From: a virus
Length of the DNA stretch: 38,137 nucleotides
Strand: one strand, 5' to 3'
IMG/VR virus record: IMGVR_UViG_3300005078_000007
Location: 1 to 38,137 of that record
The notes below the pieces were generated by a model. The model was not told the origin of the DNA and searched no databases. It saw nothing but the letters and a program-made list of their open reading frames with translations. The position numbers and the translations under genes were made by a program. Shown here piece by piece: positions 1 to 38,137 of the stretch. How positions within the stretch are numbered: position 1 is the stretch's first letter; each line of letters opens with the position of its first letter.

Positions 1-2
1 GA

Positions 3-731
3 TCGGATGTGTTTGATACAAGATTTGAAAGGCACGTTATCGATCCTATCATCAGAAAAGTAGAATTGTCTGCGAAGGCTAAAAAGATTGGTAATGAGCT
101 TGTTACGCTGCAATTCACGGACAACTACACAATTGGGAAAGCTGCGGCTCTTGATCTTTTGCATCGGTTACAAGATATCTGCAATGGAGATGAACCTATT
201 GATACAGGGAAAGTAGATAATAAGGGCAAAAGAATTATTGATTATAAACCGTTTAAAGATAACCCTAAGATCGATGAGCTTATGGAACTACTTGATGAAA
301 TCGGAGAAGAGCAGGTAATCATATGGTCCACAAGGACCAGGATACTTGATAAAATACGTGATAGGCTAACTAAAGACAAGATTACCTGGGTAAAATATTA
401 CGGACAGCTTACTAAGAAAGCAACAAAGGAAGCTGAGGATTTGTTTGCATCTAAAAAAGCAAGGGTATTCCTGGCAGCTGAGAAAAAGGGAGCTTATGGG
501 CTTAATTGTCTGGCTAATTGTAATTATGAGGTAAATGTTTGCCTCAGTGCGGAAGTGGAAACTTTTTATCAAAGTAACCATCGTATTTTGAGAGGGCAAC
601 TGACACACAATAAGTTTGCCTATTTTATCGTGGTAAGAGATTCTGTTGAAGAAAGAACAATAGAGCGAGTTAAAACCGGGCTTAATTTGATCGAGAGTGT
701 GAATAACAAGGAATTATTCCTTTTTAATTGA
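3..731 (+). CDS. SNF2-type helicase, C-terminal part (5' truncated by window edge)
   Basis: The reading frame is open to the left edge, so only the C-terminal recombinase-like lobe of a superfamily 2 (SNF2-like) DNA helicase/translocase is visible. Recognisable elements are a motif IV-like stretch (VIIWSTRT), a motif V-like stretch (AEKKGAYGLNCL) and a motif VI-like stretch (QSNHRILRGQ), which matches the Q..HRI.R.GQ arginine-finger pattern of the SNF2 family. In that family the lobe couples ATP hydrolysis to movement on duplex DNA; phage members are thought to act in replication or recombination. A GTG at position 9 is available but is probably internal, because there is no ribosome binding site in the visible sequence. 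The next gene holds an unrelated-length N-terminal helicase fragment, in inverted order relative to a normal helicase. Confidence 0.75.
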   Translation, partial: SDVFDTRFERHVIDPIIRKVELSAKAKKIGNELVTLQFTDNYTIGKAAALDLLHRLQDICNGDEPIDTGKVDNKGKRIIDYKPFKDNPKIDELMELLDEIGEEQVIIWSTRTRILDKIRDRLTKDKITWVKYYGQLTKKATKEAEDLFASKKARVFLAAEKKGAYGLNCLANCNYEVNVCLSAEVETFYQSNHRILRGQLTHNKFAYFIVVRDSVEERTIERVKTGLNLIESVNNKELFLFN

Positions 732-772
732 CATAATAGCACTGCTGAGCTATGATTATGGAGGGCATACTA

Positions 773-1090
773 TTGAGTGAAAAACAACATTATTCTTGGC
801 AAGACACTGCCGTTTCGAGGTTTTGGAAGTCTGTAATATCTGCGGTTATAGCAGATTGTGGCACAGGAAAGACCTTAGTCGGTATTCTATTGGCTGAGAA
901 GAAAAACCTGCCAACACTCATCATTGCTCCTACGCATACTGTGTGCAGACAATGGAAAGAAGAAATTGAAGAGTATTTTGGGGATGAAGCTGATGTGTGG
1001 CTTTATAACAGCACAGAGCAAAATAAAGATAAGGAAGCATACCTGACACGGTTTGCACAATGGCTACAGGAGGGTGGACCTTATGAGTAA
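773..1090 (+). CDS. Helicase N-terminal fragment with Walker A motif
   Basis: This is a protein of about 105 residues with a Walker A loop (ADCGTGKT) followed by a motif Ia-like stretch (LIIAPTHTV..QW), as at the start of superfamily 2 helicases. It stops before any DEAD/DEAH motif II, so by itself it lacks a complete ATPase site. I prefer a TTG start at 773, because GGAGGG at 760-765 lies 7 nt upstream; the upstream ATGs at 752 and 758 have no good ribosome binding site. It follows the C-terminal helicase fragment, so the two halves are in the opposite order to a normal helicase. It may be a truncated duplicate of the upstream helicase, one half of a split enzyme, or a small regulator. The stop overlaps the start of the next gene (ATGAGTAA). 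Confidence 0.55.
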   Translation: MSEKQHYSWQDTAVSRFWKSVISAVIADCGTGKTLVGILLAEKKNLPTLIIAPTHTVCRQWKEEIEEYFGDEADVWLYNSTEQNKDKEAYLTRFAQWLQEGGPYE

Positions 1091-2354
1091 ACCTACGGAG
1101 CACTACTCAGACGACTTGAAGCTAAAGTACATAGTGGGTAAGAATATTATACTATTTGAGAATGGGGCAACAGTTACAAAAAAGCAATTCCAAGATGAAG
1201 AGCTTTCATCGTTGGAGGAGCTTGTGAGAAAATTGGAAGGCACTTATGACTACCGATATGCACTGACCACAGGATATCTTCGGAAGAAAAAAGGTATGGC
1301 AAGATTGGAAGAAGCGGCTAAATTGTCTAAGAAGATTGAGGCCCCTAAAATTACGGAAGAGCCGAAGAAGCCTAAACCTCTAAGTAAGAATGTATTTTCT
1401 TCCGGTATTTCTACTGTCTATATCATTATAGGAGTACTTTTTGTAATTGGACTTGGCAGCATGATCATGTCCGGGTACCATGGATCATTATTCCTTATTA
1501 TGAGTCGTAAGCCAATCATTGTTGCCATAGCTACAGGGTGCATGATGGTACTTTTTTCAAGTACTTCTCCGACAGCGGCCAGATTTTTCTTTGTGAAGAA
1601 ATCTATCAAAAGAGGATGGGTGATCGCCATTCTTTTTATCTTGTTCAGTATTATTACGGTGAGCTACTCTATGTTTTCAACAACAGCAGTTAACTACGAA
1701 CAGTTTAAAGCAAGCGCTGTGAATGAGGCATATACAGAGGAAATAACTGAAAACAGTAAGCTGGCAGCAGAAAAGATAGCTCTTGAGGCACAACTTGCAA
1801 AGGATGAAGCAAGTCTGAAAGAATACGCAATTCTTATGGAAACGTTAAGACAAGACACTGATAAAAAACAAGAGGAGTATCAAAAGACAATAAATGATCT
1901 TAACTACAGTAAGTCAAAAGCTGAAGCAAGGCTCCCGTATGTACAGGAAGAAGACCTGCGAAAAGCTATACAGTCCCAGGTAAACCAGTATGCATCTTCA
2001 CTTCGGCAGTACACAGGATATCTTTCAGACTTACAAACTCGCTACTGGACAAAACAGGATGAATACCAAGAGTCAATAAATATACTAACAGAATCAAAAA
2101 GACAGAAAGAAGAACGCTTGTCTGAAGTGTCCATATCGCTCGCCGGTAGTGATTCAACTGTGGGCCAGGCTCGGGATAAAAGCCGGACGTTTTACGACTT
2201 CCTATCACAAATGCTTGGAGGAGTAAGCGTGGATAAAATACGCTTTATCGTGTATTTGATTCCTTCTGTCTTTTACGACATTATGGCACCGTTTGCTATG
2301 TTCGTAATATTCATGCTTATCGATCGAATTAAATTAGGTAAGGAGGCCGAGTGA
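1083..2354 (+). CDS. Multi-pass membrane protein with long central coiled coil
   Basis: The start at 1083 follows AGGAGG with a 9-nt gap, and the gene overlaps the stop of the preceding gene. The 423-residue product has a soluble N-terminus of about 100 residues. Hydrophobic segments follow at about 111-130, 144-160 (weak) and 178-196. A charged Gln/Lys/Glu-rich helical region at about 203-350 looks like a coiled coil, and a last hydrophobic segment lies at about 386-412 before a short basic tail. The layout is membrane cluster, long helical arm, membrane anchor. I do not recognise the family. A membrane-located role in the infected cell, such as superinfection exclusion or membrane remodelling, is possible but is only inference. 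The end overlaps the next gene as TGATG. Confidence 0.7.
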   Translation: MSKPTEHYSDDLKLKYIVGKNIILFENGATVTKKQFQDEELSSLEELVRKLEGTYDYRYALTTGYLRKKKGMARLEEAAKLSKKIEAPKITEEPKKPKPLSKNVFSSGISTVYIIIGVLFVIGLGSMIMSGYHGSLFLIMSRKPIIVAIATGCMMVLFSSTSPTAARFFFVKKSIKRGWVIAILFILFSIITVSYSMFSTTAVNYEQFKASAVNEAYTEEITENSKLAAEKIALEAQLAKDEASLKEYAILMETLRQDTDKKQEEYQKTINDLNYSKSKAEARLPYVQEEDLRKAIQSQVNQYASSLRQYTGYLSDLQTRYWTKQDEYQESINILTESKRQKEERLSEVSISLAGSDSTVGQARDKSRTFYDFLSQMLGGVSVDKIRFIVYLIPSVFYDIMAPFAMFVIFMLIDRIKLGKEAE

Positions 2355-2974
2355 TGTTAGGTATAGAGTTGAATACGTTTTTATCTTGGTTTGGTATAAC
2401 AAAAGGTCCGTGGATCAGAGCGGATAATGGGCATGATTATACCATTATTAGTAGCGAAGAGAGAACAGATGATTATGATGCGAAAGAGTATGGTGGAAAG
2501 ATTGTTTGTAAAGTGCCGAGTAGTAATGATATGCGTGCTATAACATGGCTACCTGAGCTTCTTTTAACGGCGTCTGATGTAGTTGTATCATTAGGTCCAT
2601 GGGTATCTGCGGCAATGGATGATCCTAAAGTTTGCTCAGAATATAAAGAAGCTTTGTGTAAATTGTATATTCTTGAACGTTATATTCGTTTTGCACTCGG
2701 TGTTAATCATGATAAGTTGGAGCAGGTTTTGCATAAATCATCACCAAAGGTGGAAAAGCGATACTTACCGCTTGAGAAAATGATGTACTGGCTTGTCGAG
2801 AATGGATGGTATCTTGCAGAAGGATCAGATACTGGTAATTTCACTGATGGAAAGGGGAATTGGTTTTACCACTATATGTGGGTCCACTGTGGTAGAGTTG
2901 TTGGCTACAGGCAGAAAGCAGTAGAGCAGATGTATAATCCTTTATGGCAAGAGGAGGTAGTTGTAAATGGGTAG
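2354..2974 (+). CDS. Hypothetical protein, 206 aa
   Basis: This is a soluble-looking protein rich in Trp, Tyr and acidic residues, with no membrane segment. The ATG at 2354 overlaps the previous stop (TGATG) and has AAGGAGG 7 nt upstream, so it is preferred over the GTG at 2351. The N-terminal part (GPWIRADNGHDYTIIS) and the C-terminal part (GNWFYHYMWVHCGRVVGY) are typical of small phage accessory proteins, but I do not recognise a domain. It lies in a translationally coupled series with the membrane protein upstream and the 79-residue protein downstream (8-nt overlap). Confidence 0.65.
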   Translation: MLGIELNTFLSWFGITKGPWIRADNGHDYTIISSEERTDDYDAKEYGGKIVCKVPSSNDMRAITWLPELLLTASDVVVSLGPWVSAAMDDPKVCSEYKEALCKLYILERYIRFALGVNHDKLEQVLHKSSPKVEKRYLPLEKMMYWLVENGWYLAEGSDTGNFTDGKGNWFYHYMWVHCGRVVGYRQKAVEQMYNPLWQEEVVVNG

Positions 2975-3206
2975 TAAAAGCATAGCCGAAAAACTGGGTA
3001 TTGTACCTGGTAAAGATGGATGGGATGAGCTTAAATGCAAAATGCTCGTAGCATTAATAGGCTACATTGATATCGTAGAATCCTTATGCTACGAGTATGA
3101 TATAGATAAATCTGCCCCGCAGATGCAGGAGTTGCGTGATCATAAAGCTACTTTGAAAGAAGCCACAGGGTTGTCATGGGAAGAGACAAGGGAGCTATTA
3201 TCATGA
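2967..3206 (+). CDS. Hypothetical protein, 79 aa
   Basis: This small, mostly helical, slightly acidic protein starts with GAGGAGG in front of its ATG and overlaps the preceding gene by 8 nt. It has no recognisable motif. The C-terminal half (ELRDHKATLKEATGLSWEETRELL) could form two helices. It is probably a real gene because of the strong ribosome binding site and the coupling to its neighbour; the function is unknown. Confidence 0.6.
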   Translation: MGSKSIAEKLGIVPGKDGWDELKCKMLVALIGYIDIVESLCYEYDIDKSAPQMQELRDHKATLKEATGLSWEETRELLS

Positions 3207-3231
3207 ATGGCACAATAAAAGGAGCTAAGCG

Positions 3232-3489
3232 ATGAAAATATACAAGATTAGGATGCAACATTTTGGTAAAGAAGTATCGTCAACCGGCATTAAGGAGGTT
3301 GAGTGTGTAAGATTGACAAATAATTTTGTAGTATTTGAAAATCACAGGGAAGCTAAAGTAACAGATTTGCGCCGCTATTTTCCAACCTATAAGGAAGCGG
3401 CAAAGTTTTACAAATACCGCGCGCAAAACCAGATAAAATATCATAAAGCCTGTCAGGAGGCGCTTCAGAAAGTATTAAAGAGCATATAA
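3232..3489 (+). CDS. Hypothetical basic protein, 85 aa
   Basis: A small basic protein preceded by AAGGAG with a suitable gap. The N-terminal half is beta-rich (IYKIRMQHFGK, ECVRLTNNFVVFE) and the C-terminal half is a Lys/Tyr/Gln-rich helix. This could suit nucleic-acid contact, but no known fold is evident. It is located in the plus-strand accessory run with short gaps on both sides. Confidence 0.55.
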   Translation: MKIYKIRMQHFGKEVSSTGIKEVECVRLTNNFVVFENHREAKVTDLRRYFPTYKEAAKFYKYRAQNQIKYHKACQEALQKVLKSI

Positions 3490-3528
3490 GCATCTTGAAT
3501 AGCTTATAAATAATACGGAGTTCAAGGG

Positions 3529-3726
3529 ATGAAAATTACTATAGAGTCCGGCAATGGAATTATAGCCGATCATGAAATCATAGAAACAATTCGTGGGGCG
3601 GTTAATAAAGCGTTACTCAAAGATGGTATTTGCTACACGAAAGGCACCTATGGGCCTGGCGATCGTGCAGAATTAGAGTTTTACCGGTGTGCTACTTTTG
3701 GCAATAGCGGGCTTGGCAATGATTGA
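3529..3726 (+). CDS. Hypothetical protein, 65 aa
   Basis: A short ORF after a 39-nt gap, with a GGAG-like site upstream (ACGGAGTTCAAGGG). The product is a small soluble protein with a possible helix at residues 18-31 (ETIRGAVNKALLKD). No domain is recognised. It is kept as a gene because it fits the spacing and start-signal pattern of the run. Confidence 0.45.
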   Translation: MKITIESGNGIIADHEIIETIRGAVNKALLKDGICYTKGTYGPGDRAELEFYRCATFGNSGLGND

Positions 3727-3747
3727 CACAATACAGGAGGTTGAGGG

Positions 3748-4359
3748 ATGAAAACAATACTTCATCTATGCGCCGATATTGGTAGCGATAGTTATCCATA
3801 TAGTTGTGATAATAACTATATGGTAGTAAAAGTAGGGAAAGATATCGGCGTTGAGAACTATCATCACGATAGGCCCATTCATGGAATTATAGCTAACCCA
3901 GAATGTACACATTTCTCATTTGCTCGATACTCAAACGGAATTGATCCAACAAAAGGGTTATGGATGGTCGGGGAATGTTTGAGAATAATTGAAGAAGCAT
4001 CCCCTGCTTGGTATGTTATAGAGAATCCAGCCACAGGAATGCTTAAAAATTATCTCGGGATACCAAAATTTATATATGACCCATGGAACTTTGGTAGTCC
4101 GTGGACGAAGAAAACAGCGTTATGGGGTTCTTTTAATACGCCAGTTAAACTGTTTCATTCATGGGATGATGTTCCTAAAAACGATACTTTATATATTAGA
4201 CCTGGACGAAGTCGTCCTAATTTTGCTTTTTTTCATAAATCGGCAATATATAATATTCCTGAATTTAAGCCGTTTATCTCATTGGTGGATTCCGATAGCG
4301 CTTTTAGGTCACTATGTAGCCAAGGATTTGCCAAAGCATTTAAGGAGGTTAACCCATGA
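3748..4359 (+). CDS. C5-cytosine-methyltransferase-like protein (degenerate)
   Basis: This is a 203-residue protein with the layout of a short Dcm-like fold. A glycine/serine loop near the N-terminus (LCADIGSDS) takes the place of the SAM-binding FAGxGG. NPECTHFS at residues 50-57 corresponds to motif IV (PPCxxFS), with the nucleophilic Cys kept but PPC changed to PEC. IENP at 91-94 corresponds to the ENV motif, and WTKKTALWG at 119-127 to the family's GxPxxRxRxxLxG-type strand. A target-recognition domain is almost absent. Known C5 enzymes transfer a methyl group to cytosine in DNA; whether this one methylates, modifies otherwise, or only binds a base is open. The ribosome binding site is AGGAGG, and the end overlaps the next start (ATGA). 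Confidence 0.55.
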   Translation: MKTILHLCADIGSDSYPYSCDNNYMVVKVGKDIGVENYHHDRPIHGIIANPECTHFSFARYSNGIDPTKGLWMVGECLRIIEEASPAWYVIENPATGMLKNYLGIPKFIYDPWNFGSPWTKKTALWGSFNTPVKLFHSWDDVPKNDTLYIRPGRSRPNFAFFHKSAIYNIPEFKPFISLVDSDSAFRSLCSQGFAKAFKEVNP

Positions 4360-5108
4360 CTGACACAATAAAAATCCGTGAGACGTGCCCGGAGTGTAAG
4401 GGGATTGGTCGTGTCAGGCTTTGCGAAAGTATATATCATGATTCATGTAAGGATTATGAACATTATAAATGTTCGTTCTGTCTTGGGGATTGGGAAGAGC
4501 TTTGTCCCACCTGTCACGGCGAAGGCATGGTACCAATTGAGGAAGAATGGAGATGGGTACCGGGTTGGCGCGGATACTACAAAGTATCTTCTTTTGGGAG
4601 ATTTATGAAATGCGACGATAGAACGGGAGCACAAAAGATAACCCAAGGTGTTATACACAAAAATCGTGGGTATGCATATGTAAAACTTAGTAAAAATGGA
4701 ACAACAGAAACAAGATTATTACATCGTATCGTTGCTATGGCTTTTATTAATAACCGTTACATGAAAGAAGAAGTCAATCATATAGACGGAGACAAAACAA
4801 ATAATTCTGCTTGCAATTTAGAGTGGGTAACAAGAGATGAAAATATGCGTCATGCACATAATACTGGTCTTATGGCGTATAATTTAACTGGTGGCGGGAA
4901 ACTTATTGAGGTGTATGATTCTAAAAGGAACGCTATATCTTTCTATGAGACTATTGGAGAATGTGCAAATGCTACCGGAATAAATAGTCAAACTCTTAGA
5001 GATTTTTTGGCTGGTAAATATAAAAAGAGAAGAGAAAAACATCATTTACGTATACGCATTATCGCCACACCCACTATTACGAGGGAAGTTTTGGAGGGTT
5101 TAGAATGA
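4356..5108 (+). CDS. Zinc ribbon-HNH homing endonuclease fusion (NUMOD4/HNH/NUMOD1)
   Basis: A 250-residue composite protein. Residues 11-56 hold CxxC pairs (C11/C14, C39/C42, C50/C53) of DnaJ-like type (CPECKGIG, CPTCHGEG), a zinc-binding ribbon. A NUMOD4-type DNA-binding segment follows (W64 to R82; WVPGWRGYYKVSSFGR). Then comes an HNH core with H123, VNHIDGDKTNN at 140-150 and NLEWVT at 154-159, and a NUMOD1-like segment at about 183-221. HNH_3 homing enzymes nick or cut DNA and spread their own gene. The last residues (ITREVLEGLE) read like the natural tail of a small zinc-ribbon protein, so the endonuclease may have inserted in frame into that gene. AAGGAGG precedes the start, which overlaps the previous stop. 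Confidence 0.85.
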   Translation: MTDTIKIRETCPECKGIGRVRLCESIYHDSCKDYEHYKCSFCLGDWEELCPTCHGEGMVPIEEEWRWVPGWRGYYKVSSFGRFMKCDDRTGAQKITQGVIHKNRGYAYVKLSKNGTTETRLLHRIVAMAFINNRYMKEEVNHIDGDKTNNSACNLEWVTRDENMRHAHNTGLMAYNLTGGGKLIEVYDSKRNAISFYETIGECANATGINSQTLRDFLAGKYKKRREKHHLRIRIIATPTITREVLEGLE

Positions 5109-5143
5109 GTGTTGACCATTGAAGGATAAGGAGGAAAGCGTAA

Positions 5144-5596
5144 ATGGCTGATAAAGATTCTGGTATTTATATGGAGACTACCAAGAAAGACCCAGAAGAC
5201 ACCATAGCAGATATCAAGAAAATATTAAAGAATTATGGGCTAACAAAGTTCAATGAAACTTACGAAAATGGTGAAATGAGCGGGTGTATTTTTGGCATGA
5301 CCGTTATGGGCAAAGAGCTTCCTTTTAAGCTTCCTATAAATTGGAAACCGCTTCTTGAGAAAGCAGACAGAGGGGAAACTAAGTATCTAAAGCCAGGGGA
5401 CAAGATACAAGCACAACGGGTAGCATGGCGACAAGTGCTTAGGTGGGTGGAGGCTCAGTTTGCCCTAATTGACCTTGGTATGGCGGAGGTACAGGAAGTT
5501 TTTCTGCCTTATATTATGATATCAAAAACAAAAACTATCTTTGAGCAGATAGCGGAAAATGGGTACAAATTATTGGAGGATGACCATGCACGATAG
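5144..5596 (+). CDS. Hypothetical phage protein, 150 aa
   Basis: A soluble alpha/beta protein with a strong AAGGAGG site upstream. The central segment (ELPFKLPINWKPLLEKAD) and the helix (QAQRVAWRQVLRWVEAQFALIDLGMAEVQEVFLPYI) resemble small proteins often found in phage accessory operons, but I cannot assign a function. The 3' end overlaps the next gene by 11 nt. Confidence 0.65.
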   Translation: MADKDSGIYMETTKKDPEDTIADIKKILKNYGLTKFNETYENGEMSGCIFGMTVMGKELPFKLPINWKPLLEKADRGETKYLKPGDKIQAQRVAWRQVLRWVEAQFALIDLGMAEVQEVFLPYIMISKTKTIFEQIAENGYKLLEDDHAR

Positions 5597-5768
5597 AGAG
5601 TACCTACAAGGTATATGCTGCGAATGTTGCACCAATTTCCAGACGCACAATTGCCCACTTCGGGATGCATCTCCCTGGTCCAGATGGGATTATTGCTCCC
5701 ATTTCAGGGAAAACCGAAGTCACCAAAGTATACCGGAAATGCTAAGAGACCGAAATAAGGAAGAGTAA
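5586..5768 (+). CDS. Cys-rich miniprotein, 60 aa
   Basis: The start at 5586 is chosen because GGAGG lies 6 nt upstream; in-frame ATGs at 5559 and 5580 are less well placed. The product has a dense cysteine cluster (ICCECCTNF, then HNCP, then YCSHF), consistent with a small zinc-binding protein. The C-terminus is charged (MLRDRNKEE). It overlaps the upstream gene and is followed directly by another Cys-containing miniprotein. Function unknown. Confidence 0.6.
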   Translation: MHDREYLQGICCECCTNFQTHNCPLRDASPWSRWDYCSHFRENRSHQSIPEMLRDRNKEE

Positions 5769-5903
5769 ATGGCCCAGTATCTTTGTAGTAAAGCCGAAAA
5801 GAAAACAGATTGCGAACACGTAATTTACATAAAAGGATTATTTGTTTGTAAACTTAAAGGTATTTGCCCGTTGCAAGTACCGAAGAAAGACAGAAAGAAA
5901 TAA
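5769..5903 (+). CDS. Cys-containing miniprotein, 44 aa
   Basis: A short gene that begins at the base after the preceding stop, with AAGGAAGAG just upstream of its ATG. The product starts MAQYLCSKAEKK, has four cysteines (positions 6, 15, 27 and 33) and ends in a basic tail (PKKDRKK), so it may bind a metal and nucleic acid. Its stop is followed by the AAGGAGG of the next gene (TAAGGAGG). Support comes from contiguity, the ribosome binding site and Cys spacing similar to its neighbour; no family is recognised. Confidence 0.55.
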   Translation: MAQYLCSKAEKKTDCEHVIYIKGLFVCKLKGICPLQVPKKDRKK

Positions 5904-5916
5904 GGAGGACCGGACG

Positions 5917-6462
5917 ATGGAAACTAAGTTTATCATAGAGGCGGTTAGTTGGGAAGATATTTTCAACGGTGCGCCCAGCACATCCTCTGTTAAGGAGTTT
6001 GATAAAAATCTTAATTGTATTACGGGATTCGGTGTAAAAGGGTTCATTGACATGGCAGATATCACAAAAATTGGGCAATTTACATTTTATAAACTTGGCT
6101 GGTGGGTCATAGTACATGACAATGCAGGTGGAACTTATAAGTTGGTCATACAAAAGGTAATGGGGAAGTCTATATCTTTTAACTTGCTCTCGGAAGAAAA
6201 AGAGCGTCTTTCTAAAATACTTCTTTCTGACTCTGTTATTGCTGTACCCCAATGGAATATGGCAGGAGGAATGTTATTCGAGGAGATGCCTGTCTGGAAG
6301 TATTATGGACCGGAGAGTGGGAAATTGCTTGGGAAGTGGGTTTTATGTTCACTGATATCGGCATTAGATTCTGCCCCTTACTCACCCATTATTGTTGCTA
6401 CTCCTTTCGTCGATAAGAAAGCACTCGATAAGTATTTGAGCACGGAGTATAAGAAGCGGTAA
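5917..6462 (+). CDS. Hypothetical protein, 181 aa
   Basis: The start at 5917 (METKFIIEAV) is set by AAGGAGG 9 nt upstream; the open frame extends further but that part overlaps the miniprotein gene in another frame. The product is a soluble, mixed alpha/beta protein without a recognised motif. The segment FYKLGWWVIVHDNAGGTYKLVIQKVMG looks like an antiparallel sheet. The stop overlaps the next ATG (TAATG), indicating coupled translation. Confidence 0.65.
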   Translation: METKFIIEAVSWEDIFNGAPSTSSVKEFDKNLNCITGFGVKGFIDMADITKIGQFTFYKLGWWVIVHDNAGGTYKLVIQKVMGKSISFNLLSEEKERLSKILLSDSVIAVPQWNMAGGMLFEEMPVWKYYGPESGKLLGKWVLCSLISALDSAPYSPIIVATPFVDKKALDKYLSTEYKKR

Positions 6463-6830
6463 TGGAAGATAAAGAGTTAACTTTTAAACGGTTGCATCTT
6501 TGCACACAAAAATACCTTGACTACATAAAGCCTGGTTATATCGCAAAAGGGTATGCTGTGCCTAAGTGGATTATATTTGCTGAAACAATGATTCATGAAG
6601 GATTTGATGTAAAGATTTGCTACTCGAAAAGCACTGTCAGCAAGTATGTGTATATAAAACGTGGCAAAGAACCTATAATAAAGATTAGGTTCTCTAATCA
6701 TAAAGCTAACAAAAGAAGAGAGATGGAAGAGGATGCAGATTATTATGTTGGTAGGGGAAACCTTGGGTGTATAACAACAGAGACTGTAATAGAGAAGATA
6801 CTTGGGCACAGAGAATGCGCGAGGAGGTAA
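6462..6830 (+). CDS. Hypothetical protein, 122 aa
   Basis: This gene is coupled to the upstream gene through TAATG. The product is a small, basic, soluble protein with a predicted helix at the N-terminus and a beta-rich middle (DVKICYSKSTVSKYVYIKRGKEPIIKIRF). No domain is recognised. The following gene starts 6 nt downstream of its stop, and its ribosome binding site (GCGAGGAGG) overlaps this gene's 3' end. Confidence 0.6.
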   Translation: MEDKELTFKRLHLCTQKYLDYIKPGYIAKGYAVPKWIIFAETMIHEGFDVKICYSKSTVSKYVYIKRGKEPIIKIRFSNHKANKRREMEEDADYYVGRGNLGCITTETVIEKILGHRECARR

Positions 6831-6836
6831 TATTAC

Positions 6837-7292
6837 ATGGAAGAAACGATTCTTTACTATCAAATACTTATCGTACTTCTTCTGCTTATTTCAGGAAATC
6901 TTTATTTTGACATAAAGATACGAAGAGAAAACAGTAGGGACAAAAAGCTTATTAAGCGGCAAAGGGAGCGTGTGAATAGGTCTTTTAAGGCATTGTGTGA
7001 CGCACAAAGAGCACAAATTGCTCTGGGAAATGAATACACCAAACTCGTGGATGACCTGAAGCAAAGAGAGGTAATGGTAACTAATAAACTACGTGAAACT
7101 AAGGAGGCAAGGGAGGAGTTAACATCTATAAAAAGATGCTTTGACGCTATAAAACATTATAAGCTTACAGTAATCATAGAGTCTAATGGCATGTTTGGTG
7201 TGAAACTGCCTGGCGAAGTTACCTACTACTATAATTATTATCTAACTTTGGCAGTGGACGCGGCAGTAGAGGCTGTAAATACTAATGCTTGA
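6837..7292 (+). CDS. Membrane-anchored coiled-coil protein, 151 aa
   Basis: A single N-terminal membrane segment at about residues 8-24 (YQILIVLLLLISGNLYF) is followed by a basic, Arg/Lys-rich helix at 27-50 and a helical region to about 100 that is probably a coiled coil. The C-terminal 45 residues form a small soluble domain (LTVIIESNGMFGVKLPG). The N-terminus is short and acidic and the residues after the segment are strongly positive, which suggests the bulk lies on the cytoplasmic side. AGGAGG precedes the start. Function unknown. Confidence 0.65.
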   Translation: MEETILYYQILIVLLLLISGNLYFDIKIRRENSRDKKLIKRQRERVNRSFKALCDAQRAQIALGNEYTKLVDDLKQREVMVTNKLRETKEAREELTSIKRCFDAIKHYKLTVIIESNGMFGVKLPGEVTYYYNYYLTLAVDAAVEAVNTNA

Positions 7293-7656
7293 TGTGTGCT
7301 ATAGGCAGGTAATCATTGATGGTAAAAAGTGGCCTTATACAATAAGCTATTGCGGCATCGTTAGGAATAGACACGGAAGGAGGCTTAAAACATGGATGCG
7401 AGGGCAGCATAAAGGTACATACCCGTGTACCAGGTTATCAGATAGAGGCAAGCGAATCACCAAAGATATTCATTTCATGGTGGCACTTATGTGGGTACCT
7501 AATGACAACCGCATAATGAATACGGAGGTAAACCATAAGGACCATAACAAATTAAATTACAGGGCAGATAATCTGGAATGGGTAACACACAGTGAAAATG
7601 TTATGAAACGATATTTTTTTCACGCGCATAAAGGAATACCAGGCGCTGTGGATTAA
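7285..7656 (+). CDS. HNH homing endonuclease
   Basis: A 123-residue free-standing HNH_3-type endonuclease. It has a short NUMOD4-like N-terminus (YTISYCGIVRNRHGR), then H63 in DIHFMVALMWVP, VNHKDHNKLN at 82-91 and NLEWVTHSEN at 96-105, the usual three elements of the beta-beta-alpha metal site. Such enzymes cut specific DNA sites and favour spread of their own gene among related phages. It overlaps the upstream gene by 8 nt and has only a weak ribosome binding site, so it may depend on translational coupling. It is a separate copy from the fused HNH protein upstream and differs clearly in sequence. Confidence 0.85.
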   Translation: MLDVCYRQVIIDGKKWPYTISYCGIVRNRHGRRLKTWMRGQHKGTYPCTRLSDRGKRITKDIHFMVALMWVPNDNRIMNTEVNHKDHNKLNYRADNLEWVTHSENVMKRYFFHAHKGIPGAVD

Positions 7657-7666
7657 GGAGGATAGT

Positions 7667-8077
7667 ATGGCAAGACCGGTAGGAAGTATAAGTAAAGTTT
7701 TAATGGTGACATTATTTGTAAGAGAAGCAGACCTTGTTGAGTCAAGAAACCACTCATACGTAAGTTTGCCGCTTATTGTACGGAAACTTAGGGAACTCTC
7801 GAATAAAGATTATGGCAACCTTTATCTTTATCAAAAGTTCTACTCAGGGCTTAACAGGAACTACTACAACGTAAGGACAATAAGCACTGTAAAGTTTTTA
7901 AATGTTGATGAGCCTAACAGGGAGGCAATACCCCTGGAAATCACAATACAAGTAGTGCCGGAGGGCGCAAAGGAAGGTAAGGATTATGTCAGTGGAGAAA
8001 AACAACCAGAGCGAATCAAGGAAGCAGAAGAGGAGGAACAGGAAGATGAAGTCGAAAGTGAGCCGGAAGATGAGTAA
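7667..8077 (+). CDS. Hypothetical protein with acidic tail, 136 aa
   Basis: AAGGAGG precedes the start. The first 105 residues are beta-rich (VLMVTLFVREADL, TISTVKFLNVDE, IPLEITIQVVPEG). The last 30 are almost entirely Glu/Asp/Gln (KEAEEEEQEDEVESEPEDE), a disordered acidic tail. The start of the next gene lies inside this Glu-rich coding stretch. No family is recognised. Confidence 0.6.
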   Translation: MARPVGSISKVLMVTLFVREADLVESRNHSYVSLPLIVRKLRELSNKDYGNLYLYQKFYSGLNRNYYNVRTISTVKFLNVDEPNREAIPLEITIQVVPEGAKEGKDYVSGEKQPERIKEAEEEEQEDEVESEPEDE

Positions 8078-8495
8078 GAAAGCAGGTAGGGCCCTTGGGG
8101 CCGTCAGGGCAGTAGTGATGATCACCAGAGTGGTGCTTAATTCCATTATAGCCCTATGCATAGCAGCGCTTCTTATGGCGATGATCCTGGCGGCAAGGGA
8201 AGCCGCAGCATCCCCGGTCCTCGGGATCATGTTTGCGAGTATCTTTCTTCTGACCTTCGTTCTTATCATGCACAGTGAGCTTGTGGATAGCAGGAAGAAA
8301 GAGGAGGCTATGCGTATCCGTAAAGAGGCAGAAGAAAATGCGGCCAAGCAGCGCAACGAAGAGGCTGCAAAGGCTGAGAAAGCCCCGAAAAAGAGTACCG
8401 CTAAGAAAGTGGCTAAGGATGCCGGGAGTATTGTGAAAGAGACCGCTACGAGGAAAAGAAAACCCTCCTCCAAGAAGATCGAGGAAGAGGGCTAA
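8046..8495 (+). CDS. Small two-helix membrane protein with basic tail
   Basis: The start at 8046 has AGGAGG 9 nt upstream; an in-frame ATG at 7986 with a weaker AAGG site would add 20 residues. The 149-residue product has a basic N-terminus, two hydrophobic segments (about 18-48 and 57-76) and a long Lys/Ala/Glu-rich C-terminal tail. The basic ends suggest that both termini lie in the cytoplasm. Its third codon positions look richer in G and C than in the genes before it. It ends 6 nt from the convergent end of the lysis cassette, and its 3' end contains the terminator of that opposing transcript. A membrane role in lysis or host takeover is possible but unproven. Confidence 0.55.
   Translation: MKSKVSRKMSKKAGRALGAVRAVVMITRVVLNSIIALCIAALLMAMILAAREAAASPVLGIMFASIFLLTFVLIMHSELVDSRKKEEAMRIRKEAEENAAKQRNEEAAKAEKAPKKSTAKKVAKDAGSIVKETATRKRKPSSKKIEEEG
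8451..8491 (-). terminator. Rho-independent terminator of the lysis cassette
   Basis: Reading the minus strand, CCCTCTTCC and GGAGGAGGG form a 9-bp stem with one G-T wobble around an 11-nt loop. A T-rich run (TTTTCTTTTCC) follows. It lies just past the stop of the last minus-strand gene and inside the 3' end of the convergent plus-strand gene. Without a T-run on the other side, it should act in one direction only. Confidence 0.65.
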
Positions 8496-8501
8496 GTTGT
8501 C

Positions 8502-8921
8502 TTAGGTTGCTGTGAACCGGGCGGTAATCTCGTAGGTGGATTCTAAAGATTCTATCAAGAGACTTGCTGTCTGGTTTGCAGACAATAATGTTTCACCTTT
8601 ATACCATCCGGAAAAAGTATAACCTGGGGCAGGAATCGCCTGGAAGATAACCGTGGTCCCGGAATCAACGGTGAACGTGGTAGGAGTTGCTATACAACCT
8701 GCCACGGATGCCCCATCAGGGTCCACCACGACGCTGAACGTCACTTTTGTGACTTGGGGTATAGTTACAGATAATCCTACCTTCTCACGGGTCACCATGA
8801 CGGCAGGGAGGGCAGTTGAGTCCACCTGCTCTACGGCTTTTAGCATTGATTCTGCTACTACATTGGATACGGAGTTGTCCGTCTTTACCACTCGATATTC
8901 ATTCATTGTATACGTTGGCAT
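8502..8921 (-). CDS. Protein with InlB-B-repeat-like domain, 139 aa
   Basis: AAGGAGG precedes the ATG. The N-terminal half (about 1-65) is not recognised. The C-terminal half (about 66-138) resembles the divergent InlB B-repeat: VDPDGASVAG, then VDSGTTVIFQAIPAPGYTFSGWYKG, then ESTYEITARF. Such beta-grasp modules are common on bacterial surface proteins and turn up on phage virions as Ig-like ornaments. It is the last gene of the lysis cassette, so it could be a virion decoration or adhesion protein rather than a lysis factor. Which of these it is cannot be read from the sequence. Confidence 0.6.
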   Translation of the reverse strand: MPTYTMNEYRVVKTDNSVSNVVAESMLKAVEQVDSTALPAVMVTREKVGLSVTIPQVTKVTFSVVVDPDGASVAGCIATPTTFTVDSGTTVIFQAIPAPGYTFSGWYKGETLLSANQTASLLIESLESTYEITARFTAT

Positions 8922-8931
8922 AATTCCTCCT

Positions 8932-9423
8932 TTACTTACTCAAGTACCAGCCTGCTAAAAATGATGCCAAAGCACTGATACCTATCACCACATTTCTTCG
9001 TTTAACTTTACTCTCAAGAGCATCAATTTTCAAGGTAACATCCTTCTTGTAATTGTCGAAGCTCTTCTGTAATTCGTTTAGAGAGGTCCAAAGCATCGTC
9101 AATTCCTGTTGCGCTTTGTCCAGCTTCTGCTGCAAGCTCATCGACAGTTCGGATGATGTTGTTAATTGATTCCTCACTTCTTCCAGCTGCTTCTTGACCT
9201 CTTCCAATTGAGTCTGCAAGCTCGCTATTAAGGTCACTTGCTTCTGTGATATAGGCTGAAGCGCTTCCAGCTTGGTTGTGAGCATCTGTGATAGTGCTAT
9301 CAATTGTGTCAGCTGCTGCCTGTAACCGGTCGTCTGTTCGCTCTCTTCCGGTGTCAATGAACATACCGGTTGTAAAGCCAACAGCAAACACAATAACCAG
9401 CAGGCCAATTTTCTTAACCACAT
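8932..9423 (-). CDS. Spanin-like protein, frame A (signal-like N-terminus, coiled coil, C-terminal membrane segment)
   Basis: A 163-residue protein that begins with a hydrophobic, signal-like segment (residues 6-22). A long Gln/Leu/Glu/Lys helix that should form a coiled coil spans about 30-140, and a C-terminal membrane segment (VVIGISALASFLAGWYL) ends before SK. A signal at one end and a membrane anchor at the other is the plan of a unimolecular spanin, which joins inner and outer membrane at the last step of lysis. The cysteine at 21 (QPVC) does not fit a standard lipobox, so outer-membrane lipidation is doubtful. It follows the holin-like gene by 1 nt, with AAGGAG 4 nt before the ATG. Frame B overlaps 399 of its 492 bases. 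Confidence 0.6.
   Translation of the reverse strand: MWLRKLACWLLCLLLALQPVCSLTPEESEQTTGYRQQLTQLIALSQMLTTKLEALQPISQKQVTLIASLQTQLEEVKKQLEEVRNQLTTSSELSMSLQQKLDKAQQELTMLWTSLNELQKSFDNYKKDVTLKIDALESKVKRRNVVIGISALASFLAGWYLSK
9023..9421 (-). CDS. Spanin-like protein, frame B (overlapping gene, N-terminal membrane anchor)
   Basis: A second frame of 132 codons on the same strand, starting at GTG 2 nt after the ATG of frame A (ATGTG) and 6 nt after the same AAGGAG. The product begins MVKKIGLLVIVFAVGFTTG, a typical inner-membrane anchor with a positive inside end. An Ala/Ser/Glu-rich helical body of about 100 residues follows. That is the plan of an inner-membrane spanin subunit (Rz-like). Codon choice is ordinary for this phage (GAA, GCA, ACA, AGA). 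Known Rz/Rz1 pairs overlap in two frames, but usually with the start of one inside the other, not side by side. Either frame could be non-coding; the position after a holin and the membrane segments in both frames argue that both may be real. Confidence 0.5.
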   Translation of the reverse strand: MVKKIGLLVIVFAVGFTTGMFIDTGRERTDDRLQAAADTIDSTITDAHNQAGSASAYITEASDLNSELADSIGRGQEAAGRSEESINNIIRTVDELAAEAGQSATGIDDALDLSKRITEELRQLQEGCYLEN

Positions 9424-9424
9424 A

Positions 9425-9787
9425 TTACTCCTTGAGCGACTTTTTGAACGTCTTAGCGGCCGCCATCGCTTCCTTGATGTCTTTTATGGACGAAAAATAT
9501 GAGAATACTGCTGCGAATACAAAGCAAAGTGCTGCTGGAAGGAACACAAACACTGCATACCAGGTACCTTCTGAAGTATAGATCGTTTTGAACGTATCAA
9601 GCCCTATGAAAAGCGCTTTAACCCCGAAGCCAAGGCAAACCGTAGCAAACACTCTCCTGGAAGAAAACTCCCCATCTTTTCCGGTCCTCCATATTGAAAG
9701 AAAATCGGAAACAAGGTCCACAAGAGCCTTTGCAGCCCTAATGACAATATCACCAAAAAGTCTCAAAACAAGTAAAATCCTTTTCAT
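9425..9787 (-). CDS. Holin-like membrane protein
   Basis: The start at 9787 (MKRILLVLRLF) has GGAGG 5 nt upstream; an ATG at 9799 overlapping the previous stop (TAATG) is the alternative. The 120-residue product has an amphipathic N-terminal helix and two membrane segments, VFATVCLGFGVKALFIGL and YAVFVFLPAALCFVFAAVFSYF. A basic C-terminus follows (KTFKKSLKE). Size, two membrane spans, basic tail and position between a peptidase gene and spanin-like genes fit a holin, which forms the hole that lets endolysin reach the cell wall. No sequence family is recognised, so the call rests on context. Confidence 0.6.
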   Translation of the reverse strand: MKRILLVLRLFGDIVIRAAKALVDLVSDFLSIWRTGKDGEFSSRRVFATVCLGFGVKALFIGLDTFKTIYTSEGTWYAVFVFLPAALCFVFAAVFSYFSSIKDIKEAMAAAKTFKKSLKE

Positions 9788-9798
9788 ACAAACCTCCA

Positions 9799-10440
9799 TT
9801 ACTTCGCCGATACTTCTATGAATCTCGGTCTTACCCTATCAAGAAAAAACTGTTTATCATGAATATCCTTCACACCTTTGTTCGGTGCGTGCTTATTCCC
9901 GGACCACGAGTCATAACTCATAAATTGATTTGCATCCTTACTTACTTTCACAACAGAAATATAGTGCCCACTGTTGTGGTAATCAGTACGATAAGAGAGC
10001 ACCAAGCTGTGCCCGATAGTAAGGGCCCCTATTATGCCATAAACAGTATCCTCGGTATTACGAAAACGCTTGACCTCAGCCTTTACGTTAGCACATTCCT
10101 CAAGCACCCAGGCGATATTCTCAATATACTCATTTTCATTTTGGCCAAGTTTTACATTCGGTGCATGAGACTGCCCATAAGCAGAATACAGAAAGAAAAA
10201 CATAAGATCATCCTGGCCAAAAAGCGGCTTTCTATCCGGACCTTTTGGTATCCTATACTTCCATGGATCGTCCATAACAGCCTCAGCACTTGTGCCAGCA
10301 GCGGCCATATTGCATGTCTCGAGGAAAAAATCGGTATCCCCTGCGGCTTTAAGGTCCTTCAAAAACACGTCTATAATATTCCTGGTCTGATCGAACCGTA
10401 TACTTTCTTTTTCTGCATTCTTTGCACCATATCCTACCAT
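9799..10440 (-). CDS. C39-like cysteine peptidase, probable endolysin
   Basis: The start at 10440 has AGGAGG 9 nt upstream, better placed than the ATG at 10482. The 213-residue product has the papain-like order of C39-type peptidases: C43 in a helix-start context (ETCNMAAAGTSAEAVM), H159 in SGHYISVVKV and D177 in MSYDSW. There is no signal peptide. It is the first gene of a cassette with a holin-like gene and spanin-like genes, so the likely role is cell-wall peptide cleavage at lysis. Phage endolysins of this order are more often CHAP or NlpC/P60; here the GHYISVV strand and the Cys helix look closer to the C39-like family. It could also be a protease with another target. A promoter candidate lies directly upstream. 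Confidence 0.6.
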   Translation of the reverse strand: MVGYGAKNAEKESIRFDQTRNIIDVFLKDLKAAGDTDFFLETCNMAAAGTSAEAVMDDPWKYRIPKGPDRKPLFGQDDLMFFFLYSAYGQSHAPNVKLGQNENEYIENIAWVLEECANVKAEVKRFRNTEDTVYGIIGALTIGHSLVLSYRTDYHNSGHYISVVKVSKDANQFMSYDSWSGNKHAPNKGVKDIHDKQFFLDRVRPRFIEVSAK

Positions 10441-10464
10441 TCTTAGTATCCTCCTATAGATGAA

Positions 10465-10493
10465 ATAATACCATACTTGCATTGGGAAAACAA
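10465..10493 (-). promoter_or_regulatory. Sigma70-type promoter for the lysis cassette
   Basis: On the minus strand TTGTTT (10493-10488), a 17-nt spacer and TATTAT (10470-10465) stand 25 nt before the endolysin start. The elements interleave with those of the plus-strand promoter at 10477-10505, so RNA polymerase should not be able to use both at the same time. Confidence 0.5.
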
Positions 10494-10505
10494 GTGTTGT
10501 ATAAT
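10477..10505 (+). promoter_or_regulatory. Sigma70-type promoter for the inverted membrane gene
   Basis: TTGCAT (10477-10482), a 17-nt spacer and a perfect TATAAT (10500-10505), 29 nt before the start of the plus-strand gene at 10535. The element is close to consensus and explains how one plus-strand gene can be expressed inside a minus-strand region. Confidence 0.6.
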
Positions 10506-10534
10506 TCTTAAATACCTACGTAAAGGAGCCTTAG

Positions 10535-11317
10535 ATGGAAGGTACTGTTGTCGCAAACTTGAGTGAGATGCCGTTAAGTAGCATTATTGCTTACGGTATA
10601 GTCATATTTATCGTGCTCATGATGGGCATGATGTTCATGAAATGGTTATTAACAAAGTCAGGAGTGAGTTCGGTTGGGACGCTTATTATAAAAAGAGAGC
10701 AAGAGGGCCAGACGGCCATGTATAGCATGAATGAAGCAAATAAAGATACAGACGATGTGATGCGCCAAAGGCTCCGGGAAGGCACGAACAGTATGTCAAA
10801 TAGAATCCTTGAGCTTTTTAACGCTTACAAACTATGCCCTATGACAAGGAGGTCCTTGGCTGCGGCCCTCCGCTACCCACTTTACGAGAGTATAAATAAC
10901 AATCATTTTACCAAAGAGCTTATGCCGGAAAAGTACAATGATTATCGCCAGCGAATCTTGGACCAGGTACATGAGGAGTTTGTCGGAGTTTACCTTGCAT
11001 CAAAAGATATATCTTGCAGTGTGGACAGTTTGCCGGATTGGCTACATTCAAAGCGCATCATAGAGCAACTTATAGACACATGGCTACTTAATACATGTAG
11101 GGCCCAAAAAGACTGTTCTCTTACTAAGATTGATACATATAAAAAGTATTCTGAAACCTTCAAAGAAAACAAAGATGATTTTAGGAACAAGATTATCGAC
11201 AGTTGTATTGCAAAGAACAACCACTACATCGAGGAAATGGCAAAAAGAATTATTCAGCTCTCAAGTGAGATAGAAAGCAGAGAAAAACTCATCGGTAGTA
11301 TTTTTAGCGATGCTTAA
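10535..11317 (+). CDS. Membrane-anchored protein, inverted (moron-like) gene
   Basis: A 260-residue protein with AAAGGAG upstream. Residues 18-38 form one membrane segment (IIAYGIVIFIVLMMGMMFMKW). A helical, soluble body follows, with six or so cysteines and a Lys/Glu-rich C-terminal helix. I do not recognise the family. It is the only plus-strand gene between 8496 and the right end, lies between the lysis and tail-fibre genes, and has its own promoter. These are the marks of a moron, a gene expressed separately from the late operon and often useful to a lysogen or an infected cell. Its stop overlaps the stop of the convergent gene. Confidence 0.6.
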   Translation: MEGTVVANLSEMPLSSIIAYGIVIFIVLMMGMMFMKWLLTKSGVSSVGTLIIKREQEGQTAMYSMNEANKDTDDVMRQRLREGTNSMSNRILELFNAYKLCPMTRRSLAAALRYPLYESINNNHFTKELMPEKYNDYRQRILDQVHEEFVGVYLASKDISCSVDSLPDWLHSKRIIEQLIDTWLLNTCRAQKDCSLTKIDTYKKYSETFKENKDDFRNKIIDSCIAKNNHYIEEMAKRIIQLSSEIESREKLIGSIFSDA

Positions 11318-11709
11318 ACATCTGTTAAGGTGAGCTTATACGATAGCGTCTCAACACTTTGCTCGGACACTATCGTATAAAACTCGACATCCACCCCGCT
11401 GCCTGTTTCCTGTACAGCATTTTGTATCTGCTGAATAAGCGTTGAGACAGATATTTCTTCTGCCAGGGCCTCTTCCCATTGGACCCCATCGTCCATATCT
11501 ATAGGATCAAGTCCTCTCTGTTTTATACAGGCAAAGAGGCCTCTATCAAGCCGTTCAGCTTCATCATCATTAAGCATCTCAAGATTATTTATAGCTCTTG
11601 GGTCAGAGGTTGAGAATACCGGGTATAGGTCGAACACATCACTTACAAGTACTTCGGTTACCCCATCGGGCTGATACCTCGGTATTTTCTGGCTTACTTT
11701 AACATCCAT
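11314..11709 (-). CDS. Hypothetical protein downstream of tail fibre, 131 aa
   Basis: AAGGAG stands 5 nt before the ATG. The protein is acidic, with a central Asp/Glu-rich helix (NLEMLNDDEAERLDRGLF) and a C-terminal beta-rich part (VDVEFYTIVSEQSVETLSYKLTLTD). It is the last gene of the structural run, after the fibre; a tail-fibre assembly helper or small tail component is likely from position only. The upstream junction contains a 19-nt-period tandem repeat. Confidence 0.55.
   Translation of the reverse strand: MDVKVSQKIPRYQPDGVTEVLVSDVFDLYPVFSTSDPRAINNLEMLNDDEAERLDRGLFACIKQRGLDPIDMDDGVQWEEALAEEISVSTLIQQIQNAVQETGSGVDVEFYTIVSEQSVETLSYKLTLTDV
11336..11380. repeat. 11-bp perfect inverted repeat (stem-loop)
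   Basis: TTATACGATAG (11336-11346) and CTATCGTATAA (11370-11380) are exact reverse complements. After one mismatch, three more inner pairs (GTC/GAC) can form, leaving a 15-nt loop. It lies just past the stop of the plus-strand gene, inside the 3' end of the convergent gene. No T-run follows in the plus direction, so a classical terminator is not supported. Confidence 0.55.
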
Positions 11710-11714
11710 AAAAA

Positions 11715-11750
11715 CTCCTTGTTACCATAATAGCTCCTTGTTACCATAAT
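11715..11750. repeat. Tandem repeat, 17 nt identical, period 19, at stop/RBS junction
   Basis: CTCCTTGTTACCATAAT occurs at 11715-11731 and again at 11734-11750. On the minus strand each copy carries TGG TAA followed by AAGGAG. The first copy in the direction of transcription ends the fibre gene; the second supplies the ribosome binding site of the following gene. It looks like a recent short tandem duplication. Confidence 0.8.
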
Positions 11751-14700
11751 GCGTAAGCTGACTTGTACATTCTCAACTGATCATTATTACTATCTATAAA
11801 AGCAACATGCGTAGAATCCATTGCCGCTAAGGCAACAACTTCTACGGGTATACTGAGTCCTGTGCCTTCCTGACTCCATGTTGAGCCACTCCATACGTAC
11901 ATACGCAATTGATTAATAGCTTTATCTATAAAAGCAACATGTGTTGAATCCATTGCCGCTAAGGCAGGCCAGTATAGCTCGGAGATACTCAGCCCTGTGC
12001 CTTCCAAACTCCATGCTGAGCCACTCCATACGTACATTCTCAACTGATTATTACCACTATCTATAAAAGCAACATGCGTAGAATCCATTGCCGCTAAGGC
12101 AGCAATTCCTACGGATATACTAAGTCCTGTGCCTTCCTGACTCCATGTTGAGCCATTCCATACGTACATTCTCAACTGATCATTATTACTATCTATAAAA
12201 GCAACATGCGTAGAATCCATTGCCGCTAAGGCAGGATAATTTGTACCGGATATGCTCAGTCCTGTGCCTTCCAAACTCCATGCTGAGCCACTCCATACGT
12301 ACATACGCAATTGACTAATAGCTTCATCTATAAAAGCAACATGTGTTGAATCCATTGCCGCTAAGGCAGACCAGTATAGCCCGGAGATACTCAGTCCTGT
12401 GCCTTCCAAACTCCATGCTGAGCCACTCCATACGTACATTCTCAACTGATCATTATCACGATCTATAAAAGCAACATGTGTTGAATCCATTGCCGCTAAG
12501 GCAGGATAGCCTGTGGATATGCTCAGTCCTGTGCCTTCAAGTTTAAATTGTCCTATAGGCACTTTTTCGATAGTATTCTCAGTCAGCACTTTGTCCCAGG
12601 AAAACCAGGTCCCCGAACTAAGACTTCTATGCCGCATCCATATATGCGCTTTATCTCTATTGGCTGGGTCCATGCTATAACATACTTGCGTTGCATAATT
12701 AGTACTCACTTGGTGCACCATAGTTGTTATAAAGGCCCAACGATTAGTCTCAAGATCGCTTGGATAATTAGACGTATCGGCCTGGCTAAAATTATAAGTG
12801 CTATTCCAAAGTATGTCATTTAAATCGCCTGAGTATCTTTTATGCCTTCCGGTCTCAGAGAATCCTTGTAAATAGTTATTTGTAAGATACTCGATTCTTG
12901 TACCAGCTTCCTCAACATAACCAGAAGGAATCGAGCTTATGATATCTTTGTTATCATACACTACATCATCAAGACTTTCTGCATCAAACCTGCAATCTAC
13001 ATTAAAACTTGTATATACTAATTGTATAGCCACAGTAGAATTATTTTTTGCACAAAGCTTTATTTTATGCAATGCCTCATTATACCAAACTACCATATCT
13101 ATAGAGCTATAATCGTTAGCATCAAAATCCACACTGTATGATAGCTTATACCATATTTCAGATGGTAATGGATTAGTTCGTAGATTAAACCGTACTATAG
13201 TTCCACGGTGCCCTATAACACATGTGACAATACCAGATATTGTATTAAAGTTATAATCATAATTTAGGTTTAACTCAGCAATTTCCAAATATTCCCCAGA
13301 CGGAAAGTACCCTGGCTGTGGAGTATTAAAGTGCTTTACATAATTCCTTACAAACCCGTCACTATATTCTAATCCTTTTAACTGAGGGGTCACATCCTGA
13401 GATTCATTATCAGTAATAATCCTCGTCTCCTGTATTTCTTCTTCCACATACCCAGATTCGAGGGCTGTATAGTAAGTGTTATCCTGTAAGGGCGAAAAAC
13501 TCGACACAGCATAAATACCCCTACAATGGATACTCATATCTAAAGTAACAAGATGCATTTGACCATGAGCGTTTTTGAGCAGGAATATAATATCTGTATC
13601 CCCATTCACCCAAGCAACTAAGGTTATATTTGAGTAGTCGGAATCATGCCTGTAAATTTTTACTCTATATGTTAACCCAGCTGAAGCATCATAACGAACT
13701 GCAATTTCAAAGTCTATGCTACAAAACTCTACGGCATCGCTTATAATACTTTGCGCAGATGCTCTTCCTTTTACAATAAAAGATGCGCCACTACCAGGTG
13801 GTATTATTTGCACTATCTGATACCACTCACCATTCTCAAAGTAATTTTTAGCATGACTTCGTTTTACATGATAAGTAACACTACCATTCCTATACTCCTC
13901 GTATACTGACTGTAGTTTATCGGTAAGCGTTAAACCTGCAAATGTAGGAGATACACCAGCCGCCCCACCTCCAAAAGGAAACTTAGGCATATCACTCCCA
14001 GGAGTTTTTACATTTAAAACATGGCAACGGAGCCCGTCATACATCATATCGACAATATCCCCAGCTGCCCATGTGGAATCGACTACAGGGGCCCCATTTA
14101 CATAGAGCGTTTTAGGACCTGTAGCATTAACATTAACCTGGGCCCCAGCTACACACCCGTAAGTAAAGACAGAAGAAAACTTTGCCCCGGCAGTTAACCG
14201 GAAGCCTTTGAGTATGATTGCTTTCTCTATTGTGGCCTGAGCTGTGGCACAGGACCCTACAACCTGCCTGGAAGCTGTCATGGCATTAGTATTCCATACC
14301 GGTTTCCACTGGGCTGTATCCGTTACGCCTACACCTCCGATGAGTTCTGTAGGGCTTGAGCTTATTCTTCTGTACCAGGTAAACGCGAGTTCTGCCCCAA
14401 TACTCTCTACTACATAGCAGATATCGCCTAAGATATATGGTGCATTTTCGTCATACTCAAAGGCGTTGTGAATAATTGTTCTGGCAATAAGGTCCGTAAG
14501 ATTATTTACTTTATCAACAAGCTTATTGAGATTATAGGATATTCGGCCAAAAAGATGGTTCAGCGCATCCCTGGGAAGTGAAGAGACTTGTGCCCGCATA
14601 CCTTTATTTAAAATAGTACTATTAAGGTCCATAGCTTCGCTTGTGCCAACTGGAACATTCATATCAGATTCAACATCATACACCGTAACACCGGTAACAT

Positions 14701-14806
14701 CATCACCAGTGTACGCTGCGTCGGTGTATGAAAAATTGGCAACCTTGTTTGCTACGAGCCCTGTGATTATGGTCTTTATCCCGCTTATTGTGCTATAAAA
14801 GCTCAT
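11741..14806 (-). CDS. Tail fibre / receptor-binding protein with six propeller-like repeats
   Basis: A 1021-residue protein following the baseplate genes. Residues 1-300 form the probable attachment region. Two related modules, at about 303-455 and 480-632, each run from FxxGE(W/Y) to SGYVEE and look like an internal duplication. Residues about 655-745 resemble a pyocin-knob domain (YSGDLNDI... SGTWFSWDKVL), frequent in fibres and tailspikes. Residues 757-1021 are six tandem repeats of 42-45 residues, each with EGTGLSIS, ALAAMDSTHVAFID and QLRMYVW, possibly blades of a beta-propeller. Only two short loops vary. The role is host recognition. AAGGAG lies before the start. Confidence 0.8.
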   Translation of the reverse strand: MSFYSTISGIKTIITGLVANKVANFSYTDAAYTGDDVTGVTVYDVESDMNVPVGTSEAMDLNSTILNKGMRAQVSSLPRDALNHLFGRISYNLNKLVDKVNNLTDLIARTIIHNAFEYDENAPYILGDICYVVESIGAELAFTWYRRISSSPTELIGGVGVTDTAQWKPVWNTNAMTASRQVVGSCATAQATIEKAIILKGFRLTAGAKFSSVFTYGCVAGAQVNVNATGPKTLYVNGAPVVDSTWAAGDIVDMMYDGLRCHVLNVKTPGSDMPKFPFGGGAAGVSPTFAGLTLTDKLQSVYEEYRNGSVTYHVKRSHAKNYFENGEWYQIVQIIPPGSGASFIVKGRASAQSIISDAVEFCSIDFEIAVRYDASAGLTYRVKIYRHDSDYSNITLVAWVNGDTDIIFLLKNAHGQMHLVTLDMSIHCRGIYAVSSFSPLQDNTYYTALESGYVEEEIQETRIITDNESQDVTPQLKGLEYSDGFVRNYVKHFNTPQPGYFPSGEYLEIAELNLNYDYNFNTISGIVTCVIGHRGTIVRFNLRTNPLPSEIWYKLSYSVDFDANDYSSIDMVVWYNEALHKIKLCAKNNSTVAIQLVYTSFNVDCRFDAESLDDVVYDNKDIISSIPSGYVEEAGTRIEYLTNNYLQGFSETGRHKRYSGDLNDILWNSTYNFSQADTSNYPSDLETNRWAFITTMVHQVSTNYATQVCYSMDPANRDKAHIWMRHRSLSSGTWFSWDKVLTENTIEKVPIGQFKLEGTGLSISTGYPALAAMDSTHVAFIDRDNDQLRMYVWSGSAWSLEGTGLSISGLYWSALAAMDSTHVAFIDEAISQLRMYVWSGSAWSLEGTGLSISGTNYPALAAMDSTHVAFIDSNNDQLRMYVWNGSTWSQEGTGLSISVGIAALAAMDSTHVAFIDSGNNQLRMYVWSGSAWSLEGTGLSISELYWPALAAMDSTHVAFIDKAINQLRMYVWSGSTWSQEGTGLSIPVEVVALAAMDSTHVAFIDSNNDQLRMYKSAYALW
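11744..12538 (-). repeat. Six tandem repeats of 126-135 nt in the fibre gene
   Basis: Six in-frame units of 44, 45, 45, 44, 45 and 42 codons, nearly identical at the DNA level. Variation is confined to four or five codons after GLSIS, four codons after AFID, and an SAWSL/STWSQ alternation. Units 2 and 5 share LYW..IDxAI; units 3 and 6 share DSNND. This is a pattern expected from unit duplication and shuffling. Confidence 0.9.
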
Positions 14807-14816
14807 ATAACGCTCC

Positions 14817-15686
14817 TTATGTTACCCGCTCTTGTAGGTAATAATTCTTAAACTTCTGCCCCACGATATTTCGCCAGACAGTATTTATGTTAGACCCTCG
14901 TATACCATCCCAAAGACTCCCAACAGATGTGTCAAGATCATAGTACACAATATAGTACCAGTTACTTGGCACAATTTCAACATTAGTTATGTACCCCTGG
15001 CCTATAAGCTCAGTTATCTGTAGAAAAATCTGTACTGTTGGAGGATACCTGCGAAGTTTCATCATAAGCATGAAGTAAATAAGGTACAAGTCAAAAGGCA
15101 TTTTCAGCCTTTGTATAGCGTAGTTTTCAAGCCTTGCAAACTTTTGCCCGTAAAAAGCAGCGTATGGGGTGCCGTCTGGTGGCTCAGAGAGTACATTTTC
15201 TTCAATTACATTACCATCATCGTCTATAATATCTGTCCCAGCTTCGTTATACCCAATTGGGGCTTGCTCATGTGGGATAAAGCTCGCAATCTTTTTCTCT
15301 GTAGCAAGGTCAGTTATATCCTCCGTATAGTCATCTTGCTCTGTGTGAACAAACTCGAACTCTTCAGAATCAATATTGTAAAGCCCTCTATCGCTGCGCT
15401 CTTCTCCATTTACAATATTACTGGTTGTAAACTTTATAGCTCTAATTGACCCATATGTTTGAATGATTATTCTGTAAATACCGGCTATTTTACCTATGTC
15501 CTCCATATCAGATTCTCTGACAGGAGATTCATCAGCAGAAACATCCTCTGGGGCTTTAAACGCTAAAGTTTTTTGATATACTAATTCCGAAATAACGTCA
15601 CTGACAGCAGTATTAAGCGCAGACATTATGCTTGTCACATAAACACCGTTAAGCTCTCCTCTAAGAAATCTAAAAGGAAGTCTCAT
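14817..15686 (-). CDS. Tail protein I-like baseplate/fibre adaptor
   Basis: A 289-residue protein between the baseplate J-like gene and the fibre, the place taken by tail protein I (P2 gpI) and equivalents. The sequence has a helical N-terminus and a helix-rich C-terminal half (ARLENYAIQRLKMPFDLYLIYFMLMMKLRRYPP). I see no decisive motif, so the assignment rests on gene order. GGAG stands 8 nt before the ATG. Its role would be to join fibre to baseplate wedge. Confidence 0.5.
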   Translation of the reverse strand: MRLPFRFLRGELNGVYVTSIMSALNTAVSDVISELVYQKTLAFKAPEDVSADESPVRESDMEDIGKIAGIYRIIIQTYGSIRAIKFTTSNIVNGEERSDRGLYNIDSEEFEFVHTEQDDYTEDITDLATEKKIASFIPHEQAPIGYNEAGTDIIDDDGNVIEENVLSEPPDGTPYAAFYGQKFARLENYAIQRLKMPFDLYLIYFMLMMKLRRYPPTVQIFLQITELIGQGYITNVEIVPSNWYYIVYYDLDTSVGSLWDGIRGSNINTVWRNIVGQKFKNYYLQERVT

Positions 15687-15689
15687 AGC

Positions 15690-16883
15690 CTAACTCCACG
15701 TATCTATGCCAGTAGAGGTAATTGTCTCAAGCCTGGCAATTTCACTTCTTTCTGACTCTATGTATGTAGTAGGTGACCCACCAACACTAAATGAAACTGC
15801 CACAATCGTAACACCTGGCATTTCATTATCCTTAAGTACATCATACAACTCTGTCGGAAATATCCTATCATTATGTGTCTTAGTATTCTGGAATGATTTT
15901 AAGAGCGTAGCAAATGTGGCCTCAATCTGAACTGCTTTCATTAGTGATGAATTATATACGTATGTTATATTAATATCATAATACGTAAAAGAATGGTTCG
16001 TATAGTACACAGGATACTTTCCACCAACATAAATATCACTGCTATGGTACACAACTTTTTCACTATCAACTTGATGTGTTGCGAAAATTGTCTTGCTTGC
16101 TACCATATCAGCCACCGCATCAGTAACAGTTCCAGTAAGAATGAGTAACAACTCGAAAGGAGCCAAAGTTACTTCGCTATTATACACAGCGGGCGTTGTC
16201 GTAGGATTGAACACTACATTACATTCAAATATCAAAGGTAATCCTCGTACAGCCTCCTGTAATTCAATAAGAGCATCCTGCCTATCGGTGTCATTTATAA
16301 GCCGTTGTCTAAAATCATAATCAGACTCAGCTTCATTACCAAGCAGTTCTGAATTATCTTCACAAGAAAATTGTAGGTCTGACGGAATGGATACATCATC
16401 TACTTCTGTGATATTAAGATTGTCCTGGGCTTCTATTGCAAATGCCCCAACTTCTTCAGATAACGCCACATAGGTAATACTTTGCCCTACGGCAAATATA
16501 GTATCAGTTGCTACGTCAAAAGAAAAAACATTGCTATTATTATCAACGTACTCATAGGTACCAGTTAAGAGTGTTTGTGAGTCAAGCTCATTTATGTTAG
16601 TGACCGTTATGTATAACTGCGTTTGTTTTCCAGCCCTCGGCTCTTCCCCAAGCATCCTGGCTAATTCTTTTATATCATCATCAGCCCCGTAATAAGGGCT
16701 AAATCTATACTTAAGTGCCAAAATAGCATCTTGTATTATCTGAAACCCTTTGGCAGCTGCCTTAAATATGAGATGTAGCTTGTTCTCATTTTTCCTTGTT
16801 ATATAATAAGGAGCTATAAGATCATCATAGGCATCCTCTATAGTAGCTGTTATCTCATCAAATGTCTTTGATACTACCGACAT
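15690..16883 (-). CDS. Baseplate J-like protein (wedge)
   Basis: A 397-residue protein with features of the baseplate J / Mu gp47 / T4 gp6 group. It has a helical N-terminus with FSPYYGADDDIKELARMLGEEPRAGKQTQLYITVTN. A central beta domain precedes the conserved-looking ELLGNEAESDYDFRQRLIND, comparable to the E.D..fR.R...a region of the family. In contractile tails this protein dimerises to form the wedge ring that controls sheath contraction. AAGGAGG lies before the ATG. Position between a small baseplate gene and the tail-I-like gene agrees. Confidence 0.7.
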   Translation of the reverse strand: MSVVSKTFDEITATIEDAYDDLIAPYYITRKNENKLHLIFKAAAKGFQIIQDAILALKYRFSPYYGADDDIKELARMLGEEPRAGKQTQLYITVTNINELDSQTLLTGTYEYVDNNSNVFSFDVATDTIFAVGQSITYVALSEEVGAFAIEAQDNLNITEVDDVSIPSDLQFSCEDNSELLGNEAESDYDFRQRLINDTDRQDALIELQEAVRGLPLIFECNVVFNPTTTPAVYNSEVTLAPFELLLILTGTVTDAVADMVASKTIFATHQVDSEKVVYHSSDIYVGGKYPVYYTNHSFTYYDINITYVYNSSLMKAVQIEATFATLLKSFQNTKTHNDRIFPTELYDVLKDNEMPGVTIVAVSFSVGGSPTTYIESERSEIARLETITSTGIDTWS

Positions 16884-16926
16884 GTAGGCTCCTCCTTGGA
16901 TATTATGGCATGATTACACCTTACAG

Positions 16927-17442
16927 TCAACTTATCGATGTCATTACTGCTGAACCGGTATAAGCACCGTGTGCCCCGGACAAGGGGCTGCTATTTATAA
17001 GCGTTATGGCCCAAGCACATAAAGGATCAGTTATGCTTGTTTTAATAACATCTTCTCCATTTTGCCCCACCGATACAAGTGATAAGTTGGAAATACTTAA
17101 TACACCAACAGGCAACGTAAACCCAGTAGGATGCACAATAGAGGCATTCGCAAACGCTACTTGTAATCTACCAGCTAACCCATCAAGATCACCAGAGTTC
17201 ATAAGATCAATACCCGAAAAAACTATGCCAGAATTAAACGATGTTATAGGATCAGAAGTCCCAGATGTGTTGGTGGCCGTCCAGCTATAGGTAACCACAA
17301 GATTAGCTTCAAAATAGTCCACTATGGTATCTTCCATAATATGCAAATGCCTGGGGTTATCCTTCTCATTCTGGTAGTCCCCATTATTATAGTTCTGCAA
17401 ATTACTCATGATAGCCGTATAAAGGGCAGAAGAAGAAATCAT
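16927..17442 (-). CDS. Small baseplate-region protein, 171 aa
   Basis: A soluble protein rich in Ser, Thr, Asn and Gly with a beta-rich middle (VVTYSWTATNTSGTS, TGFTLPVGVLSISNLSLVSV). Located between the spike and the baseplate J-like gene, where a gp25-like wedge protein would be expected. It does not show the gp25 signature, so it is left as an unassigned baseplate-region protein. GGAG lies 10 nt before its ATG. Confidence 0.55.
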   Translation of the reverse strand: MISSSALYTAIMSNLQNYNNGDYQNEKDNPRHLHIMEDTIVDYFEANLVVTYSWTATNTSGTSDPITSFNSGIVFSGIDLMNSGDLDGLAGRLQVAFANASIVHPTGFTLPVGVLSISNLSLVSVGQNGEDVIKTSITDPLCAWAITLINSSPLSGAHGAYTGSAVMTSIS

Positions 17443-17447
17443 CAGCT

Positions 17448-18383
17448 TTATGCTCCTGTCAGCTTATTGATGCCTGCGGCAGCTCCACCGTGTGGAAACC
17501 CAAACGGACAGTTCGCCACAACGTTGCATAGCCACGTGGCAGCATCCCCAGTCTCTAACGTCACACCGGCAGTACTTGACAGCTTAAGAAGACCATCTGC
17601 TGTGATTGTAAGAGGTCCTGTGGTGTGCACAGTAACTTCTCCGTCAACCTCTACAGATGAGTCTTTTTTGAACGTAACATCAAACCCAGACTCACTTTCT
17701 ATGGTCACATCAGACGCACTGCCGTGCTTATGTGTTACAGGCGCTGGTATATCATCTACCTTGTTCCCCTCAATGTCCTCATCTATGCCGTGGTTCACTT
17801 CCATAGATGAAAGGTGCCTAAGTGATACAGGGGAGTGCCGCCCCATCTTCACCGACACTTCTTTGTCTTCAGGTGTACTCGAAGCAGTTTCTTTCTGACT
17901 ATCGAACACAAGACTTACAGCTTCACTGAACATTGACAATAGCATTGCTCTTACTTGTGTCTTTTTGACCACAAGACTACCATCCTCAATTACCTGTGAA
18001 GATATGGCTTCCATGTTATCGAATACTTTGAGCAAGATACCCACTCCGGAGAATTGGTTGTAACTATCGCAATCTTCATCGTAAATAGTATCATTTTCAT
18101 CTTCTGGCGGGGCCAACATACCTGGGCTACTACGCCTAAAAAATATGAGACAAATTAGGTCACCTTTTTTTGGGGCTACGTATTCCTGGCTAAGAGACGA
18201 AGCAAAGGATACTAACCTTACTGTATACAGCACATCAGACTTACTTTTTCTCACCCTCTCTTTCACCCGTACTGTCGTAGCATCAACCACGCTGTACACT
18301 ACCCCTAATGAGACTATCGGCGTGTCAGTTAGCCACTCAGGATTATCTTGCCCTCGCTGCTTAAAAATATCGTGTGCGTTCAC
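17448..18383 (-). CDS. Baseplate central spike protein
   Basis: A 311-residue protein starting at GTG with AAGGAG upstream. Residues about 20-120 could form an OB-fold (GVVYSVVDATTVRVKERV, PKKGDLICLIFF). Residues about 220-285 have short beta repeats (DVTIESESGFDVTF, VEVDGEVTVHTTGPLTITADGLLKLSS), typical of a trimeric beta-helical needle. The chain ends in a Gly/Ala-rich tip (FPHGGAAAGINKLTG). A PVTHKHG segment before the helix recalls the His-x-His metal sites of spike tips, but here it is not at the end. The spike pierces the host envelope. Location after the large hub protein supports the call. Confidence 0.65.
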   Translation of the reverse strand: MNAHDIFKQRGQDNPEWLTDTPIVSLGVVYSVVDATTVRVKERVRKSKSDVLYTVRLVSFASSLSQEYVAPKKGDLICLIFFRRSSPGMLAPPEDENDTIYDEDCDSYNQFSGVGILLKVFDNMEAISSQVIEDGSLVVKKTQVRAMLLSMFSEAVSLVFDSQKETASSTPEDKEVSVKMGRHSPVSLRHLSSMEVNHGIDEDIEGNKVDDIPAPVTHKHGSASDVTIESESGFDVTFKKDSSVEVDGEVTVHTTGPLTITADGLLKLSSTAGVTLETGDAATWLCNVVANCPFGFPHGGAAAGINKLTGA

Positions 18384-18386
18384 GGT

Positions 18387-20204
18387 TTACTCCTTAAAAT
18401 TATCATCATATAAAGGTCTATATGGATATTTTATCACAATAGAATCCCCTACATAAAGCCAAGGTATGGCAACAGTTAACCCCAGTTTCTTTGCAGCATC
18501 ATTCTCAGGGGACACCTCTGTGGTCGACAAGTTACTGCCCCATAAAGATTCGTTCCAACTTTTAAGATCAAGTAACGCTTGCTGTACCGATGGTTGTGAG
18601 CTCCACCCTTGTGCATTATTTATAAGATAAAAAGCTAAGCCAAGCCACCCACTACTCGCACCCTTTTTGTCAACATTAAACGTTCTTTGCACCCAAAAAT
18701 TATTCCTTCTTTCTTCTCGCTCTTTTGTCTTACCACTATAATCCGTAGAATATTTCGTATAACTCGCCGGTGTTATCTTACCTGTGGCATCCATGCTTGG
18801 AGCTTCTTCATTAGGTACGCTGACACAAGTTAACTTCGTCATATTTTCTTTGCCAGTAGTACTAAAAGAGACAGAAGAAAATAACACTAAATAGGTATCA
18901 TCGCTTTCATCTGGGTACGTAAAAAACCCTGTTGACGTGCTCGAGATATAGAAGCTTCTAAATCTCACTGTAGTAAGTGGGTCTATGAAAGAAAAGAATG
19001 GTACTCGTATTGTTCTAAGCGCATCCATGGTCATTTCATACACAGCAGGAAGTGTTAATGTTTTTCCTTCTCCTTGCCACTGCTTTATAAGTGGATCACT
19101 AAAAGGTGCTGGTTCGTCAACATGGTAAAAGTAGATATTACCATTATTAAGAAGATACCATCTAAGATACGGGAAGTATTGTTGTAATGCTTTTACCTGG
19201 GCAACCATATTTGTCTGAACATTATTAAAAACCTCTGGGGCTATTTCAGCAAATTGTTCCTGAAGCCCGGAATATAATGATGTGTACAAGGCTTTCCACT
19301 CAGTTTTTCGTAAGGCATCAGAGCAAAAACATTGCACCCCAAATAATTTAGCATCATTTATGCCAAGTACACCATTATCCAATATAATACTCGTATATTC
19401 CGTATCTTCTACAGTAGGGTTAGTATACTGATCGTAGCCATAAATAAGCACTTCTTGGTTATACTTAATATCACCAGATTTAGTTTTTACTTCCTTAACT
19501 GTTGTTGAATGTTTTACGCCAGATCGTACAAACCGCCTTGTTATCATTTCAAACATTATCGCTTCTACTGGCGATAAATCTGTCGGAAAATCTTTATTAT
19601 TATAGTCAGCGCGTAAAAGATCAGCCTCAGTATGGTACCAGTAAAGCCCTGTATCGACTGTACCTATTACACCTTCAAATCTCCACACTCTTTCTGGTGG
19701 TACGGCTATTTGATAATTGCTTAATATTTGAACAAGTATTTGAGTTCCTCTAAGTACCTCTGCGTCAGAGGTTATACCATTATTATTAAGGTCAAAAAAT
19801 TGGTCGATATTATTTCTGTATTCTTTGCTGGTCCAGTCAGGGAACTGATCTATATAGCCAGCTTGTACCACACACCATTCAATTGGGTCTTCATCAGATG
19901 CCCAAAACCTACTACTTCCTGCATCTTGTTGTACATATAATCCTGCAACGTCTATCGTAACTTTCGTTATAGTACTATTTGAGTATTGCTCATAGGACAA
20001 TTTTATACTTGGCTTATAAGCGCATTTCTTAAATGTTACTGTGTTATCTTTATGGTATACAGGCTCATAATCAGTTCTTATAGTAAAAGTTTTCTTGCTC
20101 TTCCTTATGAATTGCAAGTTTATTACACGATCTGAGAGTATCTGCTCAGCTTTGAATATATCTTTACCGGACGCAATACCGGAAGTAATATTTGCTTCAG
20201 CCAC
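18387..20204 (-). CDS. Baseplate hub-like protein with EF-hand loop
   Basis: A 605-residue protein between the small tail gene and the spike, the position of the hub (gp27/gpD-like). It starts at GTG, overlapping the previous TAG (TAGTG), with GAGGA upstream. Residues 138-149 (DLNNNGITSDAE) match all ligand positions of a canonical EF-hand calcium loop: D1, N3, N5, I7 (main chain), D10 and E12. This suggests bound calcium. A long central part is not recognised. The hub would hold spike and tube. The possibility of another baseplate role remains. Confidence 0.55.
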   Translation of the reverse strand: MAEANITSGIASGKDIFKAEQILSDRVINLQFIRKSKKTFTIRTDYEPVYHKDNTVTFKKCAYKPSIKLSYEQYSNSTITKVTIDVAGLYVQQDAGSSRFWASDEDPIEWCVVQAGYIDQFPDWTSKEYRNNIDQFFDLNNNGITSDAEVLRGTQILVQILSNYQIAVPPERVWRFEGVIGTVDTGLYWYHTEADLLRADYNNKDFPTDLSPVEAIMFEMITRRFVRSGVKHSTTVKEVKTKSGDIKYNQEVLIYGYDQYTNPTVEDTEYTSIILDNGVLGINDAKLFGVQCFCSDALRKTEWKALYTSLYSGLQEQFAEIAPEVFNNVQTNMVAQVKALQQYFPYLRWYLLNNGNIYFYHVDEPAPFSDPLIKQWQGEGKTLTLPAVYEMTMDALRTIRVPFFSFIDPLTTVRFRSFYISSTSTGFFTYPDESDDTYLVLFSSVSFSTTGKENMTKLTCVSVPNEEAPSMDATGKITPASYTKYSTDYSGKTKEREERRNNFWVQRTFNVDKKGASSGWLGLAFYLINNAQGWSSQPSVQQALLDLKSWNESLWGSNLSTTEVSPENDAAKKLGLTVAIPWLYVGDSIVIKYPYRPLYDDNFKE

Positions 20205-20527
20205 TATGAATCCTCATATAATATTACAGTGCACTTGCTCATATTATCTTCGTTAAGTTCTTTACCAAGTAATTCCGTATAATCACTCTTAACCCCGACA
20301 ACAGTGTCCCCAACCCCAATAATGCTACTACCAATAACCCTTGATATTTCTTCTCCATTAGCACCATAAGTTACTATAATGATAAGTACCTTATTTAAGG
20401 TTATTGTTCTTCCACCAGAAGAAAAATCATCGTGCACAATTCTGAAATGCGCCTGTTTATGCCCATTACTAAAAATTGTAGAGTATTCCCCATTAGTAAA
20501 TAAATCACTTGTCAGCGTGATTACCAT
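20204..20527 (-). CDS. Small baseplate/tail protein, 107 aa
   Basis: A beta-rich protein (FRIVHDDFSSGGRTITLNKVLIIIVTYG) preceded by AAGGAG. It shares its stop with the GTG start of the hub-like gene. It lies between a tape-measure-proximal tail protein and the hub, so it is probably a structural adaptor. No family recognised. Confidence 0.55.
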   Translation of the reverse strand: MVITLTSDLFTNGEYSTIFSNGHKQAHFRIVHDDFSSGGRTITLNKVLIIIVTYGANGEEISRVIGSSIIGVGDTVVGVKSDYTELLGKELNEDNMSKCTVILYEDS

Positions 20528-20538
20528 AGTAACTCCTT

Positions 20539-21426
20539 TTATACTGCATCGCTAACACCTGTCATAGCTACAAGCGCATTTTTAGCAGCAGATTCATATG
20601 CTAACACAGCTTTGGTAAGTATACTGCTTGGGTCAGTCTTGCCTGTATCAGTAGGTTTTGTTATAGACAACACTGGCTTCTCCTTAAATTGAAATGATGC
20701 CCTAAACACATCATCCTCAGTGCCAACTTTCTCATACCGTAAGTTCTCAATGGTGCCATAGGCATACTGGTTACCTGTCCATAACTTCATACAAACAGGT
20801 CTACCGGACCTTGCCATCACATCAAGAGAGTTCATGTTAAGATATGTAAGACCATCAACAGAAGCTATTTTATTAACAGTTGTTGCCGCTGTACTAACGA
20901 TACTGGTCGCAGTCAATATAACCTGATTAACTTTGGTGAAAGTATTAGCCGCATCCTCAAACCCTATGAGCTGTGTCAGATTAGCAATTGTTTCCTTTAC
21001 GATATTAACCTTTTCTTTTATGTTTCTTCCTATAGGCGAAAATGGCACAATAGCTTCAACTTCATAGGTCACAGGGTTTACAACAACATTATCGACTACC
21101 GTTTGAACGGCCCCTTTTCTCAAAGCTCTCGAACTATCTGAAGCCTTTATTGTTATTTCATTACTATGATCTTCGTATAAAATTAGTCTCTGGGTATTTG
21201 ATTCAACAGGTATAGTGGTACTAAACTTCGTTACTGAAAATAGAGATATTGGTATTGCGGCTTTATCAGTATTGTATTCAGTAATATTAGGATCATATAC
21301 ACAAGTTAAACTTTTCCACCAATTAAGAATATCACTTGATATTCTAACACCAGTATTGACAATAACACCGTTGACTGTATATGGAGTAATACCTTTAGCT
21401 TCATCTCTAATAATACCACCAGCCAT
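20539..21426 (-). CDS. Tail/baseplate protein downstream of tape measure, 295 aa
   Basis: Located directly after the tape measure gene, where contractile phages carry a tail-tip or tube-baseplate linker (LysM/gp53-like or DNA-circularisation-like protein). The C-terminal half (VCMKLWTGNQYAYGTIENLRYEKVG...ASFQFKEKPVL) reads like a beta barrel of a tube-initiator domain. Residues 130-210 are helical and Ala/Thr/Val-rich. No LysM motif is evident. AGAGG lies upstream of its ATG, which is 2 nt after the tape measure stop. Confidence 0.5.
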   Translation of the reverse strand: MAGGIIRDEAKGITPYTVNGVIVNTGVRISSDILNWWKSLTCVYDPNITEYNTDKAAIPISLFSVTKFSTTIPVESNTQRLILYEDHSNEITIKASDSSRALRKGAVQTVVDNVVVNPVTYEVEAIVPFSPIGRNIKEKVNIVKETIANLTQLIGFEDAANTFTKVNQVILTATSIVSTAATTVNKIASVDGLTYLNMNSLDVMARSGRPVCMKLWTGNQYAYGTIENLRYEKVGTEDDVFRASFQFKEKPVLSITKPTDTGKTDPSSILTKAVLAYESAAKNALVAMTGVSDAV

Positions 21427-21428
21427 AT

Positions 21429-24260
21429 CTACTTACCTCTTATAGGGCTACTTCTATTAAGAGACCTATTGACAGTTGCTGTAACATCTTCGTTATTTAA
21501 CCCCATATCTACCTTAAAAGACCCTACATCTATTGTAGTGCCATTATCGATAAGTTTCAAGGTAACTGTTAGCTCACCTGTTGATTTATCTCTAACGCTC
21601 TCCCCATATAACTCTCCTGTAATTGGCTTTTGTCTCCCATTAACCATGGTGTAGGAAAAAACCTCTTTACCTATCATGCTCATAAGGTCTTCCATACTTT
21701 GTTTTCTCGATACATCCGTAAAAATATTACTCTTTACATCAGATGCATCGTAAGCTTCTTCAATATTAGTATACAATGGCGAAGATTGCTGGGCTCTTCG
21801 CAAATTAGCAGACATTTGCGCTTCCGTCACAGTAAATACTCCAGTACGTAACTTATCAAGAAAACTTTCACGTTCATTCTGCGGAGTTTCTTTATCAAAC
21901 CCAAATTGTGAGATATAGGACAAAGACTCATTTATAATATCATTTAACTGGGCTCTTTTAATTTCAGATAAAGAAACATCTTCTGACCCTAAAATAGTTT
22001 GCGCCTTCGAGATAATACCGCTAAAACCTTCTCTTAACTTTGCCCTGCTTCTTCTTTTAAACGGATGCCATGGTATACCATCTTCAATGCCAGGGGCAAT
22101 CAATCTTCCACGATTATTACGCATAACTAAAGCATCACTTTTGTACCTATCATCTGTCTGCCCAGTGAATAATTTGTACTGGTTTATGAGCTCATCCACA
22201 GTTTCGACTGAATTATCAACAGATGTGCCTATTTGTAATAATCCTTGTTCTTCAGCAGCCCTATACACGTTTTGTAGTAAGCCAGAAATATTCTGTCCAG
22301 ACTTAACAGTGAATGTTTTACCACCATATACATGTTTAACATCTGTTGCCCCAAGGGACCCTCGCTCAAGTTGTACTGCCAAGTCTTTCTGAGCCTGCAC
22401 TGCGTCTTGATAATTTTGGATGTACCGCAAAAGGTCCGGATTGCTCAATAACGTAGATAACATATTTTTGTCTGTTAACTTACCTTCAGATAAACTTTGT
22501 ACCATTTTAGCGTAGCCAGGGTCAGAGACAGAAGAAAACCCTAAAGCATTAGCCGCAATGTTAGCATTAGCCTTGTAGAAGCTCATATTATTATTAAACC
22601 ATGCTTGTGCGCTCCTGTTGTCCTCAGTTACAGCCTGGCTTAACAAGGAAGCTTGCTCTGGGTCAAACTTCGCAAGTAGCTTACGGACCCAGGATACTAC
22701 TGTGTCTATTGCGCCACTAAACTTATTTATCGCGTCATAAAATCTACCTTCTATTATATACTTGATAGTTTCTTTTGTTGCTATAACATCTTCTCCAACA
22801 GCTCTTGCAGACTCTTGGCTTGCCTGATCTTGCCCTGTCACCTTACCAGGGTCTGGCACCCCTGCCCAATCTCCTAATATAAATCCACTAAACCCTGAAT
22901 ACTCCCCACCAGTAATCTTACTAATCCACTCACTTGGGTTATCGTACCCAGCTTGCTTTGCGGCATCGAAGTAAATATTCATAAGATTTTTATAGTCTGG
23001 AAATTGGTTAAGTATTTGACCCTTAGCCTGTTCCATTGTGGTGAAACCACTTCCATTATACCCTTTGACAATGTTGGCTACTAATGGATCAATGATAGCG
23101 GACATCTGAGTAAGAGTAGTTGCACCATTCTGCATATTCTTCGTCACCGCATCTACAGCATCCCCGCCACCATAAAGAGCAATTTTACCAAGAAACTCTT
23201 TGTCAAAATCAGTTATAACGCCAACTTTTGCCATGGTAGCCGCAGCAGCACTTGGTAACAAACTTTCATCATATAACTTTGTCTTTGCTAAAGCCTCCCA
23301 CTTATTCATCGTGCCAGTTGCTAAATTATTGCCGGACTCAACTAAACTACGCTGCCTGGCAGATATAGTAAGAGACTCTATACCTTGCTCAATTGATGCT
23401 AAAATATTCACACTCTTCTGTATAAGTTGCGAGATAGTCCCAAGTACTGCCGTTGTTGCCATTTTAGCAAAGCGTACCTGAGACCTTCTGCTGCGCCTAC
23501 GCTTACTCTTTGCTTCCATAGCGGCACTTGATCTTGGGTAGCTACGTATAAACTGCCTCTTGGCTTCGTTTCTTCGTTCACGTTTTATAAGGTTCGTGTA
23601 AGTTCTACCACTTTCGGCATTTATACTTCTTGCGTGCCTTGAAAGCTGATCATGCTCCTCTTGAGAAAAATCCCCGTAAGAAACTTCATTCCCAAAAGCC
23701 TTAGAGACTACATTTTCCCAGTTTCTTTTATACTGAGCGTTAGAAACCGTTACAGATTGATCTATCGATTTATACACAGGTACCATCCCCGCCTGTGTTT
23801 GTCTCACCAAAGACCTATCTACAGACCAATGCGACACACCTCTATCATCAGTTTGGAAAGTTCCTCCATATCGAGTAACATTAGCCTCTACTCTGTTTCT
23901 TTCAGCATCGCTTAAAATCTTCCTTGCACTTTGGTGCATTGATACGTCTGTTATGGTAGAAACTCGGGCAGGAATGGCACCAGGCTGCCCGAACCTTGCT
24001 TCACTTTGACCTTGTATATAGTTTTCAACGGCCTGCCTTACAGGACCGGCAAACTGTCTCGGCATATAGTACTCAGTACTTCTCTGCCCTTCTTGAGTAA
24101 ACGATCTCGCTGAATACTGGACCCTTTGACCTTCTTGCTGTATGTTCTTTATTGCTTGCTTTATAATATTCTCAATCTGCTTGGATAACGATAACGCAAG
24201 TTCATTATTGACATCGAGAGAATATGTAAACTTGGATAAACTTGTATCTTCTTCGGCCAT
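21429..24260 (-). CDS. Tail tape measure protein
   Basis: At 943 residues it is the second longest gene after the fibre. It follows the frameshifted chaperone, the fixed place of the tape measure. The sequence is largely helical: Gln/Arg-rich at residues 25-90, Arg/Lys-rich at 222-264 (including SKRRRSRRSQVRF), then a hydrophobic helix at about 267-290 that could insert into a membrane on DNA ejection. The protein sets tail length and leaves with the DNA. No lysozyme or peptidase motif was noticed. AGGGAG stands before the ATG, 11 nt past the end of the long chaperone frame. Length would predict a tail of roughly 140 nm at about 0.15 nm per residue, a rule of thumb. Confidence 0.8.
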   Translation of the reverse strand: MAEEDTSLSKFTYSLDVNNELALSLSKQIENIIKQAIKNIQQEGQRVQYSARSFTQEGQRSTEYYMPRQFAGPVRQAVENYIQGQSEARFGQPGAIPARVSTITDVSMHQSARKILSDAERNRVEANVTRYGGTFQTDDRGVSHWSVDRSLVRQTQAGMVPVYKSIDQSVTVSNAQYKRNWENVVSKAFGNEVSYGDFSQEEHDQLSRHARSINAESGRTYTNLIKRERRNEAKRQFIRSYPRSSAAMEAKSKRRRSRRSQVRFAKMATTAVLGTISQLIQKSVNILASIEQGIESLTISARQRSLVESGNNLATGTMNKWEALAKTKLYDESLLPSAAAATMAKVGVITDFDKEFLGKIALYGGGDAVDAVTKNMQNGATTLTQMSAIIDPLVANIVKGYNGSGFTTMEQAKGQILNQFPDYKNLMNIYFDAAKQAGYDNPSEWISKITGGEYSGFSGFILGDWAGVPDPGKVTGQDQASQESARAVGEDVIATKETIKYIIEGRFYDAINKFSGAIDTVVSWVRKLLAKFDPEQASLLSQAVTEDNRSAQAWFNNNMSFYKANANIAANALGFSSVSDPGYAKMVQSLSEGKLTDKNMLSTLLSNPDLLRYIQNYQDAVQAQKDLAVQLERGSLGATDVKHVYGGKTFTVKSGQNISGLLQNVYRAAEEQGLLQIGTSVDNSVETVDELINQYKLFTGQTDDRYKSDALVMRNNRGRLIAPGIEDGIPWHPFKRRSRAKLREGFSGIISKAQTILGSEDVSLSEIKRAQLNDIINESLSYISQFGFDKETPQNERESFLDKLRTGVFTVTEAQMSANLRRAQQSSPLYTNIEEAYDASDVKSNIFTDVSRKQSMEDLMSMIGKEVFSYTMVNGRQKPITGELYGESVRDKSTGELTVTLKLIDNGTTIDVGSFKVDMGLNNEDVTATVNRSLNRSSPIRGK

Positions 24261-24271
24261 ACCTTATCTCC

Positions 24272-24975
24272 CTACTCAGCAGCTTTAACAAATAGTTCCA
24301 TTGTCTTTTGAATGGAACTAAGTGTCTTATTGTACCTCATAGACTCAAACAATTCCACAAAAGACGCAGGTCTTTGTTTAAACTTATCAAAAAATGCATA
24401 GCAGGAGAAAAGTAATGTATTGCCAAAAACAGACTCAATACAAGATATTGCTGCAATATCTTCTACCGCTGTTTTCGGTTTTACTTCTCCGGTTCCTCCG
24501 TTTCGTCCTCCGACACCTTCTTTGGAGGAGCTGTTTGTAAAGGCGTCGGATATTTTTTTAATAATCTATCCCCTATAAAACTTACAAGCCAATTCACGAG
24601 TATTGGGTATTCCGCCAATATATCAACACCAGAAAGGTTTTGAGTCTCACTTACCACTTGAAATTGGCACAATTCCTCCACAGTACCATCATCATGCTTC
24701 AAGTTTATAACCACAGGCTTACCTACAAGATACTTCATCATAAGCTTATAGCCAGTAGGAAAGTCATTTATCTTATCAATAGCTCTACATACCTCAAACA
24801 AATCAACATCATTCAGCCCATCTGGAAATACATACTCTACTCGCTCACTTTTTATTACTTCACGAGCTATCCTATGAGCCTCCATATCTTCAGATACAGA
24901 GGCATCCAGTACAAAACTACGGGGAGGTTGTACCCCAGTAGCAACCTCCCCTGTACCAATCACTCTTCCTTTCAT
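24272..24975 (-). CDS. Tail assembly chaperone, -1 frameshifted long form
   Basis: After residue 141 the -1 frame is open for 93 further codons to a TAG at 24274-24272, giving 234 residues. The extension contains VEDIAAISCIESVFGNTLLF, FDKFKQRPASFVELFESMRY and ends ELFVKAAE, a folded helical domain, not random translation. It has no good start of its own. The shift site is A_AAA_AAA at 24559-24553. A 10-bp stem and a possible pseudoknot follow. This is the lambda G/GT arrangement. The tape measure starts 11 nt after the stop. Confidence 0.8.
24481..24975 (-). CDS. Tail assembly chaperone, short form
   Basis: A 164-residue protein between the tail tube and the tape measure, the place of lambda G and equivalents. 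The C-terminus is acidic and basic by turns (APPKKVSEDETEEPEK). At codons 140-141 the sequence A_AAA_AAA allows a -1 shift to the long form. Family knowledge: the short form is made in excess and both forms bind the tape measure during tube assembly but are not in the virion. The ribosome binding site is weak (AGGGGC). Confidence 0.75.
   Translation of the reverse strand: MKGRVIGTGEVATGVQPPRSFVLDASVSEDMEAHRIAREVIKSERVEYVFPDGLNDVDLFEVCRAIDKINDFPTGYKLMMKYLVGKPVVINLKHDDGTVEELCQFQVVSETQNLSGVDILAEYPILVNWLVSFIGDRLLKKYPTPLQTAPPKKVSEDETEEPEK
24494..24559 (-). promoter_or_regulatory. Programmed -1 frameshift signal: slippery heptamer and pseudoknot
   Basis: Heptamer A_AAA_AAA at 24559-24553. After 3 nt, CCGACGCCTT (24549-24540) pairs with AAGGTGTCGG (24519-24510): 10 bp with one G-T. 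The loop base run TCCTCC (24529-24524) can pair with GGAGGA (24499-24494), giving an H-type pseudoknot. The 3-nt spacer is shorter than the common 5-9, so the lowest pairs may be open when the ribosome pauses. Confidence 0.75.
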
Positions 24976-24984
24976 TTTAGCCCC

Positions 24985-25746
24985 TTAACTCCAATCATTT
25001 ATCGTAGTAATATCCCCTTCAATACCGTCGGCTCCTTCACCAACTGCAACCTCGGCATCACTCTCATCAGTATCATTGTAGTTAGCACCAGTAACAGGAA
25101 TAATCCCAAGAGGACGACCTTTGTAAAAATCATTATCTTCCTGCTGCTGAATAGAGTAAGGCTTATACTGAGCCTTGAGCCCGTATTTCGATCCAACGGC
25201 CCATATAGCTTTTTGTATATTTTCTGTACCCGACAAACCGGCTACCCATCCACTGTAAGCAAGCACCAACGGATATATTGGCACTGCATTACCAGCAAGT
25301 ATCTTATGTGGAATATTCTTCCAGGTCACACCATAAAACACAGTCACAAGTCGTTTACCGTTGATAAACTCAATCGTGGTAAACGTACCACCTACATCAT
25401 CCTTTGACGATTGCACAAGTTTAGCTGCCTCAATAAGGTCCCCTCCCGCTACTGTCCCAGCAGTAGGAAGCACAGGAAGCGTCATAGTCCCATTAAGTAA
25501 ATGGTTCGTAATGGTGATAGTGGACCCATCAATGAGCACCTCCTGATACGAACTATCTTGTGAAGGTCTCGCATCTAAGAAAGTATCATTGAGCCTAACA
25601 CATCCAGATACATCAATTTCATCTACCGGAGAGGCAGAAGAAATCATGTACGCCAAAAATGGGTGGCGATATTTCATAATTACACCACCGGCAGGACGTA
25701 CATCAGCACCCGGTCGTGCTGCCGCTCTATTATTACCAAAAGCCAT
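24985..25746 (-). CDS. Tail tube protein
   Basis: A 253-residue protein directly after the sheath and before the tail chaperone, the usual place of the tube. The chain is beta-rich (DGSTITITNHLLNGTMTLPVL, GTFTTIEFINGKRLVTVFYGVTWKNI) and ends in an acidic tail (DTDESDAEVAVGEGADGIEGD). The tube forms hexameric rings through which DNA passes. AAGGAGG stands before its ATG. No single decisive motif is visible, so the call depends on gene order. Confidence 0.6.
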   Translation of the reverse strand: MAFGNNRAAARPGADVRPAGGVIMKYRHPFLAYMISSASPVDEIDVSGCVRLNDTFLDARPSQDSSYQEVLIDGSTITITNHLLNGTMTLPVLPTAGTVAGGDLIEAAKLVQSSKDDVGGTFTTIEFINGKRLVTVFYGVTWKNIPHKILAGNAVPIYPLVLAYSGWVAGLSGTENIQKAIWAVGSKYGLKAQYKPYSIQQQEDNDFYKGRPLGIIPVTGANYNDTDESDAEVAVGEGADGIEGDITTINDWS

Positions 25747-25758
25747 AATTATGCCTCC

Positions 25759-27369
25759 TTAAGCACTTATCCCACCGGCTATGTTGATATTCTCAAGATC
25801 GTACACATACTGTGCGCTCCAAGCACTGGCCGCTTCCAGAGATGTAGCGTCTTTCCTGGCAACATCAAAGTCGGGAAATGTATTCTTGATATTAACCAAT
25901 CTTCTCGAAAACTTCTTCAGATTGGTAATCACTGTGGTCTGAATCCTTGTATAAGCCTGCTGATCTGTCAGCTCTGGGTCAGTAAGCGTCCCTTGTGCAG
26001 TGATCATGTTAGCAAGTTCCTGCTGGGTCATCTGGTCCACACGCTTAGCAATCATAAGCGCTACAATAGGCATCCCAGTAACACTCAATGCTGAAGATAA
26101 AGCAACAGCAGTATTTGAACTCGCGGACCTCGGCATAAAGTATGCCACATGTTTGGCATCAAAAATATCGTACCCTTCAGTATCTGCTTTATTCACCGCA
26201 GTATTGAGTGGGGAAGGAGTGCCAAAAGGTTTGACACTGGTCTCATCGATAACTATCATATGCATCTTATTACCGACATACTCCCCGGAGTCGTTTGTAC
26301 CTTCAAACCACTTTGCCATGACGTATACGAATGGGTTGATACCTTCTGAATCCGCCGCAAACCAGGTGTTTTCACACTCCATCAGAACAAGTGCCCCGTA
26401 ATAATAGCTACTCCTATCCTGTACGGTAAGACTATTCATGGTATTGGTTTCTTCAGCGTATGTTTTGCTTCTTACCCAACATTTGTTCGTATCCGGCTCA
26501 GCTATAGGAAGTGTAATCACTACAGGTGTGAAAAACACCGAGAGTTTAGGGTTATTTTTACAAAGGTACGCAAGAGCCAAAGAATGGTCAAAGTATCGAG
26601 ACACCTTAGTATAGGCAGTGACTGCATCCTCCCCTTCGTTGATTTCATCAACAGTCCACGTAAGGTCAGAAGAAATAGTTGCTTCGGTAAACGTTCCACC
26701 AACAGCAATTCCTACCCCTGCCCCAGCTTCTGTGGCGGTAATAAGCAATGACCCATACGTGCCACCTGCCGGTATCGTAACATCACTTGCAAATGTGAAG
26801 GTCCAGGTTTTGGTACCATCATCATAAGTGTAACTTCCGGCAGTTATGCTTATAGGGCTCTCGGTGGCGTTCTCCGCAGTGACAAGTGCTGTGGAAGTTG
26901 TAGCATCCGAATCCGGTACAGATATATCCTTCCCAGTCATGTAAGGATCAAATATCATTTTGATGTACGATATAAAATACAGCTCTTCAAATGCTTTGGT
27001 TAGCGGTGTAAACGAAATAGACTTGGTGCCTATCACCCATAAAGCATCAGTTGCGACACTATCATCAAAGACAATAATGTAAAGCACCACCGCAGTATTA
27101 ACACCAGCGTTGAATACCGGAGACCACATTGAGAGAAGATCACCTCTAAGTTCACTTGCATAATTGTCAACTGTTATAGATAGTACTGCGGGCTTTGTAA
27201 CTGTGACAAGCGACACATCAAAATCCACAATATTATCTTTTGCCATAGACAAAGGCACATACAAGGAAATAGCGTTAAAGATATTATTATCTTCAACAAC
27301 TTCTACGCTAACCGCAGAATTGATGTTTATCTTCCTTTGTGCCACTGAACCATCATAATTAACGTTCAT
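25759..27369 (-). CDS. Tail sheath protein with inserted Ig-like domain
   Basis: A 536-residue protein placed before the tube. The C-terminal part (TRIQTTVITNLKKFSRRLVNIKNTFPDFDV... YDLENINIAGG) resembles the end of contractile sheath proteins. Between residues about 150 and 250 lies a beta-rich, Thr/Gly/Ala-rich stretch (SITAGSYTYDDGTKTWTFTF, TIPAGGTYGSLLITATEAG) that looks like an Ig-like or similar surface domain inserted in the sheath core. Sheath rings surround the tube and contract on infection. AGGAGG is the ribosome binding site. The chief alternative is another large tail structural protein. Confidence 0.6.
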   Translation of the reverse strand: MNVNYDGSVAQRKININSAVSVEVVEDNNIFNAISLYVPLSMAKDNIVDFDVSLVTVTKPAVLSITVDNYASELRGDLLSMWSPVFNAGVNTAVVLYIIVFDDSVATDALWVIGTKSISFTPLTKAFEELYFISYIKMIFDPYMTGKDISVPDSDATTSTALVTAENATESPISITAGSYTYDDGTKTWTFTFASDVTIPAGGTYGSLLITATEAGAGVGIAVGGTFTEATISSDLTWTVDEINEGEDAVTAYTKVSRYFDHSLALAYLCKNNPKLSVFFTPVVITLPIAEPDTNKCWVRSKTYAEETNTMNSLTVQDRSSYYYGALVLMECENTWFAADSEGINPFVYVMAKWFEGTNDSGEYVGNKMHMIVIDETSVKPFGTPSPLNTAVNKADTEGYDIFDAKHVAYFMPRSASSNTAVALSSALSVTGMPIVALMIAKRVDQMTQQELANMITAQGTLTDPELTDQQAYTRIQTTVITNLKKFSRRLVNIKNTFPDFDVARKDATSLEAASAWSAQYVYDLENINIAGGISA

Positions 27370-27374
27370 CTTTG

Positions 27375-27956
27375 CTAACCTCCTATTATTAGCCCCGGAG
27401 CAATAGCTACGTAGCTTAGGACATCTTTTACAGCGGTCATATCTATGACTTCAGCATACCTCATCTGTATCTCGATGTCAAATGCTATTGCAGCGTTATC
27501 CCCGTTAAAGTAATCTACCCCAATAGGTACTATCGGCCCTATGTATTCAAATAAATCAACACCACAGTAGAATAGCCAAAAATCATGAACTGACTGTCTT
27601 GCTGTAACTCTATGAAAGGCAGCAGCCCAAAGTTCGGCTTGCACCCCTATAAATCTCAGACTTATTCTGGCTGTTTTGTACGTAGTATTCTTAGCATGTA
27701 CCGTTCGATCCTGTGTGAGCCTATCCATTTCGTCAATCCAGTACTGAATAAACGTATCGTATCTACCGCCTCTAAGCGGATTTTCGATATTGCTCTTCAT
27801 AGGCACCACAAATCTTTCTTTTGCGCTTAGGTACCTATCTTGTTCTTGCTCGCTTAGACCAGGTTTCCAAAAATACATTGCCGTAAGTGCTTTCTTCACA
27901 CTTTCAAATGTCACTCCTTGCCATGTTATAGTGCCAGGTGTCTTTTCTCCGCTCAT
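27375..27956 (-). CDS. Probable tail terminator protein
   Basis: A 193-residue protein immediately upstream of the sheath gene, where contractile phages encode the tail terminator that caps tube and sheath. The C-terminal half (AIAFDIEIQMRYAEVIDM) is beta-rich. GAGGAGG stands 5 nt before the ATG, and the gene overlaps the previous stop by 4 nt. No clear family motif; assignment by order. Confidence 0.5.
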   Translation of the reverse strand: MSGEKTPGTITWQGVTFESVKKALTAMYFWKPGLSEQEQDRYLSAKERFVVPMKSNIENPLRGGRYDTFIQYWIDEMDRLTQDRTVHAKNTTYKTARISLRFIGVQAELWAAAFHRVTARQSVHDFWLFYCGVDLFEYIGPIVPIGVDYFNGDNAAIAFDIEIQMRYAEVIDMTAVKDVLSYVAIAPGLIIGG

Positions 27957-28705
27957 GCTGCCTCCTCATATAAATCTTCAAGGTGTATGAAAATCCTAAG
28001 ATGCTCGATGAGCTGCCCTGATGCATAAAAAAACTTACTTCCTGTCATACCAGATATTCTTGCCCGTTTACGCATTGTTTCATCCGACACGGACCTCTTT
28101 GCTAATGGTATTCTCCCCGTAGAGAGGCACACTATAATATCCCGTTGAATAGCCTCTGATACTTGTTTTACTTTTTGGATTATTATAGGGTCCTGCCAAG
28201 CCTTATACCGCTTAAAATCTTTACTACGGTTATACCGCATATCCGGGCTACCATCTTTCTTTTTTGGTACACTACTCTTCTGTTGTTTATATTCCGCAAT
28301 AATCGAGTTTCTTATCTCTGACCCTATGCTGTCAAATTGTTCAAATACAGCTCTTTGCCTAAAAATATACTCGAAATAAGTGTCAATAAAGTATACCCCA
28401 TTATTGTAGCTGTTACATAAAAACTCGTACAGCATTCGGTATGTAAATCCTTTAGCCCCATACGTTATAGGTACCCCAGATATGCCAGGGAAAATATTAT
28501 TACGGACAGCGTTGCTAAAACTATACGTTATTTGGTATGAGTGAGTCTTATCCATAGAAAGCACTTTACCATACTCAGCTTCTCGCCTTGTATGCTTCCC
28601 ATTCATAAGAGGCAGAAGAAAGTTAACCCCATAATCGCTTGAGTCAGCGAATGCCTTCTCCCACCGAGTTAGCTTCATATCTCGAGCTTTGTAGAACCGG
28701 TTCAT
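27953..28705 (-). CDS. Neck/tail-completion-region protein, 250 aa
   Basis: A basic protein (many Arg/Lys, e.g. KQQKSSVPKKKDG and RYNRSKDFKRYKAW) coupled to the previous gene through ATGA. It lies between connector genes and the tail terminator, so a head-tail joining role, such as a tail-completion or neck protein, is likely. An in-frame ATG at 28678 (MKLTRWEKAF) is an alternative start; both have weak ribosome binding sites. Confidence 0.5.
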   Translation of the reverse strand: MNRFYKARDMKLTRWEKAFADSSDYGVNFLLPLMNGKHTRREAEYGKVLSMDKTHSYQITYSFSNAVRNNIFPGISGVPITYGAKGFTYRMLYEFLCNSYNNGVYFIDTYFEYIFRQRAVFEQFDSIGSEIRNSIIAEYKQQKSSVPKKKDGSPDMRYNRSKDFKRYKAWQDPIIIQKVKQVSEAIQRDIIVCLSTGRIPLAKRSVSDETMRKRARISGMTGSKFFYASGQLIEHLRIFIHLEDLYEEAA

Positions 28706-29100
28706 AGCTCATAGGCCCCAAGGTTTACACCTCTATCTGATAATTTTGTACCATTCGGAGGAATAACCTCATGCAGCACGAAATGGATAAACCCACCTAT
28801 ATTTTCCGCATGTGAAGGCTTCATTAACAGATAAGGCACACCTTCATAGTCAACAAAGTCCCCTTGGACTATCTTAGGCGTATCAGCATCAATCTGCACA
28901 AAAAACACCCCACGCTCTTGCTCTGTACGCCCTTTCTCCGATCCCATCGCACCAGGTGTTATAAGCAGCAAAATACCGTTCACTTTCCTTTCTTTCTCAT
29001 GCGGCCCGTAACCTCCAATAGTCTGAGGTCTCATCGTGTACACAACGTGAGGTTGCACAAGCTCAGGAAAATATGCCAGCATCTCACCATAAATCGGCAT
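28702..29100 (-). CDS. Head closure-like connector protein, 132 aa
   Basis: A beta-rich small protein (NGILLLITPGAMG, GVFFVQIDADTPKIVQGDFVDYEGVPYLLMK). The phrase QGDFVDYEGVPYLL is like the beta-barrel head-closure proteins, where a strand-turn reads GD.i...g..y.v. Such proteins form a ring under the adaptor and hold DNA in. GGAG is found 7 nt before the ATG. Order agrees: after the DUF4054-like gene, before the neck genes. Confidence 0.5.
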   Translation of the reverse strand: MPIYGEMLAYFPELVQPHVVYTMRPQTIGGYGPHEKERKVNGILLLITPGAMGSEKGRTEQERGVFFVQIDADTPKIVQGDFVDYEGVPYLLMKPSHAENIGGFIHFVLHEVIPPNGTKLSDRGVNLGAYEL

Positions 29101-29104
29101 CTTT

Positions 29105-29458
29105 TTACTCCGTAAACTCCGCTTTCTTGGTAGATTTCTTCTTTGCTGTGCTACTCTTTACCTCTTCAGATGTCTCATCTACTTTAGTAATACTGCCATA
29201 CTTCGCAGCTCTGTCTTTTGCGTTCTGCTCATCAAGAGCTTTCTGGGCCTGTTTTGCTTTCGCTTCAAGACCTTCAACTGCATAAGGCTTTCCAGACACA
29301 AAGCGCACTTTATAGTCATACATGACAACAAGATTACTTTGAGCCAATTTCGTAATAGTAGCCTTAAGTGCATCAGTTACCGGGTAACAAATAGATGGCC
29401 TATAAAGTTTTCCTGCAATTTTTATCGGATGAACCACTGAAAAATACATACCACTCAT
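29105..29458 (-). CDS. Small head-region protein with basic tail, 117 aa
   Basis: Residues 1-60 are mixed alpha/beta (YFSVVHPIKIAGKLYRPSICYPV), then a Lys/Ala/Glu helix at about 65-90, and a low-complexity Lys/Ser/Thr tail (VKSSTAKKKSTKK). AAAGGAG precedes its ATG. It lies between two connector-type genes. Function unknown; possibly a DNA-contacting minor head protein. Confidence 0.5.
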   Translation of the reverse strand: MSGMYFSVVHPIKIAGKLYRPSICYPVTDALKATITKLAQSNLVVMYDYKVRFVSGKPYAVEGLEAKAKQAQKALDEQNAKDRAAKYGSITKVDETSEEVKSSTAKKKSTKKAEFTE

Positions 29459-29469
29459 ACTATTCTCCT

Positions 29470-29931
29470 TTAAACAAATCTTGCTGATGTCAGTCTAAAT
29501 CGTTTAGGCGCAGTTCTGATCATGAGGTACGCTTTCATACCAAACTGGTTACTTTTAAGCTCCGTCAATAAATCACTACTTGCACCTTGCCTGTCAAAAG
29601 TAATGTCTACACCATTTATCTTTTTACGTAATATTGGTACCCCACCGGTACCTGTCACACCTGAAGTTAGCATAGGGTATAAATCAGCAATATACCAGGC
29701 TGTAAGAAACCTATAGCACGTAATAGTCTTCTTATACCAGGTATAACGCTCTTCAGTATCCCATAAAGTTGCAACCCCGGCAAACATTGCGTATACATCT
29801 TCTATTGCCTGGCGTATAACCTCATCTTTTGACCCACCGGCCAACTTAGGAAAAGATTGCAGGTGATAGCGTCTAAACTCTTCTACAGTAAGACGCGCGG
29901 GAACTCCACCATCAAATACTGCTTCAGACAT
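29470..29931 (-). CDS. Head-tail adaptor (DUF4054-like)
   Basis: A 153-residue protein with a helical pattern like small head-tail adaptors: an FRRYHLQSFPKL beginning with the F...FP motif, then DEVIRQAIEDVYAMFAGVATLW, and later YRFLTAWYIADLYP. This is close to the DUF4054 layout. These proteins bind the portal as a 12-fold ring. A TGTGGVPILRKKINGVDITFDRQ hairpin follows. GGAG lies 7 nt before the ATG. Confidence 0.6.
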   Translation of the reverse strand: MSEAVFDGGVPARLTVEEFRRYHLQSFPKLAGGSKDEVIRQAIEDVYAMFAGVATLWDTEERYTWYKKTITCYRFLTAWYIADLYPMLTSGVTGTGGVPILRKKINGVDITFDRQGASSDLLTELKSNQFGMKAYLMIRTAPKRFRLTSARFV

Positions 29932-29959
29932 ATAAAACTCCTATCACCTGCTACACAAA

Positions 29960-30472
29960 TTACGAAGCATCGCTCAATTTCTTTTTCGACTGCTTCTTCT
30001 GCTCACTTTCTGCCGTCAGCACCGCCACCTGCTTTTGCAACTCAGCAATAGCCGTATCTCTATCAGCAACATCCTCTTTTGCCTTTTCAAGCTGCTTAGT
30101 AAGCTCGGCTATATCCTTTGCACTTTTCTCTTCAACAGACTTTTTCTCGTCCTCCAAAACCTTAATCTCTTTTTCAAGCTTTGACAACTTCCCATTAAGC
30201 TGGGCACTCCTTTGAGTAGCAGTAAGTGCCGACAAAGGCGCTTCATCAAACTTCTCAAGTTGTCTACTATCAATGAATGATTTAAAAATCTTTGAGGATT
30301 TATACAAATCCTCAAATATCTCTTCACTGACACTTGTATACCCAGTACTTTCAATCTGACCAGTGGTTTTACTCACCGTCATACGGTCAAACCCGACACT
30401 TTCACCTTTGGACGTTTTCACAACAACAGAAGCATTTTTGTTGTTGCGAATCCAGACTTGCTTATCACTCAT
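29960..30472 (-). CDS. Coiled-coil head-region protein, 170 aa
   Basis: The first 80 residues are a small beta domain (VWIRNNKNASVVVKTSKGESVGFDRMTV). Residues about 85-160 are a Lys/Glu/Ala/Leu-rich helix with heptad spacing that should be a coiled coil (KLEKEIKVLEDEKKSVEEKSAKDIAEL..). The tail is basic (EQKKQSKKKLSD). It follows the major capsid gene. It could be a minor head protein or an assembly factor. AGGAG stands 9 nt before the ATG. Confidence 0.55.
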   Translation of the reverse strand: MSDKQVWIRNNKNASVVVKTSKGESVGFDRMTVSKTTGQIESTGYTSVSEEIFEDLYKSSKIFKSFIDSRQLEKFDEAPLSALTATQRSAQLNGKLSKLEKEIKVLEDEKKSVEEKSAKDIAELTKQLEKAKEDVADRDTAIAELQKQVAVLTAESEQKKQSKKKLSDAS

Positions 30473-30493
30473 ACACTACACTCCTATTATGGT

Positions 30494-31969
30494 TTACTGC
30501 TCTCCGAACCCACGAATAATTTTCACAGTCCCGGTAATCGGTGCCACAACTTCCCCAACCCTCTTGAGCATTGTGCGAAGAAGACCGTCTCTCTGCGGGT
30601 ACGTCGGAAGAATGTAGTTCTCGATAGCAGTAGGTTGAAATACTACATCACTCAGTTCACCAGGAACCTCCAAAGCCGACTTGACAGAAGGAAATGTTAT
30701 GAACATCAGGTCGCTTGCGTTAGCGTTCCAAGGAGTATTTGCGCTGCAAAGAGGATCGGGAACTATAGAGGCCCTGAGCCCTTTAACCATATCATTGCTG
30801 ATGATTATATCAGTATCCCCAAAGTTATTGGATAACACTGACATAGGGTTAGCAGGGTTGTAAATCTTCGAGTGCATCGCCCATTTAAGCACCTTGTACA
30901 CAACCGGTGACACATTGATACGCACGTCAGTTGCGAGAAAGTTGATATCTTCCTGCATATTGCCGATAATGGTATTCAAGGCCTCAACTACATCAGCACC
31001 TTTAGTGGTAGATGTACCGGCCCAAATATCATCCGCCGGAGTCCCGGAGTACACCTCCTCAGAGGTAAGCTGTGACAACCCGTCAAACGCACCTCCTTCC
31101 GCCCCAAAAAGAATAAAGGCATTGTTCGCAAGCTCCATCATAAGCCTTGCGTATCGTTCCCTATGCGAAATTGCCACACCGGAAAGCGGGTTTCCGTTCT
31201 GCTGTGCCATGATGCCTTCCTGTGCCCCGGTCTCATACTCGACAACAATATTCAGCATGTAGGACACAATCTGGTGCATGCGGTTGGTCACAGTCGCAGA
31301 TGCGTTATGTTCTACACTACCCCTGGCAGTGTTCGAGATTCTTGCATACCCCTCAAAGGTCTCAGTAAAGATAGCCACAACATCCGCCCAAACGTTCGGA
31401 ACACCAACCGTTGAAATAAGGTTCCTGGCATACCCTTTAATAAAAGGCTGTGCAAAAATCTTGTTAATCCAAGATACATTCCAGTAAGGAACCTGCATAC
31501 CAGAAAGCGTACTGTCATGCACCTGTTTGACATACGGGGTAATGACGAACTTGTTCTCTTTCGGCATACGATACCCAATCAAAGGAATACTATCACGAAC
31601 TTTCTTAATAGCTTCCTGTTTATCAACACCATTATCAATAAGTTTTGTCACCTGCGCATTCGAGTACGCTTTCATAGCATCACTTACCTTAAAGACAACG
31701 GTAGGCACCGCGTTACCCTTATCCACAAACATGTGTGACGGGAACATCGTTTCTGGTATCTCAATGTAATCCCCTCGACTCTGCACACCGGCTCCATTTA
31801 TACGATACCCACCTCGCATACCTACGCCAGCATCCGAAGTACGACCAATGGAAATGCTCTCGATCACACCACTATCAAGAGTTGCCGGATATCTATTCGC
31901 GATAAACCGCTCAAACTTTTCCGAAAAACTCTGAAACGGAGCCGAAGCATCTAATAACGTTCCACGCAT
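30494..31969 (-). CDS. Major capsid protein
   Basis: A 491-residue protein in the place of the major capsid gene, after the protease/scaffold and a decoration-like gene and before the adaptors. No transmembrane segment; mixed alpha/beta with a long N-terminal region and a C-terminal end (QRDGLLRTMLKRVGEVVAPITGTVKII). Segments such as VSDAMKAYSNAQVTKLIDNGVDKQEAIKK could be the spine helix of an HK97 fold, though the fold is not proven here. Codon use seems richer in G/C at third positions than in the tail genes, as expected of a highly expressed gene. Confidence 0.7.
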   Translation of the reverse strand: MRGTLLDASAPFQSFSEKFERFIANRYPATLDSGVIESISIGRTSDAGVGMRGGYRINGAGVQSRGDYIEIPETMFPSHMFVDKGNAVPTVVFKVSDAMKAYSNAQVTKLIDNGVDKQEAIKKVRDSIPLIGYRMPKENKFVITPYVKQVHDSTLSGMQVPYWNVSWINKIFAQPFIKGYARNLISTVGVPNVWADVVAIFTETFEGYARISNTARGSVEHNASATVTNRMHQIVSYMLNIVVEYETGAQEGIMAQQNGNPLSGVAISHRERYARLMMELANNAFILFGAEGGAFDGLSQLTSEEVYSGTPADDIWAGTSTTKGADVVEALNTIIGNMQEDINFLATDVRINVSPVVYKVLKWAMHSKIYNPANPMSVLSNNFGDTDIIISNDMVKGLRASIVPDPLCSANTPWNANASDLMFITFPSVKSALEVPGELSDVVFQPTAIENYILPTYPQRDGLLRTMLKRVGEVVAPITGTVKIIRGFGEQ

Positions 31970-31998
31970 TTTAATCCTCCTTAACTTCTAAACCTGAC

Positions 31999-32643
31999 TT
32001 AGAAGTCAAGTTCGATGATCCAAGCTTCATTTTCTGGCTCAAGATTGACAATCTTCCCAATATACGTATGATCCGCAAGCACCGGCTTAAGGCCGCTAAT
32101 TGCCGTCGCAGTATCAAGGGCAGCAATGGTAACCGTTGGCATTGTCCCAACCGCCATAACAGGAAGCCCAGTAGAGTTCTGTACAAACAAAGACATGGTT
32201 TCACTCACATCCGCGTATACCAAGGTATCATCTCCTGCGGCATTAAGCGCATGTTTATACATGACAAACCCACGCTTACCAATACGACCCTTGTTCATAG
32301 GCAGAACTTCTGGGCCTACAAGAGGCTGCCCAGTAAGAAGCGCTTCATCAAGAATCATAATCCCTGCGAGCACAGGTACAGCGCCACTGGCCGTCGGTAT
32401 ACCACCATACACAGCCCCGGGCTTTGTTGATTTAATCGATGCCTGCCTATCGTACCATACAGCAGCACCAAAAGGAACTCCGGTATGCCCAGCACTAATA
32501 AGCGCATCCTCAATAATCAGCTGCGAATAGCCAATCGTGTAATGATATGCCTGTGGAGACTTAAGCAACTTTCCATTGGTAAGGTCTCCTCCTTTCCAAA
32601 TGGCCGAGCCGGTAAGCCCTAAAATACCGTCATTGTATTCCAT
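31999..32643 (-). CDS. Head decoration/cement-like protein
   Basis: A 214-residue protein starting at 32643, with AAGGAGG 6 nt upstream; the open frame runs further up but overlaps the scaffold gene. It is Gly/Ala/Val-rich and beta-like (FGAAVWYDRQASIKSTKPGAVYGG, GAVPVLAGIMILDEALLTGQPLVGPEVLPM), comparable in style to capsid cement or decoration proteins encoded between scaffold and capsid genes (lambda D position). It is about twice the length of lambda gpD. Confidence 0.5.
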   Translation of the reverse strand: MEYNDGILGLTGSAIWKGGDLTNGKLLKSPQAYHYTIGYSQLIIEDALISAGHTGVPFGAAVWYDRQASIKSTKPGAVYGGIPTASGAVPVLAGIMILDEALLTGQPLVGPEVLPMNKGRIGKRGFVMYKHALNAAGDDTLVYADVSETMSLFVQNSTGLPVMAVGTMPTVTIAALDTATAISGLKPVLADHTYIGKIVNLEPENEAWIIELDF

Positions 32644-32653
32644 GTCTTCCTCC

Positions 32654-33352
32654 TTACTGCTGACCCCAAATATTGTCACTTTCGAGATCATCCAACATAG
32701 ACGAATCGAACGTATCAACTTCGGAGCTATCTTCCACTAAGGACCCACCTTGGATATTAAGGATTTTCTTTACACTATCCTCAATACTCTTTTCTTCCTT
32801 CCCGCCAACTTCCTTAAGCGCATCAATTACAATGCTCTTAACATCTTCTTTTGACAGTACAGAAGAAGCCACGGTATCCTTAACCAACTTCTCAATATCG
32901 GCTTTCTTCATGCTCTCCGCGCCAGTTTGCTTAGCACTCTCTGGACCTTCAGTAGAATCATCTGTCTTCTTACCGGGCTCATCGAGTTCTTCACCACCAG
33001 CACCAGCTCCTTCATCAGATACTTTTTTTGCTGCCAATCTATCAGCAACAATTCTGTCGGACTTCTTACACTCGTCGTAAGCTTCGTCAAGCGTGGCCCC
33101 GATCTCTTTTTCTTTTTCCAACACCGAATCCACATGCGTAAAACAATCCGCAATCTGCATCTTCAGTGTTTCTTTCTCCTTGGAATCCCCGAGACTCGCA
33201 AGAAACGTATCATTGATCTTCTTGGCTTCTTTTGCAACGGAATCCTCAGAAAACTTATTCTTTTTGACTTCGTTCAACGAGTCAAAAACGGTACCCGAAA
33301 AAGTCACAGGCCTTCTTTTCAACCCGATAAGTTCAGCAACCGTCTTACCCAT
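32654..33352 (-). CDS. Nested scaffold protein (internal in-frame start)
   Basis: ATG at 33352 (MGKTVAELIGL) is residue 190 of the protease/scaffold, exactly where the protease domain ends. AGGAGG at 33365-33360 stands 7 nt upstream, among the best ribosome binding sites here. Translation would give a 232-residue scaffold alone, as lambda Nu3 is made within gene C. The coding need (QLGGKG) could have produced the AGGAGG by chance, but the place fits. Confidence 0.6.
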   Translation of the reverse strand: MGKTVAELIGLKRRPVTFSGTVFDSLNEVKKNKFSEDSVAKEAKKINDTFLASLGDSKEKETLKMQIADCFTHVDSVLEKEKEIGATLDEAYDECKKSDRIVADRLAAKKVSDEGAGAGGEELDEPGKKTDDSTEGPESAKQTGAESMKKADIEKLVKDTVASSVLSKEDVKSIVIDALKEVGGKEEKSIEDSVKKILNIQGGSLVEDSSEVDTFDSSMLDDLESDNIWGQQ

Positions 33353-33919
33353 CCCTTTACCTCCTAACTGATTTAATACCATTGTATCAGATATTCGAGC
33401 ATTATGCCCTGCACGAGCAGTACCCGTATCACACATAGCAACATGATTCACACTTTTTATTTCTTGCATAATAAAATCATACCCTACTTCATCCGGGTTA
33501 TCAACAGGTTTACTATCAGCGCTATACCCTGCCGATACTTCCTTCTTCCCAGATAAATAATCATTATAAGCACCATTATCGTAAAAAGCTACTTCATTTG
33601 TAATGAATATCTCATTATCCCCATTCACTTCTACACCAGGAGTATTACCAATAACCCCTACCATATAATTCCTATAATTAGACGAATCCACATCAACAGG
33701 AGTGTGCTCAGGTACAAGGTATGCATAATTAAATAAGTTTTTTGCCTTAAGCAAAACTTCCGGTGGTCTATACTCAATGTAAAATTGTTTACCTGGTACT
33801 TTAGGAGTAAGCCCACGAGCAGCAATTTCATCCGCTGTGTACACTTGCATCCCTGATCTGGCTATATTAACCTTCTTTACCGCAATCGGTGCTTGCTTAT
33901 CTTTAGTCAAATCACCCAT
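32654..33919 (-). CDS. Prohead protease (DUF2213-like) fused to scaffold
   Basis: The start at 33919 (MGDLTKDKQA) has AGGGAG upstream and overlaps the portal stop by 8 nt. Of 421 residues, 1-180 resemble DUF2213 proteases: PPEVLLKA, H72 in LVPEHTP, S129 in KKEVSAGYSAD, and SVNHVAMCDTGTARAGHNARI (152-176). Residues about 190-421 are acidic, helical and low in complexity, a scaffold domain. The protease matures the prohead and removes scaffold. A second start at 33352 gives the scaffold alone. Confidence 0.75.
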   Translation of the reverse strand: MGDLTKDKQAPIAVKKVNIARSGMQVYTADEIAARGLTPKVPGKQFYIEYRPPEVLLKAKNLFNYAYLVPEHTPVDVDSSNYRNYMVGVIGNTPGVEVNGDNEIFITNEVAFYDNGAYNDYLSGKKEVSAGYSADSKPVDNPDEVGYDFIMQEIKSVNHVAMCDTGTARAGHNARISDTMVLNQLGGKGMGKTVAELIGLKRRPVTFSGTVFDSLNEVKKNKFSEDSVAKEAKKINDTFLASLGDSKEKETLKMQIADCFTHVDSVLEKEKEIGATLDEAYDECKKSDRIVADRLAAKKVSDEGAGAGGEELDEPGKKTDDSTEGPESAKQTGAESMKKADIEKLVKDTVASSVLSKEDVKSIVIDALKEVGGKEEKSIEDSVKKILNIQGGSLVEDSSEVDTFDSSMLDDLESDNIWGQQ

Positions 33920-35789
33920 TTTGATTGACTCCCTTATTCCTTGCTTTCTGTAGCCCTTCACGTCTTGCCGCAGTTCCTCTTGTTTTTTCTTTTTTCTTCT
34001 GCTCAAGTCTTGAGTACCCGGAACTACCTGTTCCACTCGGCAAATTGGCCCCAATTCCCTTTTTAGCACTTTCTATTTGTGCTGAAAGCAATTCCATTCC
34101 TTTATTATGCTTTTCTTCCTCCCTTTTGTCAATGATAGATTGTCGTTTCTGCAAATCCTCAATAAGATTGGACCTTACCACAAAATCATCTGGGCTCGAT
34201 GAGTTAATAATTTGCATAACCGCATCCGCCGGAAAACCGGCCGCTACATAATCAAATGCAGATTTCGCCAAGCTCTCAGCTACCTTTGCCCTTGTCTCTG
34301 CATTCGCAACTGTAGGATTCTCAAAAGAAATTGTTGTGTAAGGGAGTGCTTTCATCACATCCCTTCCTACACCAAGTGCATCTATAACCTGGATCATTGC
34401 TATTTTCTTGTAATCATCTGCCGTCCTTATGTGAGTATACTTCACCCCTTCCCACTGCTTCTCAAGCGCGCCTTCAGTCTGGTCCCCGGAAGCAAACGCC
34501 CCTCGCTCTGCCGACCACAAAAGCTCTTCAGGTATCCCAGCACACGCCCCTAAATGTTGCCTTGAAAGCCGGAACAGAGAAGGAACGTCCGTAAACCTTC
34601 GGTCGACTGACTTAAGGTCTCCTACCATATCGATCGACACTGGGTTGTTTGTAGAAGCCTGCCTTGTTTTCATAGTGGTTTCCTCAGTAAGTTCATCAAA
34701 AGAAACCGTGCCTCCTGTAGCCAATGCTGTACTTATGTCAAAAGTTCTTACAAGTAAAGACATCTGCTGTATCATTGTAGGTACAGCACTCGCGATGCTC
34801 ATATAATCGTACAGCGCTTGTATCCATCCTACGATATCACTGATGCCCCACCCCATAGTGACGATATTTCCCCAGTACCCAGGTTGTCTTGCGGTGACAA
34901 TCCTTGCAGTCCTTGTCCCATTAACACTTGCCCCAAGGAACGGAATATAAAACCATCTCGGGTTAAGGTAGTCTCTTGCTACAGGATTCCAGTTAGGAAT
35001 GTGCATCGTATTCCACCTATCCAGTGTTACAAATCTGTTTATACATCCTTTCTTTACTACCTGAAGCTTCAATAAAGTAGGTATAGGTAGGTTCATCGTC
35101 ATAGGATTGTCATTATTGAAAAATGGGAACACCAACGATCCACCATATGCAAGAGAGTCATAAAGTGAATCTGCGATAACCTTCGCGAGATTGTTCTTGT
35201 CCAGTGCTTCATTTACCTCGTCAAGTTGTGAAGGACTTAGCTTCGGATTCTTTATCTTCACCCCATTAAGCCTCACCGACATACTTTTCTTAAGCAGTAT
35301 AGTTTCCGCAAGACCTTTTTGGCTACAAATACTTGCCACTTCCCCAGGTGATATCCATATGTTCCTTGTGGTCCCGGCAAACGTATTTGCATCTTGCCCT
35401 TCAACCCCTTGCATAGATTGTGAATTGTAGAATGCATCAAGAACGTTACTATTTACGTCTGTCTTTACTCCTCTTTCATCCATTAGCACTTTATACTTTT
35501 CTAAAATACTTCTGCCAGATTTAATCGTATCCAGCAAATGTGGCACTATTTCGTTAGCTCTATCCTTTACCTTTTGCACTGTATCAAACGCATCTTCCCC
35601 ATAAGTTAAAAGCGCTTGGTCCTTCTGCTGATTTTCGATTATCTCATTTATCTCTTTCTGCGCGCTTATAGATAGACCATGAAATCTTCTGGAATCTTTT
35701 ATTCGTAATGCCCCATTTCTATACATGCCAGTTGATACCTGGCTCCTGTTAATAATATTCCATATCTTCTTCCAAAAATTATAATCCAT
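33912..35789 (-). CDS. Portal protein
   Basis: A 625-residue protein directly after the large terminase. Portal features: a helical N-terminus, a middle with MTMNLPIPTLLKLQ, and GISDIVGWIQALYDYMSIASAVPTMIQQ, a stem-like helical pair. The C-terminus is basic, Gln/Glu/Lys-rich (RLEQKKKEKTRGTAARREGL). Size is close to other portals that work without a fused head protein. A dodecameric ring forms the DNA gate and the starting point of prohead assembly. AGGAGG stands 5 nt before the ATG. Confidence 0.75.
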   Translation of the reverse strand: MDYNFWKKIWNIINRSQVSTGMYRNGALRIKDSRRFHGLSISAQKEINEIIENQQKDQALLTYGEDAFDTVQKVKDRANEIVPHLLDTIKSGRSILEKYKVLMDERGVKTDVNSNVLDAFYNSQSMQGVEGQDANTFAGTTRNIWISPGEVASICSQKGLAETILLKKSMSVRLNGVKIKNPKLSPSQLDEVNEALDKNNLAKVIADSLYDSLAYGGSLVFPFFNNDNPMTMNLPIPTLLKLQVVKKGCINRFVTLDRWNTMHIPNWNPVARDYLNPRWFYIPFLGASVNGTRTARIVTARQPGYWGNIVTMGWGISDIVGWIQALYDYMSIASAVPTMIQQMSLLVRTFDISTALATGGTVSFDELTEETTMKTRQASTNNPVSIDMVGDLKSVDRRFTDVPSLFRLSRQHLGACAGIPEELLWSAERGAFASGDQTEGALEKQWEGVKYTHIRTADDYKKIAMIQVIDALGVGRDVMKALPYTTISFENPTVANAETRAKVAESLAKSAFDYVAAGFPADAVMQIINSSSPDDFVVRSNLIEDLQKRQSIIDKREEEKHNKGMELLSAQIESAKKGIGANLPSGTGSSGYSRLEQKKKEKTRGTAARREGLQKARNKGVNQNG

Positions 35790-35798
35790 ACTATCCTC

Positions 35799-37187
35799 CT
35801 AATTAAGCACATCAGCCGAAAGCTTTAAGTACCCTTCCTCTTCTTCCTCTATACTTGAATCATCCTCCATATCCTGTTGTGCTTTTATATGCCGTAGGAG
35901 TATGAGTTTCCGCATACTCCTAAACTCTTTCTTTGTTGTCGTGATATAGTATGACACAAGGCGTACAGAGTCGCAATCATGAATTGGTGATTCTTTCCCT
36001 TTCCCTTTTGGTATTTCACCGTTTGAGTCTCTTCGTGCCCTTGCCACCGCCTCCGCTGTATCATTAGCCATTTTTGTAAAAAATAACCTTCCAGTATGCA
36101 TAAGTTTGTTTACAAGCATCGCGCTATCTTCAACAATAGGATTCTTCGCCCTAAAAATCATATTGATGTTATACCGTTTAAGCTCCCTAACAAAGTTTCT
36201 TATAATATCTTTCCCCGTAGTATCCGGTACACAGTATATTTTCTGTACAGGAAAATCAGCCCTGATAACCTTCGGCGCATCTGTCATATCGGAAAACTCA
36301 TAACGCTTTATGAAAAATATTCTTCCTTCCCTTATGACAGCGATACTTCCCCTATGGTATCCTTGGTTAAAATCCTGACCCCAGTACAAAACTTCATTGT
36401 CTCTTATATGCTTATCGAGATTACTATCCGCAAGATAATGTTTGTCCCAGTCAAATGCTGGAAAAACCTGCCCGGAAGAAATAGCCAAAAACTCCCCATC
36501 CATAAATACTGCCTTCTCCTCTGGCGTATAGATGTCAAGAAGCCCCTGGATATAGCTCTTTCCATACGTCGTATTATCTTCCGTTCTACCACGTATCTTT
36601 ACATACCCAACATGCCTTTTCTTAAAGTGTGTATAAAGCCTATACATTCCCTTTTGCCCCTGGCTCGTCGTTGCCATCATCATGAACGGCTCCCGAAATC
36701 CGGGGACCACTTGTCTGATGCGTTCATTCATAGCCTTGAATGCTTTGTACGTTACTTCTTCTGCATTGGTCAACGATCCAAGATCGTCAAGCTCATCAAG
36801 TATTCCGACAACCGCATCAAACCCAGCAATTTTCTCGTAGTCAGAAAGAGAAACGATAATGATGTCAACATCAAGCACGTGGATTACGTATCGCTTTTTG
36901 TCGTAATTATAGATCACTTTAGCATTTTCATAGTCCTGCATGATGTACTTTATCGTGGTGTTCTCAAGATGCGTTTTGGATATTCCTCCAAGCACGATTG
37001 TAGGCCTATGCCCTTCGAGGTCTCTTTTCCCATTCAGCTTATCTACCAATAAATGTAAGAGGTCCGCTATGCCGATTGACTTACCTGCCCCGTATCCTGC
37101 GACCAGCATAAAAAATCTTATCGTCTCATATAAAAATGGGGCTTGTAAAAATAAGCTTTGGTGCAAAAACAACTTCTTTCTTAACAT
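35799..37187 (-). CDS. Terminase large subunit
   Basis: A 462-residue packaging motor. Walker A is GYGAGKS at 31-37, unusually near the N-terminus; Walker B is VVGILDE at 126-132; a coupling motif is MATTSQGQ at 171-178. The nuclease domain has likely catalytic acids at D272 (YWGQDFNQGYH), D322 (CVPDTTGKD) and D404/D406 (IHDCDSVRL), an RNase H-like order. The enzyme cuts concatemers and drives DNA into the prohead. It starts right after the small subunit stop (TAGATG), with GGAG in front. Confidence 0.9.
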   Translation of the reverse strand: MLRKKLFLHQSLFLQAPFLYETIRFFMLVAGYGAGKSIGIADLLHLLVDKLNGKRDLEGHRPTIVLGGISKTHLENTTIKYIMQDYENAKVIYNYDKKRYVIHVLDVDIIIVSLSDYEKIAGFDAVVGILDELDDLGSLTNAEEVTYKAFKAMNERIRQVVPGFREPFMMMATTSQGQKGMYRLYTHFKKRHVGYVKIRGRTEDNTTYGKSYIQGLLDIYTPEEKAVFMDGEFLAISSGQVFPAFDWDKHYLADSNLDKHIRDNEVLYWGQDFNQGYHRGSIAVIREGRIFFIKRYEFSDMTDAPKVIRADFPVQKIYCVPDTTGKDIIRNFVRELKRYNINMIFRAKNPIVEDSAMLVNKLMHTGRLFFTKMANDTAEAVARARRDSNGEIPKGKGKESPIHDCDSVRLVSYYITTTKKEFRSMRKLILLRHIKAQQDMEDDSSIEEEEEGYLKLSADVLN

Positions 37188-37877
37188 CTACATCTCCACA
37201 ATCGTCCCGTCTTCTTTCACAATATAATCCTCATTCTCAATAAGAATCTGTTCTTTGCCATCATTCTTCTTTCCCTTTCTATTCTTTATTACATCCGGCA
37301 GAGCCGCATCTTCTTCATCATTAAGCTCAGCGTCCTTATCTCCTTCATACACTTCTACTGTGTCTATCTTTTCAAACTCCTCTTTTGTACACGCGTAAAA
37401 GAATATGTTAATGCTTGCATCTTCGTTGTCTTCTTCAACTTTATCCAACTCCAATAACTCACGCCTGACTTGTGAGGTCTTAAGTTGCATATTTACAAAA
37501 TCTTTATCTATTTTTCTTACCGGTTTCTTAACTACAGTTTTCTTTGGAGGTTTTCGCTTCCTAAGACCTCTAACATCAACCTCCTCCTCTTCCTCTTCAT
37601 CTTCCTCTTCATCTGATTCGTCCATTGCACTATTGAGAAGCCCGGTAATTCTATCTAAATCCTCGATTTCTTTAAGCACCATCTGTGCCCTGATACCACG
37701 TGTCTCCTGCTTATAAATAGGGTCCTCGAGTATAGTTATCCTCATTTTCCCTGAAACTCTGTTTATATCCAGAGCTTTTGAATTATTAAGAAGCTTACTA
37801 TATGCCTTAATACAATTTTTTCGTAAAATGTCATAATAGTCCGGGGACTTATCATCTGGTAACTTATCAAACTTCAT
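37188..37877 (-). CDS. Terminase small subunit (probable)
   Basis: A 229-residue protein starting at 37877 (MKFDKLPDD), where GGACGGAG stands 7 nt upstream; an ATG at 37955 lacks a ribosome binding site and falls at the -10 of the promoter candidate. The N-terminal part (YYDILRKNCIKAYSKLL) may be a DNA-binding helical segment. A long acidic stretch at about 110-125 (SDEEEDEEEEEEVDVRG) precedes a basic patch (RKRKPPKKTVVKKPVRK). The acidic/basic layout is unlike classical TerS, so the name depends on its place before TerL. Confidence 0.6.
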   Translation of the reverse strand: MKFDKLPDDKSPDYYDILRKNCIKAYSKLLNNSKALDINRVSGKMRITILEDPIYKQETRGIRAQMVLKEIEDLDRITGLLNSAMDESDEEEDEEEEEEVDVRGLRKRKPPKKTVVKKPVRKIDKDFVNMQLKTSQVRRELLELDKVEEDNEDASINIFFYACTKEEFEKIDTVEVYEGDKDAELNDEEDAALPDVIKNRKGKKNDGKEQILIENEDYIVKEDGTIVEM

Positions 37878-37948
37878 CTGCAAACTCCGTCCTTTTTCTA
37901 CCAATATAATACCGTGAGCTTCAATTTTACGCAAGATAAAAACATTTC

Positions 37949-37977
37949 TTGACATTTTATAACATCTATAGCATTAT
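37949..37977 (+). promoter_or_regulatory. Candidate plus-strand promoter upstream of terminase
   Basis: A perfect TTGACA (37949-37954), a 17-nt spacer and CATTAT (37972-37977), which matches the -10 consensus at four of six bases. It points away from the terminase genes, toward the terminator at 38031-38079; no ORF lies between them. Confidence 0.4.
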
Positions 37978-37983
37978 TGTCAT
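37956..37983 (-). promoter_or_regulatory. Candidate promoter for the structural operon
   Basis: On the minus strand ATGACA (37983-37978), a 16-nt spacer and TATAAA (37961-37956). Each element matches the sigma70 consensus at five of six bases. It stands about 80 nt before the TerS start and overlaps the plus-strand promoter candidate at 37949-37977. Confidence 0.45.
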
Positions 37984-38079
37984 GTACTGCACTCGTCCAG
38001 TCCGGTATGCTCCATTAAACCTTCGGGTTTCCCGACAAGTTTGTTATAGCCTTGTAGCAGCTTGTCGGGTTTTATTTTG
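37984..38079 (+). ncRNA. Putative small non-coding RNA
   Basis: Bounded on the left by the TTGACA-17-CATTAT promoter candidate and on the right by a strong terminator, a transcript of about 95 nt would be made with no ORF in it. It contains a UUCG tetraloop hairpin (AAACC-TTCG-GGTTT, 38017-38030) directly before the terminator stem. GCACTCGTCC at 37989-37998 could pair, with two small bulges, with the GGACGGAG region before the TerS start. No known RNA family was recognised. This is inference from signals only. Confidence 0.35.
38031..38079 (+). terminator. Rho-independent terminator, plus direction
   Basis: CCCGACAAG (38031-38039) and CTTGTCGGG (38061-38069) form a perfect 9-bp stem with a 21-nt loop, followed by TTTTATTTTG. 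It acts on plus-strand transcription heading for the right edge. The remaining sequence to 38137 shows no gene or further signal that I can support. Confidence 0.8.
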
Positions 38080-38137
38080 TCCTCATGGTAATTCAATCTA
38101 CTTAATCCCATTAAGCTACTTAGAGCACCTAATAAAT

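Follow-up and report, generated by a model that had tools for sequence, protein, structure and literature searches.

Two frames opening at one ATGTG in a deep-branching phage: a probable spanin-like gene pair without a lipoprotein

Introduction

Can a single stretch of phage DNA encode two envelope proteins over almost all of its length, and if so what would such a pair do? The question is raised by a stretch of 38,137 nucleotides that makes up positions 1 to 38,137 of the virus record IMGVR_UViG_3300005078_000007, hereafter the window, in which an initial annotation reported two spanin-like membrane proteins encoded in two frames of the same DNA, with starts only 2 nt apart. Nested spanin genes are textbook overlapping genes; a near-coextensive pair that uses one ribosome-binding site and is found in three deep lineages would provide a stronger test of how two proteins constrain one DNA.

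Arrangement of the two frames

Both frames were found where the annotation had placed them, at 8932-9423 on the minus strand, and the region can be divided as follows.

8932..9423, minus strand: frame A gene, ATG start, 163 aa, with homologues in two further phages (L023 and L040, see below)
9023..9421, minus strand: frame B gene, GTG start, 132 aa, with homologues in L023 and L040
9419..9435, minus strand: shared initiation region (CAAGGAGTAATATGTGG), with one AAGGAG Shine-Dalgarno sequence and overlapping ATG and GTG
8932..9022, minus strand: stretch in frame A only, past the stop of frame B, which holds a C-terminal membrane segment

The sequence upstream of the two starts is AAGGAGTAATATGTGG, and the single AAGGAG said to be common to the ATG (9423) and the GTG (9421) is indeed seen there ahead of ATGTG. 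The GTG of frame B lies 2 nt downstream of the ATG of frame A, both within the one ATGTG, and is the first possible start after the in-frame stop for frame B. Counted from the aligned end of AAGGAGGT, the Shine-Dalgarno spacing in the window is 2 nt to the ATG and 4 nt to the GTG, the median for 20 window genes being 4 (range 3-8); over the three phages that carry the pair it is 2, 3 and 4 nt to the ATG and 4, 5 and 6 nt to the GTG. At the other end the stop of frame A falls 10 nt ahead of the ATG of the next gene, directly before its AGGAGG site, whereas the stop of frame B would leave a gap of 101 nt to that gene. The last 30 codons of frame A, which lie past the frame B stop, have normal codon usage (z +0.85).

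Frame A is predicted to encode a positively charged N-terminus and signal peptide (residues ~1-22), a helical rod (~25-142) and a C-terminal membrane segment (~144-162; KVKRRNVVIGISALASFLAGWYLSK). For frame B the prediction is an N-terminal membrane anchor (~4-22; VKKIGLLVIVFAVGFTTGMFI) followed by an amphipathic helical body rich in Ala, Glu, Ser and Asp. AlphaFold models are all-helical for A (mean pLDDT 58.9, low confidence) and helical, again with low confidence, for B, and both are too weak for a fold search.

Relatives of the pair

Searches of 50,697 phage genomes, and of viral contigs at close range, gave no direct match to frame A or frame B, and a direct search with the gene upstream of the pair (9425..9799) was likewise without a match. 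The phage, of gut type, is a deep branch whose terminase shares ~30% identity with the one in Tetrasphaera phage TJE1, and its relatives were reached only via profiles of the portal, a baseplate gene and a holin. The portal profile retrieved contigs with portals 40-47% identical and a common gene order in the structural module, and a search of these portal-related records with frame A gave a weak match in two contigs that carry the same cassette. These are the rumen phage contigs G006 and G004 (IMGVR_UViG_3300031993_000173 and IMGVR_UViG_3300028797_000177), which come from two rumen samples; their A/B cassettes are identical and they are therefore counted as one lineage, L023. The A homologue in L023 has 132 aa from an ATG and the B homologue 114 aa from the GTG of the same ATGTG. 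The baseplate profile led to a third phage, L040, on a 49.9-kb contig of 31% G+C, where the A homologue has 133 aa, the B homologue 105 aa and the start is again an ATGTG.

The plan of both proteins is retained in all three phages: A combines a signal peptide, a helical rod and a C-terminal membrane segment, and B has an N-terminal anchor and a helical body that ends before or at the start of the C-terminal segment of A. The rods of A and B measure ~118/108, 80/90 and 80/81 residues. As the three genomes differ in G+C content (41, 57 and 31%), a shared chance composition is unlikely to be the cause of this layout. The conclusions below are drawn from these three independent lineages only. The phage nearest to the window by its portal (G001, 47%) has no such cassette in its 44-kb contig, which may be incomplete, and no relatives that are close and yet non-identical were found, the sole close pair being identical.

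Evidence that both frames are coding

The probability that a frame is open was calculated exactly over all synonymous codings of the other protein with the codon usage of this phage. Given protein A, 10.4 stops would be expected in frame B of the window and none is present, P(open) being 3.5e-7; given protein B, 9.6 would be expected in frame A and again there are 0 (P(open) 3.9e-6), while the third frame has 14 stops against 10.9 expected. For the window, L023 and L040 the probability of B being open given A is 3.5e-7, 4.6e-3 and 4.1e-6 and that of A being open given B is 3.9e-6, 1.3e-3 and 4.7e-4. These figures, and those for codon usage, were obtained with a separate choice of genes and are in agreement. 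Shadow frames on the same strand elsewhere in the window had been said to stay below 90 codons, a limit which is slightly exceeded by a 95-aa ORF at 4076-4363 that overlaps 3748-4359; the longest shadow run elsewhere in the window is 112 codons, and a scan of the window gave no other shadow frame with a shared start and membrane segments in both frames. An apparent shadow run of 418 codons proved to be an artefact of a wrongly cut gene.

Both proteins are also similar between the phages. Smith-Waterman scores compared with shuffled sequences give, for every pair of phages, z of 5.6-8.8 for A and 3.7-8.2 for B. In order to allow for similarity that one frame imposes upon the other, stop-free synonymous DNA was sampled for the three A proteins and the resulting B frames compared, and the reverse was done for the B proteins. 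The similarity of B given A stands at z 4.3, 4.5 and 7.0 and that of A given B at z 13.2, 6.3 and 17.4; for every pair and in both directions the observed score was attained in 0/300 simulations, a strong result from a test that assumes saturated synonymous sites, ignores shared descent at the DNA level and is no substitute for dN/dS. The third frame shows raised similarity in two of the three phage pairs, where it is no clean control since two constrained frames largely fix the third; the pair formed by the window and L040 is clean. Hydrophobic helical periodicity in B is reached by 0/300 shuffles in all three phages, and in A by 0, 16 and 2 of 300, which is significant in two phages and marginal in the third.

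Taken from sequence, then, both frames are very probably real genes, and the dual coding proposed for this DNA is strongly supported by two diverged phages that keep both frames together with the ATGTG. That only one frame codes and the other is open by chance is very improbable. A helical shadow is easily produced here, for Ala/Glu-rich codons are read as Gln/Leu/Lys codons in the next frame, and the codon-position composition of the overlap does resemble that of a single coding frame, which in the window is B (by codon usage B is the typical frame in the window and in L040, and A in the L023 phage); chance would nevertheless have to meet a P(open) of ~4e-6 or less in the window, a layout repeated in two diverged phages, a similarity between phages that in each frame exceeds the level imposed by the other, and a frame-A-only tail that carries a membrane segment and adjoins the ribosome site of the next gene. 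Least probable of all is a single protein that begins in B and passes by a +1 frameshift into the tail of A, whether programmed or the product of a sequencing indel that splits one gene, as, for all that the composition of frame B is gene-like and the codon usage of the A tail normal, it leaves unexplained why A is open and conserved through all of B, would need the same event in three phages and finds no special structure near the frame B stop that might promote frameshifting (z -0.17).

The lysis region and the spanin slot

Three neighbours of the pair are relevant to its setting.

9425..9799, minus strand: 124-aa gene with two membrane segments, directly upstream of the pair; a holin candidate by position only
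9799..10482, minus strand: 227-aa protein whose Cys, His and Asp residues recall a cysteine peptidase; an endolysin candidate
8502..8921, minus strand: 139-aa InlB-type beta-repeat protein with homologues in the lysis regions of L023 and L040

The holin candidate has no profile match and no detectable similarity to the holins of L023 and L040, and the endolysin candidate no informative profile or PDB match. In L023 and L040 a holin with two transmembrane segments stands directly before the A/B pair, and upstream of it are an XhlA-like gene (phrog_937, E 1.8e-7 in L023) and an InlB-repeat protein. The pair is thus located in a lysis cassette in these two phages, and in the window it is flanked by holin and endolysin candidates.

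A profile of this holin retrieved 18 further contigs, mostly from rumen phages. In the rumen phages L041-L054 the holin homologue is followed by an N-anchored helical protein that is overlapped by a lipoprotein, and the examples tested match the Rz-like spanin families phrog_739 (6.6e-6, 2.2e-3) and phrog_456 (2.9e-5, 1.3e-3). Because Rz/Rz1-type genes stand at this place in phages with the same holin, the A/B pair can be said to occupy the spanin slot. The cassettes of L023 and L040 thus resemble those of L041-L054 in having a homologous holin with two transmembrane segments and then two overlapping envelope genes; they differ in that the latter pair is a short N-anchored helical protein and a proline-rich lipoprotein that overlap only in part.

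Some further features of these genomes were observed. The lipoprotein sequence of L050-L053 (YDTPYVSFPAFPVPTE) is unlike that of L041-L049 and L054 and possibly represents a separate o-spanin subfamily, and in L055-L058 the homologous holin is followed by an amidase-like gene, with no spanin pair in that slot. In the window the lysis and tail genes of the minus strand are interrupted by a single gene on the plus strand (10535-11317), whose product has an N-terminal membrane segment; the G001 homologue (28011-28721) is found between the portal and terminase genes, so the place of this gene has changed. The tail-fibre-like protein at 11741-14806 contains approximately five near-identical C-terminal repeats (MDSTHVAFIDSNNDQLRMYVWSGSAWSLEGTGLSIS...), at which recombination or changes in length are likely.

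Comparison with two-component spanins

The A/B pair shares several features with Rz/Rz1 of the lambda and P2 types: two membrane-associated proteins in overlapping frames of a lysis region, one partner anchored N-terminally in the inner membrane, with a helical body in the periplasm, and, in the relatives, the same slot after the holin. A single N-terminal anchor and a mostly helical periplasmic domain, the marks of an i-spanin, are predicted for B, the anchor by hydropathy in all three phages and the helix by a model of low confidence. Two-component spanin genes are known in embedded, overlapped and separated forms, with the start of the o-spanin gene either within the i-spanin gene or beyond it (PMC6139136). 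In Rz/Rz1 the gene of the lipoprotein o-spanin has its start within the i-spanin gene or at its end. Here it is the N-anchored gene that lies wholly inside its partner, with a start 2 nt downstream of the partner's in each of the three phages, and the partner, A, is a long helical rod with a C-terminal membrane segment in place of a lipobox-bearing outer-membrane lipoprotein.

Frame A is without a lipobox in all three phages. A relaxed scan, which recovered 7/8 known o-spanins in control loci, gave no candidate in the small ORFs of the window, of the 42.9-kb G006 record or of the L040 contig. The pair therefore lacks a feature by which both the two-component and the unimolecular spanins are defined. 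Spanin profiles gave no significant match to frame A or frame B; matches of frame A to profiles of many coiled-coil families were compositional and were discounted. The description of the proteins as spanin-like thus holds for position, since the slot after homologues of the holin contains Rz/Rz1-type genes, and finds no counterpart in the profile searches.

Proposed function of the pair

From these features we judge A and B to be a spanin-like pair of new architecture that falls outside the known classes, an i-spanin-like gene being nested in its partner, and they probably do the job of spanins, namely the breakage of the outer membrane. It seems rather likely that the locus is a dual-coded pair that occupies the place of spanins in the lysis region and does their work without a lipoprotein. 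A more specific proposal, which we offer tentatively, is a lipoprotein-free two-component system for outer-membrane disruption, in which rods encoded in two frames from one ATGTG have coupled synthesis and matched length and have been kept across deeply diverged phages.

Under such a mechanism ribosomes would start at either the ATG or the GTG, so that A and B may be made together in a roughly fixed ratio; the ATG is the better codon at a shorter spacing and the GTG a weaker codon at a more usual spacing, and both would seem usable. The N-terminal anchor of B would fix it in the inner membrane, its helix reaching into the periplasm as in an i-spanin, and A would be exported by its signal peptide, with its rod in the periplasm and its hydrophobic C-terminal tail in a membrane. 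Once the endolysin has removed the cell wall, binding of A to B could draw the membranes together. The common DNA accounts for the matching length of the two rods, and as the Ala/Glu-rich helix of B reads as Gln/Leu/Lys in A, two helical proteins would be easier to evolve here. Contact of A with the outer membrane is a putative step and the weak point of the mechanism. Indeed A would, on the usual rule, be a type I protein of the inner membrane, which would put both partners in one membrane and speaks against a spanin; so do the charge pattern around the L023 B anchor, which does not favour an N-in topology, and the upstream gene of the window, which is not detectably related to the holin behind the positional argument.

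A different function, with both proteins made and acting at the inner membrane, perhaps as a regulator pair of the holin/antiholin type or as an envelope-modifying complex, appears unlikely but has points in its favour, as neither protein has an outer-membrane anchor, both have segments of inner-membrane type, and XhlA-like and holin genes lie nearby in L023 and L040. It is harder to reconcile with a slot that holds Rz/Rz1-type genes in phages with a homologous holin and with the finding of no other spanin candidate in the phages that carry A/B; furthermore the long amphipathic helical bodies suit a periplasm-spanning role better than that of a holin.

It is more doubtful still that A alone acts, as a rod like that of a unimolecular spanin with both ends in membranes, and that B is a translated accessory or regulator. 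Unimolecular spanins (u-spanins) combine N-terminal outer-membrane attachment with a C-terminal transmembrane segment, and their example T1 gp11 is predicted to be mainly beta (PMC6139136). A is like T1 gp11 in its export signal at the N-terminus and its membrane segment at the C-terminus, and in all three phages hydrophobic segments are predicted at both of its ends. The unimolecular plan that the initial annotation had assigned to one frame does not stand: A is without the N-terminal lipobox that u-spanins need, is predicted (with low confidence) to be helical and not mainly beta, and has a second protein in the same DNA, one which is conserved beyond what A imposes.

The spanin-like reading of A and B has a bearing on what has been missed elsewhere. 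In a survey of phages of Gram-negative hosts 91/677 had no recognisable spanin, under search rules that require a lipobox (PMC6139136). A lipobox-free pair hidden by nesting would escape both gene callers and such a rule.

Host

The L040 phage encodes a DUF261 protein, a family known from Borrelia plasmids. This protein, together with the lipoprotein spanins in phages with the same holin, makes a host with an outer membrane likely. The L040 contig has been binned with a 1.7-Mb MAG labelled Clostridium; its portal is absent from the 190 other genomes of the order of that MAG (191 were searched) and, being found in that MAG only, suggests that the phage contig may be mis-binned. In the same MAG (L062-L066) a related portal is located on a separate 7.8-kb contig (G014:C24), and the 49.9-kb contig (G014:C11) begins just past the portal and protease genes; the two contigs are probably parts of one phage genome.
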